Shown here: piece by piece, positions 1 through 64,000 of the stretch
Numbering within the stretch: position 1 is the stretch's first letter
How the letters are laid out: every line of letters starts with the position of its first letter
NCBI RefSeq assembly: GCF_000013365.1
Contig: NC_007778.1
Coordinates: 5,008,501-5,072,500 of the forward strand
From: Rhodopseudomonas palustris HaA2
GTDB taxonomy: Bacteria; Pseudomonadota; Alphaproteobacteria; Rhizobiales; Xanthobacteraceae
Reading direction: 5' to 3'
DNA: 64,000 bases
Translations under genes and position numbers: made by a program
The notes under the pieces: model-generated
The model's input: only the letters and a program-made list of their open reading frames with translations
Database searches by the model: none
What the model was told of the DNA's origin: nothing

Positions 1-951
1 GGCCTCCACCGCGGCATTGAACACATCGGCCGCCTTGACGCCCGGCTTGATCATCTCGATCGCGCGATCGAGACCGACGCAGATCGCGCGATGATACTTG
101 CGCGTCTTGGCGTCCGGCTCGCCGAGCACGCCGTTGCGGGCGATATCGGCGCGATAGTGCTTGTAGCGGCCGCCGACGTCGAAGCGGATGATATCGCCGG
201 CGATCAGTTCGCGATCGGTCGGCTGCACATTGGTCCCCGCACTGCGGGCGCCGACGCCGATGCAGCCGAGCACGGGCATTCCACCCTCGACGATGGTCTT
301 GGTGTGAAATGCGCGCGCCAGATCGTTTTCGGTGGCCCCGACCTTGGCCACCGCCAGCGCCGCATCGATCGACATGTCGGCGATCTGCGCCGACTTGCGC
401 AGCCGCGCGATCTCCTCCGGCGTCTTGATCGCCCGCCCGTAGCGGAAAATGTCCGCGGCCCTCACCAGCGTGGCGCCGGGCAGCGCCTCGGCGAGCTGAT
501 CCCAATATTGCGGCAGGATGCCGATCTCGTCGACGCCGATCCGCGCGTTCTGCAGGCCGCGGTCCTTGATCACCTTCACAAGGGCCTTGACGGCGTCGCC
601 GCAGTCGCCCTGCGCGAGCAATGCGTCGATGCGCCGATCCTGCGCATCGAGCTCCACGCCTTCCGCCTTGTTGACCGAAAACCCGCCGAAGCGGCGAATA
701 TCCTTCACCCAGACTTCCGAGTCGGCGGCGAGATCGATCAGGCCGGTCGAGGCGATCACCGCCGGCTCTCCACCGCCCGGCGCCGGCAGCAGCGCATAGG
801 CCTGCGGACCGCGGCGGATCCACTGGCTCATCGCCCAGAAGCCGCTCGCATAGGTGACGTTTTCCGGCATCGTCGCGACGAGCGCGGCGAGCGACGCCTG
901 CTTCATTCCCGCGTTGAGCCGTTCGATGTTGGCGAGCATTGCACTGTCCAT
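1..951 (-). CDS. M24-family metallopeptidase (Xaa-Pro aminopeptidase/creatinase-like), 3' end outside window
   Basis: Reading leftward from ATG at 951, 317 codons stay open to the window edge, so the C-terminus is missing. The N-terminal 150 residues resemble the creatinase/prolidase N-terminal domain. The catalytic pita-bread fold follows, with the segment RFDVGGRYKHYRADIAR, in which two aspartates 11 residues apart match the first two metal ligands of M24 enzymes. Members hydrolyse Xaa-Pro bonds or C-N bonds of small amides such as creatine. The later His/Glu ligands lie outside the window, so catalytic competence cannot be judged. It follows cofC on the same strand but has its own promoter and operator copy (961-985), tying it to the F420/hydantoinase cluster. 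A second in-frame ATG at 939 is an alternative start, and no strong ribosome binding site is seen for either. Confidence 0.82.
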   Translation of the reverse strand, partial: MDSAMLANIERLNAGMKQASLAALVATMPENVTYASGFWAMSQWIRRGPQAYALLPAPGGGEPAVIASTGLIDLAADSEVWVKDIRRFGGFSVNKAEGVELDAQDRRIDALLAQGDCGDAVKALVKVIKDRGLQNARIGVDEIGILPQYWDQLAEALPGATLVRAADIFRYGRAIKTPEEIARLRKSAQIADMSIDAALAVAKVGATENDLARAFHTKTIVEGGMPVLGCIGVGARSAGTNVQPTDRELIAGDIIRFDVGGRYKHYRADIARNGVLGEPDAKTRKYHRAICVGLDRAIEMIKPGVKAADVFNAAVEA

Positions 952-960
952 ACTTGCTTC

Positions 961-985
961 GTTCCGAATTTCGGAACATCGTTCC
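961..985. promoter_or_regulatory. Operator copy A of the cluster-wide 25-bp motif
   Basis: GTTCCG-N4-TCGGAAC-N3-GTTCC, read on the plus strand. The first two elements form a near-perfect inverted repeat (GTTCCGAA-T-TTCGGAAC) and a third half-site follows three bases later. It lies between a putative promoter (996-1025) and the M24 peptidase start at 951. Three more copies occur at 4270-4294, 4605-4629 and 14873-14897, all opposed to the direction of the downstream gene. The local IclR protein is the inferred binder. Confidence 0.75.
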
Positions 986-995
986 CATTGAAAGA

Positions 996-1025
996 ACAGT
1001 ACGGGATTTTCCGCAGCGCCGTCAA
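996..1025 (-). promoter_or_regulatory. Putative sigma-70 promoter of the M24 peptidase gene
   Basis: On the minus strand TTGACG (1025-1020) and TACTGT (1001-996) are separated by 18 bp. The operator-like element starts 10 bp downstream. The -10 match is weak, but the layout repeats that of the three other promoters of the cluster. Confidence 0.45.
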
Positions 1026-1191
1026 GTTGCGGTGCCGTCCCCGGATGGTGATCAGTGAGGCGACGGACGCCCGCGATCGGCACTCGGCGTCGGACACCGC
1101 ATGCGGCAACAAGGGCGCCGCGGACGAAGCCGAACGGCCTCGCGCGTTCGCGACCGACATGGGCATGGGACGGACGGTGCCTTTCGCCGCT

Positions 1192-1791
1192 TCAGGCGGC
1201 CGCGTGATTCGCCCACTCCCGATAGTCGTCCGGCGCGTCGAGATCGAAGGCGATACGCTGATCGACCATGATGGCCGGCGTCGTTCCGAGCGCGCGCGCC
1301 GCGTCGGCGTGCCGCTGGAAGCTGGCCGGGCCGTAGCGGAACGGAAACGAAGCCACGTAGCACGCGTCGACGCAAAGCAGGTTGGTACCATCGAACTTGC
1401 GGTCCGGCCCGATCATCACCGCCGCGGCTTCGGCGGCGGCGCGGCGCAGGATCTCCGGCTCGACATAGGGCAGATCGATCGGCAGGATCATCAGGCGCGC
1501 CAGCGTCGTGACGTCCCGGAGCAGCTGGCGCCGCGCGACGGCCAGGGCGCCATTGAGACCGTCGGCCTCGTCGTCGATCGCGCTCACGCCGCACGACGCG
1601 GCGACGCGGTGGACATGCGCGTCCGCGCTCACCACCCTCACCTGCTCGGCACCGACGGCCGCAACGGCCGCCGCCAGCGTCCGGCGCAGCATGCGCTCGC
1701 ACAGCCAGCGCCGGCCGATCGGATCGAGCGCGCTCGCCAGGCGCGACTTGCCGAACGCGAGCGGTTTGCAGGGGATCAGAACGTGGGTCAT
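1192..1791 (-). CDS. cofC: 2-phospholactate/phosphoenolpyruvate guanylyltransferase (F420 biosynthesis)
   Basis: This 199-residue protein of the CofC/FbiD family activates a three-carbon phosphoacid (2-phospholactate, phosphoenolpyruvate or 3-phosphoglycerate in different lineages) with GTP, giving the side-chain donor for F420. The N-terminus MTHVLIPCKPLAFGKSRLA has the nucleotide-binding signature of the family, where Lys and Arg contact the triphosphate. ILPIDLPYVEPE is the usual metal-binding acidic motif, and the length is normal. Its ATG overlaps the TGA of cofGH by four bases, so the two are translationally coupled. A 200-residue cofC directly after fused cofGH is a strong marker of F420 synthesis. 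The remaining genes (cofD and cofE, or fbiA and fbiB) are not in this window. Which phosphoacid is used cannot be read from the sequence. Confidence 0.9.
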   Translation of the reverse strand: MTHVLIPCKPLAFGKSRLASALDPIGRRWLCERMLRRTLAAAVAAVGAEQVRVVSADAHVHRVAASCGVSAIDDEADGLNGALAVARRQLLRDVTTLARLMILPIDLPYVEPEILRRAAAEAAAVMIGPDRKFDGTNLLCVDACYVASFPFRYGPASFQRHADAARALGTTPAIMVDQRIAFDLDAPDDYREWANHAAA

Positions 1792-4166
1792 CGTGCCAGC
1801 GCCATCTGCTTCGGCACGAACGGTGTCATCACCAGATCCTGCAGCTCCGGCGCGGCGAAGCTGGCGTCGCGGCGCTCGGCATCGACCGGGCGATACAGCG
1901 TCGTCCGCTGCTCGGCGACCCGGCCGGCTCGCGTGATCAGGGCTTCCATCGCTTCGGGCGCCAATTCCTGCCCATGCTGGGTACCGGCGGCGCGCGAGAT
2001 ACTCTCGTTCATCAGCGTGCCGCCGAGATCGTTGACGCCGGACCGCAGAAGACTCGCGACGCCGTCCTCGCCGAGCTTCACCCAGGAGGCCTGAATATTG
2101 GTGATCAGCGGATACAAGACCAGCCGCGCCACCGCATGCATCAGCCGCACCTCGCGCCAGGTCGGGCCGCTGCGCGCCTGGCCGCGCAGCGACATCGGCG
2201 CTTCCATATGGATGAACGGCAGCGGCACGAATTCGGTGAAGCCGCCGGTCTGCTCCTGCAGATCGCGAATTCGCAACAGATGCGCGGCCCAGCTGTCGGA
2301 TCCTTCGACGTGGCCGAACATGATCGTCGCCGTGGTGCGCAGACCGACCCGATGCGCACTGCGCACGATGTCCAGCCAGATCTGCGTGTCGAGCTTGTCG
2401 GCGCAGATGACCTGCCGCACCTTGTCGTCGAGGATTTCGGCAGCGGTGCCGGGCAGCGAGCCGAGGCCTTCGTCGCGCAGCATCGACAGGAAGTTCGACA
2501 CCGACATGCCCAGGGTGGCCGCACCTTGGCTCACTTCCAAAGGCGAGAACGCGTGGACGTGCATCTGCGGCACTTCGTTCTTCACCGCGCGCAACAGATC
2601 CACATAGGTCTTGCCGGTGTAGTGCGGGTTGATGCCACCCTGCATGCAGACTTCGGTCGCGCCGCGATCCCACGCTTCGCGGGCGCGACGCGCAACCTCC
2701 TCGAGCGACAGGTCGTAGGGCCTCCCGCGCAGATGGTCGTGGGTCTTGCCCTTGGAGAACGCGCAGAACTTGCAGGCGTAGCTGCAGACATTGGTGTAGT
2801 TGATGTTGCGGTTGACGACGTAGCGCACGGTCTCGCCGCTCGACGCCGCTCGCACCGCGTCGGCCGCCTCGCAGATCATGTCGACGTCGCCGCCGCGCGC
2901 GCCGAACAGCGCCTGCACCTCGGGCTGCGACAGCCGCGTCCCGCCCGCCGCGCGGACGACGAGTGCCTCCAGCGAAGGGTCGCTGCGGCGCGCGGCGCCG
3001 GTCGGCGGGATCGGCGCCAGACCGCCCGGCATCCAACCATCGTCGCGCGGGAAGCCGTCGGCGTCGACCGCTTTCAGGACCTTCGGCAGCAGCGCCGGAT
3101 CGATCCAGTCCGCGGCGTGGCGAACATAGGCGGGATACACCGCGAGCCGGGGCTGCAGCGTCAGCCCGACCGCTTCGGTCGCCTGCTGCAGCCGCGCGAT
3201 CTCCGGCCACGGCGCTTCCGGATTGACGTGATCGGCGGTGACCGGCGAAATCCCACCCCAGTCGTTGATGCCGGCTTCCAGCAGCCGCGGATAATCCGCG
3301 TAGCTGAGGTTCGGTGGCACCTGGATGTTCATCTTCGGCCCGAAGATCAGGCGCGCCACCGCGGCGGTCCACAGCAGGTCTTCAAGTCCGGGCTCGTGCC
3401 GGTCCGCGAACCGCGTATCGGCCTTGGCGCGGAAATTCTGCACGATGATTTCCTGCAGATGCCCGTAGCGCCGATGCAGCGAGCGCAGCGCCAGCAGCGA
3501 TTGCACCCGCTCGAGGCGGGTCTCACCGATGCCGATCAGAATTCCGCTGGTGAACGGCACCCGCAGCCTGCCCGCGGCCGCGATCGCGTCCAGCCGCACC
3601 GCCGGCAATTTGTCGGGCGAGCCGAAATGCGCCTCGCCGCGCGCGCACAGCCGCTCGGACACGCTCTCCAGCATGATGCCCTGCGACACGCTCACCTTGC
3701 GCAGCCGCGCGGTCTCCGCTTCACTCATCACGCCGGCATTGACGTGCGGCAGCAGGCCGGTCTCGGCCAGGATCAGCTTGCAGATCTTCTCGACGTAGTC
3801 GACCGTCGTCGCGACGCCCTGCGCCGCAAGAAATTCTCGCGCGGCGGCGTAGCGTGCCTCGGGCTTGTCGCCGAGCGTCAGCAGCGCCTCGTGACAGCCA
3901 GCCGCCTGCCCGGCCCGGACGATCGCCAGCACATCGTCCGGCGACAGGAAGGCCGCCTCGACCTGGCGCGGCGTTTTGGCGAAGGTGCAGTAGCCGCAGC
4001 TGTCGCGGCACAGACGGGTCAGCGGCACGAACACCTTGCGCGAGTAGCTGATCACATGGCGGTGACCGTCGCGGGCGAGCGTCGCGGCCTCGTCGAGCAG
4101 TTCCGCCATCGGCATCGCCTGGTACGCCCGCAACAGAGCTTCGGCGTCCCGCGTGTCCCACACCAT
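1788..4166 (-). CDS. fbiC: Bifunctional FO synthase (fused CofG-CofH radical SAM protein)
   Basis: A 792-residue fusion makes FO, the deazaflavin chromophore of F420, from tyrosine and 5-amino-6-ribitylaminouracil. The N-terminal CofG half has a radical-SAM cluster CRDSCGYC (CxxxCxxC) near residue 50. The C-terminal CofH half has CSYACKFC in the context NYTNVCSYACKFCAFSKGK near residue 460. Length and CofG-then-CofH order match actinobacterial FbiC. I chose ATG 4166 (MVWDTRD) because GAAGG sits eight bases upstream; ATG 4181 is possible. The open frame continues to 4553 but would run through the promoter and operator, so that extension is rejected. The gene is the first of a cofGH-cofC operon facing away from the ABC transporter operon. 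Confidence 0.93.
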   Translation of the reverse strand: MVWDTRDAEALLRAYQAMPMAELLDEAATLARDGHRHVISYSRKVFVPLTRLCRDSCGYCTFAKTPRQVEAAFLSPDDVLAIVRAGQAAGCHEALLTLGDKPEARYAAAREFLAAQGVATTVDYVEKICKLILAETGLLPHVNAGVMSEAETARLRKVSVSQGIMLESVSERLCARGEAHFGSPDKLPAVRLDAIAAAGRLRVPFTSGILIGIGETRLERVQSLLALRSLHRRYGHLQEIIVQNFRAKADTRFADRHEPGLEDLLWTAAVARLIFGPKMNIQVPPNLSYADYPRLLEAGINDWGGISPVTADHVNPEAPWPEIARLQQATEAVGLTLQPRLAVYPAYVRHAADWIDPALLPKVLKAVDADGFPRDDGWMPGGLAPIPPTGAARRSDPSLEALVVRAAGGTRLSQPEVQALFGARGGDVDMICEAADAVRAASSGETVRYVVNRNINYTNVCSYACKFCAFSKGKTHDHLRGRPYDLSLEEVARRAREAWDRGATEVCMQGGINPHYTGKTYVDLLRAVKNEVPQMHVHAFSPLEVSQGAATLGMSVSNFLSMLRDEGLGSLPGTAAEILDDKVRQVICADKLDTQIWLDIVRSAHRVGLRTTATIMFGHVEGSDSWAAHLLRIRDLQEQTGGFTEFVPLPFIHMEAPMSLRGQARSGPTWREVRLMHAVARLVLYPLITNIQASWVKLGEDGVASLLRSGVNDLGGTLMNESISRAAGTQHGQELAPEAMEALITRAGRVAEQRTTLYRPVDAERRDASFAAPELQDLVMTPFVPKQMALAR

Positions 4167-4269
4167 GTCGTCGACCTTCATCTCATTGTGCCGCCGACCA
4201 CGGCGTTCGTCTTGGGTTCGAACATCGTCGTCCGATCGGGACGCGATCATCGGGCGGACCCGCGGTGGC

Positions 4270-4294
4270 GTACCGCTTATCGGTACGATGTTTC
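4270..4294. promoter_or_regulatory. Operator copy B of the cluster-wide motif (cofGH promoter)
   Basis: GTACCG-N4-TCGGTAC-N3-GTTTC on the plus strand. It includes an inverted repeat CGTACCG/CGGTACG (4269-4275 and 4281-4287). It begins directly downstream of the inferred -10 element of the leftward cofGH promoter, about 100 bp before the start codon, a position expected for repression. Confidence 0.72.
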
Positions 4295-4298
4295 GATA

Positions 4299-4327
4299 AA
4301 TCTGACAGTCCCGGCCTCGCAAGTCAA
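4299..4327 (-). promoter_or_regulatory. Putative sigma-70 promoter of cofGH-cofC
   Basis: On the minus strand TTGACT (4327-4322) and CAGATT (4304-4299) are separated by 17 bp. The operator follows within five bases. Confidence 0.55.
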
Positions 4328-4571
4328 TCCGCGCAGCCCGACCAGCCGGGATCGTCCGAACATTTCGCCCTGCAGGACAGCGGTCGCCGCACGGCGATCG
4401 TTCCGAAACTGCGCACGACGCTGTTGTGAATGAAGTGATGTAGGCGGCGCCGTTCCGGCGGGTCAAGCGGCTCGGTCGCGGCTGCCCGCAACATCCGCGC
4501 CGCAGAAGCCGAATGACCGGCAAATGCGCAAGCTTTGCCGCGGGAATGAGCAACGCGCGTTCATTGGCAAA

Positions 4572-4600
4572 TTGACGCGCCGATCCCGCTCCCCTAGATT
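4572..4600 (+). promoter_or_regulatory. Sigma-70-like promoter of the ABC transporter/hydantoinase operon
   Basis: TTGACG (4572-4577), a 17-bp spacer and TAGATT (4595-4600). It is followed four bases later by operator copy C and 58 bases later by the livH start. Confidence 0.65.
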
Positions 4601-4604
4601 GACC

Positions 4605-4629
4605 GGAACGGTGTTCTCTTTATCGAAAC
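4605..4629. promoter_or_regulatory. Operator copy C of the cluster-wide motif (livH promoter)
   Basis: Read on the minus strand it is GTTTCG-N4-AGAGAAC-N3-GTTCC. Its spacing is the same as in copies A, B and D, and its orientation is again opposite to the gene it precedes. It covers the likely transcription start of the rightward operon. Confidence 0.75.
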
Positions 4630-4658
4630 ACTTGTCGAGACGTCAGACGCGGGATGCA

Positions 4659-5546
4659 ATGGAAGTCAGCGCGACATATCTGCTGCAACTACTTATGAAC
4701 GGCCTGATGCTCGGCCTGATCTACGCGTTGATCGCGGTGGGCCTGGCACTGATCTTCGGTGTGCTCGAGGTGATCAACTTCGCCCATGGCGAGCTGTTGA
4801 TGCTCGGCGGTTACGCCATGGCGCTGACTCTGCCGCTGGTCGGCCTGTCGTATTGGCCCTCGCTGCTGGTCGCCGTGATCGTGACTTCGCTGGTCGGCGT
4901 CGTGCTCTACGAAGTCTTCTTGCGTCACATCGGCCAGAAGGAATTCGAGCGCAGCATCCTGACCACGCTCGGCATCTCGATGATCCTGCTTTACGGCATG
5001 CAGTACCTGTTCACGGCGACGCCGATGATGGTGGACACCGCCTACGGGTTCGACGGTGTCCAGATCGGCTCGATCCGCATCACGCTGACCCGCCTGATCG
5101 CCGGCGCGCTGTCGGTCGCCGCCTTCACGGGTCTTTATTGTCTGCTGAGATTCACCCAGTTCGGCCGCGCCATGCGGGCCATCGCCCAGAACCGCGAAGC
5201 CGCGCTGATGGTCGGCATCAAGCCGCGCCACGTCGCCCGCAATGCCGTCGCGCTCGCCGCCGCCTTGTGCGGCCTCGCCGGTGCTGCACTGGCGCCGATC
5301 CAGCTGCTGCACCCGGCGATGGGCCAGGCGATGATCTTCAAGGCTTTCGCTCTGGTCGTCATCGGCGGCCTCGGCAACATGACCGGCGCCGTCGTGGTCG
5401 CCATCGCGCTCGGCATGATCGAGAGCTGGATCGGCGGCTTCTTCAGCATCGTCTGGCAAGAAGGCGCGATCTTCGTGATCATGATCGTCGCGGTGTTGCT
5501 CCGTCCGGACGGACTTTTCAAGCGCGGGAGCATGCGCGTCGGATGA
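4659..5546 (+). CDS. livH: Branched-chain amino-acid type ABC transporter permease (LivH family)
   Basis: A 295-residue, strongly hydrophobic protein with about eight membrane segments and the LivH signature regions LIYALIAVGLALIFGVLEVINFAHGE near residue 20 (shown in part: NFAHGE) and VVIGGLGNMTGA near residue 235. It forms half of the inner-membrane channel with the next gene. In this family substrates range from Leu/Ile/Val to urea, short amides and aromatic acids, so specificity cannot be inferred. The start at 4659 is chosen because the longer open frame upstream would include the promoter and operator. Its stop overlaps the start of livM by four bases. First gene of an eight-gene rightward operon. 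Confidence 0.9.
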   Translation: MEVSATYLLQLLMNGLMLGLIYALIAVGLALIFGVLEVINFAHGELLMLGGYAMALTLPLVGLSYWPSLLVAVIVTSLVGVVLYEVFLRHIGQKEFERSILTTLGISMILLYGMQYLFTATPMMVDTAYGFDGVQIGSIRITLTRLIAGALSVAAFTGLYCLLRFTQFGRAMRAIAQNREAALMVGIKPRHVARNAVALAAALCGLAGAALAPIQLLHPAMGQAMIFKAFALVVIGGLGNMTGAVVVAIALGMIESWIGGFFSIVWQEGAIFVIMIVAVLLRPDGLFKRGSMRVG

Positions 5547-6499
5547 CCGAGCCCCGCTGGACTCCCTACGCCGTTCTCGTCGCGATCGCCCTGCTGGCGG
5601 CGCTGCCTTTGATGACCGGTTCCAACTACATCGTCGGCATCGCGATTTCGGGGCTGATCTTCCTCACCGCCGCGGCGGCGCTCAACCTCGTCTACGGCTA
5701 TGCCGGCCAACTCTCCTTCGCACAGCTCGGCTTCTGGGGCGTCGGCGGCTATTGCGCGGCGATCGCCGTCGTCGATCTCGGGCAGAGCTTCTGGTTCGGC
5801 ATCGCCTTTGCCGGGGTCGTCAACCTGCTGCTCTCCGTCGTCATCGGCATCGTCATCACACGCACCACGCGCCACGCCTTCGTGGTGGTGACCCTGACCT
5901 TCGCGCTGCTCGCCGGCCTGATCGCACGCGACTGGGTGGGCGTGACCCGCGGCCCGCTCGGCATCCCCGGCCTGCCGCCGCCGAGCCTGATGGGATTCGC
6001 CTTCGACACCGGCGCCCGGTTCTACTACATCGCGCTGGTCTTCGCGCTGATCGCGCTGGCTTTCCTGTACAGCCTGAAGACCTCGCGCATCGGCCTGATC
6101 CTGAAGGCTATCAAACAGAACGATCCGCTGGTGGAATCCCAGGGCATCGCGCCCGGCCCCTACAAGCTCGCCGCCTTCGTGATCGCCTCGGTCATCACCG
6201 GCATGGCCGGCGGCATCTATGCGTTCAACCTCAAGGTGATCGATCCGAGCTTCCTCGATTTCTACTACATGCAGACCTTCCTGATCATCGTCATCATCGG
6301 CGGAGCCGGCAGCTTCTGGGCCGTCGTGCTGGCGGGCGCCGCGATGGTCGTGCTGCCTGAAGCCCTGCGTTTTTCCAACGAACTGCGCATGGTGATCTAT
6401 GGCGTGGTGCTGGTCGCGGTGATGATGTTCATGCCGCGCGGCGTGGCCGGCTGGCTCGAGGATCGGCGGATCGCCGCCTTGCGGAAGGCGCTGCGATGA
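5543..6499 (+). CDS. livM: Branched-chain amino-acid type ABC transporter permease (LivM family)
   Basis: A 318-residue membrane protein with typical LivM motifs: AALNLVYGYAGQLSFAQ near residue 45 and the EAA-like stretch around VESQGIAPGPYKLAAF. It is the second half of the permease. The ATG lies inside the livH stop (ATGA overlap), and its own stop overlaps the livG start in the same way, showing tight translational coupling. A longer open frame begins at 4853 but would run through livH out of frame and is not coding. Confidence 0.9.
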   Translation: MTEPRWTPYAVLVAIALLAALPLMTGSNYIVGIAISGLIFLTAAAALNLVYGYAGQLSFAQLGFWGVGGYCAAIAVVDLGQSFWFGIAFAGVVNLLLSVVIGIVITRTTRHAFVVVTLTFALLAGLIARDWVGVTRGPLGIPGLPPPSLMGFAFDTGARFYYIALVFALIALAFLYSLKTSRIGLILKAIKQNDPLVESQGIAPGPYKLAAFVIASVITGMAGGIYAFNLKVIDPSFLDFYYMQTFLIIVIIGGAGSFWAVVLAGAAMVVLPEALRFSNELRMVIYGVVLVAVMMFMPRGVAGWLEDRRIAALRKALR

Positions 6500-7293
6500 G
6501 CGCCATCCTGAACGTCGCGGATGTCAGCAAGGCCTTCAGCGGCGTGCATGCGGTGCAGGGCACGTCGTTCGAGGTGGAAGCGGGCAGTATCACCGGCCTG
6601 ATCGGCCCCAACGGCTCGGGCAAGAGCACGACCATCGACTGCATCAGCGGCTTTCAGACCCTCGATGCCGGCCGCGTCCTGCTCGGCGAGCGCGACATCA
6701 CCGGGCTGCGGCCAGCGGAGATCGCCAAGGCCGGCATGATCCGCACCTTCCAGAACGTGCGCGTCTACGATTCCTACAGCCTGCTCGACAATCTGCTCGT
6801 CGCCGGAGAAGCCTTCCGCGATCTGAACTGGTTCGATGCGCTGGCGCGGACGCCGCGCTATCGCCGGGTCCGCGACGCCGCCGAGGACCGCGCACGCGGG
6901 CTGATCGACCTGGTCGGTCTGACCCGGCTCAGCGATGCGCCGGCCACGGTGCTGTCCTACGGCCAGAAGAAGCTGCTCGCCTTCGCGGCGGCGATGATGG
7001 CGAAGCCGCGCCTGATCGTACTCGACGAGCCGGTCGCCGGCGTCAACCCGACGCGGGTCAACGAAGTCGCCGACATCCTGCGCAAGGCCAACGCCACCGG
7101 CATCTCCTTCCTGATCGTCGAGCACAATGTCGAGTTCATCAACAGCCTCTGTCACAAGGTGATCGTGCTCGAACAGGGCCGCAAGCTGACGGAAGGCACG
7201 CCGGCGCAGATCCGCAACGATCCACGCGTGCTGGAGGCCTATCTCGGCATCGCCCGGCCGGCCGCCGCGGCGGCGGAGGCCGAGGCATCATGA
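6496..7293 (+). CDS. livG: ABC transporter ATP-binding protein (LivG family)
   Basis: This 265-residue cytoplasmic ATPase has Walker A GPNGSGKST near residue 36, a Q-loop in RTFQNVRVYDSYS, a signature loop that reads LSYGQKK instead of the usual LSGGQ, Walker B LIVLDEP near residue 175 and the switch histidine in IVEHNVEF. The Tyr in the signature loop is common in LivG proteins and is not a defect. It forms a heterodimer with LivF to drive import. It overlaps livM and livF by four bases each. Confidence 0.92.
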   Translation: MSAILNVADVSKAFSGVHAVQGTSFEVEAGSITGLIGPNGSGKSTTIDCISGFQTLDAGRVLLGERDITGLRPAEIAKAGMIRTFQNVRVYDSYSLLDNLLVAGEAFRDLNWFDALARTPRYRRVRDAAEDRARGLIDLVGLTRLSDAPATVLSYGQKKLLAFAAAMMAKPRLIVLDEPVAGVNPTRVNEVADILRKANATGISFLIVEHNVEFINSLCHKVIVLEQGRKLTEGTPAQIRNDPRVLEAYLGIARPAAAAAEAEAS

Positions 7294-8030
7294 GCAGCTA
7301 CCCGAAACTGGAGATCATCAATCTCAGCGCCGGCTACGCCGATGTGCCGATCGTGCGCGATTTCTCCACCCGCCTCGCGCCCGGCTCGATCACCACGCTG
7401 ATCGGCGGCAACGGCGCCGGCAAATCGACGCTGCTGCGGGCGATCTACGGCACCAATCGCTGGTTCGCCGGCCAGATCGTGCTCGATGGCGAGCCGATCC
7501 ATCAACTCAGCCCGGCGGAGCGGCTCAAGCGCGGCGTCGGCTTCGTACCGCAGGGGCGCTGCAATTTCCCGCAGATGACGGTCGCCGAGAACCTGAAAAT
7601 GGGCTGCTACACGCTGCCCGGCCGGAAGCATCAGGCGGCGATCGCGCGCGTCACCGAGCAATTTCCGATGCTGAAGCGGAAGTGGTCGGAGTTGGCCGGC
7701 AACCTCTCCGGCGGCGAACAGCAGGTGCTGGAGACCGCGATGGTGCTGCTCACCGGTCCGCAACTGCTGCTGCTCGACGAGCCGTCGCTCGGCCTGTCGC
7801 CGAAGACCCAGGCCGAGGTCTTTGCCGTCGCCAAGGAGATCGCCGGCGCCGGCGTCACCGTGCTGGTGGTCGAGCAGAACGTCCATGGCGCGCTGCTGGT
7901 TTCCGATACGGCGATCGTGATGGAGCTCGGCCGCAAGTTTCTCGAAGGCCCTGCCCGCGAAGTGCGCGACGATCCGCGCATCCGCGAGGCCTATCTGGGC
8001 GGCAACATCAAGGAGACGATCGAGGAATGA
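7290..8030 (+). CDS. livF: ABC transporter ATP-binding protein (LivF family)
   Basis: This 246-residue ATPase has Walker A GGNGAGKST, signature LSGGEQQ near residue 143, Walker B LLLLDEPSLGLSP and switch segment VVEQNVHGAL. It is the second nucleotide-binding subunit of the importer. Its stop codon overlaps the start of the hydantoinase subunit gene (ATGA at 8027-8030), so transport and catabolic genes are translationally linked. This supports the idea that the imported compound is the hydantoinase substrate. Confidence 0.92.
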   Translation: MSSYPKLEIINLSAGYADVPIVRDFSTRLAPGSITTLIGGNGAGKSTLLRAIYGTNRWFAGQIVLDGEPIHQLSPAERLKRGVGFVPQGRCNFPQMTVAENLKMGCYTLPGRKHQAAIARVTEQFPMLKRKWSELAGNLSGGEQQVLETAMVLLTGPQLLLLDEPSLGLSPKTQAEVFAVAKEIAGAGVTVLVVEQNVHGALLVSDTAIVMELGRKFLEGPAREVRDDPRIREAYLGGNIKETIEE

Positions 8031-10099
8031 CGCCCGCCCGCCTGGCCGTCGATATCGGCGGCACGTTCACGGATTTCGCGCTCGAAGTGGGCGACAAGCG
8101 CTACAGCCGCAAGGTGCTGACGACGCCGACCGCGCCCGAACAGGGCGTGCTCACCGGCGTCGGCCTGATCATGCAGGATGCCGGCCTCGCGCCTTCCGAT
8201 CTCGGCCTGATCATTCACGGCACCACGCTCGCCACCAACGCGATCATCGAACGCAAGGGCGCGAAGACGGCGCTGCTGGCGACGCGCGGTTTTCGCGATG
8301 CCATCGAGATGGCCTATGAGCATCGCTTCGAGCAATACGACATCTTCATGGACAAGCCGCCGCCGCTGGTGCCGCGGAATCTGCGCCTCGAAGTGCCGGA
8401 GCGCATCGACGCCAACGGCGGCGTCGTCGAACCGCTCGACGAGGCCGCCCTCGCCGGTCTCGTGCCGATCTTGCGCGCCGAAGGCGTGACCAGCGTCGCG
8501 CTCGGCTATCTGCACTCTTACGCCAATCCGGCCCACGAGATCCGCAGCCGCGACATCCTCACCACGCTGGCGCCCGACCTCGCCATCACCATGTCGAGCG
8601 AGGTCTGCCCGGAGATGCGCGAATACGAGCGCTGGTCCACGGCCTGCGCCAACGCCTATGTGCAGCCGGTGATGGACCGCTATCTGAAGCTGCTCGAGGA
8701 AGCGTTGCGCGCCCGCGGCTTCCGCTGTCCGATCTATCTCATTACGTCCGCCGGCGGCCTGACCACCGTCGAGATCGCGCGGCGCTTCCCGATCCGCCTC
8801 GTCGAATCCGGCCCGGCCGGCGGCGCCATTCTGGCCGCGCATATCGCCAACGAACGCCGGCACGATCATATCGTGTCGTTCGACATGGGCGGCACCACCG
8901 CGAAGATCTGCCTGATCGATCATGGCGAGCCGCATTTCGAACGCTCCTTCGAAGTCGCGCGGCAATATCGTTTTCTGAAGGGCAGCGGGATTCCGATCCG
9001 CATCCCGGTGATCGAGATGGTCGAGATCGGCGCCGGCGGCGGCTCGATCGCGTCGGTCGATGCCATGCAACGCGTCCAGGTCGGCCCGGCGAGCGCCGGC
9101 TCCGAGCCGGGCCCGGCCTGTTACGGCCGCGGCGGCGCGAACGGCACGGTGACCGACGCCAATCTGCTGCTCGGGCGTCTGCAGGCCGATCGCTTCGCCG
9201 GCGGCAAAATGCAGCTCGATACCAACGCATCGGCCGCCGCCCTGCAGGCCTCGGTCGGTCGCGCGTTGTCGCTCGATGCCGCGACGGCGGCGCTCGGTGT
9301 CATCGAGGTGGTCGAGGAGAACATGGCCAATGCCGCGCGCGTCCATGCGGTCGAGCGTGGCCGCGAACTCGCCAATCGCGTCATGATCGCGTTCGGCGGT
9401 GCCGCACCGATTCATGCCGCCCGCCTCGCCGAGAAGCTCGACATTGCGACGGTGATCGTCCCGGCCGGCGCCGGCGTCGGCTCCGCCTTCGGCTTCCTAC
9501 TGGCGCCGATCGCCTACGAGGTGGTGCGCACGCGCCATGTGCGGCTCGATGACGGTTTCGATCCGGCGCCGCTCAACGCGCTGCGCAGCGAGATGCGCAA
9601 GGAGGCCGAAGACGTCGTCCGCCTCGGCGCGCCGACCGCCGAGCTCGTGGAAGGCTGGAGCGCCAGCATGCGCTATCGCGGCCAGGGCCACGAACTCACC
9701 GTCACCATCCCGGCGAGCGATTTCACCGCGGGCTCGGTCGCCGAGCTGGAGCGGCTGTTCCTCGCCGATTACGAACAGCAATTCGGCCGCCGGATTCCCG
9801 ACCTCGACGTCGAGATTCTCGGCTGGTCGCTGCGGCTCGCCACCGTCAGTCCGCCGATCCTCCCCTGCCCGCCAATGCCGTCCGGCACGGCCGCCGAGCC
9901 GGCGGCGCATGTCGATGTCGTGGCGCCGCAGACCGGCAAGACGGAATCCATCGCGCTCCACACTCGCCGCGACCTCGTGCCGGGCGCGATCGTCGCGGGC
10001 CCCGCGCTGATCGTCGAGGACGAAACCACGACGATGGTGACCCACCGCTACACCGCCCGCATCGACGCGCTCGGCAGCATCGTCATGACGAGGACCTGA
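8027..10099 (+). CDS. hyuA: Hydantoinase/oxoprolinase family protein, A subunit (HyuA-like)
   Basis: A 690-residue protein of the HyuA/5-oxoprolinase A/acetone carboxylase beta superfamily. The N-terminus VDIGGTFTDFALE is the first phosphate loop of the ASKHA fold. SFDMGGTTAKICLIDHGEP near residue 285 is the second, so ATP binding is expected. SEPGPACYGRGG is a further conserved block. Partnered with HyuB it would open a cyclic amide (hydantoin, N-methylhydantoin, oxoproline or similar) using ATP, or act in an ATP-dependent carboxylation. It is about the usual length for separate A subunits. The substrate is unknown. The start is fixed by the ATGA overlap with livF, and hyuB starts two bases after its stop. 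Confidence 0.88.
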   Translation: MTPARLAVDIGGTFTDFALEVGDKRYSRKVLTTPTAPEQGVLTGVGLIMQDAGLAPSDLGLIIHGTTLATNAIIERKGAKTALLATRGFRDAIEMAYEHRFEQYDIFMDKPPPLVPRNLRLEVPERIDANGGVVEPLDEAALAGLVPILRAEGVTSVALGYLHSYANPAHEIRSRDILTTLAPDLAITMSSEVCPEMREYERWSTACANAYVQPVMDRYLKLLEEALRARGFRCPIYLITSAGGLTTVEIARRFPIRLVESGPAGGAILAAHIANERRHDHIVSFDMGGTTAKICLIDHGEPHFERSFEVARQYRFLKGSGIPIRIPVIEMVEIGAGGGSIASVDAMQRVQVGPASAGSEPGPACYGRGGANGTVTDANLLLGRLQADRFAGGKMQLDTNASAAALQASVGRALSLDAATAALGVIEVVEENMANAARVHAVERGRELANRVMIAFGGAAPIHAARLAEKLDIATVIVPAGAGVGSAFGFLLAPIAYEVVRTRHVRLDDGFDPAPLNALRSEMRKEAEDVVRLGAPTAELVEGWSASMRYRGQGHELTVTIPASDFTAGSVAELERLFLADYEQQFGRRIPDLDVEILGWSLRLATVSPPILPCPPMPSGTAAEPAAHVDVVAPQTGKTESIALHTRRDLVPGAIVAGPALIVEDETTTMVTHRYTARIDALGSIVMTRT

Positions 10100-10101
10100 T
10101 C

Positions 10102-11847
10102 ATGGACGTCCACGCCCCTCACGCCGATCCGATGAACGTGATCCATCAGCAGATCATGTGGGATCGCCTGATCTCCGTGGTCGAAGAACAGGCCCAGACG
10201 CTGATCCGGATCGGCTTCAGCACCTCGACCCGCGAAGCCGGCGACGTCTCGGCCGGCGTGTTCAACACCGCCGGTCACATGCTCGCGCAGGCCGTCACCG
10301 GCACGCCCGGCCACGTCAATTCGATGGCGCGCGCGGTGGTGCATTTCCTCGACAAGTTTCCCGCGACGACGATGCAGCCCGGCGACATCTTCATCACCAA
10401 CGATCCGTGGAAGGGAACCGGCCATCTCCACGACTTCACGGTGGTGACGCCCGTCTTCCGCGCCGACCGGCTGGTCGCGCTGTTCGCCAGCACCTGCCAC
10501 GTCATCGACATCGGCGGACGCGGCATGGGCCCGGACGCCCGCCAAGTGTTCGAGGAAGGCGTCTTCATCCCGATCATGCGCTTCGCCAGCGCCGCCGGCA
10601 CCAACGAGACGCTGCTCGAGATCATCAAGGGCAATGTCCGGGAGCCCGTGCAGGTCGTCGGCGACCTCTATTCGCTGGCCGGCTGCAACGATGTCGGCGG
10701 CCGGCAGCTCCTGAAGATGATGGACGAATTCGGTATCGAGACTCTCGACCGTCTCGGCGATCACATTCTGGAACGGTCACGCGTCGCCACGCTGGAAGCG
10801 ATCCGCGCGCTGCCGAAAGGTACGTTCCGCAACAGCATGCGCGTCGACGGCTACGACAGGCCGCTCGATCTGGTCGCGACGATGACGATCTCCGACGACG
10901 GCATCGATGTCGATTTCGCCGGCACCTCGCCGCCCTCGTCCTTCGGCATCAACGTGCCGTTCTGCTACACCGAGGCCTATGCGAGCTTCGGCGTGAAATG
11001 CATCATCGCACCGAAGATCCCGAACAACGAGGGCTCGCTCGCCTTGCTGCGCATGCGCGCACCGGCGGATTGCATCCTCAACGCGCAGCCGCCGCTGCCC
11101 GTCGCCACGCGCCATATCGTCGGACAGATGTTGCCCGATCTGGTGATCGGCTGCCTCGGCCAGGCGCTTCACGGCAACGTCCCGGCGGAAGGCACCTCCT
11201 GTCTTTGGAACCTGTTCGCCTTCGGCGGCTCCAGCCAGATCGACGCCGACTCCACCGAGATGATGCGGGCCCGCGTGTTCAACGTGATGTCGTTCCATTC
11301 CGGCGGCACCGGCGCGCGGCCGGGCAAGGACGGCCTGTCGGCCACCGCCTTCCCGAGCGGCGTGCGCAACGTGCCGGTGGAGGTCACCGAGGCGATGTCG
11401 CCGCTGCTGATCAAGCGCAAGGAATATCGCACCGACTCCGGCGGCCCCGGCCAATTCCGCGGCGGCCTCGGCCAGGTGATGGAAGTCGTCAGCCTCGACG
11501 ACACCGCCTTCGCGATCTCCGCCAACTACGACCGCGTCGATTTCCCCGCCCGCGGCCGCGACGGCGGCGCCGACGGCAAGGCCGGCAAGATCTCGCTCGG
11601 CTCCGGCAGGCTGCTGAAGAGCAAGGGCCAGCAGACCATTCCGCGCGGCGAAGCCGTGCTGATCGAAATGCCCGGCGGCGGCGGCCTCGGCGATCCCTTC
11701 AGCCGCGATGCCGCGGCGGTCGCCGCGGACGTGCATCTCGGCATGGTGTCGCGCGAGGCCGCCGAGACGGCCTACGGCGTCGTGCTGCGCGGCGACCACT
11801 CCGTCGACGAAACCGCGACCGCCGCACGCCGCGGCCATCGCGCCTGA
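10102..11847 (+). CDS. hyuB: Hydantoinase/oxoprolinase family protein, B subunit (HyuB-like)
   Basis: A 581-residue protein of the HyuB/oxoprolinase B superfamily, with the conserved N-terminal stretch IHQQIMWDRLISVVEEQA, the block MQPGDIFITNDPWKGTGHL (residues about 92-110), where acidic and His residues bind metal in relatives, and the C-terminal RGGLGQ/MPGGGGLGDP motifs. It is expected to form a heteromer with the preceding A subunit. Both subunits are full length with intact motifs, so the enzyme should be active. A 41-bp gap separates it from the first luciferase-like gene. Confidence 0.88.
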   Translation: MDVHAPHADPMNVIHQQIMWDRLISVVEEQAQTLIRIGFSTSTREAGDVSAGVFNTAGHMLAQAVTGTPGHVNSMARAVVHFLDKFPATTMQPGDIFITNDPWKGTGHLHDFTVVTPVFRADRLVALFASTCHVIDIGGRGMGPDARQVFEEGVFIPIMRFASAAGTNETLLEIIKGNVREPVQVVGDLYSLAGCNDVGGRQLLKMMDEFGIETLDRLGDHILERSRVATLEAIRALPKGTFRNSMRVDGYDRPLDLVATMTISDDGIDVDFAGTSPPSSFGINVPFCYTEAYASFGVKCIIAPKIPNNEGSLALLRMRAPADCILNAQPPLPVATRHIVGQMLPDLVIGCLGQALHGNVPAEGTSCLWNLFAFGGSSQIDADSTEMMRARVFNVMSFHSGGTGARPGKDGLSATAFPSGVRNVPVEVTEAMSPLLIKRKEYRTDSGGPGQFRGGLGQVMEVVSLDDTAFAISANYDRVDFPARGRDGGADGKAGKISLGSGRLLKSKGQQTIPRGEAVLIEMPGGGGLGDPFSRDAAAVAADVHLGMVSREAAETAYGVVLRGDHSVDETATAARRGHRA

Positions 11848-11888
11848 TCCGATCCACACCGATTCCACATTCGCCGAGGAAACCGAAG

Positions 11889-12902
11889 ATGAGCCTGATC
11901 CTGAGCGCCGGCCTGCCCACTGGAATGGAAGGCCTCACCTATCCGATCCCCTTCTCCACCCCGGAGACGCTGATCAAGATCGCCCAGCACGCCGAGAAGC
12001 TCGGCTATCACTCGGTCTGGGGCAACGACCACATGACCACGCAGCATTATGTGCGCGAGGAATTCCCGGTGCCGCCGCGGTTCTGGGAACCGCTGATGAC
12101 CTACGCGTTCATCGCCGCGAACACCACGACGCTGCGCTTCGGCACCGGCATCCTCGTGCTGCCGATGCGCCGCGACATCGTGGTCGTCGCCAAGCAGATC
12201 GCGACGCTCGATCACTTCAGCAATGGCCGGCTCGAAATCGGCGTCGGCGTCGGCGCCTACAAGGAGGAATTCGACGCGCTCCGTCCCGAAGGCGGCGCCC
12301 ATCGCGGCGACATGGTCGAGGAGGGCGTCAAGGCGCTGCAACTGCTGTTCAAGGACCGCGTCGCCTCGTTCGAGGGCAAGTACTACAACTACAAGGACGT
12401 CGAGTTCTTCCCGAAGCCGAAGCAGGCGCGGCTGCCGATCTATTTCGGCGGCAACAACGAGAACCACATCCGCCGCGTCGCGGAGACCGCGGACGGCTGG
12501 ATCCCGGCCGGCATGCCGGCTGCCAAGCTCAAGAGCATGGCCGCGCGCATGATGGAGATGGTGGTGGCCAACGGTCGCGATCCCGCGCAGATTTCCGTCG
12601 CGCCGCAATTCATCGTCCACGGCGCCAGGAATCAGGAAGCCGCCGTCGCCCGCTACAAGCAGAGCCAAATGCACAAGCACCTCCTGTCGCTGTCGAAATC
12701 GACGCTCAAGGAGGAAGCCGGGCTGGCGATGGAGGACATCAACCTGATCGGCACGCCGGACGTGATTCTGGAGAAGATCGCAAAGCTGAAGGACGCCGGC
12801 GTCACCCATCTGCTCGGCATGTACTTCGCGGCGAACGACGTCCAGGAACTGCTGGACCAGATGCAATTCTTCGCCGAAGAGGTGATGCCGCGGATCGAGT
12901 GA
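11889..12902 (+). CDS. Luciferase-like (LLM) oxidoreductase, probably F420-dependent, copy 1
   Basis: A 337-residue protein with the TIM-barrel of the LLM class. Blocks seen are HAEKLGYHSVWGNDHMT near residue 32, the conserved LPMRRDIVVVAKQIATLDH and the nucleotide-binding stretch GRLEIGVGVGAYKEEF near residue 116. LLM enzymes use either FMN or F420. The fbiC and cofC genes under what looks like the same regulator strongly favour F420. A ribosome binding site (GAGGAAA) precedes ATG 11889. The role is likely oxidation, reduction or monooxygenation of the compound handled by HyuAB. Which reaction cannot be told from sequence. Confidence 0.85.
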   Translation: MSLILSAGLPTGMEGLTYPIPFSTPETLIKIAQHAEKLGYHSVWGNDHMTTQHYVREEFPVPPRFWEPLMTYAFIAANTTTLRFGTGILVLPMRRDIVVVAKQIATLDHFSNGRLEIGVGVGAYKEEFDALRPEGGAHRGDMVEEGVKALQLLFKDRVASFEGKYYNYKDVEFFPKPKQARLPIYFGGNNENHIRRVAETADGWIPAGMPAAKLKSMAARMMEMVVANGRDPAQISVAPQFIVHGARNQEAAVARYKQSQMHKHLLSLSKSTLKEEAGLAMEDINLIGTPDVILEKIAKLKDAGVTHLLGMYFAANDVQELLDQMQFFAEEVMPRIE

Positions 12903-12936
12903 CACCGCGCATCGCGCATTTCCGGAAAGGCGCCCC

Positions 12937-13902
12937 ATGACCAGCACGCTCGGCCTCTCTTTCGACGGCGGCGAGACCTCCGACTCATTTCGCGCGATGA
13001 TCGAACTGGGCGATCGCGGCGGCGCCTCGACGGCCTGGCTCGCCTCGCATTTGTTCCAGCGCGAACCGATCTCCTCGGCTGCGATCGCACTCGGCGCCAC
13101 CAGCCGGATCAGCATCGCCCTGATGGCGATGAGCCCGTATTCGGTGCATCCGCTCTACGCCACCATGGCCGCGGCGACGCTGGACGAGTATTTTCCCGGC
13201 CGCGTCAAACTTTGCTTCGGCGTCGGCGCGCCGCGCGATCTCGAAGCTGCGGGCCTCGTCGCCGAGCATCCGCTCGGCACCCTGCGCGAGGCGATCGCGC
13301 TGTCGCGTGCGCTGCTCGGCGGCGAAACGGTCGATTTCAAAGGTGAGCGCTTCAAGGTCTCGGGCCGACGGCTGTCGACCGGCGCGCGCGCCGTCCCGAT
13401 CTATCTGGCCGCCTCGGGCCCGCAGATGCTCGAACTCGCCGGCGCCGCCGCCGACGGCGTGCTGATCAGCGCGGCGACCTCGCCGGCTTTCATCCGCTGG
13501 ACGCTCGATCTCGTCCGCAAGGGCGAAGAGAAGGCCGGCCGGGTCATCAAGAAGACGGCGCTCGTCTATGTTTCGGCCGATGCCGACGAGACCACCGCCC
13601 GCGACCGCCTGCGCCGCACCCTCGGTTTCATCCTGCGCGGCCAGCACCATGCCCGCAATCTCGAACTCGCGGGCACGAAGCTCGACCAGGCCGCGCTCGC
13701 CGCGGCCTATGCGCGCGAAGACTGGGACGCGGTGAACGCGCTGGTGACGGACGACGTGGTGATGCGCCACAGCGCCAGCGGCACGCCGGAGCAGGTCCGT
13801 GCGGCGTTCGCGGCGTATGAGGATGTCGGCGTCGACGAGATCGTGGCGTCCGGCATGGGCACCCCCGCGGAGCTGCGGCAACTCCTCGAGGCGCTCGAAT
13901 AG
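12937..13902 (+). CDS. Luciferase-like (LLM) oxidoreductase, probably F420-dependent, copy 2
   Basis: This 321-residue LLM-family protein is distinct from copy 1 and closer in general form to methylenetetrahydromethanopterin-reductase-like F420 enzymes. It has MAMSPYSVHPLYATMAAATL, then the flavin/deazaflavin loop GRVKLCFGVGAPRDLEAAG and the C-terminal VPIYLAASGPQMLELAGAA. GGAAAGG lies upstream of ATG 12937. It is the last gene of the rightward operon and ends five bases before the convergent iclR stop. Two unlike LLM enzymes in one operon suggest two successive F420-linked steps, or a redox partner pair in which one regenerates F420H2. Neither is proven. Confidence 0.82.
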   Translation: MTSTLGLSFDGGETSDSFRAMIELGDRGGASTAWLASHLFQREPISSAAIALGATSRISIALMAMSPYSVHPLYATMAAATLDEYFPGRVKLCFGVGAPRDLEAAGLVAEHPLGTLREAIALSRALLGGETVDFKGERFKVSGRRLSTGARAVPIYLAASGPQMLELAGAAADGVLISAATSPAFIRWTLDLVRKGEEKAGRVIKKTALVYVSADADETTARDRLRRTLGFILRGQHHARNLELAGTKLDQAALAAAYAREDWDAVNALVTDDVVMRHSASGTPEQVRAAFAAYEDVGVDEIVASGMGTPAELRQLLEALE

Positions 13903-13907
13903 TTGCG

Positions 13908-14723
13908 TCAGCGCCCGCGGCCGCCGGATGGCGCCGACGGCGCCCCCATCTTGCGCGAGACGCTGTCGGCCGCCGACTTCACCAGCGCGTTGACGTGTTC
14001 GATCTCGCGCTTGGTCATCCCCTGTCGCGGCACTGCACCGCTGAGCGAGGCGATCACCTCGCCCGAAGCGTCCCGCACAGCGGCGCCGACCGAATAGACG
14101 TTGACCAGATTCTCCTCGTCGGAAATCGCGATCCCGGTCTCGCGGATCTCGCGCAACTCACCGAGCAGCGCGCGGAACGTCACCTTGGTCTTCTTCGTCA
14201 GCCGCTTGTAGGGTTCCTTGCCGAGCACCTCGGCGGCCTCCTTGTCGGGCAGCGCAGCGAGCATCACCTTGCCGAAGGCGGTGGAGTGAATCGCGGCGAG
14301 CGAGCCGGGCTGATTGTTGATCGCGATCGGGCCGTTGCTCTTGACGACCTTGAGATAGACCATCGCGCCGCCACGTAGCACGCCGAGGAAGCTGCTGATC
14401 TGATGCTGTTCGGCGAGTGCCACCAGTTCGGGCGTGCTGGCGCGGTCGAGATCGTTCTGCGACAGGAACGACGATCCGATGCGGAATGCGCGATAGCCGA
14501 TGCGGTACTTCTGGGTGTCCGGGGCCTGCTCCGCGAGGCCCGTCGAGGCCAGCGTGCTCACCAGCCGATGCACGATGGTCGGCGACAACTCCATGCGCCG
14601 GGCGATCTCACGCACGCCGAGCGAACCGTTGTCGGACAGCAGCTGCAGGATATCGACCGCGCGTGCAACCGACTGACTTTCAGCACCCATCCCGACCATT
14701 CCGATAAACGTAACAGCGTTCAT
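13908..14723 (-). CDS. IclR-family transcriptional regulator
   Basis: A 271-residue regulator. The N-terminal winged helix is residues about 15-75 (SVARAVDILQLLSDNGSLG, then REIARRMELSPTIVHRLVSTL). The IclR effector domain follows from about 90, including the typical HSTAFGKVMLAALP block. IclR proteins bind short palindromes, often overlapping promoters, and release DNA or change contacts when a small metabolite binds. The gene sits between the operons bearing the four operator copies and is the only regulator in the cluster, so it is the natural candidate to bind them. No operator copy is seen ahead of iclR itself. Internal starts at Met9 or Met12 are possible. Confidence 0.9.
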   Translation of the reverse strand: MNAVTFIGMVGMGAESQSVARAVDILQLLSDNGSLGVREIARRMELSPTIVHRLVSTLASTGLAEQAPDTQKYRIGYRAFRIGSSFLSQNDLDRASTPELVALAEQHQISSFLGVLRGGAMVYLKVVKSNGPIAINNQPGSLAAIHSTAFGKVMLAALPDKEAAEVLGKEPYKRLTKKTKVTFRALLGELREIRETGIAISDEENLVNVYSVGAAVRDASGEVIASLSGAVPRQGMTKREIEHVNALVKSAADSVSRKMGAPSAPSGGRGR

Positions 14724-14836
14724 CTATAGCGACGGGGCGGCTGGATTCCAAGCCGAAAGCACGGCGTCTGCTCACCGCTTGTCGGCTCGTCCCGCAATCT
14801 GTGCAGCGTTCGATGGTTTCATGGGCAGTGCGTCGC

Positions 14837-14865
14837 TTGACAGGCCGGCGCCCGTCTTCTCTAAT
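14837..14865 (+). promoter_or_regulatory. Strong sigma-70-like promoter of the threonine-aldolase/binding-protein operon
   Basis: TTGACA (14837-14842), a 17-bp spacer and TCTAAT (14860-14865), with one mismatch in the -10. Operator copy D begins seven bases downstream. Confidence 0.7.
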
Positions 14866-14872
14866 CTGTTTC

Positions 14873-14897
14873 GGAACGACGTTCTCTTAATCGGAAC
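14873..14897. promoter_or_regulatory. Operator copy D of the cluster-wide motif
   Basis: Read on the minus strand it is GTTCCG-N4-AGAGAAC-N3-GTTCC, nearly identical to copy C and with the same spacing. It lies between the promoter and the start codon at 14922. Confidence 0.75.
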
Positions 14898-14921
14898 ATT
14901 GGCAATGGCGTATCGGCCGTG

Positions 14922-15983
14922 ATGGATTTTGCCAGCGACAACGCCGTCGGCGCGAGCCCGCGTGTGCTCGAGGCTCTCCTCGCGGCCAATGACGGCGCCG
15001 AGCCGGCCTATGGCCACGATTGCTACAGCCACCGCGCGCGCGCGCTGCTGAACGAGGTGTTCGAATGCGAGGTCTCCGCTTACTTCGTCGCGACCGGAAC
15101 GGCGTCGAACGCGCTCGCGCTCGGCGCGATCACCCCGCCTTGGGGCGCGGTGTTCTGTCATCACCAGGCCCACATCGCCAATGACGAATGCGGCGCGCCG
15201 GAAATGTTCACCGCCGGCGCCAAACTGATCGGCGTCGACGGCGTGCAGGGCAAGATCGATCCGGCCGCCCTGCGCGACATCCTCAGCGGATTTCCCGCGG
15301 GCACGGTGCGGCAGGTGCAGCCGGCCTCGCTGTCGCTGTCGCAGGCGACCGAATGCGGCACTCTTTACGACTGCGGCGAGATCGCCGAACTCGCCGCCAT
15401 CGCCCACGATCGCGGCCTGGCGGTGCATATGGACGGCGCGCGCTTCGCCAATGCGCTGGTCGCGATCGGATGCACGGCGGCCGAGATGAGCCGGAAGGCC
15501 GGCATCGACGTCCTCTCCTTCGGCGCCACCAAGAACGGCGCTTTGGCCTGCGAGGCCGTGATCTTCTTCGACGAGGCGAAGGCCGCGGCGTTCGCCTATC
15601 AGTGCAAGCGCGCCGGACACGTCCTGTCCAAGGGGCGGATGCTCGGCGCGCAGATGGCGGCCTATCTCGCCGGCGGACACTGGCTCGACCTCGCGCGGCT
15701 GGCCAACCGGCGCGCCGCCGAATTGTCGGACGGCCTCACCAAGGTGCCTGGCGTGCGGCTGGCTTTCGAGCCGCGCGGCAATCAGCTCTTTGCCGCGCTG
15801 CCCCGTCCGGTCGATGCGGCGCTCAGGAAGGCCGGCGCGCGCTACTACGAATGGGGCGACCGCGGCTTCGGGCGGATGCTGACGCTCGGGACGAACGACG
15901 TTCTGGTTCGGCTGGTGACGTCCTTCGCGACCTCGGCCGACGACGTCCGCGCCTTCGTGAGCGCCGCCCGGGGCGCGGCGTGA
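14922..15983 (+). CDS. Low-specificity L-threonine aldolase-like PLP enzyme
   Basis: A 353-residue fold-type I PLP enzyme of the threonine aldolase/beta-eliminating lyase family. The N-terminus has the typical SDNAVGASPRVLEALLAAN, then YGHDCYSHRARALLNEVFE. The PLP lysine is in FGATKNGALACEA near residue 207, and AVHMDGARFANA carries the Asp/Arg pair near the cofactor. Such enzymes cleave beta-hydroxy amino acids to glycine plus an aldehyde. In this cluster it could act on a hydroxylated amino acid produced upstream, but that is inference. GTG at 14919 is directly adjacent and could be the start instead. It begins a two-gene operon with the substrate-binding protein 64 bp downstream. Confidence 0.85.
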   Translation: MDFASDNAVGASPRVLEALLAANDGAEPAYGHDCYSHRARALLNEVFECEVSAYFVATGTASNALALGAITPPWGAVFCHHQAHIANDECGAPEMFTAGAKLIGVDGVQGKIDPAALRDILSGFPAGTVRQVQPASLSLSQATECGTLYDCGEIAELAAIAHDRGLAVHMDGARFANALVAIGCTAAEMSRKAGIDVLSFGATKNGALACEAVIFFDEAKAAAFAYQCKRAGHVLSKGRMLGAQMAAYLAGGHWLDLARLANRRAAELSDGLTKVPGVRLAFEPRGNQLFAALPRPVDAALRKAGARYYEWGDRGFGRMLTLGTNDVLVRLVTSFATSADDVRAFVSAARGAA

Positions 15984-16047
15984 GCACGACGCGAAACGAA
16001 CATTGCTGTTGCTGTAACCTGAACCCGTAGTCGAGAGAGGCACGACG

Positions 16048-17184
16048 ATGCTGATGAAGAGATTGATGGTGGCGATCGGGCTTGCGCTCGCTGCGCCGGT
16101 GGCGGCCGATGCGCAGAACATCGTGATCGGCGCCAGCATCCCCGATACCGGGCCGGCCGCCGCGCCCGCGATATGGCAGCGGTGGGGTTACCAGCTGGCG
16201 CTCGACGAGGCCAATGCGGCGGGCGGCGTGCTCGGCAAGAAAGTCGAGATGCTCGCCTACGACAACCGCTGCAATCCGTCCGAAGCGGTGAACGTCGCCA
16301 ACAAGCTGATCGAGGCCAAAGTCGTCGCCATCGTCGGCGCGCATTGTTCGTCGGCGACGCTCGCCACGATGCCGTTGATCGCCGCGGCGAAGATTCCGCT
16401 GGTGGACGGCATCGCGTCGAGCCCGAAGATCACCGATCTGTCCGGCGTCGGCGGCAACGAATGGACGTTCCGCATCAACCCCTCCGACGACGACATGATG
16501 AACGCGCTCGGCATCTATCTGAGCGGCAGCTCGAAGATCAAGCGTGTGGCCATATTGGGCGAGGACACCGACTTCGGACGCGGCGGCGCCGCGGCCTTCG
16601 CGGCGGTCGCCAAGAAGCACGGACTCGAGGTGATCTCGACCGACTTCCACCCGCAGAGCTATCCGGACTTCACCGCGCTGCTGACGCGTATCCAGCAGAG
16701 CAAGCCGGACGCGATCGCGATCTTCCAGCTCGCCGGCGATCAGCTCAACTTCCTGCGCAATGCGATGCAGCTCGGCGTGCGGATTCCGTTCATCGGCCGT
16801 TTCGACCCCGGCGGCAACAATCTGCAGATCATCCAGGCCGGCGGCATGGAGGGTTCGATCACCGCGTGGACCTACAGCTATCTGGTCGATACGGCCGCCA
16901 ACAAGGCCTTCGCCGCGGAGATCGAGAAGCGCCACAAGACAACGCCGGTGCTGCAGACCTGGGCCGGCTACGACGCCATGCGCCTGCTGCTGGCGGCGAT
17001 CAAGAACGCCGGCGCGACCGACCCGACGGCGATCCGCGACGCGATCAAGAAGATCGAGTTCACCAACGTCATGGGGGCCAAAGTCACCTTCGACGACCAC
17101 AACCAGGGTGGCAAGGTCGTGCTGATCGAAGGCGTGGCCGACAAGAAGGTCAAGATCCTGAAGGAAGTCTCGCTGGCGAACTGA
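16048..17184 (+). CDS. livK: Branched-chain amino-acid type ABC transporter substrate-binding protein
   Basis: This 378-residue periplasmic protein has an N-terminal signal peptide (MKRLMVAIGLALAAPVAADAQ, cleavage probably after ADA). The type I periplasmic-binding fold includes IVIGASIPDTGPAAAPA and the conserved EDTDFGRGGAAAF. It is the only binding protein in the window and so is likely the partner of livHMGF, although it is encoded 8 kb away in the other operator-bearing operon. No lipobox is seen, so it should be free in the periplasm. Start Met1 or Met3 is possible; GAGAGAGG precedes. Confidence 0.88.
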   Translation: MLMKRLMVAIGLALAAPVAADAQNIVIGASIPDTGPAAAPAIWQRWGYQLALDEANAAGGVLGKKVEMLAYDNRCNPSEAVNVANKLIEAKVVAIVGAHCSSATLATMPLIAAAKIPLVDGIASSPKITDLSGVGGNEWTFRINPSDDDMMNALGIYLSGSSKIKRVAILGEDTDFGRGGAAAFAAVAKKHGLEVISTDFHPQSYPDFTALLTRIQQSKPDAIAIFQLAGDQLNFLRNAMQLGVRIPFIGRFDPGGNNLQIIQAGGMEGSITAWTYSYLVDTAANKAFAAEIEKRHKTTPVLQTWAGYDAMRLLLAAIKNAGATDPTAIRDAIKKIEFTNVMGAKVTFDDHNQGGKVVLIEGVADKKVKILKEVSLAN

Positions 17185-17337
17185 CCGGCCCCCGACGCTC
17201 GGAGCCCGGCCGGAAAAGTGCCTCGCATTTTTCCGCCGGCCTCCGCCCGCGCAGCAGATCAATCTGCGGGCCATTCCAGCTTCAATTCCGACGGACTACG
17301 CCGCGAGACGCAGCCGCCCATCGGCCGCGCCGCAGCG

Positions 17338-17851
17338 TCACCCGACCCGCACGGTGAATTCGTTGCCGCGACCTTCGTCGATGTCGAGCGACCGGGAGAA
17401 ATAACCATTGGCGGGCGTGCGGACGTAGTCGAGATAATCCTGCGCAAAGGCGTTCTCCCCGAGGATCACCGCGCCGGGCGTCAACCGTGGCTAGATCATT
17501 TTGAGCACCGGCAGATACAGCGAAAACGCGCCGTCGATCGATAGAACATCGACTTCGCCGCCGACGTCCGCGAGCGTGTCGAGCGCATCGCCCTCGCGGA
17601 TCTCGACCAGATCGGCAAGCCCCGCCGCTTCGAGATGCGCCCGCGCCCGCGTCACTTTCGTGGATTCGAGCTCGGAGCCGATCAGCTTGCCGCCGCCATT
17701 GTCGCGAAGCGCAGCCGCAAGGTAGATCCGTCGCACCGGAGGTCTCGACCTGCGCCATCATCCTGGTCATCAGGTCGCGATCGGCCGCGTCGGCGTCGGC
17801 ATGGAGTTTGTCGAGCGTCTGTGCGACGCGCTCGCTGCTCAGCACGGTCAT
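17338..17851 (-). pseudogene. Degraded SAM-dependent O-methyltransferase
   Basis: The N-terminal 40 residues (MTVLSSERVAQTLDKLHADA and on) read in one frame from 17851. The SAM-binding part (IYLAAALRDNGGGKLIGSEL, then a GDALDTL and a DVLSIDGAF segment) continues in another frame from about 17735, so there is a frameshift near 17735. The second frame is then cut by an in-frame TAG at 17491-17493, where relatives usually have Glu (LKMI-stop-PRLTPGAV). After the stop the frame continues to a natural end at 17338 (NGYFSRSLDIDEGRGNEF). Two independent lesions make this a pseudogene of the small O-methyltransferase family. Confidence 0.8.
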
Positions 17852-17939
17852 GAAAGTCCCTTTCGGTGATGCCGAGATCGCTTCGGCCGCGACCCTCGGT
17901 ATGCGTAAAGGGAGACCGCATTGGCGTCATTACGAAGTC

Positions 17940-17957
17940 TGGATAGATAATTATCCA
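17940..17957. promoter_or_regulatory. AT-rich inverted repeat between two gene remnants
   Basis: TGGATA-N6-TATCCA, a perfect 6-bp inverted repeat in the 136-bp gap between the divergent methyltransferase and AraC remnants. It is probably a relic of their shared operator. Confidence 0.4.
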
Positions 17958-17987
17958 TTTTCGCCAAGCGCCATGGTAGATTGAACG

Positions 17988-18284
17988 ATGCCCATTCTCA
18001 CCGACAGCTCCGTTGCGTCCGACTGGATCGAGCCCGACGAGGTCACGCGCCCGGTCGTCACCTATGGCATGGCGTCGAACAGGGTCGGTTCGTTCGAGAT
18101 CGACATGCACTGCCATACCAAAGCGCAGGCGACTGTTGCGTATCGGACGACTGCCGACTTTCTTCCGCCAACGCAACGCGACAATCCATTACGCCACCAC
18201 CAGTTCAACTCATCCAACAGGTCGGGCCCGCGTGCGCGATCAGCGCACGCTCAACCCGTCACGCCGCCCAATCGGTCACCATAA
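17988..18284 (+). pseudogene. Truncated AraC-type regulator (N-terminal cupin part only)
   Basis: The first ~47 residues (SDWIEPDEVTRPVVTYGMAS, then VGSFEIDMHCHTKAQ) look like the start of the cupin sensor domain of AraC-family regulators, with a His-x-His metal-type motif. After about 18130 the similarity stops and the remaining 50 residues are low complexity and unrelated. No helix-turn-helix domain is present. The open frame also overlaps the vapC end on the other strand. I read it as the 5' stub of a deleted regulator that faced the methyltransferase pseudogene. Confidence 0.55.
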
Positions 18285-18663
18285 GCCCGGGCACGCGTTC
18301 GAACTCCCGCCGGTTGGCGGTGACCAGGATCGCGCCGCGGGCGCGCGCCTGCGCGGCGATGAGCACATCATAGAAACCGATCGGCACGCCTTGCACCTCG
18401 AGATTGGCCCGGATGTCGCCCGCCTCGGCTGCATCCTCCTCGCCGAACGGCAGAATGGTGACTCCGGGCGCGAGAAACTCACCCAGCAAGGCCTCCATCT
18501 GTACCCGCCGATGACTCTTGGCGTAGCCATAGCGCAATTCGAACAGCGCGATCACCGGCAAGGCGACGGGCACAACGCCGATGGTTTCCCGAAATCGCGC
18601 TTCTAGTTGGGGGGCACGGCCATTGATGATGCCGATGACAACATTCGTATCGAGGCAGATCAT
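18259..18663 (-). CDS. vapC: PIN-domain toxin of a VapBC pair
   Basis: This 134-residue PIN ribonuclease starts MICLDTNVVIGIING, with the first catalytic Asp at position 5. Further acidic residues lie in ALFELRYGYA (Glu near 44) and in GFYDVLIAAQA (Asp near 99), with the C-terminal ILVTANRREFERVPGL typical of VapC. It would cleave specific RNAs when freed from its antitoxin. The start is two bases after the vapB stop. Length and motifs are intact, so it is probably functional despite the decayed surroundings. Confidence 0.9.
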   Translation of the reverse strand: MICLDTNVVIGIINGRAPQLEARFRETIGVVPVALPVIALFELRYGYAKSHRRVQMEALLGEFLAPGVTILPFGEEDAAEAGDIRANLEVQGVPIGFYDVLIAAQARARGAILVTANRREFERVPGLMVTDWAA

Positions 18664-18665
18664 AC

Positions 18666-18986
18666 TCAATCGATCCCGAAATCTTCGGGCTGGACCGACG
18701 GATCGTCCGGCATGCCATCGGCGAGGAAATCTCGCGCGCCGAGTGCATCCAGCCGCGCGCGCCAAGCGGCGTAATCGAACGGTTTCTTCTCCATCGGCTC
18801 CAGGATCACCTTGTCGCCGACCCGGCGGACGCGCACCTCGGTGCCCTCGAAGCGGAACTCCTTGGGCAGCCGCACGGCCTGGCTGCGGCCATGCATGAAA
18901 AGCTTCGCGGTCGCCGGCGCGTCCGGTCCGGGCGCTCCCTTGGCGTTGCGACGTGCAGTGCCGGACTTGCTGGCGGGTGAAGACAT
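18666..18986 (-). CDS. vapB: AbrB/VapB-type antitoxin
   Basis: A 106-residue protein. The AbrB-like DNA-binding part ([19 protein letters not shown], residues about 26-45) is followed by a C-terminal toxin-binding tail rich in acidic and aromatic residues. The N-terminal 25 residues are an extra, low-complexity extension; a later start is possible. It would neutralise VapC and repress its own operon. Confidence 0.88.
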
Positions 18987-19024
18987 CGGCGGCCCTCAAG
19001 ATTGGTATTCACCATTGATATCTA

Positions 19025-19456
19025 TCATGCGACCAGCGCATCGGTCAATTCGTCCAGAAGGCCGGGCAGCCGCGCACCGAACAGCGCCCGCGCCTTGACG
19101 ATACCGCCGCGCGCAGAAAACTCCGGGGCATCCATCATGTCTTCGGGGCGGATTTCGATGTTGACGCCGACATGATCGCGGATCGCCGTCAGCCAGGCCC
19201 GTTGCTCATCCGTATAGCTTCGCCCGGCCTTCTCCTCGCGGCCGAGCCAGAGGTTGAACCGGCCGGCCACGACCGAGGGCAAGGAGTCCAGCGACTCAGC
19301 CTCGCCGAGGGCGTAGCGCACCAGCATGACGATGTCAGCAAGCGTGCCGGCGACCAGGCGTTCGGTGTCGGCCCGCGAGGTCTCGAACGCCGATGCTTCC
19401 TCGTCCTCCTGGGGCAGCTCCTTGCCGGTCAGCATTGCGCGATGGCTTGCCGCCAA
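19025..19456 (-). pseudogene. C-terminal remnant of type I restriction enzyme HsdR
   Basis: The 143 residues match the C-terminal end of type I restriction R subunits: YTDEQRAWLTAIRDHVGVNI, then a segment ending KARALFGARLPGLLDELTDAL. The helicase and nuclease domains that should precede are absent, and upstream sequence does not continue the frame. No hsdM or hsdS is present. It is therefore a leftover of a lost restriction system, next to a toxin-antitoxin pair, as is common in defence-type accessory regions. Confidence 0.65.
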
Positions 19457-19481
19457 CGGCCCGCCACGCGCATCTGCGCAT

Positions 19482-19652
19482 TCACTCCGTTTGCTCGGCG
19501 CGTTTGCAAACCTTGTCGGTTCTTACGACGACGCCGATCTCCGTGCCGCACTTGGGACAGACCAGTTCGAGAACCTCATAGCCCGGGCGCAGTGGACTGT
19601 TCAGCAAGCTCTTGATAGCTTGACACAAGTCGCAACATTCTTTGTCTCGCAT
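19482..19652 (-). CDS. Possible 56-residue zinc-ribbon protein
   Basis: A short open frame from ATG 19652 contains MRDKECCDLC at the N-terminus and LVCPKCGTEIGVVV in the middle, a C-x-x-C pair arrangement typical of small zinc ribbons. No clear ribosome binding site precedes it. It ends 25 bp before the HsdR remnant on the same strand and may be another fragment of the same decayed island. Function unknown. Confidence 0.35.
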   Translation of the reverse strand: MRDKECCDLCQAIKSLLNSPLRPGYEVLELVCPKCGTEIGVVVRTDKVCKRAEQTE

Positions 19653-19656
19653 CAGT

Positions 19657-20136
19657 CGATCCAGAATTGTGACGAACTCGCATACGGCAATTTGAATGAT
19701 CCTTCGATTGGGGAAATCCTGACGACGAGATCTGCTTCAGATTCCTGCCGCTCGACGTCGGTCGTCGCGCGCCGTTGCGAAGGTCGATGCCGCCGCAGGC
19801 GTCTCGGGGCCGATTGAAGCGGGATATCCTGACGTTGTTTCGTCGTTTCAGGGATCAAACGGACCGTCGGACAGCGCGTTCCCAAATTGACCGAGGAACG
19901 CAGCCGGTTAGTCTCGCGTTACTCTCTGAGTTGGGCCGGCGTCGGCGCGATCACCTCAGTCGCACTGGCGGAGTCCGCAATCACGCTCGAAGGTAAGTTC
20001 GGGCGAGACCATCCGGATTCCGCGCCAGTTCCGATCAGAAGCGACTTGCCGCGACCGTGGTTCGGCCGCTGCGAGTATCAATCGAGCGGCTGCGCGTGGC
20101 GCGACGCTCCAGAGTTCTATTTTTTGGGAGTTTGGA
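19657..20136 (+). other. 480-bp gene-free leader of pucBA copy 1
   Basis: No convincing gene. Open frames here are short and without family resemblance. It should contain the promoter and long 5' leader of pucB copy 1. I searched by eye for the TGT-N12-ACA pattern of PpsR/CrtJ sites and found none, in contrast to copy 2. A GGGAG ribosome binding site lies about 10 bp before the ATG at 20137. Confidence 0.5.
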
Positions 20137-20292
20137 ATGGCAGAAGATCTGAACAAGGTTTGGCCGACCGGCCTGACGATCGCGGAGTCGGAAGAACTCC
20201 ACAAGCACGTGATCGACGGAACGCGCGTGTTCGGCGCGATCGCGATCATCGCTCACTTCCTGGCGTATGTTTATTCGCCCTGGCTGCACTGA
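20137..20292 (+). CDS. pucB: LH2-type light-harvesting beta polypeptide, copy 1
   Basis: A 51-residue single-span membrane protein beginning [20 protein letters not shown], with the membrane helix around residues 25-46. His40 ([14 protein letters not shown]) is the expected axial ligand of the B850-type bacteriochlorophyll, and His22 and His24 are also present. With PucA it forms the ring antenna in the intracytoplasmic membrane. It differs from copy 2 (24784-24939) at only about four positions. Twelve bases separate it from pucA, the same spacing as in copy 2. Confidence 0.95.
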
Positions 20293-20304
20293 GGAGTATC
20301 GATC

Positions 20305-20502
20305 ATGAATCAAGGTAAACTCTGGACCGTCGTCAATCCCACCGTCGGCCTGCCGCTGCTTCTCGGCGGCGTGGCGACCATGGCGTTTCTCGTGCACTTC
20401 GCCGTGCTCCAAAACACGACTTGGGTGTCGGCGTTCATGAACGGCAAGGTCGTCGCGGCTGCGCCGGCCCCCGCCGCTCCCGCGGCCCCCGCCAAGAAGT
20501 AG
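20305..20502 (+). CDS. pucA: LH2-type light-harvesting alpha polypeptide, copy 1 (blue-shifted type)
   Basis: This 65-residue protein starts [20 protein letters not shown]. His31 in the membrane helix is the bacteriochlorophyll ligand. Positions 44-45, which are Tyr-Trp in B800-850 complexes and donate hydrogen bonds to the pigment, are Phe-Met here ([11 protein letters not shown]). Loss of these bonds shifts absorption to the blue, as in LH3/LH4-type low-light antennae. The C-terminus carries an Ala/Pro-rich tail ending AKK that copy 2 lacks. Confidence 0.95.
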
Positions 20503-20511
20503 ACACCTCCC

Positions 20512-20545
20512 GGAAGCGGCGGCCTTTTCCGAGGACGCCGCTTCC
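20512..20545 (+). terminator. Hairpin terminator after pucBA copy 1
   Basis: GGAAGCGGCG (20512-20521) pairs with CGCCGCTTCC (20536-20545) around a 14-base loop, 9 bp after the pucA stop, followed by TCTTCG rather than a clean T run. The rest of the gap to 20806 shows no gene. Confidence 0.65.
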
Positions 20546-20806
20546 TCTTCGCTATGGTTGCCGTCACGGCGACGATCTAGGCTCAAGCCGCACTGCCGTG
20601 AGCAGGACCTCCGCACCAGCCGTCGCGTTCTGTCGAACGGTCGCATGGTCGAGGCTTCGAGCCGAGCGGCACGGGATTTCGTGTTCACACGACGTCCTCA
20701 CGATCGCCTCATCCAGTGATTGGACTACGGCGATGCCGCTAGGCGCATCCTTCGTAGCCGTGCAAATCTATCTTGCCATTTCTTCGCTCCGTCGGGACCA
20801 TGAACC

Positions 20807-21325
20807 ATGGATGGTCGAACAACACCCCGCCTGCGCGTCTTCCTGGCCGACGACCACCCGCTCGTGCTCCGCGGCATGAAGATGCTGATCGGGAACGACG
20901 CCGGCCTGGAACTCGTCGGCGACGCCTCCGACGGACCGAGCGCACTCCAGCGCGCGATCGAATTGAAGCCGGATGTCGCGGTCCTCGACCTGTGGATGCC
21001 GGGTCTCAGAGGGCTGGATGTCGCCCGCCAGTTTCTGTCGATCTGCCCGACATCCCGCGTGCTGGTGCTGACGGTCCACGAAGACGCGGCCTATCTGCGC
21101 AAGGTCCTGCAATGTGGCGTGACCGGCTACATTCTCAAACGCTCGGCGACCGACGAGCTCGCTCGCGGCATCCACGCGGTGGCGGCCGGAGGTCTTTATC
21201 TGGATCCGCACTTCCTGGCCGACAGGACCGACGGGGAGTTGATTCTCCGGCAGTCGGCCCGGCGGGTGGGACTCAACCTCTTCATCGAGACCGTCGACAA
21301 TCTGAAGCGGAACAGCATCCACTAG
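20807..21325 (+). CDS. NarL-type response regulator missing its DNA-binding domain
   Basis: A 172-residue protein. The receiver domain (LRVFLADDHPLVLRGMKML; phospho-acceptor Asp in VAVLDLWMPG near residue 62; TGYILKRSATDEL near 115) closely parallels the full-length regulator at 25440-26132. After HAVAAGGLYLDPHF the similarity ends and the last ~35 residues have no LuxR helix-turn-helix. No remnant of that domain is seen in the following 250 bp. The receiver residues are intact, so it could still be phosphorylated and act as a phosphate sink, or it may be a decaying duplicate. It follows pucBA copy 1. Confidence 0.8.
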   Translation: MDGRTTPRLRVFLADDHPLVLRGMKMLIGNDAGLELVGDASDGPSALQRAIELKPDVAVLDLWMPGLRGLDVARQFLSICPTSRVLVLTVHEDAAYLRKVLQCGVTGYILKRSATDELARGIHAVAAGGLYLDPHFLADRTDGELILRQSARRVGLNLFIETVDNLKRNSIH

Positions 21326-21474
21326 CGCGAGTCGCGGCGTGGTCGGCACATCGCCCTTCGGCAGGCCCGGCGAGCCGCTGTCCTGTCATTGTGGAAGCGT
21401 TCGCATGGCGACGCTAACGGCCTTCGCCGGAGTCGTTCGTTTCGTCGTTCGTTGCGGACGGAGCAGCCACGACA

Positions 21475-21512
21475 CGCCGACGTCTCCCCGAACCTTCGGG
21501 GAGACGTCGGCG
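21475..21512. terminator. Bidirectional terminator between the converging regulator and repeat-protein genes
   Basis: A perfect 18-bp inverted repeat: CGCCGACGTCTCCCCGAA, a 2-base loop, then its complement ending at 21512. It lies between the truncated regulator (plus) and the repeat-protein operon (minus), so it can stop transcription from both sides. Confidence 0.8.
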
Positions 21513-21571
21513 CAATGGAGTAACCTGGGAGGTGCGAGCCGGGCGTGACGTTCCCGGCTCGTTGGGTCCAG

Positions 21572-22009
21572 TTACTTCAAGAGTGTCGGCAGACCGAACA
21601 GCGACGAGAACGGTGTCGGCCGGTCGATCAGCAGGGGGCGGCCCGAGAACGACCGATAGGCCCCCTTCTGCTGGAGGATCAGCGGCGTTCCGGACATCGA
21701 CTTGTAGAGTCCGGAAGTTCCGATGAGGAGCGGCATTCCCGAGAACGATCGATAGGCCCCGTTCTGGCTCAGAAGCAGGGGTGTTCCCGAGAACGATCTG
21801 TACGGTCCGGTCGTATTGATCAGCAGCGGCGTCCCCGAGAACGAATAGTACGATTTCAGGGCCGGGAGCAGGATCAGCGAGCCGGAATACGAATGGTACT
21901 CGCCTTTCTGCGCGATGATCAGCGGGGTTCCGGAATACGATTGATAGGAGCCCGACGTGTTCAGGAGCAACGGCGTTCCGGAGAGCGATCGATATTGTTC
22001 GTTCGACAT
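21572..22009 (-). CDS. 16-residue-repeat protein 1 (candidate LH2 gamma-type ribbon subunit), nine units
   Basis: A 145-residue protein that is almost entirely repeat. Eight units of exactly 16 residues start at Tyr6, with consensus Y-x-S-[FYLM]-S-G-T-P-L-L-[LI]-x-x-x-G-x. A degenerate last unit, FSSLFGLPTLLK, follows at 134-145. There is no signal peptide and no membrane helix; hydrophobic LLL patches alternate with polar turns every 16 residues, as expected for a strand undulating along a surface. AAGGAAG lies just before ATG 22009. It is the last gene of a pucB-pucA-pucC-repeat protein operon. R. palustris LH2 is known to carry a ribbon-like gamma chain following the ring; this protein is a good candidate for that family, but I cannot check identity. 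Confidence 0.8.
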   Translation of the reverse strand: MSNEQYRSLSGTPLLLNTSGSYQSYSGTPLIIAQKGEYHSYSGSLILLPALKSYYSFSGTPLLINTTGPYRSFSGTPLLLSQNGAYRSFSGMPLLIGTSGLYKSMSGTPLILQQKGAYRSFSGRPLLIDRPTPFSSLFGLPTLLK

Positions 22010-22064
22010 CGAACTTCCTTTCGGCGAACGGCTGTGGCCATCCGCCTGTGATGGGGACGGTCCA

Positions 22065-22271
22065 CTAGTCCCAGAGATTGAGCAGCAGCGGATAGCCGGA
22101 GAACGACTTGTACTCGCCTTCCTGCTTCAGCAGCAGCGGCATGCCGGAGAACGACTGGTATTCGCCCTCCTGCTTCAGCAGCAGCGGCGTGCCGGAGAAG
22201 CTCTGGTACTCGCCCTTCTGCTCGAGAATCAGCGGCGTGCCGGAGTGTCCTTTGTATTCGCTCATGGTCAA
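22065..22271 (-). CDS. 16-residue-repeat protein 2 (candidate LH2 gamma-type ribbon subunit), four units
   Basis: This 68-residue protein consists of MSE followed by four 16-residue units (YKGHSGTPLILEQKGE, YQSFSGTPLLLKQEGE and two more), ending NLWD without the terminal FSS-GLP unit of the two paralogues. The linkers are strongly charged (KQEGE), unlike the neutral linkers of protein 1. AAGGAA precedes the start. It starts six bases after the stop of repeat protein 3, so the genes are co-transcribed. It probably has the same type of role as its paralogues at a smaller size. Confidence 0.8.
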   Translation of the reverse strand: MTMSEYKGHSGTPLILEQKGEYQSFSGTPLLLKQEGEYQSFSGMPLLLKQEGEYKSFSGYPLLLNLWD

Positions 22272-22277
22272 ATTCCT

Positions 22278-22940
22278 TTACTTGGAGAGCACTGGCAGGC
22301 CCAGCCAGGAGGAGAAGATGGTCGGATTGTTGAGCAGCAGCGGCTCGCCCGAATAGGATTTGTACGGACCGCTGTCGTCCAGCAACAGAGGAGTCCCCGA
22401 GAAGGACTTGTAGGGACCGCTGCTGTCGAGCAGCAGCGGCGTTCCGGAAAACGACTGGTATGGGCCCTTGCTGCTGATCACAAGCGGCGTTCCGGAGAAC
22501 GTCTTGTCGCTGTCGACGAGCAGCCAGTCGCCGGAATAGGATTTGTACTTGCCCGAGGTGTCGAGCAGAGTCTTGGCGTGAATCATGTTGGAGAACGGCG
22601 TCGCTTCGCTCATCTCCATGGCGGCCGAGGCCGACGATTGCACGCTGATCTTGTTCGGACCGTAGCTGTCGAGGATCGTCGTCGCCTTGGCGGCGAAGCC
22701 GAATTCGGCCTGAACCGCGACCACGACGGCGCCCTTCTTGACGTAGTCGGCATAGGTCCGGGCGTCGCCGCGCGACACGTAAGCCCGGCCCATCGCCGCG
22801 ATGATGTCGTCCACCGAACTCGACTTGCCGGCCTGAGTGCCGGTGACGACGGCATATTTGTAGTTGTTCGTCTTCAGGTCGGTTTCCAACGCAGCGAGCT
22901 TGCTGCTGGAATCGTACAACCGGGTGACAATCTGGGTCAT
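22278..22940 (-). CDS. 16-residue-repeat protein 3, with an N-terminal GSP17M/YflT-like domain
   Basis: A 220-residue protein in two parts. Residues 1-115 (MTQIVTRLYDSSSKLAALET at the start, YADYVKKGAVVVAVQAEFGF in the middle, then an AKATTILDSYGP end) resemble the small alpha/beta domain of general stress protein 17M/YflT; this match is by eye. Residues 132-220 are six repeat units, the first two slightly shortened, ending FSSWLGLPVLSK as in protein 1. GGAG lies upstream of ATG 22940. The gene follows pucC by 43 bp. The extra domain may anchor or regulate the ribbon; function not known. Confidence 0.75.
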   Translation of the reverse strand: MTQIVTRLYDSSSKLAALETDLKTNNYKYAVVTGTQAGKSSSVDDIIAAMGRAYVSRGDARTYADYVKKGAVVVAVQAEFGFAAKATTILDSYGPNKISVQSSASAAMEMSEATPFSNMIHAKTLLDTSGKYKSYSGDWLLVDSDKTFSGTPLVISSKGPYQSFSGTPLLLDSSGPYKSFSGTPLLLDDSGPYKSYSGEPLLLNNPTIFSSWLGLPVLSK

Positions 22941-22983
22941 AGTTACTCCGTTTCAGTCTCAGGGCGGAGAGAGCCGCCCTGCA

Positions 22984-24405
22984 TCAGTTCAGTTGTCCCT
23001 GCATCAACAATGTGTCCCGTCGCTTGATCAGCGGGACCATCGTCACGAGCGTCGCCAGCAACAGCAGCAGCTCGAGGCCGTAGACGGCGTTGTAGCCGGC
23101 GGCCGGGCCGAACTGCGGAGCGAACGCCGTCACGACATCCCGGATGATGCCGCCCAGCGCGATCGCCACGCCGGCCGCGGAGGCCTGCACCGCGCCCCAG
23201 GCGCCGAGCGCGAGGCCGGCCTGGTCCTTCGGCGCGGCGTTCATCGTCGCGGTCAGCGTGCCGTGGCCGAACAGGCCGGCGCCGAAGCCGATCAGCGCGG
23301 TACCGCAGCCGAATGTCAGCACCGACGCGGCGCCCTGCAGTTCGGCGGCGAAGATCACCGCGAGGAAGGCCGGGATTCCGACCAGCGAGCCGAAGCTCGC
23401 CATCCGGAACGGATCGGCGCCGCGGCTCAGCACCCGCGAGGCGAGGCCGAAGCCGAGCAGACCGCCGACCGCGAGCGCCGCGGTGAGCTTGGTGGTGTCG
23501 CCGACCGACATCGACAGGATCTGGCCGCCATAGGGTTCGAGCAGCACGTCCGCCATGCTGAACGCCATGGTGCCGAAGCCGACCGCGATCAGCCGGCGCA
23601 TCGCGTCCTTGCCCTGGATGAAGACGTCCCAGGATTCGCGGAAGCTCGCGGAGGGCGCGCCGGGATGCGCGGTCGCCTGCGTCGCGCCGGAGGTGCGCCG
23701 CGCTTCCTGCTTCCAGACGGCGATGCCGTTGAGAACGATGGTGACGACGGCCGAGCCCTGGATCACCTGAATCAGGCGGCCGGGCGAAAAATCAGCGAGC
23801 AGCATGCCGAACACGATCGCCGCGGCGATCATGCCGAACATCAGCATGGTGTACATCAGGCCGACGACCTTCGGCCGCGATTCCGGCGAGGCGAGGTCGG
23901 TGGCGAGCGCGAGGCCGACGGTCTGGGTGGTGTGCACGCCGGCGCCGATCAGCAGGAACGCCAGCGCCGCGCCGAATTGTCCGATCCACACCGGGGCGTT
24001 GCCCGCATCGCCGCTGCCGGACAGCACCAGGAGCGCGAACGGCAGGATCGCCAGGCCGCCAAATTGCACCAGCGTGCCCTTATAGAGGAAGGGAACGCGG
24101 CGCCAGCCGAGCACGGATTTGTGGACGTCGGATTTGAAACCGATCAGCGCGCGGAACGGCGCAAACAGCAACGGCAGCGACACCATCACGCCGACGATCG
24201 AGGCCGGCACGTTGAGTTCGACGATCATCACGCGGTTCAAAGTGCCGACCAGCAGCACCAGCGACATGCCCACCGCCACCTGAAACAGCGACAGGCGCAG
24301 CAACCGCGACAGCGGCAGATCCGGCGTCGCCGCATCCGCGAACGGCAGAAAGCGAGACCCCAAGGAGGCCCACAGCTTCATCGCTTTTTGGCTGACGGGG
24401 TTCAT
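22984..24405 (-). CDS. pucC: PucC-family light-harvesting assembly protein (BCH transporter/MFS fold)
   Basis: A 473-residue protein with about twelve membrane helices of the PucC/LhaA family, required for assembly of LH2 antennae. The start MNPVSQKAMKLWASLG with FLPFADAATPDLPLSRLLRL is typical. GWRRVPFLYKGTLVQFGGLA and GVHTTQTVGLALATDLA are the characteristic conserved loops. ATG 24405 is chosen by family length although its ribosome binding site is poor; the frame is open to 24579. It lies between pucBA copy 2 and the repeat-protein genes, all on the same strand. Confidence 0.93.
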   Translation of the reverse strand: MNPVSQKAMKLWASLGSRFLPFADAATPDLPLSRLLRLSLFQVAVGMSLVLLVGTLNRVMIVELNVPASIVGVMVSLPLLFAPFRALIGFKSDVHKSVLGWRRVPFLYKGTLVQFGGLAILPFALLVLSGSGDAGNAPVWIGQFGAALAFLLIGAGVHTTQTVGLALATDLASPESRPKVVGLMYTMLMFGMIAAAIVFGMLLADFSPGRLIQVIQGSAVVTIVLNGIAVWKQEARRTSGATQATAHPGAPSASFRESWDVFIQGKDAMRRLIAVGFGTMAFSMADVLLEPYGGQILSMSVGDTTKLTAALAVGGLLGFGLASRVLSRGADPFRMASFGSLVGIPAFLAVIFAAELQGAASVLTFGCGTALIGFGAGLFGHGTLTATMNAAPKDQAGLALGAWGAVQASAAGVAIALGGIIRDVVTAFAPQFGPAAGYNAVYGLELLLLLATLVTMVPLIKRRDTLLMQGQLN

Positions 24406-24406
24406 C

Positions 24407-24434
24407 GTCTTGGGTCCAAAGTCTTGGGTCCAAA
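24407..24434 (-). repeat. 14-bp tandem direct repeat just before pucC
   Basis: Two exact head-to-tail copies of GTCTTGGGTCCAAA (24407-24420, 24421-24434) directly upstream of the pucC start codon. They occupy the place of the ribosome binding site. This could be a recent slippage duplication, and it may lower pucC translation relative to pucBA. Confidence 0.7.
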
Positions 24435-24542
24435 GCGGGGGACAGGGATGGTCGACACTGTCTCCGATACAAACTCGCCGCCGCGCTCTCCGGCATGCGA
24501 GGGGCGGTCCGGCTTCTCTGCCGGCTCCGCCGCTGGACAACC

Positions 24543-24566
24543 GGCCGGGACCCATGGGTCCCGGCC
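24543..24566. terminator. Perfect 24-bp palindrome between pucA copy 2 and pucC
   Basis: The first 12 bases (GGCCGGGACCCA) are followed directly by their complement. It lies 25 bp after the pucA stop in the direction of transcription. Hairpins here stabilise pucBA mRNA and attenuate pucC in other purple bacteria, giving more antenna polypeptide than assembly factor. Confidence 0.65.
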
Positions 24567-24591
24567 AGCCGAACAGCAACAGACGCTGTTA

Positions 24592-24771
24592 TCAGCCGAT
24601 GGAGATCGAGCTCTCGATCGCCGCGGTCTTGCCGTTCATGAACTTCGCGACCCAGGTGGTGTGGGTGAGGACGGCGAAGTGAACCAGCACAACCATCACG
24701 GCAACGCTGCCGAGCAGCAGGGGAAGGCCGACGGTCGGCTTGACCACAGTCCAGATTCTACCTTGATTCAT
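24592..24771 (-). CDS. pucA: LH2-type light-harvesting alpha polypeptide, copy 2 (blue-shifted type)
   Basis: This 59-residue protein starts [20 protein letters not shown], with His31 as the pigment ligand and Phe44-Met45 ([11 protein letters not shown]) in place of the Tyr-Trp pair of red-absorbing LH2. It differs from copy 1 mainly in the helix ([12 protein letters not shown]) and in a short C-terminus ending SISIG. Twelve bases separate it from pucB. The neighbouring bacteriophytochromes match the arrangement known for the R. palustris pucBAd (LH4) locus. Confidence 0.95.
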
Positions 24772-24783
24772 TGTCGATACTCC

Positions 24784-24939
24784 TTATTTCAGCCAGGGCG
24801 AGTAAACATACGCCAGGAAGTGCGCGACGATCGCGATCGCGCCGAAGATGCGCGTACCGTCGATGACGTGCTTGTGGAGTTCTTCCGACTCCGCGATCGT
24901 CAGGCCAGTCGGCCAGACCTTGTTGGGATCGTCTGCCAT
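24784..24939 (-). CDS. pucB: LH2-type light-harvesting beta polypeptide, copy 2
   Basis: A 51-residue protein beginning [20 protein letters not shown], with one membrane helix and His40 as the B850-type pigment ligand. It is nearly the same as copy 1; changes include the first residues, two Val/Ile exchanges and a C-terminal Lys for His. AGGAGG (24947-24952 read on the minus strand) is a strong ribosome binding site. First gene of the operon pucB-pucA-pucC-repeat proteins 3, 2 and 1. Confidence 0.95.
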
Positions 24940-25439
24940 AGTGAAACCTCCTAAGAGACTTACGATTAGTTCCGTGCTGAACCTGCACGTAGGTCGTTTC
25001 GCCGCGGCCTCGAACGCGAGTTCGTGTGGTCGCAGCACTGTCCTTGCCTTGCCTCGACAGTTGCGCCTTCGCCCAAAACGGCTGAAAGGGGTGAATGCGC
25101 AGTGCCGATGCGAGGCGGTGCCAGATTTCCTGTTGGATAGTCGCCGGGAGACGTCTCCGCTCCCAGTGACTGTAAAATCAACTTGACACACGAGTTAGTC
25201 AATTTGTGTTGACAGAAGCGCGGCGTCCGTATCTTGCTGGAGTAGTCGGTACAGCGGTCAGGTTTTCCTGACGCCGGGAATTGATTTGGGCCAAGCCCAT
25301 AATCCGACGACCGGCGTAGTCACGAGGCGAGCTGGTCGGGCCCTACAGCATCGGAACGCGGGTCCTGCAATGCAGTCGGCCGAAATCGTGCGGTCGCTCG
25401 AGGAGGCAGCCAAGCTGTGTGGGTTTGGCTGTGTGAACG
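24940..25439. other. 500-bp divergent control region between pucB copy 2 and the response regulator
   Basis: No gene is supported. It holds the pucB leader of about 230 bases, the promoter and PpsR-like element described separately, and the upstream region of the rightward regulator operon. A GTCAA-N6-TTGAC inverted repeat lies at 25198-25213, with its left arm inside the leftward -35. Confidence 0.6.
25171..25202 (-). promoter_or_regulatory. Putative pucB copy 2 promoter with an overlapping PpsR/CrtJ-like site
   Basis: TGT-N12-ACA at 25171-25188 fits the PpsR/CrtJ consensus for aerobic repression of photosynthesis genes. On the minus strand TTGACT (25202-25197) and GATTTT are separated by 17 bp, so the PpsR-like site covers the -10 region, as expected for a repressor. 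Confidence 0.55.
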
Positions 25440-26132
25440 ATGGACGCGAAATCACCGAACCCACCCCATGGCTCACGTTTGCGGATCTTTCTCGCCGACG
25501 ATCATCCGATTGTTCTGAGTGGGATGAAGATGCTCGTCGCCGAAGATCCCGAACTCGAGCTGGTCGGCGAGGCCAATGACGGACCCAAGGCGCTGCGGCG
25601 CGCCATCGAGCTGAGGCCCGACGTCGCGGTGTTCGATCTGTCGATGCCGGGCATGAACGGAATTGACGTCACCGAGAAGTACCTCGAGGCGCAGCCGAAG
25701 GCGCGCGTGCTCGTCCTATCGGTGCACGAGGATGGTGCTTATCTGCGGCGGCTGCTCAAAATGGGCGTCGGCGGCTACATCCTCAAGCGCTCGGCGACCG
25801 ACGAACTGATCCGCGGCATCCACGCCGTCGCAGCCGGCGGGTTGTATCTCGATCCGGCGATCGCGGGGCGCGCCATCGGTCGGGGCGTCCAGCAGGTGTC
25901 CATCGACAGCGAAACCAGCCCGATCTCGGAGCTCAGCACCCGCGAGCTGGAAGTCCTGCGGCTGGCCTCTGTCGGCCACAGCAACAAGGTGATCTCCGCC
26001 AAACTCCAGGTCGGTTCCAAGAGCGTCGAGACCTACAAGGCGCGCGCCATGGACAAACTCGGTTTCACCAACCGGGTCGAGTTGATCCGCTTCGCTCTCA
26101 GCATGGGCTGGCTGGAGAGCGCGGAGCCGTGA
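25440..26132 (+). CDS. NarL/FixJ-type response regulator
   Basis: A 230-residue protein. The receiver domain (LRIFLADDHPIVLSGMKML; Asp in VAVFDLSMPG near residue 65; GGYILKRSATDEL) is followed by a LuxR-type helix-turn-helix (STRELEVLRLASVGHSNKVI, then KSVETYKARAMDKLGF). It is complete, unlike its paralogue at 20807. It is divergent from pucB copy 2 and upstream of the two bacteriophytochromes, so it is the probable DNA-binding output of that light-sensing cascade, acting on one or both pucBA promoters. Confidence 0.9.
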   Translation: MDAKSPNPPHGSRLRIFLADDHPIVLSGMKMLVAEDPELELVGEANDGPKALRRAIELRPDVAVFDLSMPGMNGIDVTEKYLEAQPKARVLVLSVHEDGAYLRRLLKMGVGGYILKRSATDELIRGIHAVAAGGLYLDPAIAGRAIGRGVQQVSIDSETSPISELSTRELEVLRLASVGHSNKVISAKLQVGSKSVETYKARAMDKLGFTNRVELIRFALSMGWLESAEP

Positions 26133-26328
26133 CGGTGGCTCCTGCGCGATAGTCTGTCCCCGGACCTCGGGCTCCTGCAACCGATGCCGACCCTTGATCT
26201 ATCGCAACATCGATGGGAGCCATCGGCGCAAGGCTTGCTTCATCGTTCCAAGGACCCGGCCGCGCCCGCGGTCGCGGCCGATTCTCGAGATCGGTCGATC
26301 CGGACCAGCAAGTGCACGTGAGTTGGGC

Positions 26329-28605
26329 ATGAATTCGGCTGCCGGTGACGTCGACCTGACGAACTGTGACCGCGAGCCGATACACATTCCCGGGTCCATC
26401 CAGCCGCATGGACTATTGATCGCGTTCAACGATGATCTGCGGGCGGTTGCCGTCAGTTCCAACATCGCGACCTTCGCCGACCTCGGCCCGGACGATCTGC
26501 TCGGCAGATCGCTCGCCGAGGCACTCGACGCCGACAGCCAGGCGCGGCTCCGCAGCGCCATGCGTGAGCCGGTCGATGCCAGCGGTTCGCCGGTCGCCAT
26601 CCGGCTGCGCCGGCGCGACGCCGAGTTCACCGGCCTCTGGCATCGCCACGGCGGGTTGACGTTTCTCGAACTCGAAGTACCACGGCACGAGGCGGCGGAG
26701 TCGCACGCGTTCTTCTGCCGGACCAGCGGCGCGATCAAGCGCCTGCAGGCGGCGCAGAGCCTGGAAGGCGCCTGCAGCGCTGCGGCGCGCGAAGTGCGCG
26801 AGATCACCGAATTCGATCGGGTCAAGATCTACCGCTTCGCGCCCGACTTCAGCGGCGAAGTGATCGCGGAGGACCGTACCGAAGGCGTCGAGTCGTTTCT
26901 CGGGCTGCACTTTCCGCCGTCGGATATCCCGGCGCAGGCGCGCAGGCTCTACGCCACCAATCCGATCCGGATCATTCCCGATATCGACTACATCCCCGTT
27001 CCGATCGTGCCCGGCCACGATCCGTCCACCGGGCAGGCGATCGATCTGAGTTTTGCCGTGCTGCGGAGCGTTTCGCCGATCCATCTCGAATATATGCGCA
27101 ATATCGGCATGCGCGGCACGATGTCGGTCTCGATCCTCCGCGGCGACAAGCTGTGGGGGCTGATCGCGTGCCACAACCGGCAGCCGCGCTACGTCGGCCA
27201 CGACGCTCGCCAGGCTTGCGACATGGTCGCACAGGTGCTGGCATGGCAGGTCGGCGTGATGGAGGAGCAGGCTGCGACCCGCCAGACCCTGAAGGGAAAG
27301 GCGATCCAGCGCAGCCTGATCAGCGACATCGAACAATTGCACGACCATCGCGCGGGTCTGGTGCGCAACAGCGAAGCCCTGCTCGAATTGATGGGGGCGT
27401 CCGGCCTGTGCCTGTTCGGACGCGAAGGCATCACCTCGATCGGCCGCACGCCACCCGAAGCGGCGATCGAGATGCTGGCCGGTCTGGTCGGGCGCAATGA
27501 CAGCGCCGAGCTGTTCGCGACCGATCAGCTGTCCACCCTGTTTCCGGAGGCCAAAGCCTTCGCCGACGTCGCCAGCGGGGTGCTCGCCGTTCCGCTGTCG
27601 CGCACGACGCCGCGGCGGGTGATGCTGTGGTTTCGCCCGGAAGTGTCGCAGACCGTCTATTGGGCCGGCAATCCCGACAAATCGGTCAGGGCGGAGTCCG
27701 GGCGATTGCGGCCACGGACATCGTTCGTCGCCTGGACCGAGGAAACCAGCGGGCGCGCGTTGCCCTGGCAGCCGCATGAAATCGCGGCCGCGGTCGAGAT
27801 CAGGGATCTGGTCATCGACGTGATCCTGCGCAACACCGAGAAGCTCGAACGCGTGAACACTCAGCTCGCGCGCAGCAATGAAGAACTCGAGGCTTTCGCC
27901 AACGTGGCCTCGCACGACATCAAGGAGCCTCTGCGTCACATCGAGGCCTTCGCCGGACTGCTCGGCGAGTCGATCCGCGAGATGGGCGACGAGCGCCTCG
28001 GCCTGATGGTCAGCGGCATCGAAAAGTCGTCGCAGCGGCTGCGCATTCTGATCAACGACCTCGCCGAATTCTCGCAGCTCGGCCGCCGCTCCAAGCCGCT
28101 CGCACAGACGTCTTTGATGGAAGTCGCCCAGGACGTCGCCACCGATCTGCATCAGCGGATCGAAGAGGCGGCGGCGGTCGTGGGGATCGAACAGCTCCCG
28201 GTCGCGCAATGCGATCGCAACCAGATGCGGCAGGTTCTACAGAATCTGTTGTCGAACGCATTGAAGTATCGGCATCCCGGCCGACCCTGCCGAATTCGCG
28301 TGTACGCCGAGCAGCGCAGCGCGGAGGAGCCTCGCGGGGAGGTCGGCAGGGCGGCCGCCTCCACACGGATCTGCGTCAGCGACAACGGCATCGGCTTCGA
28401 CCCGAAATACGCCGAGCAGATCTTCGAGCCGTTTCAGCGTCTCCATGGCCCCGACGACTACGAGGGCAGCGGCATCGGGCTCGCGATCTGCCGCAAGATC
28501 GTGCAGCGGCACGGAGGCCAGGTCGGCGTCGACACGATCCCCGGTTCTGGCTCCACCTTCTGGTTCACGCTGCCGATTGCGGTCGCCCTGTCGGCCACGC
28601 CTTGA
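26329..28605 (+). CDS. bphP2: Bacteriophytochrome histidine kinase, classical type (RpBphP2-like)
   Basis: A 758-residue protein in the order PAS-GAF-PHY-histidine kinase. Cys13 in DLTNCDREPIHIPGSIQPHG is the biliverdin attachment residue. The GAF pocket contains FPPSDIPAQA, and the PHY tongue has the canonical PRTSF motif. The kinase has the phospho-acceptor His in VASHDIKEPLRHIEAF, N box NLLSNALKYR and G boxes DNGIGFD and GSGIGLAI. The canonical tongue predicts a normal red/far-red (Pr/Pfr) photocycle. I start at ATG 26329, because the 45 residues encoded upstream look non-coding. In R. palustris the equivalent tandem pair controls LH4 synthesis, which fits the adjacent puc genes. Confidence 0.9.
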   Translation: MNSAAGDVDLTNCDREPIHIPGSIQPHGLLIAFNDDLRAVAVSSNIATFADLGPDDLLGRSLAEALDADSQARLRSAMREPVDASGSPVAIRLRRRDAEFTGLWHRHGGLTFLELEVPRHEAAESHAFFCRTSGAIKRLQAAQSLEGACSAAAREVREITEFDRVKIYRFAPDFSGEVIAEDRTEGVESFLGLHFPPSDIPAQARRLYATNPIRIIPDIDYIPVPIVPGHDPSTGQAIDLSFAVLRSVSPIHLEYMRNIGMRGTMSVSILRGDKLWGLIACHNRQPRYVGHDARQACDMVAQVLAWQVGVMEEQAATRQTLKGKAIQRSLISDIEQLHDHRAGLVRNSEALLELMGASGLCLFGREGITSIGRTPPEAAIEMLAGLVGRNDSAELFATDQLSTLFPEAKAFADVASGVLAVPLSRTTPRRVMLWFRPEVSQTVYWAGNPDKSVRAESGRLRPRTSFVAWTEETSGRALPWQPHEIAAAVEIRDLVIDVILRNTEKLERVNTQLARSNEELEAFANVASHDIKEPLRHIEAFAGLLGESIREMGDERLGLMVSGIEKSSQRLRILINDLAEFSQLGRRSKPLAQTSLMEVAQDVATDLHQRIEEAAAVVGIEQLPVAQCDRNQMRQVLQNLLSNALKYRHPGRPCRIRVYAEQRSAEEPRGEVGRAAASTRICVSDNGIGFDPKYAEQIFEPFQRLHGPDDYEGSGIGLAICRKIVQRHGGQVGVDTIPGSGSTFWFTLPIAVALSATP

Positions 28606-28618
28606 ACCGGACACCGCG

Positions 28619-30942
<2,324 letters not shown>

Positions 30943-30946
<4 letters not shown>

Positions 30947-31410
30947 ACCGGGATCCGATTTTGCCGACGGTGCTGGTCGCCGAGGACCACGACTACGACA
31001 AGCTGATCCTGACCGAAGTGTTCGGTCGAGCCGGCATCAAGGCGGATATCCGATTCGTCAGTGACGGCGAGCAGATGCTCGACTATCTCAAGCGCCGCCA
31101 CCACTACGCCGAGGAGGGCTCGGCGCCGACGCCGACGCTGATCCTGCTCGACCTCAACATGCCGCGGTTGGACGGGCGCAAGGTGATCCGCATCCTGCGC
31201 GCCGACGAGGCTATTCGCCATCTGCCGGTGATCGCGCTGTCCACCTCGGAGAGCCCGAAGCACATCACCGAGGCCTACTCGATTGGGATCAACGCCTACC
31301 TCGTCAAGCCGGCCAGTATCCCCGACTACGTCTCCGCGATCGAATCGCTCTGGCAATTCTGGATGAAGACTGCGTCTCTGCCGATGACGGAGAGGTTCGG
31401 CCATGAGTAG
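30943..31410 (+). CDS. Single-domain response regulator (phytochrome-associated receiver)
   Basis: A 155-residue receiver-only protein of the Rcp1/CheY-like type that commonly partners phytochrome kinases. Acidic pocket residues are in VLVAEDHDYDK, the phospho-acceptor Asp is in LILLDLNMPRLDGRK near residue 69, and the conserved Lys is in AYLVKPASI. There is no output domain. It likely shuttles phosphate from the phytochromes to the next kinase or to the NarL-type regulator. ATGA overlap with bphP3 and an eight-base overlap with the next gene show a single translation unit. Confidence 0.88.
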
Positions 31411-32533
31411 GCTCGCGACCAGGATTCTGCTGGTCGACGACGCGCAGATTGAATGTCTCGCTTTCGAGCGCCAGTTACACAAGATTCCCTTCCACCGCCT
31501 GCAACTGGATTGGGTCTCGACCTATGCCGATGCGCTCGTGGCGTTCGATCGCGACCAGCACGATTTGTATTTCGTCGATTTCCGGCTCGGTCCGGACAAC
31601 GGCCTCGATCTCGTGCGTCGTGCACGAGTGAACGGAATGACGAAGCCGATCATCGTGTTGACCGGCCACGGCAGCGCGGCGGTCGACAAGGCGGCGACCG
31701 ACGCTGGCGCCAACGATTATCTGGTGAAGGGGGAGTTCGACGCGGTGCTGCTCGAGCGGTCGATTCGTTATGCCTCGCGCAACGCCGACGCGCTTGCGGA
31801 GGTGGGACGCCGCCTGGTCGAAAGCAGGGCGACCGCCCGCGAACTAATGGAGCAGACCAAGCGGCGCGCCGCCGCCGAGGCGGATGTTCTCCAGGTGCTC
31901 AGACAGACGATGACGGACCAGGAGGCCGAGCGTCAGCGGATTGCCCGGGAAATGCACGACAATCTCGGCCAGTCGGTAACGCTGGTTCAGCTCGGCCTCG
32001 ACTCGATCGCACGCAGCGCGTCGGCGCAGAGCGACATCGCGAGCAAGGCCGCGTCGTTGAAACGCATCACGCACGATATGAGTAGGAGCCTGCATCGGAT
32101 CGCCTGGGAGGTCCGCCCGACGGCGCTCGATGCACTCGGCCTGGAGGACGCGATCGGCCAGCTCGTCGCCGAGTGGGAGCCGCATTGCAGCCTGTGCTTC
32201 GATCTTCACTTCGGGCTCGGCGACCGGAGGTTGCCGCCTGATGTCGAAAGCGCCCTGTATCGCGTAATTCAGGAAGGCATCACCAACGTGGTGCGCCACG
32301 CAAAGGCGACCCGGGTCGGGGTGATCCTGGAGATGCGGGGCAACGAACTGATCTGCATCGTCGAAGACGATGGCTGCGGTGTGCCCGAGGTCGAGTCGGG
32401 CGTCGCTGAAAAAACGTCGCGTCGACTGGGCCTGCTGGGTATGCGCGAGCGGCTGGCTCTCGTCAATGGAACGGTCGAACTCGAATCTCATCCAGAAAAG
32501 GGCACGGCGGTGTTCGCGCGCGTGCCGCTCTAG
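31403..32533 (+). CDS. Hybrid protein: N-terminal receiver plus NarX-type histidine kinase
   Basis: A 376-residue protein. The receiver is residues about 5-120 (RILLVDDAQIECLAFE; Asp in LYFVDFRLGPDNG), a short coiled segment follows, then a HisKA_3 kinase with the His in IAREMHDNLGQSVTLVQ near residue 190 and ATPase boxes EGITNVVRHA, EDDGCG and GLLGMRERL. HisKA_3 kinases normally phosphorylate NarL/FixJ regulators, so the regulator at 25440 is its likely target. The receiver-first order suggests its kinase is controlled by phosphate from the phytochromes. It closes the light-sensing operon. Confidence 0.88.
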   Translation: MSRLATRILLVDDAQIECLAFERQLHKIPFHRLQLDWVSTYADALVAFDRDQHDLYFVDFRLGPDNGLDLVRRARVNGMTKPIIVLTGHGSAAVDKAATDAGANDYLVKGEFDAVLLERSIRYASRNADALAEVGRRLVESRATARELMEQTKRRAAAEADVLQVLRQTMTDQEAERQRIAREMHDNLGQSVTLVQLGLDSIARSASAQSDIASKAASLKRITHDMSRSLHRIAWEVRPTALDALGLEDAIGQLVAEWEPHCSLCFDLHFGLGDRRLPPDVESALYRVIQEGITNVVRHAKATRVGVILEMRGNELICIVEDDGCGVPEVESGVAEKTSRRLGLLGMRERLALVNGTVELESHPEKGTAVFARVPL

Positions 32534-32825
32534 GTGAACATGCTCAAGCAAGACCTTGTGCCGCAATTCCTGACACCGGAACCCCGCCGACCGAGTCGTC
32601 AGGGGCTGACCCGGATGTGCCTGCTCCTGCACCACCATGCTCGGCAGCAGCGCGGTGAATAGCGCGATGGTTTGCACGTCGGTGACGGACGTCGGATTCT
32701 GGAGATTCCAGTTCGAACCTATTAGGTCGACTTGGGGTCGACTTGGGGTCGACGACTCGGGGTCGACTCGAAAGAATGCCGCAACACAGAGGCGGTCAGC
32801 TGCTCATACAAGCTATTGAAATCAT
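32534..32825. other. 290-bp gap between the light-sensing operon and tRNA-Gln
   Basis: No gene is supported. The only structure is the GTCGAC-type repeat described separately. Short open frames here lack ribosome binding sites and family resemblance. Confidence 0.5.
32725..32770. repeat. Short tandem repeats of GTCGACTTGGG type
   Basis: Four imperfect, closely spaced copies (GTCGACTTGGG, GTCGACTTGGG, GTCGACGACTCGGG, GTCGACTCG). It lies 55 bp beyond the 3' end of tRNA-Gln. It may mark slippage or a former insertion site. Confidence 0.6.
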
Positions 32826-32900
32826 TGGCTGGGGCGGGAGGGATCGAACCTCCGCATGGGGGAATCAAAATCCCCTGCCTTACCGCTTGGCTACGCCCCA
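32826..32900 (-). tRNA. tRNA-Gln (anticodon TTG)
   Basis: On the minus strand the acceptor stem TGGGGCG (32900-32894) pairs with CGCCCCA. The anticodon loop is GATTTTGATTC, with anticodon TTG reading CAA. The T loop is GGTTCGATCC, and the discriminator G and CCA are encoded. All four arms can be formed. Confidence 0.93.
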
Positions 32901-33111
32901 TCATCGGCCGCACGGCCGCGCCAAGGCGACCGCAGCGGCTGAATCGCCGGCCGGCCCCGCCGGTCTATAGAGACGGCGGCCGGTTTTCAACCGCTGAGGG
33001 CCCGCATGGAACCGCGAAATTGCAGCCGGGCGGCCGGAGGTGACGAAAGGTTGAGAGCAGCGGCGTTTCATGGAAGAAGGCGGGCCAGCTTTCCTTTGCC
33101 GGGACAACGCC

Positions 33112-34893
33112 ATGACCTATCGCGCTCCGATCGACGACATCCTGCTCTCCCTCAACCATGGCGCCGGCCTGCAAGCCGCGGTGGCGGCGGGGCATCTCGG
33201 CGACTATGACGGCGAGCTCACCGCGCAGGTGCTGGAAGAGGCCGGCAAGTTCGCCGGCGACATTCTGGCGCCGCTGAACCGGATCGGCGACAAGCACGGC
33301 ATCAAGCTGGCGCACAACGCCGTCACCACCGCGCCGGGCTGGCCGGACGCCTATCAGCGCTGGATCGCGGCGGGCTGGAATGCGGTGTCGGGCCCGGAGG
33401 ACTTCGGCGGCCAGGGCCTGCCGGGCGCGCTCAACGCGGTATGCACCGAACTCTGGGCGGCGTCGAACATGGCGTTCGGGCTGTGCCCGCTGCTGACGCT
33501 GTCGGCGATCGATGCGCTGCATGCGCACGGCAGCGACGAGTTGAAGCGCATCTATCTCGGCAAGCTGGTGTCGGGCGAATGGACCGGCACGATGCAGCTC
33601 ACCGAGCCGCAGGCCGGCTCCGACGTCGGCGCGCTGCGCACCCGCGCCGAGCGCGCGGCCGACGGCAGCTACAGGATCTTCGGCAGCAAGATCTTCATCA
33701 CCTATGGCGACCACGACATGACCGACAACATCGTGCATTTCGTGCTCGCGCGATTGCCCGATGCGCCCGCCGGCACCAAGGGCATTTCGCTGTTCCTGAT
33801 TCCGAAATTCCTGGTCAATGCCGACGGCACGCTGGGCGCGCGCAACGACATCTTCCCGAGCGGCGTCGAGCACAAGCTCGGCATCCACGCCTCGCCGACC
33901 TGCACCATGCAGATGGGCGATCAGGGCGGCGCGATCGGCTATCTGATCGGCGAGGAAAATCGCGGCATGCAGTGCATGTTCACGATGATGAATCAGGCCC
34001 GCCTCGGCGTCGGCCTCGAAGGCGTCGGCATCGCCGACCGCGCCTATCAGCAGGCCTTGGCCTATGCGCAGGAGCGCAAGCAGGGCCGCGCCATCGGTAG
34101 CGACAGCAAAGGCTCCGACCCGATCATCAAGCATCCCGACGTCAAGCGCACGCTGCTGCTGATGCGGGCGCTGACCGGCGCGGCGCGCACGATCTGCTAT
34201 TCGACCGCGGTGGCGCTGGACATCGCGGCGCGCAGCAGCGATCCGAAGGTGAAGGCCGCGGCGGCCGCGCGCGCGGCGCTGCTGACGCCGATCGCCAAGG
34301 CGTTCTCCACCGACATCGGCACCGAGGTCGCCTCGCTCGGCGTGCAGATCCACGGCGGCATGGGCTTCATCGAGGAAACCGGCGCCGCGCAGCATTATCG
34401 CGACGCGCGCATCGCGCCGATCTACGAAGGCACCAACGGCATCCAGTCGATCGATCTCGTCACCCGCAAGCTCGGCGCCCAAGGCGGCGCCTCGGTGTTC
34501 GCGCTGCTCGACGAACTATCCATCATCGTCAAGGACGTCGAAGCCTCGAACGATCCGGCGTTCGGCGCCACCGGCGTGCGGCTGCGCGACGCGCTGGGCG
34601 CGCTCGACCGCACCAGCAGATACTTGCTGGAGAAGCTCGGAGCCTCGCCGAACGACGCGCTGGCCGGCGCGACGCCGTATCTGCGGCTGTTCGGATCGAC
34701 GCTCGGCGGCTGCGCGCTGGCCGCGGAGGCGCTGGCCGCGCGCAACCTCGACGGCGCGAGCGATCCGGCGCGCGCGATCACGCTGGCGCGGTTCTTCGCC
34801 GAGACCGTCGCGGTGCAGGCGGGCGCGCTGGAGCGCAGCGTGGTCGACGCCGCCGCGGTCCTGGCCACCGCCGACGCCGTGCTGACCGCGTAG
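33112..34893 (+). CDS. Acyl-CoA dehydrogenase (long form, about 600 residues)
   Basis: A 593-residue flavoprotein that oxidises acyl-CoA to enoyl-CoA. The start TYRAPIDDILLSLNHGAG is typical of the long bacterial class with an extra C-terminal domain (also seen in DmdC-like enzymes). The FAD/substrate block is TEPQAGSDVGALRTRAER near residue 163. The catalytic Glu lies in IYEGTNGIQSIDLVTRK near residue 440. ATG 33112 is preferred to the upstream ATG at 33070 because the family starts there. It is followed by an enoyl-CoA hydratase gene, together forming two successive beta-oxidation steps. Confidence 0.9.
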   Translation: MTYRAPIDDILLSLNHGAGLQAAVAAGHLGDYDGELTAQVLEEAGKFAGDILAPLNRIGDKHGIKLAHNAVTTAPGWPDAYQRWIAAGWNAVSGPEDFGGQGLPGALNAVCTELWAASNMAFGLCPLLTLSAIDALHAHGSDELKRIYLGKLVSGEWTGTMQLTEPQAGSDVGALRTRAERAADGSYRIFGSKIFITYGDHDMTDNIVHFVLARLPDAPAGTKGISLFLIPKFLVNADGTLGARNDIFPSGVEHKLGIHASPTCTMQMGDQGGAIGYLIGEENRGMQCMFTMMNQARLGVGLEGVGIADRAYQQALAYAQERKQGRAIGSDSKGSDPIIKHPDVKRTLLLMRALTGAARTICYSTAVALDIAARSSDPKVKAAAAARAALLTPIAKAFSTDIGTEVASLGVQIHGGMGFIEETGAAQHYRDARIAPIYEGTNGIQSIDLVTRKLGAQGGASVFALLDELSIIVKDVEASNDPAFGATGVRLRDALGALDRTSRYLLEKLGASPNDALAGATPYLRLFGSTLGGCALAAEALAARNLDGASDPARAITLARFFAETVAVQAGALERSVVDAAAVLATADAVLTA

Positions 34894-34949
34894 ACGGCGA
34901 CGCATTCACGACAACCGCGCCACAATTGCGGGCTTTTGGGGGAAATGCC

Positions 34950-35711
34950 ATGTCGGACTATCTGATCGTCAGCGATGAAGACGCCGTGCGCGTGATCACC
35001 ATGCGCCGGCCGGAGAAGAAGAACGCGCTGACGCAGGACATGTATCGGGCGATGACCGCGGCGATCGACAGCGCGCAGAACGATCCGACCATCCGCTGCC
35101 TGATCATCACCGGCGGCTCCGGCGTGTTCACCGCCGGCAACGACCTCGAGGATTTCCTCAAGGCCGGCACCGATGCGAGCGGCGCGCCGCGCGTCACCGC
35201 GGCGACGGATTTTCTCTACGCGCTCGCGCGCAATACCAAGCCGCTGATCGCCGCGGTCGACGGGCTGGCGATCGGCATCGGCACCACGCTGCTGTTCCAC
35301 TGCGACTATGTGCTGGCCTCGACCTCGGCGGTGTTCTCGACGCCGTTCATCCAGCTCGGCCTGGTGCCGGAGGGCGCCTCCAGCCTGCTGGCGCCGCGCG
35401 CCATGGGCCATCACCGCGCCTTCGCCATGCTGGTGATGGGCCGCAAACTCTCCGCCGACGACGCCCGCGACGCCGGCTTCGTCAACGCCGTGGTGGCGCC
35501 CGGCCACACCGAAGAGGAAGCCATGAAAGCCGCCCGCGACATCTGCGCGCTGCCGGCCGAAGCGGTGGCGATCTCGCGCAAGCTGATCAAGCCGTCACCG
35601 ACGGATCTGATCGCGCGGATCGATCAGGAGAGCAAACTGTTCGGCGAGCGGATGAAGTCGCAGGAAGCGATCGGGGCGTTCACGCGGTTCTTTCAGAGGA
35701 AGAAGGGGTAG
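34950..35711 (+). CDS. Enoyl-CoA hydratase/isomerase family protein
   Basis: This 253-residue crotonase-fold protein has oxyanion-hole segments CLIITGGSGVFTAGNDLEDF near residue 50 and VDGLAIGIGTTLLFHCDYVL near residue 105. The second catalytic Glu position is in FIQLGLVPEGASS. It hydrates the trans-enoyl-CoA made by the preceding dehydrogenase or isomerises a double bond. GGGGGAAA lies upstream of ATG 34950, 56 bp after the dehydrogenase stop. Confidence 0.9.
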   Translation: MSDYLIVSDEDAVRVITMRRPEKKNALTQDMYRAMTAAIDSAQNDPTIRCLIITGGSGVFTAGNDLEDFLKAGTDASGAPRVTAATDFLYALARNTKPLIAAVDGLAIGIGTTLLFHCDYVLASTSAVFSTPFIQLGLVPEGASSLLAPRAMGHHRAFAMLVMGRKLSADDARDAGFVNAVVAPGHTEEEAMKAARDICALPAEAVAISRKLIKPSPTDLIARIDQESKLFGERMKSQEAIGAFTRFFQRKKG

Positions 35712-35788
35712 GCAGCGCGGGGACGATTAGTTCGCCGCGGAGAGCCCACCTCCTCGAACGACACGCCGCAAGTCGATACCCTTGGCTC

Positions 35789-35878
35789 CGTCATGCCCGG
35801 CCCTGTGCCGGGCATCCACGTCTTGGAGCGCATCGGCGTGGCAAGACGTGGATGGCCGGGACAAGCCCGGCCATGACG
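35789..35878. repeat. Palindromic intergenic repeat (CGTCATG...CATGACG class)
   Basis: CGTCATGCCCGGCC is followed by a second arm GCCGGGCATCCACGTCTT that pairs with AAGACGTGGATGGCCGGG, ending in CATGACG. This is the extragenic palindrome type widespread in Bradyrhizobiaceae. It lies between two convergent genes and can form a large hairpin. Confidence 0.8.
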
Positions 35879-35916
35879 AATGAGGGGCGTCGATTTTTTG
35901 TGCCCCTGAGCCCTAA

Positions 35917-36399
35917 CTACTTCCCCTTCCCCGCCCCGAACACCTGATCGCTGAACGGGTTCGCCGCGGGCGCTTTCAGTTCGATGAAGCCGATCTTCAG
36001 CTCGCGGTGGCAGGAATTGCAGCCGGCTGTCAGGTCGCCATAGGCTTTGACGAAGGCCTTGCTGTCTTCGGCGGCGATCGCGACGGCGAGCGCGGCGATC
36101 GGTTTGGCCATGGTGGTGACGTCGTCGACCGGCAGGCTCTGGTACAGCGAGGCGGCGTCCTGCAGCCGGGTCTTGATCTGGCGGGTCTGGTAGCCGGCGA
36201 GTTTCCAGTTGCCCGTGATGCCGGCGAACCACAGCTTGATGTGCCGCATTTGGGCGGCTTCCATCAGATCGGCGAGGCGCGAATTGCCGGGCTTGATGGC
36301 GTCGGCCTGCTGCGGCGCCGGCGGCTGCTGCGCGGCGGCGGGCGCGAGGGTGGCGAGCAGGAGCGTGGCGAGGACGAGCGTGACCGGTTTCGAGCGCAT
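35917..36399 (-). CDS. Periplasmic c-type cytochrome, single C-terminal heme
   Basis: A 160-residue protein with a signal peptide (MRSKPVTLVLATLLLATLAP, then AAAQ) and one heme-binding CNSCH motif near residue 127 in GDLTAGCNSCHRELKIGF. The predicted helical body and the heme site near the C-terminus resemble class II (cytochrome c'-like) proteins. Its redox partner is unknown. The gene stands alone, divergent from the 5'-nucleotidase gene, with a 212-bp shared upstream region. Confidence 0.85.
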   Translation of the reverse strand: MRSKPVTLVLATLLLATLAPAAAQQPPAPQQADAIKPGNSRLADLMEAAQMRHIKLWFAGITGNWKLAGYQTRQIKTRLQDAASLYQSLPVDDVTTMAKPIAALAVAIAAEDSKAFVKAYGDLTAGCNSCHRELKIGFIELKAPAANPFSDQVFGAGKGK

Positions 36400-36611
36400 G
36401 CGGCACCTGTAGAGACAATGCGCCGACCGGCGCGACGCGGACAGGTGATCATGATGCCCGCATCGGCGGTTTGCGATTCCTCAATCGTCGCCGCGTAAAC
36501 ACCCGGCAGCGGCGCTTGGCCGCGCCGATGGACGGCGCCGACGCGCCACAAACAGGTTGCCAGCGCGCCCCGCCTGAGCGATGCCCGCGCCGAGCGTAGC
36601 ACACCGGACAC

Positions 36612-38291
36612 ATGATGACCCTTTTGAAACGTCGCCTCGCCCTGCTCGCGCCCGTATTGGCGCTGGCGCTGGCCTCGACCGCGCTCCGCGCCGACGATGC
36701 GGCGACGTCGGTCGAGCTGCGGATTCTCGCGATCAATGATTTCCACGGCTATCTGCAGCCGCCGCCGGGCGGCCTGGCGCTGCCCGACCCGGCCGATCCG
36801 GACAAGAAGACCAGCGTGCCGGCCGGCGGCGCCGAGCACATGGCGACGCTGGTCCAACAGTTGCGCGCGGGACACGCCCACAGCATCTTCGTCGCCGCCG
36901 GCGACCTGATCGGCGCCAGCCCGTTTTTGTCGGCGATGTTTCACGACGAGCCGACGATCGAATCGATGTCGCTGATGGGGCTGGCGCTGTCGGCGGTCGG
37001 CAATCACGAATTCGACGAGGGCCGGACCGAGCTGCTGCGGATGCAGCACGGCGGCTGCCATCCGGTCGACGGCTGCCTCGGGCCGCATCCGTTTACCGGG
37101 GCGAAATTCCAGTATCTCGCCGCCTCGACGGTGGATACCGCGACCGGCAAGACCCTGCTGCCGGCGACCGCGGTGCGTGACTTCGGCGGCATCCCGGTCG
37201 GCTTCATCGGCCTGACGCTGAAGACGACGCCGACCATGGTGTCGCCGCCGGGCGTCGCCGGGCTGCAGTTCAGGGACGAGGCCGAGACCGTCAACGAACA
37301 GGTCGCCGAGCTGAAGGCCCGCGGCGTCGAGGCCATCGTGGTGCTGATCCACGAAGGCGGCTTTCCGACCGGCGGCATCAACGACTGTCCGGGAATCTCC
37401 GGGCCGATCGTCGAGATTGTCAGGAAGTTCGACAGGGCCGTCGACCTGGTGATCAGCGGCCACACCCACCGCGCCTACACCTGCACGATCGACGGCCGGC
37501 TGGTCACCAGCGGCGACCGGTACGGCACGCTGGTCACCGCGATCGACCTCGTGCTCGATCCCAAGACCCGCGACGTCGTCAGCGCCAGGGCTGATAATGT
37601 CGTTGTGCGCACCGAGACGCTGGCGAAGGACCCGGCGCAGACCGCGCTGATCGACAGCTACGACAGGCTCGCCGGGCCGATCGCGGCGCGGCCCGCCGGC
37701 AGCGTCACCGCAGCGGTGTCGCGGATGCCGAATGCGGCCGGCGAAAGCGCGCTCGGCGATCTGGTCGCCGACGCTCATCTCGCCGCCACGCGCGACCGCG
37801 AGACCGGCGGCGCCGAGATCGCGATCACCAATCCCGGCGGGCTGCGCGCCGATATCAACGCCGCGGAAGATGGAAAGGTGACGTTCGGCGATGTCTTCGC
37901 CGCGCAGCCGTTCCGCAATCAGCTGGTGACGATGACGCTGACCGGCGCGCAGCTCAAAGCGGCGCTGGAGCTGCAATGGCAGGATCCGGCGCGTCCGCGC
38001 ATCCTGCAGGTGTCGCGCGGCTTCAGCTATGCGTGGGACAATACCGCCGCACCGGGCGCGCGCATCGTCGCCGAGCGGATGCTGCTGCACGGCAAGCCGA
38101 TCACGGCCGAGCGCAGCTACCGCGTCACGATCAACGCCTATCTGGCCGCCGGCGGCGACGGCTTCACGCCGTTCACGCAGGGCACCGACCGCCTGACTGG
38201 CGTCTACGACGTCGACGCCCTGTTCGGCTATTTCCGGGCGCACAGCCCGATCGCGCCGGCGCCGCTGGACCGGATCTCGCGCATGAACTGA
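36612..38291 (+). CDS. Periplasmic bifunctional metallophosphatase/5'-nucleotidase
   Basis: A 559-residue exported protein (signal peptide through about residue 26). The metallophosphoesterase domain has INDFHG near residue 41, AAGDLIGASP, VGNHEFDEG and SGHTHRAY as metal-ligand motifs. The C-terminal nucleotide-binding domain contains TNPGGLRADI and AAGGDGFTPF. UshA-type enzymes dephosphorylate external nucleotides for uptake. All metal-binding motifs are present. Confidence 0.9.
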   Translation: MMTLLKRRLALLAPVLALALASTALRADDAATSVELRILAINDFHGYLQPPPGGLALPDPADPDKKTSVPAGGAEHMATLVQQLRAGHAHSIFVAAGDLIGASPFLSAMFHDEPTIESMSLMGLALSAVGNHEFDEGRTELLRMQHGGCHPVDGCLGPHPFTGAKFQYLAASTVDTATGKTLLPATAVRDFGGIPVGFIGLTLKTTPTMVSPPGVAGLQFRDEAETVNEQVAELKARGVEAIVVLIHEGGFPTGGINDCPGISGPIVEIVRKFDRAVDLVISGHTHRAYTCTIDGRLVTSGDRYGTLVTAIDLVLDPKTRDVVSARADNVVVRTETLAKDPAQTALIDSYDRLAGPIAARPAGSVTAAVSRMPNAAGESALGDLVADAHLAATRDRETGGAEIAITNPGGLRADINAAEDGKVTFGDVFAAQPFRNQLVTMTLTGAQLKAALELQWQDPARPRILQVSRGFSYAWDNTAAPGARIVAERMLLHGKPITAERSYRVTINAYLAAGGDGFTPFTQGTDRLTGVYDVDALFGYFRAHSPIAPAPLDRISRMN

Positions 38292-38502
38292 GCGGCCGCG
38301 CGCGTATCACGTAAACGTGGTGAACGTATTGCCACCGCGCGCGCTGCTGATCGAATGCAGCATTTTCTTGCGCCGGACCGTTTCCACTTTGCCGAAAGAT
38401 GCTCTAAGCCTTAAGCTGGCCTTTCGCGACACGCGACGGATAACTAGGTTGATCTGAAGTTATCGTCGTCACCACGCACCGGACGTTGCAGGCGCTCCCC
38501 GC

Positions 38503-39432
38503 ATGACCACGCTCTTTCTGACCCATTCCGCGTGTCTCGAGCATCACACGCCGGAGGGCCATCCCGAACGCGCCGAGCGGCTGATCGCCGTCAACGAGGC
38601 GCTGACCGCGGAGCGGTTTTCGATGCTGTCGCGCGGCGAGGCGCCGATCGGCTCGCTCGAGCACATCGCGCTGTGCCACACCGATCACCACATCGTCGAG
38701 ATGCGCCACATGGCGCCCTCGACCGGCATCGTCTATGTCGACGGCGACACCTCGATGTCGCCGGGCACGTTCGAAGCCGCGTTGCGCGGCGTCGGCGGCG
38801 CGGTGTCGGCGGTCGACGCGGTGATGAAGGGCTCGGCCGCCAACGCCTTCGTGGCGACGAGGCCGCCCGGTCACCACGCTGAAGTCACCAAGCCGATGGG
38901 CTTCTGCTTCTTCGGCAACGCCGCGATCGCGGCGCGCTATGCGCAACGCAAATACGGCATCGAACGCGCCGCGGTGGTGGATTTCGACGTCCACCACGGC
39001 AACGGCACGCAGGACATCTTCTGGGGCGACCGCACCGTGATGTACTGTTCGACGCACCAGATGCCGCTGTTCCCCGGCACCGGCTCGGCCGGCGAGCGCG
39101 GAGAGCACGACAACATCGTCAACGCGCCGCTGGCCTCGGAAGACGGCGGCAAGGAGTTCCGTTTCGCGTTCGAGACCGTGATCCTGCCGCAGCTCACGCG
39201 GTTCGCGCCGGAACTGATCGTGATCTCCGCCGGCTTCGACGCGCACTACCGCGATCCGCTGGCCAGCCTCAATCTCAAGGCCGAAGACTTCACCTGGGTG
39301 ACGCAGAAGCTGATGGAGGTCGCCGACAAGACCGCGGGCGGCCGCATTGTCTCGGTGCTCGAGGGCGGCTATGACTTGCAGGGCCTGAGTGAATCGGTCG
39401 CCGCTCATGTCGGCGCGCTGATGGGCGCCTGA
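38503..39432 (+). CDS. Histone deacetylase-like amidohydrolase (AcuC/HDAC superfamily)
   Basis: This 309-residue cytoplasmic zinc hydrolase has the tandem-His motif in TRPPGHHAEVTKPMGFC near residue 126, zinc ligands in VVDFDVHHGNGTQDIFW and ISAGFDAHYRDPLA, and a C-terminal VLEGGYDLQGL. Bacterial members remove acetyl or other acyl groups from lysine or polyamines. The biological substrate here is not evident. It precedes xseB by 71 bp. Confidence 0.9.
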   Translation: MTTLFLTHSACLEHHTPEGHPERAERLIAVNEALTAERFSMLSRGEAPIGSLEHIALCHTDHHIVEMRHMAPSTGIVYVDGDTSMSPGTFEAALRGVGGAVSAVDAVMKGSAANAFVATRPPGHHAEVTKPMGFCFFGNAAIAARYAQRKYGIERAAVVDFDVHHGNGTQDIFWGDRTVMYCSTHQMPLFPGTGSAGERGEHDNIVNAPLASEDGGKEFRFAFETVILPQLTRFAPELIVISAGFDAHYRDPLASLNLKAEDFTWVTQKLMEVADKTAGGRIVSVLEGGYDLQGLSESVAAHVGALMGA

Positions 39433-39503
39433 CCGGCGCCTCCGCCTCGACGGCTCACAACAACAAGCCGCCGGCCGCGCCGCGGCGCATCCAGGAGCCG
39501 CCG

Positions 39504-39755
39504 ATGGCCGACGCCGCCCCCGCCGATGTCAAGAAGCTGAGCTTCGAGCGCGCGATGGAGGAACTCGAAACCATCGTCAAGCGGCTCGAGGACGGCAAGG
39601 TTCCGCTGGAGGAGTCGGTCGCGATCTACGAGCGCGGCGAGGCGCTGAAGCGGCGCTGCGAGGAACTGCTGCGCCAGGCCGAGGCCCGCGTGGACAAGAT
39701 TACCACCGATGCCCAGGGGCAGCCGGTCGGAACCGAGCCGCTCGACGTCCAGTAG
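39504..39755 (+). CDS. xseB: Exodeoxyribonuclease VII small subunit
   Basis: An 83-residue helical protein with the XseB signature LSFERAMEELETIVKRLEDG and EESVAIYERGEALKRRCEEL. Together with XseA it degrades single-stranded DNA; xseA is not in the window. It lies upstream of dxs, a linkage seen in many proteobacteria. Confidence 0.93.
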   Translation: MADAAPADVKKLSFERAMEELETIVKRLEDGKVPLEESVAIYERGEALKRRCEELLRQAEARVDKITTDAQGQPVGTEPLDVQ

Positions 39756-40253
39756 AGCATTTTCGGGCTATTTCGATAGGATTCCGCGCGAAATGCGCCC
39801 CAGATGCGACCTGACAGGTCGTTCAGGAAACTGACAGCTTCCATCCGTCTTAGCTGATCCAGAACCGCCCGCCGCCGGTCTCGAAACCGTGACCGACAGG
39901 CAACAACCCGCTTCGGAAATTCGTGGATCAACCTTATTGGCCGAAAGTTTACGCAGGCTGGCCAGGCGTTAGGCAGCCCATGGTTGGCTTTGAATTCAGC
40001 TTTGTGTAAAGGTATGAACTTATGTGCCGCGCGTGACACAAATGCCCAATGGCAGTGTCAGGTTCGGTGGACGTGTGCTGCCGCAATAAAGTGATCCAGA
40101 TCACTTCGACTGATCGAGGCGCACCTTACGCTTTGATCGTTGATTTTCTCCTGCACAAGGAGGCGGAAGCCAGGTGGGCTCCCGTGAATTGGACAAGTTC
40201 GGACCATTCGTCGCGGGCCTCACCACCCCCATAGTCAAGACTGGAAGATCGCC
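39756..40253 (+). other. 500-bp gene-free region upstream of dxs
   Basis: No gene is supported. It contains the dxs promoter region, a symmetrical CRP/FNR-like site (listed separately) and an inverted TGACAC/GTGTCA pair near 40034-40060. Open frames here are short and without resemblance. Confidence 0.5.
40089..40106. promoter_or_regulatory. CRP/FNR-family type palindrome upstream of dxs
   Basis: AAGTGATC-CA-GATCACTT, an 18-bp palindrome. Its core fits both GTGA-N6-TCAC (CRP) and TGAT-N4-ATCA (FNR/FixK). It lies 148 bp before the dxs start. Confidence 0.55.
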
Positions 40254-42179
40254 GTGACCGAATTGAGTAAAACGCCGCTTCTCGACACCATCCGCACACC
40301 GGACGATCTGCGCAAGCTCCGCATCGACCAGGTCCAGCAGGTTGCCGACGAATTGCGGCAGGAAACCATCGACGCGGTCTCGGTCACGGGCGGCCATTTC
40401 GGCGCCGGCCTCGGCGTCGTCGAACTGACCACGGCGATCCACTACGTCTTCGATACGCCGCGCGACCGCCTGATCTGGGACGTCGGCCATCAGGCCTATC
40501 CGCACAAGATCCTGACCGGCCGCCGCGACCGCATCCGCACGCTGCGCACCGCCGGCGGGCTGTCCGGCTTCACCAAGCGCACCGAGAGCGACTACGATCC
40601 GTTCGGCGCCGCGCATTCCTCGACCTCGATCTCCGCCGGCCTCGGCATGGCGGTGGCGCGCGACCTCGCCGGCGGGACCAACAACGTCATCGCGGTGATC
40701 GGCGACGGTTCGATCTCGGCCGGCATGGCCTACGAGGCGATGAACAACGCCGGCGCGATGAACTCCCGTCTTATCGTCATTCTCAATGACAACAACATGT
40801 CGATCGCGCCCCCGGTCGGCGCCATGTCGGCCTATCTGTCGCGGCTGTATTCGGGCAAGACCTACCGCTCGCTGCGCGAGGCCGGCAAGCAGATCGGCAA
40901 GCACCTGCCGAAGCTGATCGCCGACCGTGCCGCCCGCGCCGAGGAATATTCCCGCGGCTTCATGATGGGCGGCGGCACGCTGTTCGAGGAACTCGGCTTC
41001 TATTACGTCGGCCCGATCGACGGCCACAATCTCGATCATCTGCTGCCGATCCTGCAGAACGTCCGCGATGCCGAGACCGGCCCGTTCCTGATCCATGTCG
41101 TCACGCAGAAGGGCAAGGGCTACGCCCCGGCCGAAGCCGCGTCCGACAAGTATCACGCGGTGGTCAAGTTCGACATCGCCACCGGCACCCAGGCCAAGGC
41201 CAAGTCGAACGCGCCGTCCTATCAGAACGTGTTCGGCCAGAGCCTGGTCAAGGAAGCCGCCAAGGACGACAAGGTCGTCGGCATCACCGCGGCGATGCCG
41301 TCGGGCACCGGCATCGACATCTTCGAGAAGGCCTTCCCGGACCGCACCTTCGACGTCGGCATCGCCGAGCAGCACGCGGTGACTTTCGCGGCCGGCCTCG
41401 CCACCGAGGGCTTCAAGCCGTTCTGCGCGATCTACTCGACCTTCCTGCAGCGCGGTTACGACCAGATCGTCCACGACGTCGCGATCCAGAGCCTGCCGGT
41501 TCGCTTCGCGATCGACCGCGCCGGCCTCGTCGGCGCCGACGGCGCGACCCATGCGGGCTCGTTCGACAACGCTTATCTCGGCTGCCTGCCGAATTTCGTG
41601 ATCATGGCCGCCTCCGACGAGGCCGAGCTGGTGCACATGGTGGCGACGCAAGTCGCGATCAACGACCGGCCGAGCGCGGTGCGCTATCCGCGCGGCGAAG
41701 GCCGCGGCGTCGAGATGCCGGATGTCGGCGTCCCGCTCGAGATCGGCAAGGGCCGCGTCATTCGCCAGGGCAACAAGGTCGCGCTGCTGTCGTTCGGCAC
41801 GAGGCTCGCCGAGTGCGAAAAGGCCGCCGAGGAACTGGCGACGCTCGGTCTCTCCACCACCGTCGCCGATGCCCGCTTCATGAAGCCGCTCGACGTCGAT
41901 CTGGTGATCAAGCTCGCCAACGAGCACGAGATCCTGATCACCATCGAGGAAGGCTCGATCGGCGGCTTCGGCAGCCACGTGATGCAGACGCTGTCCGACC
42001 ACGGCAAGCTCGACGGCGAGGTCAAGATGCGGGCGATGGTGCTGCCCGACGTGTTCCTCGACCACGACACGCCCGCGGCGATGTACGCCGCCGCCGGCCT
42101 CGACGCCAAGGCGATCGTCAAGAAGGTGTTCGAAGCGCTCGGCAAGGAACACGCCGCCGAGACCGTCAAGCTGGCGTAA
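40254..42179 (+). CDS. dxs: 1-deoxy-D-xylulose-5-phosphate synthase
   Basis: This 641-residue thiamine-diphosphate enzyme condenses pyruvate and glyceraldehyde-3-phosphate, the first step of the non-mevalonate isoprenoid pathway that feeds carotenoid, bacteriochlorophyll and quinone tails. Seen are [20 protein letters not shown], the TPP/metal motif [18 protein letters not shown] and the transketolase pyrimidine domain with [18 protein letters not shown]. The start is GTG at 40254 ([13 protein letters not shown]), with GGAAG upstream. Length is normal. Confidence 0.96.
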
Positions 42180-42204
42180 GCGCCACGACGCTTCCGACTC
42201 TCTT

Positions 42205-42352
42205 CACCCTCCCCTGGAGGGGGAGGGTCGGCGGGTAGCGCGCGAAGCGCGGTGCCCGCCGGGGTGGGGTGAGCCGCGAGCACTGCGGATGAACTCTTCG
42301 CCACCCCAACCCGCTCGCTGCGCGAGCGACCCTCCCCCTCCAGGGGAGGGTG
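42205..42352. repeat. Palindromic repeat with 26-bp perfect terminal inverted repeats
   Basis: The left arm (42205-42230) begins CACCCTCCCCTGGAGG, and the right arm (42327-42352) is its exact complement. The inside contains smaller stems (GCGCGAAGCGC; GCTCGCTGCGCGAGC). It sits 25 bp after the dxs stop and related elements follow other genes in this window, so it may also terminate transcription. Confidence 0.8.
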
Positions 42353-42511
42353 ATGTTCGCGGCGACCGCTAGCTTTCAGGTGCGATCGCCGCCACGCGCG
42401 GGGAGAGGTGTACTCAACGCTCTCACGGATCATGAAGATCCACCTCGTCGCTGCCGATGTCCTGCACCTGACGCTCTGGAGATCGGCGATGACGTTCCCA
42501 TCGGGCTGAGC

Positions 42512-43252
42512 ATGGCCAAGCCGACCGATCCATCGCCCCGCAAGCGCGCCGACGTCGTGCTGGTCGAGCGCGGCCTGTTCGAGAGCCGCGCCCGCGCGCA
42601 GGCGGCGATCGAGGCCGGGCTGGTGTTCGCCGACGGCAAGCAAGTTACCAAGGTGTCCGAACAGATCCCGCTCGACGCCGCGCTCGACGCGCAGCCGGCG
42701 CATCCGTGGGTGTCGCGCGGCGGGGTCAAGCTCGCCGGCGCGCTGGAGCGCTATCCGATCGCCATCGAGGATCACGTCTGCCTCGACGTCGGCGCCTCGA
42801 CCGGCGGATTCACCGAAGTACTGCTCGCCGACGGCGCCGCGCTGGTGTTCGCGGTCGATGTCGGCCGCGATCAGTTGCATCCGTCGCTGCGCGGCCACCC
42901 CCGGATCGTGTCGATGGAAGCCACCGACATCCGCAGCCTGGAGGGCAAACGGCTGCCGCAGCGGCCCGACGTGGTGGTGATCGATGCCAGCTTCATCTCG
43001 CTGAAACTGGTGCTGCCCGCCGCATTGTCGCTGGCCGCCGCGCCGATGAGCCTCCTGGCGCTGATCAAGCCGCAATTCGAGGTGCCGTCGAAACACGGCA
43101 TCGTCCGCGACGCCGAAGCGCATCGCGCGGTGATCGACGACATCACCGCCTTCGCGGCCTCGCTCGGCTGCACCGATATCGCCGTGTTCGCCTCGCCGAT
43201 CGCGGGCGGCGACGGCAATATCGAGTTCTTCCTCGGCGCACGCAGGGGTTGA
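42512..43252 (+). CDS. tlyA: TlyA-family rRNA methyltransferase (S4 domain plus FtsJ-type methylase)
   Basis: A 246-residue protein. The N-terminal S4 RNA-binding domain is residues about 10-70 (RADVVLVERGLFESRARAQA, then VSRGGVKLAGALE). The Rossmann methylase has DVGASTGGFTEVLLADGA near residue 95, VVVIDASFISLK and ALIKPQFEVP. Family members 2'-O-methylate 16S/23S rRNA and were first named hemolysins. ATG 42512 is chosen; the open frame to 42350 extends into the palindromic repeat. In many bacteria this gene follows dxs, as here. Confidence 0.9.
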   Translation: MAKPTDPSPRKRADVVLVERGLFESRARAQAAIEAGLVFADGKQVTKVSEQIPLDAALDAQPAHPWVSRGGVKLAGALERYPIAIEDHVCLDVGASTGGFTEVLLADGAALVFAVDVGRDQLHPSLRGHPRIVSMEATDIRSLEGKRLPQRPDVVVIDASFISLKLVLPAALSLAAAPMSLLALIKPQFEVPSKHGIVRDAEAHRAVIDDITAFAASLGCTDIAVFASPIAGGDGNIEFFLGARRG

Positions 43253-43309
43253 GTTTCATATTCTTGCACGTCGTGATCCGATGGTCACGCTGCAGCCGCA
43301 AGTTGGGCT

Positions 43310-44734
43310 ATGGTGCGCGCCATGACCTCCTCGGATTTGCACCTCGCCGCCGGCGCCCGCGCGCCGGCGCAATCGTCTGCGTGGCGGACTGAAATCGTCG
43401 AGACGCTGTGGCTCGCGGTGCCGATGGCACTGACGCAGCTCGGCCAGATCGCGATGATGACGACCGACCTCGCGCTGATCGGCCGGCTCGGCGATTCCGC
43501 CGTGGCCGCGGCGGCGCTCGCCCATACGGTGCTGTTCATCGCCTTCATGCTCGGCATCGGCCTCGTCTCCGCCGTGGCGCCGCTGGCGGCGCAGGCCTAT
43601 GGCGCACGCGAGCCGCGCCAGGTCCGCGCATCGCTGCGCGTCGGGATGTGGGCGGCGGTGATCGCCGGCATCCCGCTGACGCTGAGCCAGTTCTACGGCG
43701 AGCGGATGCTGCTGGCCGCTGGCCAGGAGCCGCAGGTGGCTGAGCTCGCCGGGCGCTATCTGCATGGGCTCGCCTGGTCGCTGGTGCCGGGCTGGATCTT
43801 CATCGCGCTGCGCAGCTTCATGGGCGCGGTCAACCGCCCCGAGCCGGCGCTGTGGATCATGTTCGCCGCGGTGCCGCTGAACGGCGTGCTCGCCTACGCG
43901 CTGATCCACGGCGCGTTCGGGCTGCCGCAGCTCGGCATTTTCGGCGCCGGCCTCGCCACCAGCATCATCTCGATCGCGATGGGCATCGCCGCGGCGGTGG
44001 CCTGCGTGACGCTGCAGCCTTTCCGCAAATATCAGGTGTTCGGCGAACTGATGAAGTTCGATGCGCCGCTGATGCGACGGCTGCTGGCGCTCGGCCTGCC
44101 GATCTCCGGCGCCTCCGTGCTGGAATACGGCGTGTTCGGCGCCGCCGCACTGTTGATGGGCCAGATCGGCACCGCGGCGCTCGCCGCGCATCAGATTGCG
44201 CTGCAGATCGCCGCCATCATGTTCATGGTGCCGCTCGGCATCTCGCTCGCCGCCACCGTGCGCGTCGGCCATGCGATCGGCCGTCACGATCCGGCCGGCG
44301 CACGCCGCGCCGGCTTCACCGCGATCGGGCTCGGATTCGTCTTCATGGCCTTGATGACGCTGCTGGTGGCGCTGACGCGGCACGAGATTCCGCAACTGTT
44401 TCTCGGCAATTCCACGACGGCCGTGGAGACCGCGCAGCTCACCGCGTCGCTGCTGCTGGTCGGCGCCAGCTTCTTCATCGCCGACGGCCTGCAGGTGGTC
44501 GCCAACGGCGCGCTGCGCGGCAAGAGCGATACCCGGATCCCGCTGCTGTTCGCGGTGCTGGGGTTCTGGGTGGTCGGCTTTCCGTTCAGCTATCTGCTCG
44601 GCTTCCCCGGCGGCTTCGGCCCGTTCGGCGTTTGGATCGGGCTGGCGATCGGGCTCGCGGTCTATGCCGCGCTGCTGGTGGCGCGATTCCATCTGCTGAC
44701 GCGCGCGCCGCCGCCGGTTCCGGCGCAAAGCTGA
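43310..44734 (+). CDS. norM: MATE-family multidrug/sodium exporter (NorM-like)
   Basis: A 474-residue membrane protein with about twelve helices in two related halves. The start of half one is [20 protein letters not shown], and the start of half two is [20 protein letters not shown]. It exports cationic compounds using a Na+ or H+ gradient. ATG 43310 or 43322 could be the start. It lies between the RNA methyltransferase genes tlyA and the RumA-type gene on the same strand. Confidence 0.9.
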
Positions 44735-44780
44735 TCACTTCCGGCTTTACGCATCGCGGCGCGAAGCCTATCGGATCGCA

Positions 44781-46019
44781 ATGAACGAACTCATCGCAAT
44801 CGATCACGTCGGCCACCGCGGCGACGGCGTCAGCCTGGGCCACGGCGGCGCGGTCTATGTGCCCTATGCGCTCGGCGGCGAGACGATCGAGGCCGAGCCG
44901 GTCGCCGGCCATCCCGACCGCCGCAAATTGCGGCGCGTGGCGGTCGCGAGCCCGCAGCGGATCGATCCGTTCTGCCCGCATTTCGGGATGTGCGGCGGCT
45001 GCGCGATCCAGCATTGGCAGAGCGATGCGTATCAGGCGTGGAAGCGCAATCTCGTGGTCGAAACGCTGGCGCAGGCCGGGATCGACTGTGCCGTCGGTCC
45101 GCTGATCGACGCCCATGGCGCGGGTCGCCGCCGCATCACCCTGCACGCCCGCAAGGGCACCCACGACGTGCTGAAGGTCGGCTTCAGCGCCGCGGCCAGC
45201 CACGACGTGATCGCGATCGATCACTGCCCGATCCTCGACCCGGCGCTCGACGGCGCGATCGAGGCGGCGTGGGCGCTGGCCGAAGCGCTGACCCTGATCG
45301 GCAAGCCGCTCGACATCCAGGTCACCGCCGCCGAGAACGGGCTCGACGTCGACGTCCGCGGCTCCGGTCCGCTGCCGCCGAAGCTGATCGGCGCGCTGTC
45401 GCTGCTCGCTGAAAAGCACCGACTGGCGCGGCTGACGCGGCACGGCGAGTTGGTGCTGATGCGCACGCCGCCGACGATCGCAATCGGCAGCGCACGCGTC
45501 ACGCTGCCGCCGGGCGCGTTCCTGCAGGCGACCGCGCTCGGCGAACAGACGCTGGCCGAACTGGCGCTCTCCGAGATCAAGCGCGTGAAGCTGATCGCCG
45601 ATCTGTTCTGTGGCGTCGGCCCGTTCGCGCTGCGGCTCGCGACCAAGGCGCGGGTGGTCGCCTATGACAGCGACGCGCCGGCGGTGAACGCGCTGCAGAA
45701 GGCCGCGCAGGCCACCTCCGGGCTGAAGCCGATCAAGGCCGAACCGCGCGATTTGTTCCGACGCCCGCTGGCGCCGCCGGAACTGCTCGATTTCGACGCC
45801 GTGCTGTTCGACCCACCGCGCCAGGGCGCGCAGGCGCAAGCCGCGCAACTAGCGGCAAGCAAAGTGCCGCTGATCATCGCGGTGTCGTGCAACGCGCAGA
45901 CCTTCGCGCGCGATGCAAAGCTCCTGATCGACGGCGGCTATCGGCTGGAGAAGGTGACGCCGGTCGATCAGTTCAAATACACGCCGCACGTCGAATTGGT
46001 GGGCGTATTGCGGAAGTAA
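44781..46019 (+). CDS. RNA (uracil-C5) methyltransferase, RumA/TrmA family
   Basis: This 412-residue class I methyltransferase has an Fe-S cluster cysteine set in [16 protein letters not shown] near residue 60, a SAM motif [19 protein letters not shown] near residue 275, [16 protein letters not shown] and the catalytic Cys in [17 protein letters not shown]. It makes 5-methyluridine in tRNA or 23S rRNA; which one cannot be decided. The N-terminal TRAM domain seems short. Confidence 0.88.
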
Positions 46020-46085
46020 TAACTTCCCGCGCGTCCAGCAACAAGCAACACGCTATCATTCGTCGTTCCGGGGCGCGCATTGCAA

Positions 46086-46304
46086 CCCTCTCCCCGCTTG
46101 CGGGGAGAGGGTGGACCGAGCGCGCGAAGCGCGGTCGGACCGGGTGAGGGGGCGTCGCGACGAGCCGGAGCAGCCGATCACCACAACTGCATCGCCGCGG
46201 CCACTTCTCGATTTCATAGCAGCGCTCGGCCTTGGCGAGACGCCCCCTCACCCGGCCCGCATCTTCGATGCGGTCCGACCTCTCCCCGCGCGCGGGGAGA
46301 GGTG
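46086..46304. repeat. Palindromic repeat, CTCTCCCCG class
   Basis: The left hairpin CCTCTCCCCGCTTGCGGGGA begins at about 46087 and continues GAGG. The right end is CCTCTCCCCGCGCGCGGGGA with GAGG at about 46279-46302. Between them GACCGGGTGAGGGGGCGTC matches GACGCCCCCTCACCCGG-type sequence in inverse order. Same family as 56449-56583 and 61414-61602. Confidence 0.75.
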
Positions 46305-46340
46305 AAGGCTGCGGCTCTTGAATGTTGTTTCGTTGATCAT

Positions 46341-46442
46341 GTCATTCCGGGGCGCGAGCGATAGCTCGCGAACCCGGAATCTCGATGTGCTCTGAACCTC
46401 GGGATTCCGGGTTCACGCGCTGCGCGCGTGCCCCGGAATGAC
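46341..46442. repeat. Palindromic repeat, GTCATTCCGGGGC class
   Basis: The ends GTCATTCCGGGGC and GCCCCGGAATGAC are exact complements, with an inner GCGAGCGATAGCTCGC stem. It lies downstream of zapA and the RumA-type gene, where they converge. Confidence 0.8.
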
Positions 46443-46471
46443 GTAGTTGAGTGTCGGGTCGAGAACGCGAA

Positions 46472-46882
46472 CTACCCGATCGCGATGCCGCCGCCGATGG
46501 TGCGGTTCAGCACCTGCGTGGTGCGTTCGATGCGCTCGGCCGCCGAATTCAGCGCGGCGGCGACGGCACGGTTGGTCGTCACGGTGCGGTCGAGCGCCTG
46601 CGTGCGGTCCTCGCGCAGCACCTCGACTTCCTGCTGCAACGTGGCGAGGCGGCCGTGCACGTCGAGCAGTTCGTCGGCCATCATCAGCGCGGCCATCACC
46701 GTGAGCCGCGCATCGCCGATCTCGCCGAACCGGCCACGCAGACTCTGGATCCGGCTCTCGAGATTGTCGGCGAGGCCGAGCAGCTGCGGCTCCTGGCCGG
46801 GCTCGCAGGCCATCCGGTATTGCCGGCCGTTGATGGTGACGCTGACATGATTGGCGGAGGCGGCCGCGTCCTTCGGATTCAT
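46472..46882 (-). CDS. zapA: Cell division protein ZapA
   Basis: A 136-residue protein. The N-terminal ZapA fold (VSVTINGRQYRMACEPGQEP, then LGLADNLESRIQSLRGRFGE) is followed by a long helix (residues about 50-125) that forms the coiled-coil tetramer. It cross-links FtsZ filaments at mid-cell. It overlaps the preceding gene by four bases. Confidence 0.88.
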   Translation of the reverse strand: MNPKDAAASANHVSVTINGRQYRMACEPGQEPQLLGLADNLESRIQSLRGRFGEIGDARLTVMAALMMADELLDVHGRLATLQQEVEVLREDRTQALDRTVTTNRAVAAALNSAAERIERTTQVLNRTIGGGIAIG

Positions 46883-47214
46883 GACGGCTCCTCCTCGTCG
46901 GCCGGCTCGGTGTCGAGCACGGCGCGAATGGTGCCGATTGCGGCGTCGAGCCGCTGCGCGATCTCGCGATTGGTGCGCTCCAGCCGGCGGGTGCGCACCA
47001 GCGAGCCGTCGAGCTCGTCGGCGAGCCGCGAGCGGTCGGCGCCGAGCGCCTGAATCCGCGAAGCCAGCTCGTCCTCGTCGCGATCGGCCTCGGCACGACG
47101 CTCCACCGCGCTCTCCAGTGCCTCGAGCGCAGCGGCAATACGACGCGTCGCCGCGACGATCTCGGTCGGAGCCTGATCGGCGCTGATGGAACCGGGGACG
47201 GGACGATCGGTCAT
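46879..47214 (-). CDS. Small coiled-coil protein (DUF4164-like) upstream of zapA
   Basis: This 111-residue, highly charged helical protein (EIVAATRRIAAALEALESAV, then RLERTNREIAQRLDAAIGTI) has heptad-like spacing throughout and no membrane segment. It is commonly paired with zapA in Rhizobiales. I start at ATG 47214 (MTDRPVPGSIS); the open frame to 47274 adds 20 residues without support. The function is probably linked to division, by context only. Confidence 0.75.
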   Translation of the reverse strand: MTDRPVPGSISADQAPTEIVAATRRIAAALEALESAVERRAEADRDEDELASRIQALGADRSRLADELDGSLVRTRRLERTNREIAQRLDAAIGTIRAVLDTEPADEEEPS

Positions 47215-47518
47215 GGTTTGTTGCGCGACCCCTCGCAGCTTCAGGCGTCCAAAATAAAAGCCACGATCAGACAAGCCTTTAGAGCGCGAAATTTACGTGG
47301 CAAGAGAGCCGAGCGCAACGCTGCTGCTCAACTATGCACCATAAAGCGCAGGCCTCGGGTTTGTCGCAGGTGCTCGCCTTGGACTCGCCTGATCAGGGTG
47401 CTATGCCACGCTGGCACCCCGGTACTCTCGGCCTTATCGCATGTCTGGCTGAGCCGGACCGACAGCGCGTTCCGGCTCGCGGAACGCCGGCAAACACACG
47501 ATTTCAGGTGGTTACATC
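47215..47518. other. 300-bp divergent promoter region, DUF4164-zapA / tkt
   Basis: No gene is supported. Promoters for both directions must lie here. I looked for a 6S RNA-like structure because of the nearby zapA and could not recognise one. Confidence 0.5.
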
Positions 47519-49507
47519 ATGGCGAAGGTCGATCATTCCCGTATGGCGAACGCAATCCGGGCGCTGGCGATGGACGCGGTCGAGAAGGCCAAATCCGGCC
47601 ACCCCGGCCTGCCGATGGGCGCCGCCGACGTCGCCACAGTGCTGTTCACCGAGTTCCTGAAATTCGACGCCGCCGATGCGCACTGGCCGGATCGCGACCG
47701 CTTCATCCTGTCCGCCGGCCACGGCTCGATGCTGCTCTATGCGCTGTTGTACCTCACCGGTAATTCCGAGCTGACGCTCGACCAGATCAAGGCGTTCCGC
47801 CAGCTCGACTCCAAGACGCCCGGGCACCCGGAGAACTGCATCACAGATTCGGTTGAAACCACCACCGGCCCGCTCGGCCAGGGCGTGGCGTCGTCGGTCG
47901 GCACCGCGCTGGCGGAGCGTCTGCTCGCCGCCGAATTCGGCGAGATCGTCGATCACACCACCTACGTGCTGTGCTCGGACGGCGATCTGATGGAAGGCGT
48001 GAGCCACGAGGCGATCGCGCTGGCCGGCCATCTCAGGCTGTCGAAGCTGATCTTCCTCTACGACGACAACGGCATCTCGATCGACGGCCCGCTGACGCTG
48101 ACCGACAATGTCGATCAGGTCGCGCGCTTCCAGGCGCATGGCTGGAATGCGATGCGGATCGACGGCCACGATCACAAGGCGATCGCCGAGGCGATCAAGG
48201 CCGCGAAAGCCTCCGACCGGCCGACCATGATCGCCTGCAAGACCACGATCGGCTTCGGCGCCCCCACCCGGGCCGGGACCTCCAAGGCGCATGGCGAGCC
48301 GCTCGGCGCCGAAGAACTGGCCGGCGCCAAGAAGGCGCTGGGCTGGGACTACGGCCCGTTCGAAATTCCGGACGACGTGCTCTCCGCTTGGCGCGCGGTC
48401 GGCGCCAAGGGCGCCAAGGCCCACGCGGAATGGCAGTCGAAGTTCGACGCGATGGACAAGGAGCTGCGCGCCGAATTCCAGCGCCGGGTGATCGACCGCA
48501 AGCGGCCGGCGGCGCTCGACGGCGCGATCCGCAAGCTCAAGGACAGGCTCGTCGCGGAGCCGCAGACCATCGCCACCCGCAAGGCCAGCGAGCTGGCGCT
48601 GGAGGCCATCGTCGAGGTGGTGCCGGAAATGCTGCTCGGCTCGGCGGACCTGACGCCGTCCAACAACACCCGCACCAAACACGCGAAAGACGTCACCCCG
48701 GACGACTTCTCGGGTCGCTACATCCATTACGGCATCCGCGAAATGGGCATGGCGGCGGCGATGAACGGTATCGCGATGCATGGCGGTTTCGCGCCGGCCG
48801 GCGGCACCTTCATGTGCTTCGCCGACTACGCCCGCCCGTCGATGCGGATCGCGGCGCTGTCGCATGTCCCGGTGGTCTACATCATGACCCATGATTCGAT
48901 CGGGCTCGGCGAAGACGGCCCGACGCATCAGCCGGTCGAGCACCTCGCTTCGCTGCGGGCGATGCCCAATATGCGGGTGTTCCGCCCGGCCGACCCGGTC
49001 GAGACCGCCGAATGCTGGCAGCTCGCGCTGGAGAACACCAAGGGCCCGACGGTGCTGGCGCTGTCGCGGCAGAATCTGACGCCGGTGCGCACCAGCAAAT
49101 CCGACGACAACCGCTGCGCCCGGGGCGCCTATGAGCTGATCGCCGCCGACGGCAAGGCTCAGGTGACGATCTTCGCCACCGGCTCCGAGGTCGAGATCGC
49201 GGTCGCGGCGCACAAGCTGCTCGCCGCCAAGGGCATCGCTGCGCGCGTGGTGTCGGTGCCGTCGCTGGATCTCTTGCTGCAGCAGGACGACGCCACCCGC
49301 AAGGCGATCATCGGCGACGCCCCGGTCAAGGTCGCGGTCGAGGCCGCGGTGCGGTTCGGCTGGGACGCGGTGATCGGCCCGGAGGGCGGCTTCATCGGCA
49401 TGTCGAGCTTCGGCGCCAGCGCGCCCGCGAAGGATCTGTACAAGCATTTCGGAATTACCGCCGAGGCGGTCGCAGAGGCTGCGGCAAGCCGTCTCGGCGG
49501 CAAGTAA
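47519..49507 (+). CDS. tkt: Transketolase
   Basis: A 662-residue thiamine-diphosphate enzyme of the pentose-phosphate and Calvin cycles. Motifs seen are [20 protein letters not shown] at the N-terminus, [17 protein letters not shown], the TPP-binding [14 protein letters not shown] near residue 155 and the pyrimidine domain with [19 protein letters not shown] near residue 460. It is first in a same-strand series tkt-gap-pgk-fba, with 124-bp and longer gaps. No cbb structural genes for Rubisco are in the window. Confidence 0.96.
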
Positions 49508-49631
49508 GGCTTTGATCTGAATCATGAACGAGCGGATTGCAACCGCTCGGTATTCAGGGCATGAAACCGCACAAGTACGGGGGTCGCCCCGTCGCAACAA
49601 TTGAAAATCACGAGCAGCGAGGAGAATTTGG

Positions 49632-50639
<1,008 letters not shown>

Positions 50640-50763
50640 GTTACTTGTCCCGGGCGCAGCGCAGCACGACGTGATGCGCTGCTGAACCGGGACCGTATCG
50701 TTTGTGGCGGTCCCGGCTCAGCGGTGCACCGCTTCGCGCTGCACCGCGTCCGGGACACATCAC

Positions 50764-51960
50764 ATGACCAAATCATTCCGCACCCTCGACGACGTCGACG
50801 TCAAAGGCCAACGCGTGCTGCTGCGCGTCGATCTCAACGTGCCGATGGATTCCGGCAAGGTCACCGACACCACGCGGCTCGACCGTGTCGCGCCGACGAT
50901 CACCGAGATCGCCGGCAAGGGCGGCAAGGTGATCCTGCTGGCGCATTTCGGCCGGCCGAAGGGGCGGGACGACAAGAACTCGCTGAAGCCGGTCGCGGCC
51001 GCGCTCGCGGACGTCATCAAGAAGCCGGTCGGCTTCGCCGAGGACTGTGTCGGCGAGCCCGCCGCGACAGCGATCGCGGCGATGCAGGACGGCGACATCC
51101 TCTGCCTCGAGAACACCCGGTTCCATCCTGAAGAGGAAAAGAACGATCCGACGTTCGTCGCCAAGCTCGCCGAGCTCGGCGACATCTGGGTCAATGACGC
51201 GTTCTCGGCGGCGCACCGCGCCCACGCCTCCACCGAGGGCCTCGGCCACAAGCTGCCGGCCTATGCGGGCCGCACCATGCAGGCCGAGCTGGTGGCGCTG
51301 AACAAGGCGCTGGAAGCGCCGACCAAGCCGGTGATCGCCATTGTCGGCGGCGCCAAGGTGTCGAGCAAGATCGACCTCCTGGAAAACCTCGTCACCAAGG
51401 TGCAGGCGCTGGTGATCGGCGGCGGCATGGCCAACACCTTCCTGCACGCCCAGGGCTTCAAGGTCGGCAAATCGCTCTGCGAAAAGGATCTGGCCGAGAC
51501 CGCGCTGCGGATCATGAACAAGGCCGAGGCCGCCAGCTGCGCGATCATCCTGCCGGTCGACGCCACCGTGGCGTATCATTTCGAGGCCAACGCGCCGTCC
51601 TTCGCCTACGGCCTCGACGCGATTCCGGACGACGCCATGATCCTCGACGTCGGCCCGCGCTCGATCGAGCGCATCCATGCGGCGATCGACGACGCCGCAA
51701 CATTGGTCTGGAACGGCCCGGTCGGCGCCTTCGAGCTGACGCCGTTCGACAAGGGCACGGTCGAGGCGGCCAGGCACGCCGCCCGCCGCACCAAGGCCGG
51801 GATGCTGATCTCGGTCGCCGGCGGCGGCGACACCGTGGCGGCGCTGAACCACGCCGGCGTGGCCGACGATTTCACCTACATCTCGACCGCCGGCGGCGCC
51901 TTCCTCGAATGGATGGAAGGCAAGCCGCTGCCCGGCGTCGAGGTGCTGCGGGTGAAGTGA
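50764..51960 (+). CDS. pgk: Phosphoglycerate kinase
   Basis: A 398-residue monomeric kinase with [16 protein letters not shown] near residue 16, [10 protein letters not shown], the hinge region and [17 protein letters not shown], and the nucleotide site [13 protein letters not shown]. The start is ATG 50764 ([15 protein letters not shown]); the frame is open from 50704 but that stretch is a GC-rich intergenic palindrome. It follows gap by 124 bp on the same strand. Confidence 0.96.
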
Positions 51961-52051
51961 GGCTCTGCGGCCGGCGCTCAGGCGCCGGCTTGCGGCCGGC
52001 CCATCCAAAGCCTATGTTGCGTTACATGTAACGCTTCCGACGGAGGCCGCG

Positions 52052-52327
52052 ATGGATAAGAAGGCCGACAAGCCCGCCAAGGGCAAGCGGGCGGCCACGA
52101 TGAGCAGAGCCAAGTCGCGCAGCCCCAGCGCCGAACGCGTGCGGCGCCACCGCGAGAGGATGAAGGCGATGGGGTTGAAGCCGGTGACCATCTGGGTTCC
52201 GGATGTCGACACGCCCGAGTTCAAGGCGCAACTGGCGCGGGCCATCGACGTCATCAATGAGGACGAAGAAAGCCGCCGGGTTCTGGAAGGAATGCTGGAA
52301 CTCGGCGACTTCAGCGACTGGCGATGA
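52052..52327 (+). CDS. Antitoxin of a MazEF-type pair (MazE-like, DUF3018 type)
   Basis: A 91-residue protein with a basic N-terminus (KKADKPAKGKRAATMSRAKS), then SPSAERVRRHRERMKAMGLK, a ribbon-helix-like DNA-binding stretch, and an acidic C-terminal tail ending LELGDFSDWR that would wrap around the toxin. The stop overlaps the toxin start by four bases. The pair lies between pgk and fba on the same strand. Confidence 0.8.
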   Translation: MDKKADKPAKGKRAATMSRAKSRSPSAERVRRHRERMKAMGLKPVTIWVPDVDTPEFKAQLARAIDVINEDEESRRVLEGMLELGDFSDWR

Positions 52328-52647
52328 TGTATGGCGAACTGGTCACTGTTTCGCTGCGGGGCGAATACGGGAAACCCAGGCCAGCCTTGATCGTCCAGTC
52401 GAATAGATACTTGCATCTGAATTCCGTCGCCGTGCTGCCGCTTACGAGCTACCTGACCGACAGCGAGCCATGCCGCGTCTTGATCGAACCATCGTCGATG
52501 AATGGTCTGCGCGAACGCTCGCTCGTGATGGTCGACAAGCCCGCGACAGTTCTGCGCGAGAAGACCGGCCCCGTCATCGGCCGCCTCTCTCCCGAAGAAA
52601 TCTCCGCGGTCAATCGCGCCCTCGCCATTTTCCTGGGCATTGTCTAA
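52324..52647 (+). CDS. mazF: PemK/MazF-type endoribonuclease toxin
   Basis: This 107-residue protein has the MazF core: GELVTVSLRGEYGKPRPALI, AVLPLTSYLTDSEPCRVLIE and SLVMVDKPATVLREKTGPVI. It cleaves mRNA at short motifs when not bound by the antitoxin. It ends 70 bp before fba and may be co-transcribed with it. Either of the two initial Met codons could start the protein. Confidence 0.87.
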   Translation: MMYGELVTVSLRGEYGKPRPALIVQSNRYLHLNSVAVLPLTSYLTDSEPCRVLIEPSSMNGLRERSLVMVDKPATVLREKTGPVIGRLSPEEISAVNRALAIFLGIV

Positions 52648-52717
52648 GACGGTCTGGACGTTCGAGACCCTTGCGGACCGCAAAACCAACCAAGAAAACA
52701 GCCCAACGGAGAAGCCG

Positions 52718-53758
52718 ATGAATCTCGCCGACCTGAACACGATCGCCCGCGCCATGGTCGCGCCCGGCAAGGGCATTCTCGCCGCCGACGAATCCTCGGG
52801 AACCATCAAGAAGCGGTTCGACGTGATCGGCGTCGAATCGACCGAGACCAGCCGCCGCGACTATCGCGAGATGATGTTCCGCTCCAAAGAGGCGATGAAC
52901 GACTACATCTCCGGCGTGATCCTGTACGACGAGACGATCTGGCAGAACGCCGCCGACGGTACGCCCTTGGTGAAGCTGATCGAGCAGGCCGGCAGCATCC
53001 CCGGCATCAAGGTCGACGAAGGCACCCAGCCACTGCCGAACTGCCCGGGCGAAACCATCACCGTCGGTCTCGACAAGCTCGCCGAGCGGCTGGCGAAATA
53101 TTACAAGCAGGGCGCGCGCTTCGCGAAATGGCGCGCGGTGATCGATATCGGCGCCGGCATTCCGAGCTACGCCGCGATCCACACCAACGCGCATGCGCTG
53201 GCGCGCTATGCGGCGCTGTGCCAGCAGGCGCAGATCGTGCCGATCGTCGAGCCCGAGGTGCTGATGGACGGCGACCACGACATCGACCGCTGCTACGAGG
53301 TCACCGAATTCGTGCTCAAGGAGACCTTCCAGGAGCTGTACTACCAGAAGGTCGCGCTCGAAGGCATGGTGCTGAAGCCGAACATGGCGGTCGCCGGCAA
53401 GAAGTCGGCCAAGTCGGCCGGCGTGCAGGAAGTCGCGGAGAAGACCGTGAAGCTGTTGAAGGCCTGCGTGCCGTCGGCGGTGCCGGGCATCGCGTTCCTG
53501 TCGGGCGGCCAGTCCGACGAGGACGCCACCGCGCATCTCGACGCCATGAACAAAATCGGCGGCCTGACTTCGGGCCTTCCTTGGGGCCTCACCTTCTCCT
53601 ACGGCCGTGCCCTGCAGGCCGCGCCGCAGAAGGCGTGGTCCGGCAAGGCCGACAACGTCGCGGCCGGCCAGGCCGCATTCACCCACCGGGCGAAAATGAA
53701 CTCGCTCGCCAGCAAGGGCGAGTGGTCATCCGACCTCGAAAGCAAGAAGGCCGCATAA
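52718..53758 (+). CDS. fba: Class I fructose-bisphosphate aldolase
   Basis: A 346-residue Schiff-base aldolase of the eukaryote-like class I family. Motifs include APGKGILAADESSGTIKKRF near residue 14, RAVIDIGAGIPS and the active-site Lys in EGMVLKPNMAVAG near residue 223, then FLSGGQSDEDATAHL. ATG 52718 has GGAGAAG before it. Many Calvin-cycle bacteria use the metal-dependent class II type, so a class I enzyme next to tkt-gap-pgk suggests use in glycolysis or gluconeogenesis. Confidence 0.93.
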   Translation: MNLADLNTIARAMVAPGKGILAADESSGTIKKRFDVIGVESTETSRRDYREMMFRSKEAMNDYISGVILYDETIWQNAADGTPLVKLIEQAGSIPGIKVDEGTQPLPNCPGETITVGLDKLAERLAKYYKQGARFAKWRAVIDIGAGIPSYAAIHTNAHALARYAALCQQAQIVPIVEPEVLMDGDHDIDRCYEVTEFVLKETFQELYYQKVALEGMVLKPNMAVAGKKSAKSAGVQEVAEKTVKLLKACVPSAVPGIAFLSGGQSDEDATAHLDAMNKIGGLTSGLPWGLTFSYGRALQAAPQKAWSGKADNVAAGQAAFTHRAKMNSLASKGEWSSDLESKKAA

Positions 53759-53763
53759 CGCCG

Positions 53764-54435
53764 ATGGCCAAGCCTGCCCCGCCGCGCCCGGCGCCGCGCC
53801 TCTATCTCGCGACGCCGGTCGTGGACGATCCCGCACAGTTGCTGGCAGCGTTGCCGCACCTGCTCGCCGCCGCCGATGTGGCGGCGGTGCTGCTGCGGCT
53901 CGCGCCCTCCGACCCGCGCACGCTGATCACCCGGATCAAGGCGGTGACGGCGGTCGCACAGGCCGGCGGCGCGGCGCTGTTGCTCGACGGCCACGCCGAT
54001 CTGGTGGCGCGTGGCGGCGCCGATGGCGCGCATCTGTCGGGGCTCGCCGCGATGCAGGAATGGCTGCCGCAATTGCAGCCGCAGCGCATCGCCGGCGTCG
54101 GCGCGCTGGAGACGCGGCACGATTCGATGGTCGCGGGTGAAGCCGGCGCCGACTATGTGCTGTTCGGCGAGCCGGCCGCGGATGGCACCCGGCCCTCGAC
54201 CGAGGCGATCGCCGACCGGCTGAACTGGTGGGCCGAACTGTTCGAGCCGCCCTGCGTCGGCTACGCGATCTCGCGCGACGAGGTTGGAGAATTCGCCGCC
54301 GCCGGCGCGGATTTCGTGCTGGTCGGCGACCACATCTGGGCCGAAGCGGACGGCGCTGCGGCGGCGCTCGCGGACGCCGAGGCGGCGCTGAAGCAGGGCT
54401 TCGCCGGGACCGCGCCGGCGCCGGCGCAAGGATAA
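53764..54435 (+). CDS. Thiamine-phosphate synthase family protein (ThiE/TenI-like)
   Basis: A 223-residue TIM-barrel protein starting PAPPRPAPRLYLATPVVDDP. It has the pyrophosphate-binding type segments LLLDGHADLVARGGADGAHL near residue 80 and GADFVLVGDHIW near residue 185. The usual ThiE Lys/Asp pattern (for example DVALALGADGVHLGQ-type) is only partly kept: HLSGLAAM replaces HLGQ. It may therefore be a diverged member rather than a true thiamine-phosphate synthase. It starts five bases after fba. Confidence 0.7.
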   Translation: MAKPAPPRPAPRLYLATPVVDDPAQLLAALPHLLAAADVAAVLLRLAPSDPRTLITRIKAVTAVAQAGGAALLLDGHADLVARGGADGAHLSGLAAMQEWLPQLQPQRIAGVGALETRHDSMVAGEAGADYVLFGEPAADGTRPSTEAIADRLNWWAELFEPPCVGYAISRDEVGEFAAAGADFVLVGDHIWAEADGAAAALADAEAALKQGFAGTAPAPAQG

Positions 54436-54438
54436 TCC

Positions 54439-55539
54439 ATGAAGGCGCTACGCCCGATCTCGATCGCTGCGGCCATGCTGCTGCTCGCCACCGGCGCGTC
54501 GGCGCAATTGTCGCTGACGCCGTCGCCGCCCAACCCGTTTCCCAAGCCGCTGGAACCGGAAAAGCCCAAGCCGCGGCCGAAACCTGCCGCCGCCCCGGCC
54601 GACAAGGACAAGGCGAAAAAGCCTTCCGCCGACAAGGCCGGCGCGGCCAAGTCCGGCGCTACGGCGGAGGGCGCAGAGACCACCACCGATGTCGACGATC
54701 CCAATGTCGATCTGGTCTATGGCGCGTATCAGCGCGGGTTCTACAAGACCGCGTTCGAAATCGCGCTGCAGCGCGCCCGGGATTTCAACGATCCCAAGGC
54801 GATGACGATGCTGGGCGAGCTTTACGCCAACGCGCTCGGAATCAAGCGCGACTACGACAAGGCGGTGGAATGGTACAGGCGCGCCGCCGATCTCGGCGAC
54901 CGCGAGGCGATGTTCGCGCTGGCCATGGCGCGGATGGCGGGGCGCGGCGGCGGGCCGGCGAACCGCGAGGAAGCCGCCAAATGGCTGGCGTCCTCGGCCA
55001 AGCTCGGCGAGCCGCGCGCGGCGTATAATCTGGCGCTGCTGTATCTCGACGGCCAGACCTTCCCGCAGGACATCAAGCGCTCCGCCGAACTGCTGCGGGT
55101 GGCCGCCGACGCCGGCAATCCCGAGGCACAATATGCGCTGGCGACCTTCTACAAGGAGGGCACCGGGGTGGAGAAGAACGTCGAGCAGTCGGTGCGGCTG
55201 CTGCAGGCCGCGGCGGTCGCCGGCAATGTTCCCGCCGAGGTCGAATACGCGATCGCGCTCTACAACGGCACCGGCACGGTGAAGAACGAGCCGGCCGCGG
55301 TGGCGCTGCTGCGCAAGGCGGCGCGCGCCAACAACCCGATCGCGCAGAACCGGCTGGCGCATGTGCTGCTCAGCGGCCAGGGCGCGCCGCGCGACCCGGT
55401 CGAGGCGATCAAATGGCACCTGGTCGCCAAGACCGCCGGCAAGGGCGACCTGATGCTCGACGAGGCGCAGGCCCAGCTCAGCGCCGAGGACCGCGCCAAG
55501 GCCCAGGAGGCCGCGAAGAAATGGGTCGGCGGGAAATGA
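54439..55539 (+). CDS. Exported Sel1-like repeat protein
   Basis: A 366-residue protein with a signal peptide (residues 1-22, ending GASAQ) and a Pro/Lys/Ala-rich linker to about residue 85. About six to seven Sel1 repeats follow (for example YDKAVEWYRRAADLGDREAM, RSAELLRVAADAGNPEAQYA, QSVRLLQAAAVAGNVPAEVE). Such repeats are protein-protein scaffolds in the periplasm or envelope. It begins three bases after the ThiE-like gene. The partner is unknown. Confidence 0.85.
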   Translation: MKALRPISIAAAMLLLATGASAQLSLTPSPPNPFPKPLEPEKPKPRPKPAAAPADKDKAKKPSADKAGAAKSGATAEGAETTTDVDDPNVDLVYGAYQRGFYKTAFEIALQRARDFNDPKAMTMLGELYANALGIKRDYDKAVEWYRRAADLGDREAMFALAMARMAGRGGGPANREEAAKWLASSAKLGEPRAAYNLALLYLDGQTFPQDIKRSAELLRVAADAGNPEAQYALATFYKEGTGVEKNVEQSVRLLQAAAVAGNVPAEVEYAIALYNGTGTVKNEPAAVALLRKAARANNPIAQNRLAHVLLSGQGAPRDPVEAIKWHLVAKTAGKGDLMLDEAQAQLSAEDRAKAQEAAKKWVGGK

Positions 55540-55639
55540 TCCGGGGTTGACGCGCCCCCCTGCGCAGGGCACCCCTTCGGCATAATCCCCCCAAAAACCT
55601 CATTCAGACCTGTCGCAGGTCGCTGCGAGACCTCAGTCC

Positions 55640-56428
55640 ATGATCCATTCCGCCCTCATCAACGTCATGGTCAAGGCCGCGCGCCGCGCCGGCCGCAGCC
55701 TCAAGCGCGATTTCGGTGAAGTCGAGAACCTGCAGGTGTCACTGAAGGGCCCGGCGAATTTCGTCTCGCTCGCCGACAAGCGCGCCGAGGAGATGCTGTA
55801 CGAGGACCTCACCAAGGCGCGGCCGGGCTACGGCTTCCTCGGCGAGGAGGGCGGCATCCGCGAGGGCGCCGACAAGAGCCACACCTGGATCGTCGATCCG
55901 CTCGACGGCACCACCAACTTCCTGCACGGCATCCCGCATTTCGCCATCTCGATCGGCCTGCAGCGCGACGACACGCTGATCGCCGGGCTTATCTACAATC
56001 CGGCGACCGAGGACCTCTACATCGCCGAACGCGGCAAGGGCGCCTTCGTCAACGACCACCGGCTGCGCGTCGCCGGCCGCCGTGAACTGCACGACTGCGT
56101 CATCGCCTGCGGCCTGCCGCATCTCGGCCGCGGCGACTTCGCCCAGAACCAGCGCGAGATGGCGGCGCTGCAGCCGAAGGTCGCGGGGCTGCGCCGGATG
56201 GGCACCGCCTCGCTCGACCTCGCCTTCGTGGCGGCCGGCCGCTTCGACGGCTATTGGGAGCGCAATTTGTCGCCCTGGGACATCGCCGCGGGCATCGTCT
56301 TCGTCCGCGAAGCCGGCGGCACCGTCGGCGACATCAACGGCGGCGACCCGCTGAAGACCGGCGACATCGTCGCCGGCAACGAAATCATCCACGGCACGCT
56401 GGCGAAGATTCTGAAGCCGCTGAGCTGA
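55640..56428 (+). CDS. suhB: Inositol monophosphatase family protein
   Basis: This 262-residue Mg-dependent phosphatase has the metal-binding signatures FLGEEGGIREG near residue 69, WIVDPLDGTTNFLHGIPHF near residue 84 and the C-terminal SPWDIAAGIVFVREAGG near residue 212. All Asp/Glu ligands are in place. The substrate could be inositol phosphate or another sugar phosphate, and SuhB also assists rRNA transcription in enteric bacteria. Confidence 0.92.
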   Translation: MIHSALINVMVKAARRAGRSLKRDFGEVENLQVSLKGPANFVSLADKRAEEMLYEDLTKARPGYGFLGEEGGIREGADKSHTWIVDPLDGTTNFLHGIPHFAISIGLQRDDTLIAGLIYNPATEDLYIAERGKGAFVNDHRLRVAGRRELHDCVIACGLPHLGRGDFAQNQREMAALQPKVAGLRRMGTASLDLAFVAAGRFDGYWERNLSPWDIAAGIVFVREAGGTVGDINGGDPLKTGDIVAGNEIIHGTLAKILKPLS

Positions 56429-56448
56429 GACGGAGCGTGGCGCTTCTT

Positions 56449-56583
56449 CCTTCTCCCCTTGTGGGAGAAGGTGGCGCGGACGAAAGTCCGCGTCGGATGA
56501 GGGGTCGACGCGGACGCCGTGCCCGCGGCCCCCTCACCCGGCTTCGCTGCGCGAAGCCACCCTCTCCCACGAGGGGAGAGGGT
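56449..56583. repeat. Palindromic repeat, CTTCTCCCCT class
   Basis: CCTTCTCCCCTTGTGGGAGAAGGTGG at the left (56449-56474; only the class name is quoted in full elsewhere) is mirrored by CCACCCTCTCCCACGAGGGG and GAGAGGG at the right, with inner GCGCGGACGAAAGTCCGCG and GGCTTCGCTGCGCGAAGCC stems. It lies between convergent suhB and ubiV. Confidence 0.75.
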
Positions 56584-56608
56584 TGGTCAGCACCCGGTGA
56601 GAGGGTTA

Positions 56609-57529
56609 TCACGCCGCCGGCACGATCCGCCGCACGTCGCCCGAGTCTGTGATGAACGCTGCGCCCGGCTTGGAGAACAGGAAGCCGTTGGACTGTTGCA
56701 GCGGATAGATCGCCGACAGCTTCGCCGCACTGTCGCTCGCCGCCAGCTTGCCGTCGATGACGTCGCGGAACAGCTGCGCCACCGCAACCATGTCGCATTG
56801 CTGCGGCGACAGCCGCAGGCTGCCGGCGCCGGCGTCGCGGAGTTTGTCGATGTCGCCGAGCAGGCTGGCGCAGGTGTAGGACAGCGTCTGCACGCCGTTC
56901 ATCGCCAGAAACGGCTCGTCGTCGAGCGTCGTCACCGCGAGGCCGTCGGGATCCTGCTCGCAGACGAATCGGCAATTGTCCTTCGACAGCTTGTTGAGCC
57001 GGGCGTGATAGCAGCGGGCCGAGATCGCCAGCGGCACCCGGCCGAACGCGAACACCTCGAACGTCACCTCGGGCAGCGAGCGCGCGATCGCGCGGATCGC
57101 CGACAGCGGCAATTCCGGCGGCAGACAAATTCTGGTCGCGCCGCGCGAGGCAAAATACTTCGCGGTGGCCTCGTTGTAGATGTTGACGAACGGGCCGATC
57201 GCATGCGGCTTGCCGCCGAGCATCCCCAGACAGGTGAGATCGTTGACTTCCATGGTGAACTGATCGTCGCCGGCGAGCTCGAGCATCGCCTTGCGCTCGC
57301 GCGGCAGCGACATCAGCGTCAGCGAGCCCATCAGCACGGTCTTGCCGGCATTCGACAGCCGTTCGACCACCGCCGGGATGTGCGGCTCGAGGAACGGCGA
57401 TCGCTTCGAGCACACCACCTCGCCGACGATCACGACGTCGACCGGCGCTTCATCGGCGATGCGGAAATAGAAGTCGCGCCATGCCTCCGGCTTCCAGTTG
57501 TAGAGCACCGGTCCGAGCGTGAGTTGCAT
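56609..57529 (-). CDS. ubiV: Oxygen-independent ubiquinone hydroxylation protein UbiV (U32 family)
   Basis: A 306-residue member of the U32 family. The Fe-S cysteines are one in VVCSKRSPF near residue 40, then Cys-x12-Cys-x3-Cys in CYHARLNKLSKDNCRFVC. This is the spacing of the E. coli UbiV 4Fe-4S ligands. With UbiU it hydroxylates the quinone ring without O2, using prephenate as oxygen donor in E. coli. Co-directional with ubiU and ubiT. Confidence 0.92.
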   Translation of the reverse strand: MQLTLGPVLYNWKPEAWRDFYFRIADEAPVDVVIVGEVVCSKRSPFLEPHIPAVVERLSNAGKTVLMGSLTLMSLPRERKAMLELAGDDQFTMEVNDLTCLGMLGGKPHAIGPFVNIYNEATAKYFASRGATRICLPPELPLSAIRAIARSLPEVTFEVFAFGRVPLAISARCYHARLNKLSKDNCRFVCEQDPDGLAVTTLDDEPFLAMNGVQTLSYTCASLLGDIDKLRDAGAGSLRLSPQQCDMVAVAQLFRDVIDGKLAASDSAAKLSAIYPLQQSNGFLFSKPGAAFITDSGDVRRIVPAA

Positions 57530-57609
57530 GGGAATAGCCTCGTTGTGAGTTGGCGGTGCTGCGTTTGCGCGCCTTGTTGTCGCGCTGCAGGTCTGCGGCG
57601 ACGCGTGGC

Positions 57610-58587
57610 TCAGCGCCAGGTCTTCTTGTAGGCGCCGGTGGTGTTGGACTGGCCCTCGCTGAGCCCGCGCAGCGCGTCGACCGGCAACGGCCTTCCGTCG
57701 TCCAGCGCGCTCAGCACCTCCTTGAAGGTCTTCACCACGCGCTCGATATAGGCGCGGCCGCGCTGGCGGCCCTCGATCTTCAGCGCCGCGACGCCGGCGG
57801 CGCGCAGCTCCGGCAGCATCGTGGTGGCGTCGAGCGAAGCCGGGTCCTCGAACAGATAGCCGCAGCCCTCGTCGGTCTGGTAGCGCCCCTTGCACAGCGT
57901 CGGATAGGCCGCCGCCTCGCCCTTGGCGAATTTGTTGATGGTGAAATCGCCGAGCCGCGAGATCAGCGCGCCGTTCTCCTCGCGATACTGGATCGCGCCC
58001 GCCGGCGAGCAGACCCCGTCCATGTTCGGCGATTTGCCGGTGGCGTAGGACGACAGCGAGCAGCGACCCTCCTCCATCACGCACAGCCCGCCGAAGATGA
58101 ACACTTCGGTCTCGCACTTGACCTCGCGCGTGATCGCGGCGATCTCCTGCACGCTGAGCACGCGCGGCAGCACCACGCGCTTGGCGTTGAAGCTGTCGAC
58201 ATAGAACCGGATCGAATCCGCGTTCGCCGCGGCGGCCTGCACCGAGACGTGCAGGCGCTGCTGCGGATGGGTCCTGGCGCAATAATCCATCACGCCGACA
58301 TCGGCGAGGATCACCGCATCGGCTTCGGCCTCGACCGCGTCGTCGACCGCGCGCTGCCACAGCTCGACATTGCCGGCGCGGGCGAAGGTGTTAATCGCCA
58401 CCAGCACGTTGACGCCGTAGCGATGCGCGTGCGCGATCGACTCGCGCATTTCCTCGCGGCTGAAATTCAGCCCCGGGAAATTGCGCGCATTGGTCTCGTC
58501 GTTGAAGCCGCAATAGATCGCATCGGCCCCCACCGCGACGGCATCGTGCAGCGCCGCGGGCGTGCCCGCCGGACAGATCAGTTCCAT
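57610..58587 (-). CDS. ubiU: Oxygen-independent ubiquinone hydroxylation protein UbiU (U32 family)
   Basis: This 325-residue U32-family protein has Fe-S cysteines in GGLCVMEEGRCSLSS and the continuation to DGVCSPAG. The Cys-x6-Cys-x16-Cys spacing matches E. coli UbiU, and the fourth Cys is in DEGCGYLFED. It forms a heterodimer with UbiV. The start is three bases after the ubiT stop. This gives the phototroph ubiquinone under anaerobic light, when the O2-dependent monooxygenases cannot work. Confidence 0.93.
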   Translation of the reverse strand: MELICPAGTPAALHDAVAVGADAIYCGFNDETNARNFPGLNFSREEMRESIAHAHRYGVNVLVAINTFARAGNVELWQRAVDDAVEAEADAVILADVGVMDYCARTHPQQRLHVSVQAAAANADSIRFYVDSFNAKRVVLPRVLSVQEIAAITREVKCETEVFIFGGLCVMEEGRCSLSSYATGKSPNMDGVCSPAGAIQYREENGALISRLGDFTINKFAKGEAAAYPTLCKGRYQTDEGCGYLFEDPASLDATTMLPELRAAGVAALKIEGRQRGRAYIERVVKTFKEVLSALDDGRPLPVDALRGLSEGQSNTTGAYKKTWR

Positions 58588-58590
58588 GCT

Positions 58591-59136
58591 CTAGCCTCCG
58601 CCTCCGACGCCCATTTCTTCGCGATAGGTCGGCTGCGCGCCGACGATGCTCCGCAGAATCCGCTCGATCGGCGTCGCCAGCGGGCCGAACCACGCCACCG
58701 ACTCCTTGAGGAAATCGACCCGCGAATCGTCGATCGCATTGCGCAGCGCGACCACCGCCTCCATGTCGCCGTCGATCTCGATGTCGCGCGAGAAGAACAG
58801 CGCGTCGCCGTCATAGGAGCCGTCGGTCATGCCGATCAGCGCCGACAGCGGACCGGCGATGCGCGCGTCGATGTTCGACGGCAGCGTGCGCACCACCGTG
58901 ACGCGCGGATTCATCCGTCGCGGCTCGAGCACGAAGGCGATCGGCAGATCGCTCGGATCGAGGCCGTAGCGCTTGCCGGTGTGCGAGCCCAGCCGATCGA
59001 AGATGCGGGGATGCCGACTGCGGATCTCCCGCAGGCAAATGCCGAGCAACACCTGCAGGGGCAACAGCGGCAGAACCCGCGTCGCGAGGGCAAGCGGCGC
59101 GGGCATCCTGGAGACGGACGAATTGGATACCGACAT
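58591..59136 (-). CDS. ubiT: SCP2-domain ubiquinone accessory factor UbiT
   Basis: A 181-residue protein with an N-terminal hydrophobic helix (LALATRVLPLLPLQVLLGIC) and an SCP2 sterol-carrier domain (residues about 45-165: HTGKRYGLDPSDLPIAFVLE, then SYDGDALFFSRDIEIDGDME). It is the anaerobic counterpart of UbiJ and is thought to bind the isoprenoid intermediates. First gene of the leftward ubiTUV operon. Confidence 0.88.
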   Translation of the reverse strand: MSVSNSSVSRMPAPLALATRVLPLLPLQVLLGICLREIRSRHPRIFDRLGSHTGKRYGLDPSDLPIAFVLEPRRMNPRVTVVRTLPSNIDARIAGPLSALIGMTDGSYDGDALFFSRDIEIDGDMEAVVALRNAIDDSRVDFLKESVAWFGPLATPIERILRSIVGAQPTYREEMGVGGGG

Positions 59137-59186
59137 GGGCCACCTTATGAGGAGTCTTCCGTTTAACCAGTCCCGCCGGTACTTCT

Positions 59187-59200
59187 TTGCGCCTGATCAA
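59187..59200. promoter_or_regulatory. FNR/FixK-like site between ubiT and ubiD
   Basis: TTGCG-CCTG-ATCAA has one good half-site (ATCAA) and one imperfect half-site (TTGCG against TTGAT). It lies 51 bp from the ubiT start and 51 bp from the ubiD start, exactly between two divergent anaerobic ubiquinone operons. Confidence 0.45.
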
Positions 59201-59250
59201 AGACAGACCCGATCCCAAGTGCTGACCAGAAGCGTCCGCACGGAGACACC

Positions 59251-60789
59251 ATGCTGAGCCGCGTCAAACCGCCCTTTCCGGACCTCCGCGCTTTCGCCGC
59301 CTATCTGGAATCCCGCGGGCAGTTGCACCGGATCAAGAAGCCGGTCTCGGTGGTCCACGAACTGACCGAAATCCATCGCCGCGTGCTGCACGCCGGCGGC
59401 CCGGCGCTGCTGATCGAACATCCGGTCAAGGCCGACGGCACGCCGTCGGAGATGCCGATTCTGGTCAATTTGTTCGGCACCGTCGAGCGGGTGGCGTGGG
59501 GGCTCGGCATCGAACCGCAAAATCTGTCGGCGCTGGGCGAAGCGCTCGCCGAAATGCGCGAGCCGGCGCCGCCGCAAAGCCTCACCGACGCATTGAGCAA
59601 ATTGCCGATGGCCCGCGCAGCGCTGTCGATGCGGCCGAAGACCGCCAAGACCGCACCGGCGCAGGACGTGGTGCTGACCGGGGACGCGGTCGATCTCGGC
59701 CGGCTGCCGATCCAGATTCCGTGGCCGGGCGAGCCGGCGCCGCTGATCACCTGGCCGCTGGTGTTCACCAGGCCGCCACCCGGCGCGCCCGGCACCGACA
59801 ATGTCGGCGTCTACCGCATCCAGGTGCTGGGCAAGGATCGCATCATCATGCGCTGGCTGGCGCATCGCGGCGGCGCCAAGCATCACCACCAATGGAAGGC
59901 CGAGGGGCGCGAGATGCCGGTCGCGATCGTGATCGGCGCCGACCCGGCGATGATCCTGTCGGCGGTGCTGCCGCTGCCGGAGAATATCTCCGAGATCAAA
60001 TTCTCCGGGCTGCTGCGCGGCGACCGCCCGAGCATGACGCCCTGCGTCGGGATTCCGCTGAACGTGCCGGCCGACGCCGAGATCGTGCTGGAAGGCTTCG
60101 TGTCGCCGACCGAGACCGCGCCGGAGGGCCCCTATGGCGACCACACCGGCTATTACAACGCGGTCGAGGAATTCCCGGTGATGCGGATCACCGCGATCAC
60201 GATGCGGCGCAGTCCGATCTATCTGTCGACCTATACGGGGCGTCCGCCGGACGAGCCGTCGCGGCTCGGCGAGGCGTTCAACGACGTGTTCCTCCCCGTC
60301 GCGCGGCGGCAGTTTCCGGAGATCGTCGATCTGTGGCTGCCGCCGGAGGCGTGCTCCTATCGAATTGCGGTCGCCTCGATCAAGAAACGCTATCCCGGCC
60401 AGGCGCGGCGGCTGATGATGGGGCTGTGGTCGATGCTGCCGCAGTTCAGCTACACCAAGCTTTTGATCATCGTCGACGACGACGTCGACGTGCGCGACTG
60501 GGCCGACGTGATGTGGGCGGTGTCGACCCGCGCCGACACCTCGCGCGACATGCTGTCGATCAGCGATACGCCGATCGACTATCTCGATTTCGCCTCGCCG
60601 AAATCCGGGCTCGGCGGCAAGCTGGGCATCGACGCCACCAACAAGATCGGCACCGAGACCGAGCGCGAATGGGGCAAGGTGCTGGAGATGGACAAGGACG
60701 TGATCGCGCGGGTCGACGCAATGTGGTCGAGCCTCGGGCTGCCCCCGGCGCCGACGCCGGCCCTGGCGCAACGCAGGCTGCTGCGATGA
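59251..60789 (+). CDS. ubiD: UbiD-family 4-hydroxy-3-polyprenylbenzoate decarboxylase
   Basis: This 512-residue prenylated-FMN-dependent decarboxylase removes the carboxyl group of the quinone head in ubiquinone synthesis. The start PFPDLRAFAAYLESRGQLHR is typical. The cofactor/metal blocks are NVGVYRIQVLGKDRIIMRWL near residue 185, SEIKFSGLLRGDRPSM and GPYGDHTGYYNAVEEFPVMR, which carries the catalytic Glu region. Its stop overlaps ubiX by four bases, coupling apo-enzyme and cofactor synthesis. Confidence 0.93.
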   Translation: MLSRVKPPFPDLRAFAAYLESRGQLHRIKKPVSVVHELTEIHRRVLHAGGPALLIEHPVKADGTPSEMPILVNLFGTVERVAWGLGIEPQNLSALGEALAEMREPAPPQSLTDALSKLPMARAALSMRPKTAKTAPAQDVVLTGDAVDLGRLPIQIPWPGEPAPLITWPLVFTRPPPGAPGTDNVGVYRIQVLGKDRIIMRWLAHRGGAKHHHQWKAEGREMPVAIVIGADPAMILSAVLPLPENISEIKFSGLLRGDRPSMTPCVGIPLNVPADAEIVLEGFVSPTETAPEGPYGDHTGYYNAVEEFPVMRITAITMRRSPIYLSTYTGRPPDEPSRLGEAFNDVFLPVARRQFPEIVDLWLPPEACSYRIAVASIKKRYPGQARRLMMGLWSMLPQFSYTKLLIIVDDDVDVRDWADVMWAVSTRADTSRDMLSISDTPIDYLDFASPKSGLGGKLGIDATNKIGTETEREWGKVLEMDKDVIARVDAMWSSLGLPPAPTPALAQRRLLR

Positions 60790-61388
60790 GCACGCCGCAT
60801 CGCATCGTGGTCGGCATCAGCGGCGCATCGGGGGCCGCGGTCGGACTGCGCATCGTCGAACTGCTCGCCACCACGGATTGCGAGCTGCATCTCGTGGTGT
60901 CGGCGGCGGCCGAGCGGACCATCGCCTACGAGGTCGGCGACAAGGCGCTCCACCACACCCTCGAGCTGGTCGACCGCCATCACGATTTCAACGATGTCGG
61001 CGCCAGCATCGCGTCGGGCTCGTTCCGCACCAGCGGCATGATCGTGGCGCCGTGCTCGATCCGCACGCTGTCGGCGATCGCCACCGGCAATCTCGACAAT
61101 CTGCTGGTGCGCGCCGCCGACGTGCAGCTCAAGGAACGCCGCCGGCTGGTGCTGATGCTGCGCGAGACGCCGCTGCATCTGGGCCATATCCGCGCCATGG
61201 CGCAGGTCACCGAAATCGGCGGCATCGTCGCGCCGATCTCGCCGGCGTTCTATCAGCGACCACGCTCATTGAGCGAGATGATCGACCACATCGCGCTGCG
61301 CGCGATCGGCCTGCTCGGCCTCGACGATCTGCAATTGTCCGCGCCGGAATGGTCGGATGATACGCCTCCGACGTGTCCGAAGAGCTGA
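60786..61388 (+). CDS. ubiX: Flavin prenyltransferase UbiX
   Basis: A 200-residue Rossmann-like flavoprotein that attaches dimethylallyl phosphate to FMN, making the cofactor for UbiD. Motifs are RIVVGISGASGAAVGLRIVE at the N-terminus, IVAPCSIRTLSAIATGNLDN near residue 90 and ERRRLVLMLRETPLHLGHI near residue 120. The start is set by ATGA overlap with ubiD. It has normal length. Confidence 0.95.
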   Translation: MSTPHRIVVGISGASGAAVGLRIVELLATTDCELHLVVSAAAERTIAYEVGDKALHHTLELVDRHHDFNDVGASIASGSFRTSGMIVAPCSIRTLSAIATGNLDNLLVRAADVQLKERRRLVLMLRETPLHLGHIRAMAQVTEIGGIVAPISPAFYQRPRSLSEMIDHIALRAIGLLGLDDLQLSAPEWSDDTPPTCPKS

Positions 61389-61413
61389 TGAGCCCCTTCG
61401 ATGCACGGCCTGC

Positions 61414-61602
61414 TCCTTCTCCCCGCGTGCGGGGAGAAGGGTGGGATGAGGGGGCGTCTCCGCGCGGCCGAGCGCGGATGGCGGTCATCGGGACTTACAA
61501 ACAACAGTTCGAGACGCTCAGGCGCGCGGAGACGCCCCCTCACCCGGCCCGGCTACGCTACGCTCCGCCGGGCCGACCTCTCCCCGCGCGCGGGGAGAGG
61601 TT
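61414..61602. repeat. Palindromic repeat, CTTCTCCCCG class
   Basis: The left hairpin CCTTCTCCCCGCGTGCGGGG and right hairpin CCTCTCCCCGCGCGCGGGGA flank inverted GAGGGGGCGTCTCCGCGC/GCGCGGAGACGCCCCCTC arms. The latter pair is an exact 18-bp inverted repeat. It lies between convergent ubiX and the lipoprotein gene. Confidence 0.8.
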
Positions 61603-61616
61603 AGGCTGCCCGCGCA

Positions 61617-62204
61617 TTACCCGCACAGCGGAATGCGTTCGGGGGCGGCCTCTTTCGGCACATCCTTGCGCAGATCGACGTCGCGCGTCAGCGGGAAGAA
61701 ATCGCCGGCGCGCTCGGTCTTCAGATAGCTGGTGATCAGCGCCTTGGCGGGCAGCGCGCCGATGCGGCACGCTTCAGCGCCGACGCCGAGCGTCAGCGAG
61801 CCGCGCTCACCCTTCGCCTTGTGCGCGGCCATCTCGTCCCGCAGCGCCAGCACGCGCGGCACGTCCGCCGGCGCGATGCGGAAGGCGTAGATCATGGTGT
61901 CGTTGGTCACTTCGCCCGCCAGCGACAGCAATTCGGCCGGATCGTCGAGATCGGCCAGCACGAACGCCTGCTCCCTCTTGTCGGCGCCCACCGCGACAGC
62001 GATCCGCAGCGTCACGCGGCGCGGCCGCAGGCCCTGCGGCAGCCGCACGGCAATGCGCAGCGCCGCCGGATCGGCCGTGGCAAGATCGGTGCGCGCCAGC
62101 TTGACCATCGAGGTCACCGGCACGGAGCTGCAGGCCGTCAGCGCAGCGACCGCCAGGACGGCGGCAGCAGCGGCGAGCGGTCTGGCGAAAGCTGAGATGT
62201 TCAT
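61617..62204 (-). CDS. Predicted lipoprotein of unknown function
   Basis: A 195-residue protein with a signal peptide ending in the lipobox LTACSS, so Cys25 should be lipidated. The mature part has no family I recognise. It contains AALRIAVRLPQGLRPRRVTL and ends with KEAAPERIPLCG. It lies convergent to ubiX and divergent from the DUF2975 gene. No role can be assigned. Confidence 0.75.
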   Translation of the reverse strand: MNISAFARPLAAAAAVLAVAALTACSSVPVTSMVKLARTDLATADPAALRIAVRLPQGLRPRRVTLRIAVAVGADKREQAFVLADLDDPAELLSLAGEVTNDTMIYAFRIAPADVPRVLALRDEMAAHKAKGERGSLTLGVGAEACRIGALPAKALITSYLKTERAGDFFPLTRDVDLRKDVPKEAAPERIPLCG

Positions 62205-62233
62205 AAGTGGACCCTACCTTGACGATGATAATT

Positions 62234-62248
62234 TATCGTTATACGATA
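62234..62248. promoter_or_regulatory. Operator-like inverted repeat ahead of the DUF2975-XRE operon
   Basis: TATCGT-TAT-ACGATA, a perfect 6-bp inverted repeat with a further TATCGT-like half-site nearby, in the AT-rich 77-bp gap between the lipoprotein and DUF2975 genes. It is probably bound by the XRE regulator encoded downstream. Confidence 0.5.
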
Positions 62249-62281
62249 ATTTCATCTCGAAATAGATGATGGAGTTCCGCA

Positions 62282-62857
62282 ATGCAAGCCCCTTCCACGA
62301 TCGCCTCGATGGCGCCTGATGACCCGGCCGCGGCCCGCCTGGTGCGGCTGTCTCGCGCGATGGAATGGGTGACGACGGGTGGCATCGTGCTGATCGTCGG
62401 CCTGCTCGGCGCCGCCTTCGTGTTCCAGAACTGGACCCGCAACCTGCTGCTGACGAAGCTCGGCGACGTCGGCAACCGGCTGCCGCTCGACGCCGGCAAT
62501 CAGGCGCTGGCGGCGATCATCATCGCGGTGCCGGTCGCCGTGCTGGTGTGGGGATTGTTGAACGTGCGCGCGCTGTTCGGCGACTTCGCGCGTGGGCGCG
62601 TCTTCACGGCGGCGACGGCGACGCATCTGCAGCGGTTCGGCATCGCGGTGGCGGCGCAGGGCGCGCTCGGCCCGCTGACGGCGACCGTGTTGGCGCTGGT
62701 GCTGTCGCTCGGCAACCCGCCGGGTCAGCGGCTGCTGGTGCTGACCTTCTCCAGCAACGACTACATCTCGGTGATCGTCGGCGGCGTGCTGATCGCAGTC
62801 GCGACTGTGATGCGCGAGGCGACGCGGATCGCCGACGAGAATGCGAGCTTCGTGTAA
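62282..62857 (+). CDS. DUF2975-type inner-membrane protein
   Basis: This 191-residue protein has four predicted membrane helices (GGIVLIVGLLGAAFVF; AAIIIAVPVAVLVWGLL; a helix in the ALGPLTATVLALVLSL region; SVIVGGVLIAVATVM). The layout and the following small XRE gene match the DUF2975/YozG-type membrane-regulator pairs. Function unknown. In such pairs the membrane protein may sense a signal and control the regulator. Confidence 0.8.
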   Translation: MQAPSTIASMAPDDPAAARLVRLSRAMEWVTTGGIVLIVGLLGAAFVFQNWTRNLLLTKLGDVGNRLPLDAGNQALAAIIIAVPVAVLVWGLLNVRALFGDFARGRVFTAATATHLQRFGIAVAAQGALGPLTATVLALVLSLGNPPGQRLLVLTFSSNDYISVIVGGVLIAVATVMREATRIADENASFV

Positions 62858-62860
62858 CCG

Positions 62861-63109
62861 ATGGCGATCGTGGTCAATCTCGACGTGATGCTGGCGCGGC
62901 GCAAGATGCGTTCGAAAGAACTGGCCGAGCGCATCGGCATCACCGAGCAGAACGTTTCGCTGCTGAAGTCGGGTAAGGTGAAGGGTATCCGCTTCGATAC
63001 GCTGGAGCGGATCTGCGCGGCGCTGGATTGCCAGCCCGGCGATATTCTCGAATTCGTGCCCGATCCTTCCGAAGCGAGCACCTCCGAAACGAAACCGGCA
63101 CCCGCCTGA
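62861..63109 (+). CDS. Small XRE/Cro-type transcriptional regulator
   Basis: An 82-residue protein with an almost complete helix-turn-helix domain (NLDVMLARRKMRSKELAERI, GITEQNVSLLKSGKVKGIRF, then DTLERICAALDCQPGDILEF) and a short disordered tail. It begins three bases after the DUF2975 stop. It likely binds the inverted repeat at 62234-62248. Confidence 0.88.
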   Translation: MAIVVNLDVMLARRKMRSKELAERIGITEQNVSLLKSGKVKGIRFDTLERICAALDCQPGDILEFVPDPSEASTSETKPAPA

Positions 63110-63168
63110 CGAGGCGGATGCCGGTGTATCTTTCAAATCATCGGTCTTGGATGCGCGTGCGCCGCGCC

Positions 63169-63366
63169 TCAGCGCGCCTGCGAGGCGACGGCGAGGTGCT
63201 CGTGGGGGCGCCAGTCTTCGGCCGTCTCGTCCCAGTAATGCGCGTCGTCGAAGCGCTTCCAGTGCGCCGTCTGGGACATCATCTCACGTCCACCGACGAA
63301 CAGGGCGACGATGCCGATCAGGCCGACCAGCACGTAGATCGCAGCGATCAATGCAACAATGGTCAA
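63169..63366 (-). CDS. Small membrane protein with TTG start
   Basis: A 65-residue protein with one membrane helix (TIVALIAAIYVLVGLIGIVA) and a polar C-terminus containing MMSQTAHWKRFDDAHYWDET. No ATG is suitably placed. TTG at 63366 has GAGGA eight bases upstream and removes the implausible N-terminal extension of the longer open frame. The fold is unknown. It is next to another single-helix protein gene on the same strand. Confidence 0.55.
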   Translation of the reverse strand: MTIVALIAAIYVLVGLIGIVALFVGGREMMSQTAHWKRFDDAHYWDETAEDWRPHEHLAVASQAR

Positions 63367-63442
63367 GGCTTCATCCTCACTGTGGTTTCTGTTGCTTTGC
63401 ACCCGGATCGTGGGCGGCGGGTGCGCCGCCTGTCTCGTCAGA

Positions 63443-63643
63443 TCAGCTATTCGCCCAAGCAAACAAACCGATCCTCCGCGCGCGCACCGGCGCGGGCGCA
63501 GCCACCACCGGTTCCGGCTTTCGCGGTTGTGCACGGCGGAACAACCTCTGCCGAATGTCGTCGACCACCAGATACGCAATCAATGCGGGCGCGACGGCAC
63601 AGGTCAGGAACAACACCAACGAACCGAGCGAATTGAGATACAC
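63443..63643 (-). CDS. Small membrane protein with GTG start
   Basis: A 66-residue protein starting YLNSLGSLVLFLTCAVAPAL after the initiator, with one membrane helix and a basic, Pro-rich tail (RRAQPRKPEPVVAAPAPVRA). GTG at 63643 has AGGAG upstream, a better start than the ATG of the longer frame at 63745. Function unknown. It probably forms an operon with the TTG-start gene 76 bp downstream. Confidence 0.5.
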   Translation of the reverse strand: MYLNSLGSLVLFLTCAVAPALIAYLVVDDIRQRLFRRAQPRKPEPVVAAPAPVRARRIGLFAWANS

Positions 63644-63868
63644 GCTACATCTCCTGTCTTGGTGACGGAAAGGTAGACGCCAGTACCGCTGGACGGCATT
63701 GCGCCGGATCAATTTTGCCGCCTCGCGGAGCCCTCCGAACGCCACGATGATAGCGTGTAGTTATTTGAACGTTAATCGTTTTTCGCCGCGAACGTGGACC
63801 GGGTCGACGGACTCACCAAGTCGTGACCAGTTCCAGTGGTGCGGACGCATTGCAGCATCACAACCGAC

Positions 63869-64000
63869 TCACACCGGCTTCAGCCGGTAGTGGCTGACCC
63901 CCCATTCGTCCCCATCGGCGTAGCCGAACAGGCCGGAGGTGGCGAGGAAGAACCAGCGCCAGCGCCGCATCCACAGCGCGGTGTCGTCGCCATAGACCGG
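63869..64000 (-). CDS. Cyclopropane-fatty-acyl-phospholipid synthase-like methyltransferase, C-terminus only
   Basis: Reading leftward from the window edge, 43 residues end at TGA 63869-63871. WMRRWRWFFLATSGLFGYAD followed by GDEWGVSHYRLKPV matches the C-terminal end of CFA-synthase/SAM-dependent methyltransferase proteins, in which the GxEWGxSHY motif is conserved. The catalytic part lies outside the window. Confidence 0.75.
   Translation of the reverse strand, partial: PVYGDDTALWMRRWRWFFLATSGLFGYADGDEWGVSHYRLKPV

Follow-up and report, generated by a model that had tools for sequence, protein, structure and literature searches.

LH2-gamma-type proteins of unequal length in an LH4-type antenna operon of Rhodopseudomonas palustris HaA2, and their wider family

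Does the operon of a low-light antenna encode one pigment-holding ribbon or several, and from which proteins could such ribbons have originated? The question is raised by a 64,000-nucleotide stretch of the genome of R. palustris HaA2 (hereafter the window), in which three consecutive genes for repeat proteins follow pucC. In Rhodobacter capsulatus PucE, the gamma protein of LH-II, is also encoded after pucC. The gamma chain of R. palustris LH2 is RPA1495 (UniProt Q6N9P5), an undulating ribbon that runs along six of the nine alpha/beta pairs (PMC9618040, Qian et al. 2022). Each serine of its repeat EYKGHSGHPLIKQEG ligates the magnesium of a bacteriochlorophyll (BChl), and together the gamma serines hold six BChls, 27.6 Å apart on average (PMC9618040). 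The accessible part of that paper reports one clear candidate gamma gene with BLASTp matches in Rhodopseudomonas only, describes the six-unit chain as already wrapping PucD-LH2, a ring of LH4 type, and leaves open why gamma spans merely a part of the ring. It mentions no gamma paralogue, whereas the operon considered here has three of them.

These genes, for which we coined the names gammaL, gamma4 and gamma9, are open reading frames of the minus strand located directly 3' of pucC, in the order pucB-pucA-pucC-gammaL-gamma4-gamma9 (Table 1). The tandem arrangement after pucC, claimed in an earlier note on this DNA, was thus borne out, with neighbours identified by PF03209 and PF00556. Intergenic gaps from pucB onward are only 12, 12, 43, 12 and 55 nt, so that a single operon is likely. 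Since the alignment with many pucC homologues begins only around residue 58, the true start of this gene may be later than the listed one.

Table 1. Antenna, gamma-type and regulatory genes of the window (positions counted from its first nucleotide)
Feature	Position	Strand	Basis and remarks
Second pucB, convergent with the operon	20137..20292	+	PF00556, E 1.4e-9
Second pucA, likewise M26 F44 M45	20305..20502	+	PF00556, E 3e-12
gamma9, 145 aa	21572..22009	-	LH2-gamma homologue (7zcu_S, E 2.5e-29)
gamma4, 66 aa from ATG	22065..22265	-	4 Ser-Gly units
gammaL, 220 aa	22278..22940	-	LH2-gamma homologue (7zcu_S, E 2.7e-28)
pucC	22984..24579	-	PF03209, E 1.4e-148; listed start TTG
pucA (LH alpha), M26 F44 M45, LH4 (pucAd) type	24592..24771	-	PF00556, E 1.3e-12
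pucB (LH beta)	24784..24939	-	PF00556, E 9.4e-10
REC-HTH regulator, lhfA (rpa3014)-like	25440..26132	+	PF00072, PF00196
Bacteriophytochrome histidine kinase	26329..28605	+	PAS_2, GAF, PHY, HisKA, HATPase_c
Second bacteriophytochrome histidine kinase	28445..30946	+	Listed start overlaps the first; domains from about residue 88
REC + histidine kinase, lhfE-like by domain make-up and position	31403..32533	+	Compare PMC6879726 (accessible part)

The window is an LH4-type (low-light) antenna locus with two bacteriophytochromes. Both of its pucA genes carry Met26, Phe44 and Met45, the LH4 signature by the residue rule given in the accessible text of PMC5069747. The neighbouring lhfA-like regulator, two bacteriophytochrome kinases and REC-kinase correspond in composition to the LH4 locus of strain CGA009, as described in the accessible part of PMC6879726, and the regulator shares 76% identity with the one beside pucBAd at locus L046. 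The alpha-d, beta-c and beta-d sequences of L046 are identical to those printed in the part of PMC9897067 at hand, and a relative of gammaL is the gene between its pucBAd and pucBAc. According to the accessible text of PMC6879726, low light raises the hypothetical protein rpa3011, encoded beside pucBAd, in at least 14 of 17 strains. Because synteny with L046 places a gammaL relative between pucBAd and pucBAc, rpa3011 of CGA009 is probably a gammaL-type gene, judged by position. The position beside pucBAd matches that of the gammaL relative of L046, yet no relation to gamma is stated in that text, and within the literature in reach, which excluded most subscription papers and all supplements, rpa3011 figured only there, as a hypothetical protein. 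A response regulator consisting of REC only, without HTH, is encoded at 20807-21325 (+) and occupies the same place in genome G002 and in R. pseudopalustris.

The best internal period is 16 residues in all three proteins (for gammaL, within residues 113-220). Identity at this period was 0.41 in gammaL, 0.70 in gamma4 and 0.43 in gamma9 and exceeded in each case the maximum of 2000 shuffles (0.26, 0.30 and 0.22, respectively), so that chance periodicity was rejected. The earlier note had taken all three for products made of repeat units with a strict period of 16, four, six and nine in number. For gamma4 and gamma9, where every Ser-Gly spacing equals 16, the strict period was confirmed, as was the count of four units in gamma4. 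For gammaL it had to be revised, since its residues 1 to ~112 are a separate domain without repeats and the first of its Ser-Gly spacings is 13, the rest being 16. The full layout of this protein is a YflT-like N-terminal domain (N-domain, ~1-112), an N-cap unit, five Ser-Gly units and a C-cap unit, with no serine before Gly in either cap. In gamma9 there are eight Ser-Gly units, and the ninth is a C-terminal cap (FSSLFGLPTLL) with another residue in place of the serine before Gly, so the presumed six and nine became five and eight, serine-free caps aside. A first spacing of 13 is also present in the gammaL of the other operons seen, except for the first operon of L038 and the form found at L046 and L047; in gammaL of L066 the first unit was missed by the search pattern.

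Gamma9 is under purifying selection: simple counting gave dN/dS of 0.14-0.21 between three lineages, with dS of 0.87-1.49 and hence partly saturated. Its third unit retains SGSLILLP in three lineages and is followed by a deviant linker. The unit of the same index was the best match for five to eight of the nine gamma9 units and for two to five of the six units of gamma6, the six-unit gamma. Another unit spacing was noticed in R. faecalis and JSC-3b (L039, L040), where gamma and gammaL units mostly stand 13 residues apart (FFSGTPLLIDSNK) with a linker three residues shorter; at L064 a 13-residue spacing of the FFSGTPLLIDSNK type occurs in part.

Kinship with the gamma ribbon of R. palustris LH2 had been supposed beforehand, and an unrelated gamma sequence would have spoken against it. 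Comparison with PDB sequences (phmmer) gave 7zcu_S for both gammaL (best stretch 146-204) and gamma9, with the E values of Table 1. Both are homologous to the gamma chain of entries 7zcu, 7zdi, 7ze3 and 7ze8, and units of gamma4 match gamma6 of the same genome (L043) and of G002 (L044). Judged by these similarities, the three proteins are members of the LH2-gamma family. The sole serine of EYKGHSGHPLIKQEG is that before Gly, and precisely this serine is kept in the Ser-Gly units of the trio. Likeness to RPA1495 extends to the even 16-residue spacing of these serines, with the single 13-residue step of gammaL, and to encoding together with LH2 genes: the trio stands directly after pucB-pucA-pucC and RPA1495 after pucC and gammaL, as judged from L051. 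The known chain differs in having six units and no caps, whereas the trio comprises four units, eight units with a cap, and a globular domain with five units and two caps. None of the three has six units, and a separate six-unit gamma is encoded elsewhere in the genome (L043). A match of gamma9 to prostaglandin E synthase 2 in the PDB (E 0.13) was rejected as chance.

At L051 gamma is identical to Q6N9P5 and gammaL lies just upstream of it. The listing of RPA1496 as a monooxygenase would make RPA1494 the gammaL of CGA009; this name was not found in print, with most subscription papers and all supplements out of reach.

A search with gamma9 in 61 genomes gave matches at E ≤0.001 in 17, namely in every one of the 16 genus genomes, the own one among them, and in one of another genus. 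Full-length gamma9 was registered in four of the 61 (G000, G002, G006 and G020). Matches to the N-domain were found in 15 of the 16 genus genomes, the exception being G006, where contigs break inside gamma, and a gammaL scan of genome contigs yielded 12 loci, all of them in Rhodopseudomonas. Stand-alone Ser-Gly gammas were confined, within the searched set, to Rhodopseudomonas and two near genera (G020 and G088; G084). Twenty-two operons were then compared. Sixteen have an alpha polypeptide with Tyr44 and Trp45, and in each of these gammaL and then a gamma with six Ser-Gly units follow pucC; the stretches fetched for them contained gamma9 in no case (0/16). Gamma9 is present at four of the 22: in the window, in G002, at L038 and at L041. 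Their own pucA is visible at three, encoding Phe44 Met45 in the window and in G002 and Tyr44 Met45 at L038, the latter pair being classed in the accessible part of PMC5069747 as LH2' (800/840 nm), not LH4. At L041 the own pucA is off the contig, and the convergent pucA nearby is of the Phe44 Met45 type. Operons L046 and L047 are of LH4 type (Phe44 Met45) and have a gammaL relative without gamma9; pucC was not found in the stretches fetched for them. Thus, of the earlier supposition that different ribbons serve different rings, the part concerning gamma9 survived, as this gene was seen only at loci whose pucA, where in view, is not of the Tyr44 Trp45 type. The part concerning gamma4 was given up, since this protein resembles an ordinary gamma minus two units. 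Two whole tandem pucBAC-gammaL-gamma operons were observed at L038:1848-8959, one with Tyr44 Met45 and gamma9, the other with Tyr44 Trp45 and without it. Among plasmid records, PucC-family matches turned up in ten, all with identity under 60%, and LH2 beta in none.

The copies of the operon genes within one genome have not diverged uniformly. Low-light and high-light copies of gammaL share 97.3% of their DNA sequence in the own genome and 99.7% in G002, while between the two species the identity is 94.6% and 92.6%. At the protein level, the PucC encoded in the window shares 98.5% with the second copy in the same genome, against 94.1% with its counterpart in G002. The low-light and high-light pucA genes, in contrast, share 82.2% (own) and 82.8% (G002). 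Identity within genomes is therefore higher than between species for gammaL and for PucC of the window, which are kept alike, while pucA stays distinct; gammaL, and here also PucC, seem to be homogenised, and pucA and gamma9 seem to be specific. Gamma9 has no partner in the main operon; two of its loci, with gamma9 97.7% identical as DNA, are close relatives. Compared with gamma6 of G002, gamma4 is 99 nt shorter, which corresponds to two units (96 nt) and one Ala codon near the start of gamma6. Relative to the second gamma6 in the same genome, it lacks two units and is 90 nt shorter, its end being two codons longer. As six units are usual, we infer that gamma4 arose by loss of units rather than by gain, and the idea of three deliberate lengths was dropped for it.

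Profile searches with gammaL covered 397 genomes of the order, 385 of the class and 299 of the phylum, with a match cut of 1e-5 for order and class, and brought up relatives of full length well beyond the genus. In the order, 39 of 397 genomes matched, 15 of them strongly besides the own one (1.4e-17 or better), and all 15 strong matches adjoin pucB, pucA and pucC; the weaker ones mostly covered the N-domain only. In the class, 22 of 385 matched, with 10 strong besides the own genome (1.1e-14 or better), all 10 adjoining pucBA and nine of them also pucC. In the phylum 16 of 299 matched, and three of these, N-domain proteins from one family (f74), are encoded next to pucBAC and have other repeat types. 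Approached from the other side, a gammaL-like gene is present in 18 of 23 other order genomes with PucC at E <1e-170, a cut chosen after the list had been inspected, with two genomes (G480, G367) left out; 16 of the 18 were already among the profile matches of the order. It was not found nearby in G431, G325 and G382 (on a contig of 5.9 kb), which are PucC-bearing genomes of the order. Thus, the restriction of gamma to Rhodopseudomonas stated in the accessible part of PMC9618040 is not valid for the wider gammaL-like family.

Within the own family, the stretches of 3-17 kb fetched for relatives L065, L067, L068, L069, L073 and L116 were free of puc genes. L116 belongs to the own genome: at L116:4569-5093 (~924.6-925.1 kb) it encodes a gammaL-like paralogue of ~170 aa with a remnant of the N-domain and cap-type units, and the 10 kb fetched there contained no puc genes. 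At L063 (G174, another genus of the family) pucBAC is followed by a gammaL-like protein whose only units are caps, with a bacteriophytochrome kinase nearby. N-domain proteins with unlike long repeats are encoded at L122:6069-7178 (-) and L123:5490-6686 (+) (MANWPIPLISRRKP... and MAKFPFAHLVPGHK..., respectively), the former adjoining pucBAC; possibly their repeats are other types of ribbon.

By the search pattern, all 28 gammaL-like proteins from outside the own family lack an in-register Ser-Gly unit, and their Gly is mostly preceded by Leu, Phe, Met or Ile. Out-of-register Ser-Gly pairs do occur in the last 110 residues of 21 of these 28, and paralogues L065 and L067 of the own family have one in-register unit each; other pigment ligands and separate gains of serine are therefore possible. 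The best internal period was 16 or 32 in 16 of 29 gammaL-like proteins tested, for 13 of which it was matched by no more than 1% of 300 shuffles, and another period was best in the other 13 of the 29. In a tree of 46 rows, rooted by midpoint only, all 16 serine-bearing gammaL sequences form one group (support 100/98), and its sister is the set of six own-family paralogues listed above.

The N-domain has relatives of its own. Aligned by hhalign with four stress proteins from the same bacterial family, it gave a probability of 97.2 and E 3.7e-11, and two of these four (L070 and L071) passed the PF11181 cut-off over ~33 residues when scanned. The N-domain of gammaL had no PF11181 match at the Pfam gathering score, and the only match of this profile in the own genome, a weak one (E 0.206), is the gammaL-like paralogue at 924 kb. 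YflT (PF11181) stress proteins have a glycine-rich insert, whereas the N-domain of gammaL is without it and is joined to ribbon units. Neither Pfam nor NCBIfam offered a convincing name for the three proteins of the window or for 14 gammaL-like ones, and the best E among 11 N-domains in Pfam was 0.043. A Pribosyltran match in one gammaL-like member (E 0.0012) was judged to be chance. Against the PDB, the N-domain profile retrieved MacA (E 8) and, at E 9e-5 to 0.0028, designed proteins in which no individual stretch passed; all were rejected as compositional.

Based on these data, the explanation that we hold to be probable as a whole is a gamma family serving the LH4 operon, in which gamma9 would go round the ring, gammaL would be the older form and serine would be a later gain. 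A YflT-type stress-protein domain would have been joined to ribbon units, and the ancestral job of such a protein was probably to act with PucC in guiding or bracing the assembly of the LH2 ring, because serine-less relatives are encoded beside pucBA in many Alphaproteobacteria. In the Rhodopseudomonas group serine would then have replaced the residue before Gly, giving a BChl site; short stand-alone gammas may have arisen after this gain, gamma4 being a gamma short of two units, and the nine-unit gamma9 would have been added at low-light loci. By homology with the solved chain, the ribbon would run along the ring, each 16-residue unit corresponding to one alpha/beta pair. Having nine units (eight with serine and the cap), gamma9 could therefore span a nonameric ring completely, nine pairs instead of the six of the known gamma, and it would add up to eight B800 pigments; arithmetically, nine steps of 27.6 Å close a nonagon of ~40 Å radius. 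The bolder combination, namely that the gamma ribbon is a pigment-binding offshoot of a general LH2-operon protein of Alphaproteobacteria and that gamma9 closes the LH4 ring and supplies as many as eight further 800-nm pigments, is offered tentatively, at somewhat less than even chances. The preferred explanation is weakened by the small number of gamma9 loci, two of which are closely related, one is of the Tyr44 Met45 type classed as LH2' and one lacks its own pucA in view, as well as by L046 and L047, which are LH4-type and yet have no gamma9, by the six-unit gamma that already wraps a ring of LH4 type, and by the best match to the same-index unit in only five to eight of the nine gamma9 units. 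Both readings lose slightly in probability through the gammaL-like proteins with another best period and through the out-of-register Ser-Gly pairs.

Gamma9 and gamma4 may instead bind rings partially, as the known gamma does, the additional units of gamma9 being surplus or extending beyond the ring, for instance as a bridge to a neighbour. In favour of this are the coverage of just six of nine pairs by the known chain (accessible text of PMC9618040) and the deviant linker after unit 3, whose retention in three lineages could mark a bend or a crossing. Nine units, however, match the circumference of a nonamer and are a conserved departure from the usual six, and we regard partial binding as rather unlikely. 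It is still less expected, and in our estimate very improbable, that the additional copies are duplicates in decay, derived from the main pucBAC-gammaL-gamma operon and with no function of their own. The missing units of gamma4 and the near identity of gammaL and pucC to the main copy would agree with decay, but gamma9 is held by purifying selection, lacks an equivalent in the main operon and is retained in other lineages, and the near identity of gammaL copies arises separately in two genomes.

The most serious competitor concerns gammaL. It may be purely an assembly factor or chaperone of LH2 that never stays on the ring and whose repeats keep hold of nascent gamma or alpha/beta during the action of PucC, and the chances of this we put only a little short of even. 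It is in line with gammaL-like genes near pucC across lineages, with the separate globular domain and with mass spectrometry of purified palustris LH2 and low-light LH2, where the accessible passages of PMC9618040 and PMC9897067 name the short 97-residue gamma alone. As these passages omit gammaL, it may be an assembly factor only; naming of a single gamma fits such a role or loss on purification, not stoichiometric gammaL, and partly for this reason the ribbon role of gammaL is unproven. Five Ser-Gly pairs and two caps kept across the genus nevertheless look more like a pigment-binding ribbon. Finally, the N-domain might make gammaL a stress or signalling protein that shares repeats with gamma by coincidence. 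The kinship of this domain with YflT-type proteins, seen with hhalign and through L070 and L071, and the location of some family-level relatives away from puc genes could be read in this way, but strong matches of the order and class stand beside pucBA at 25 of 25 fetched loci, and we give this idea hardly any weight.

With natural gammas of four, six and eight-plus-cap units in one genome, ribbon length becomes a variable open to direct testing, and from its place at an LH4-type locus gamma9 is predicted to have a specific role in low light. The gammaL-like family suggests that a ribbon or assembly protein has been overlooked in many LH2 operons and offers a route for the origin of a pigment site, by change of the residue before Gly to Ser. 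Apart from the antenna genes, two small overlapping frames at 18259-18999 (-) of the window resemble, by eye only, a VapBC toxin-antitoxin pair.
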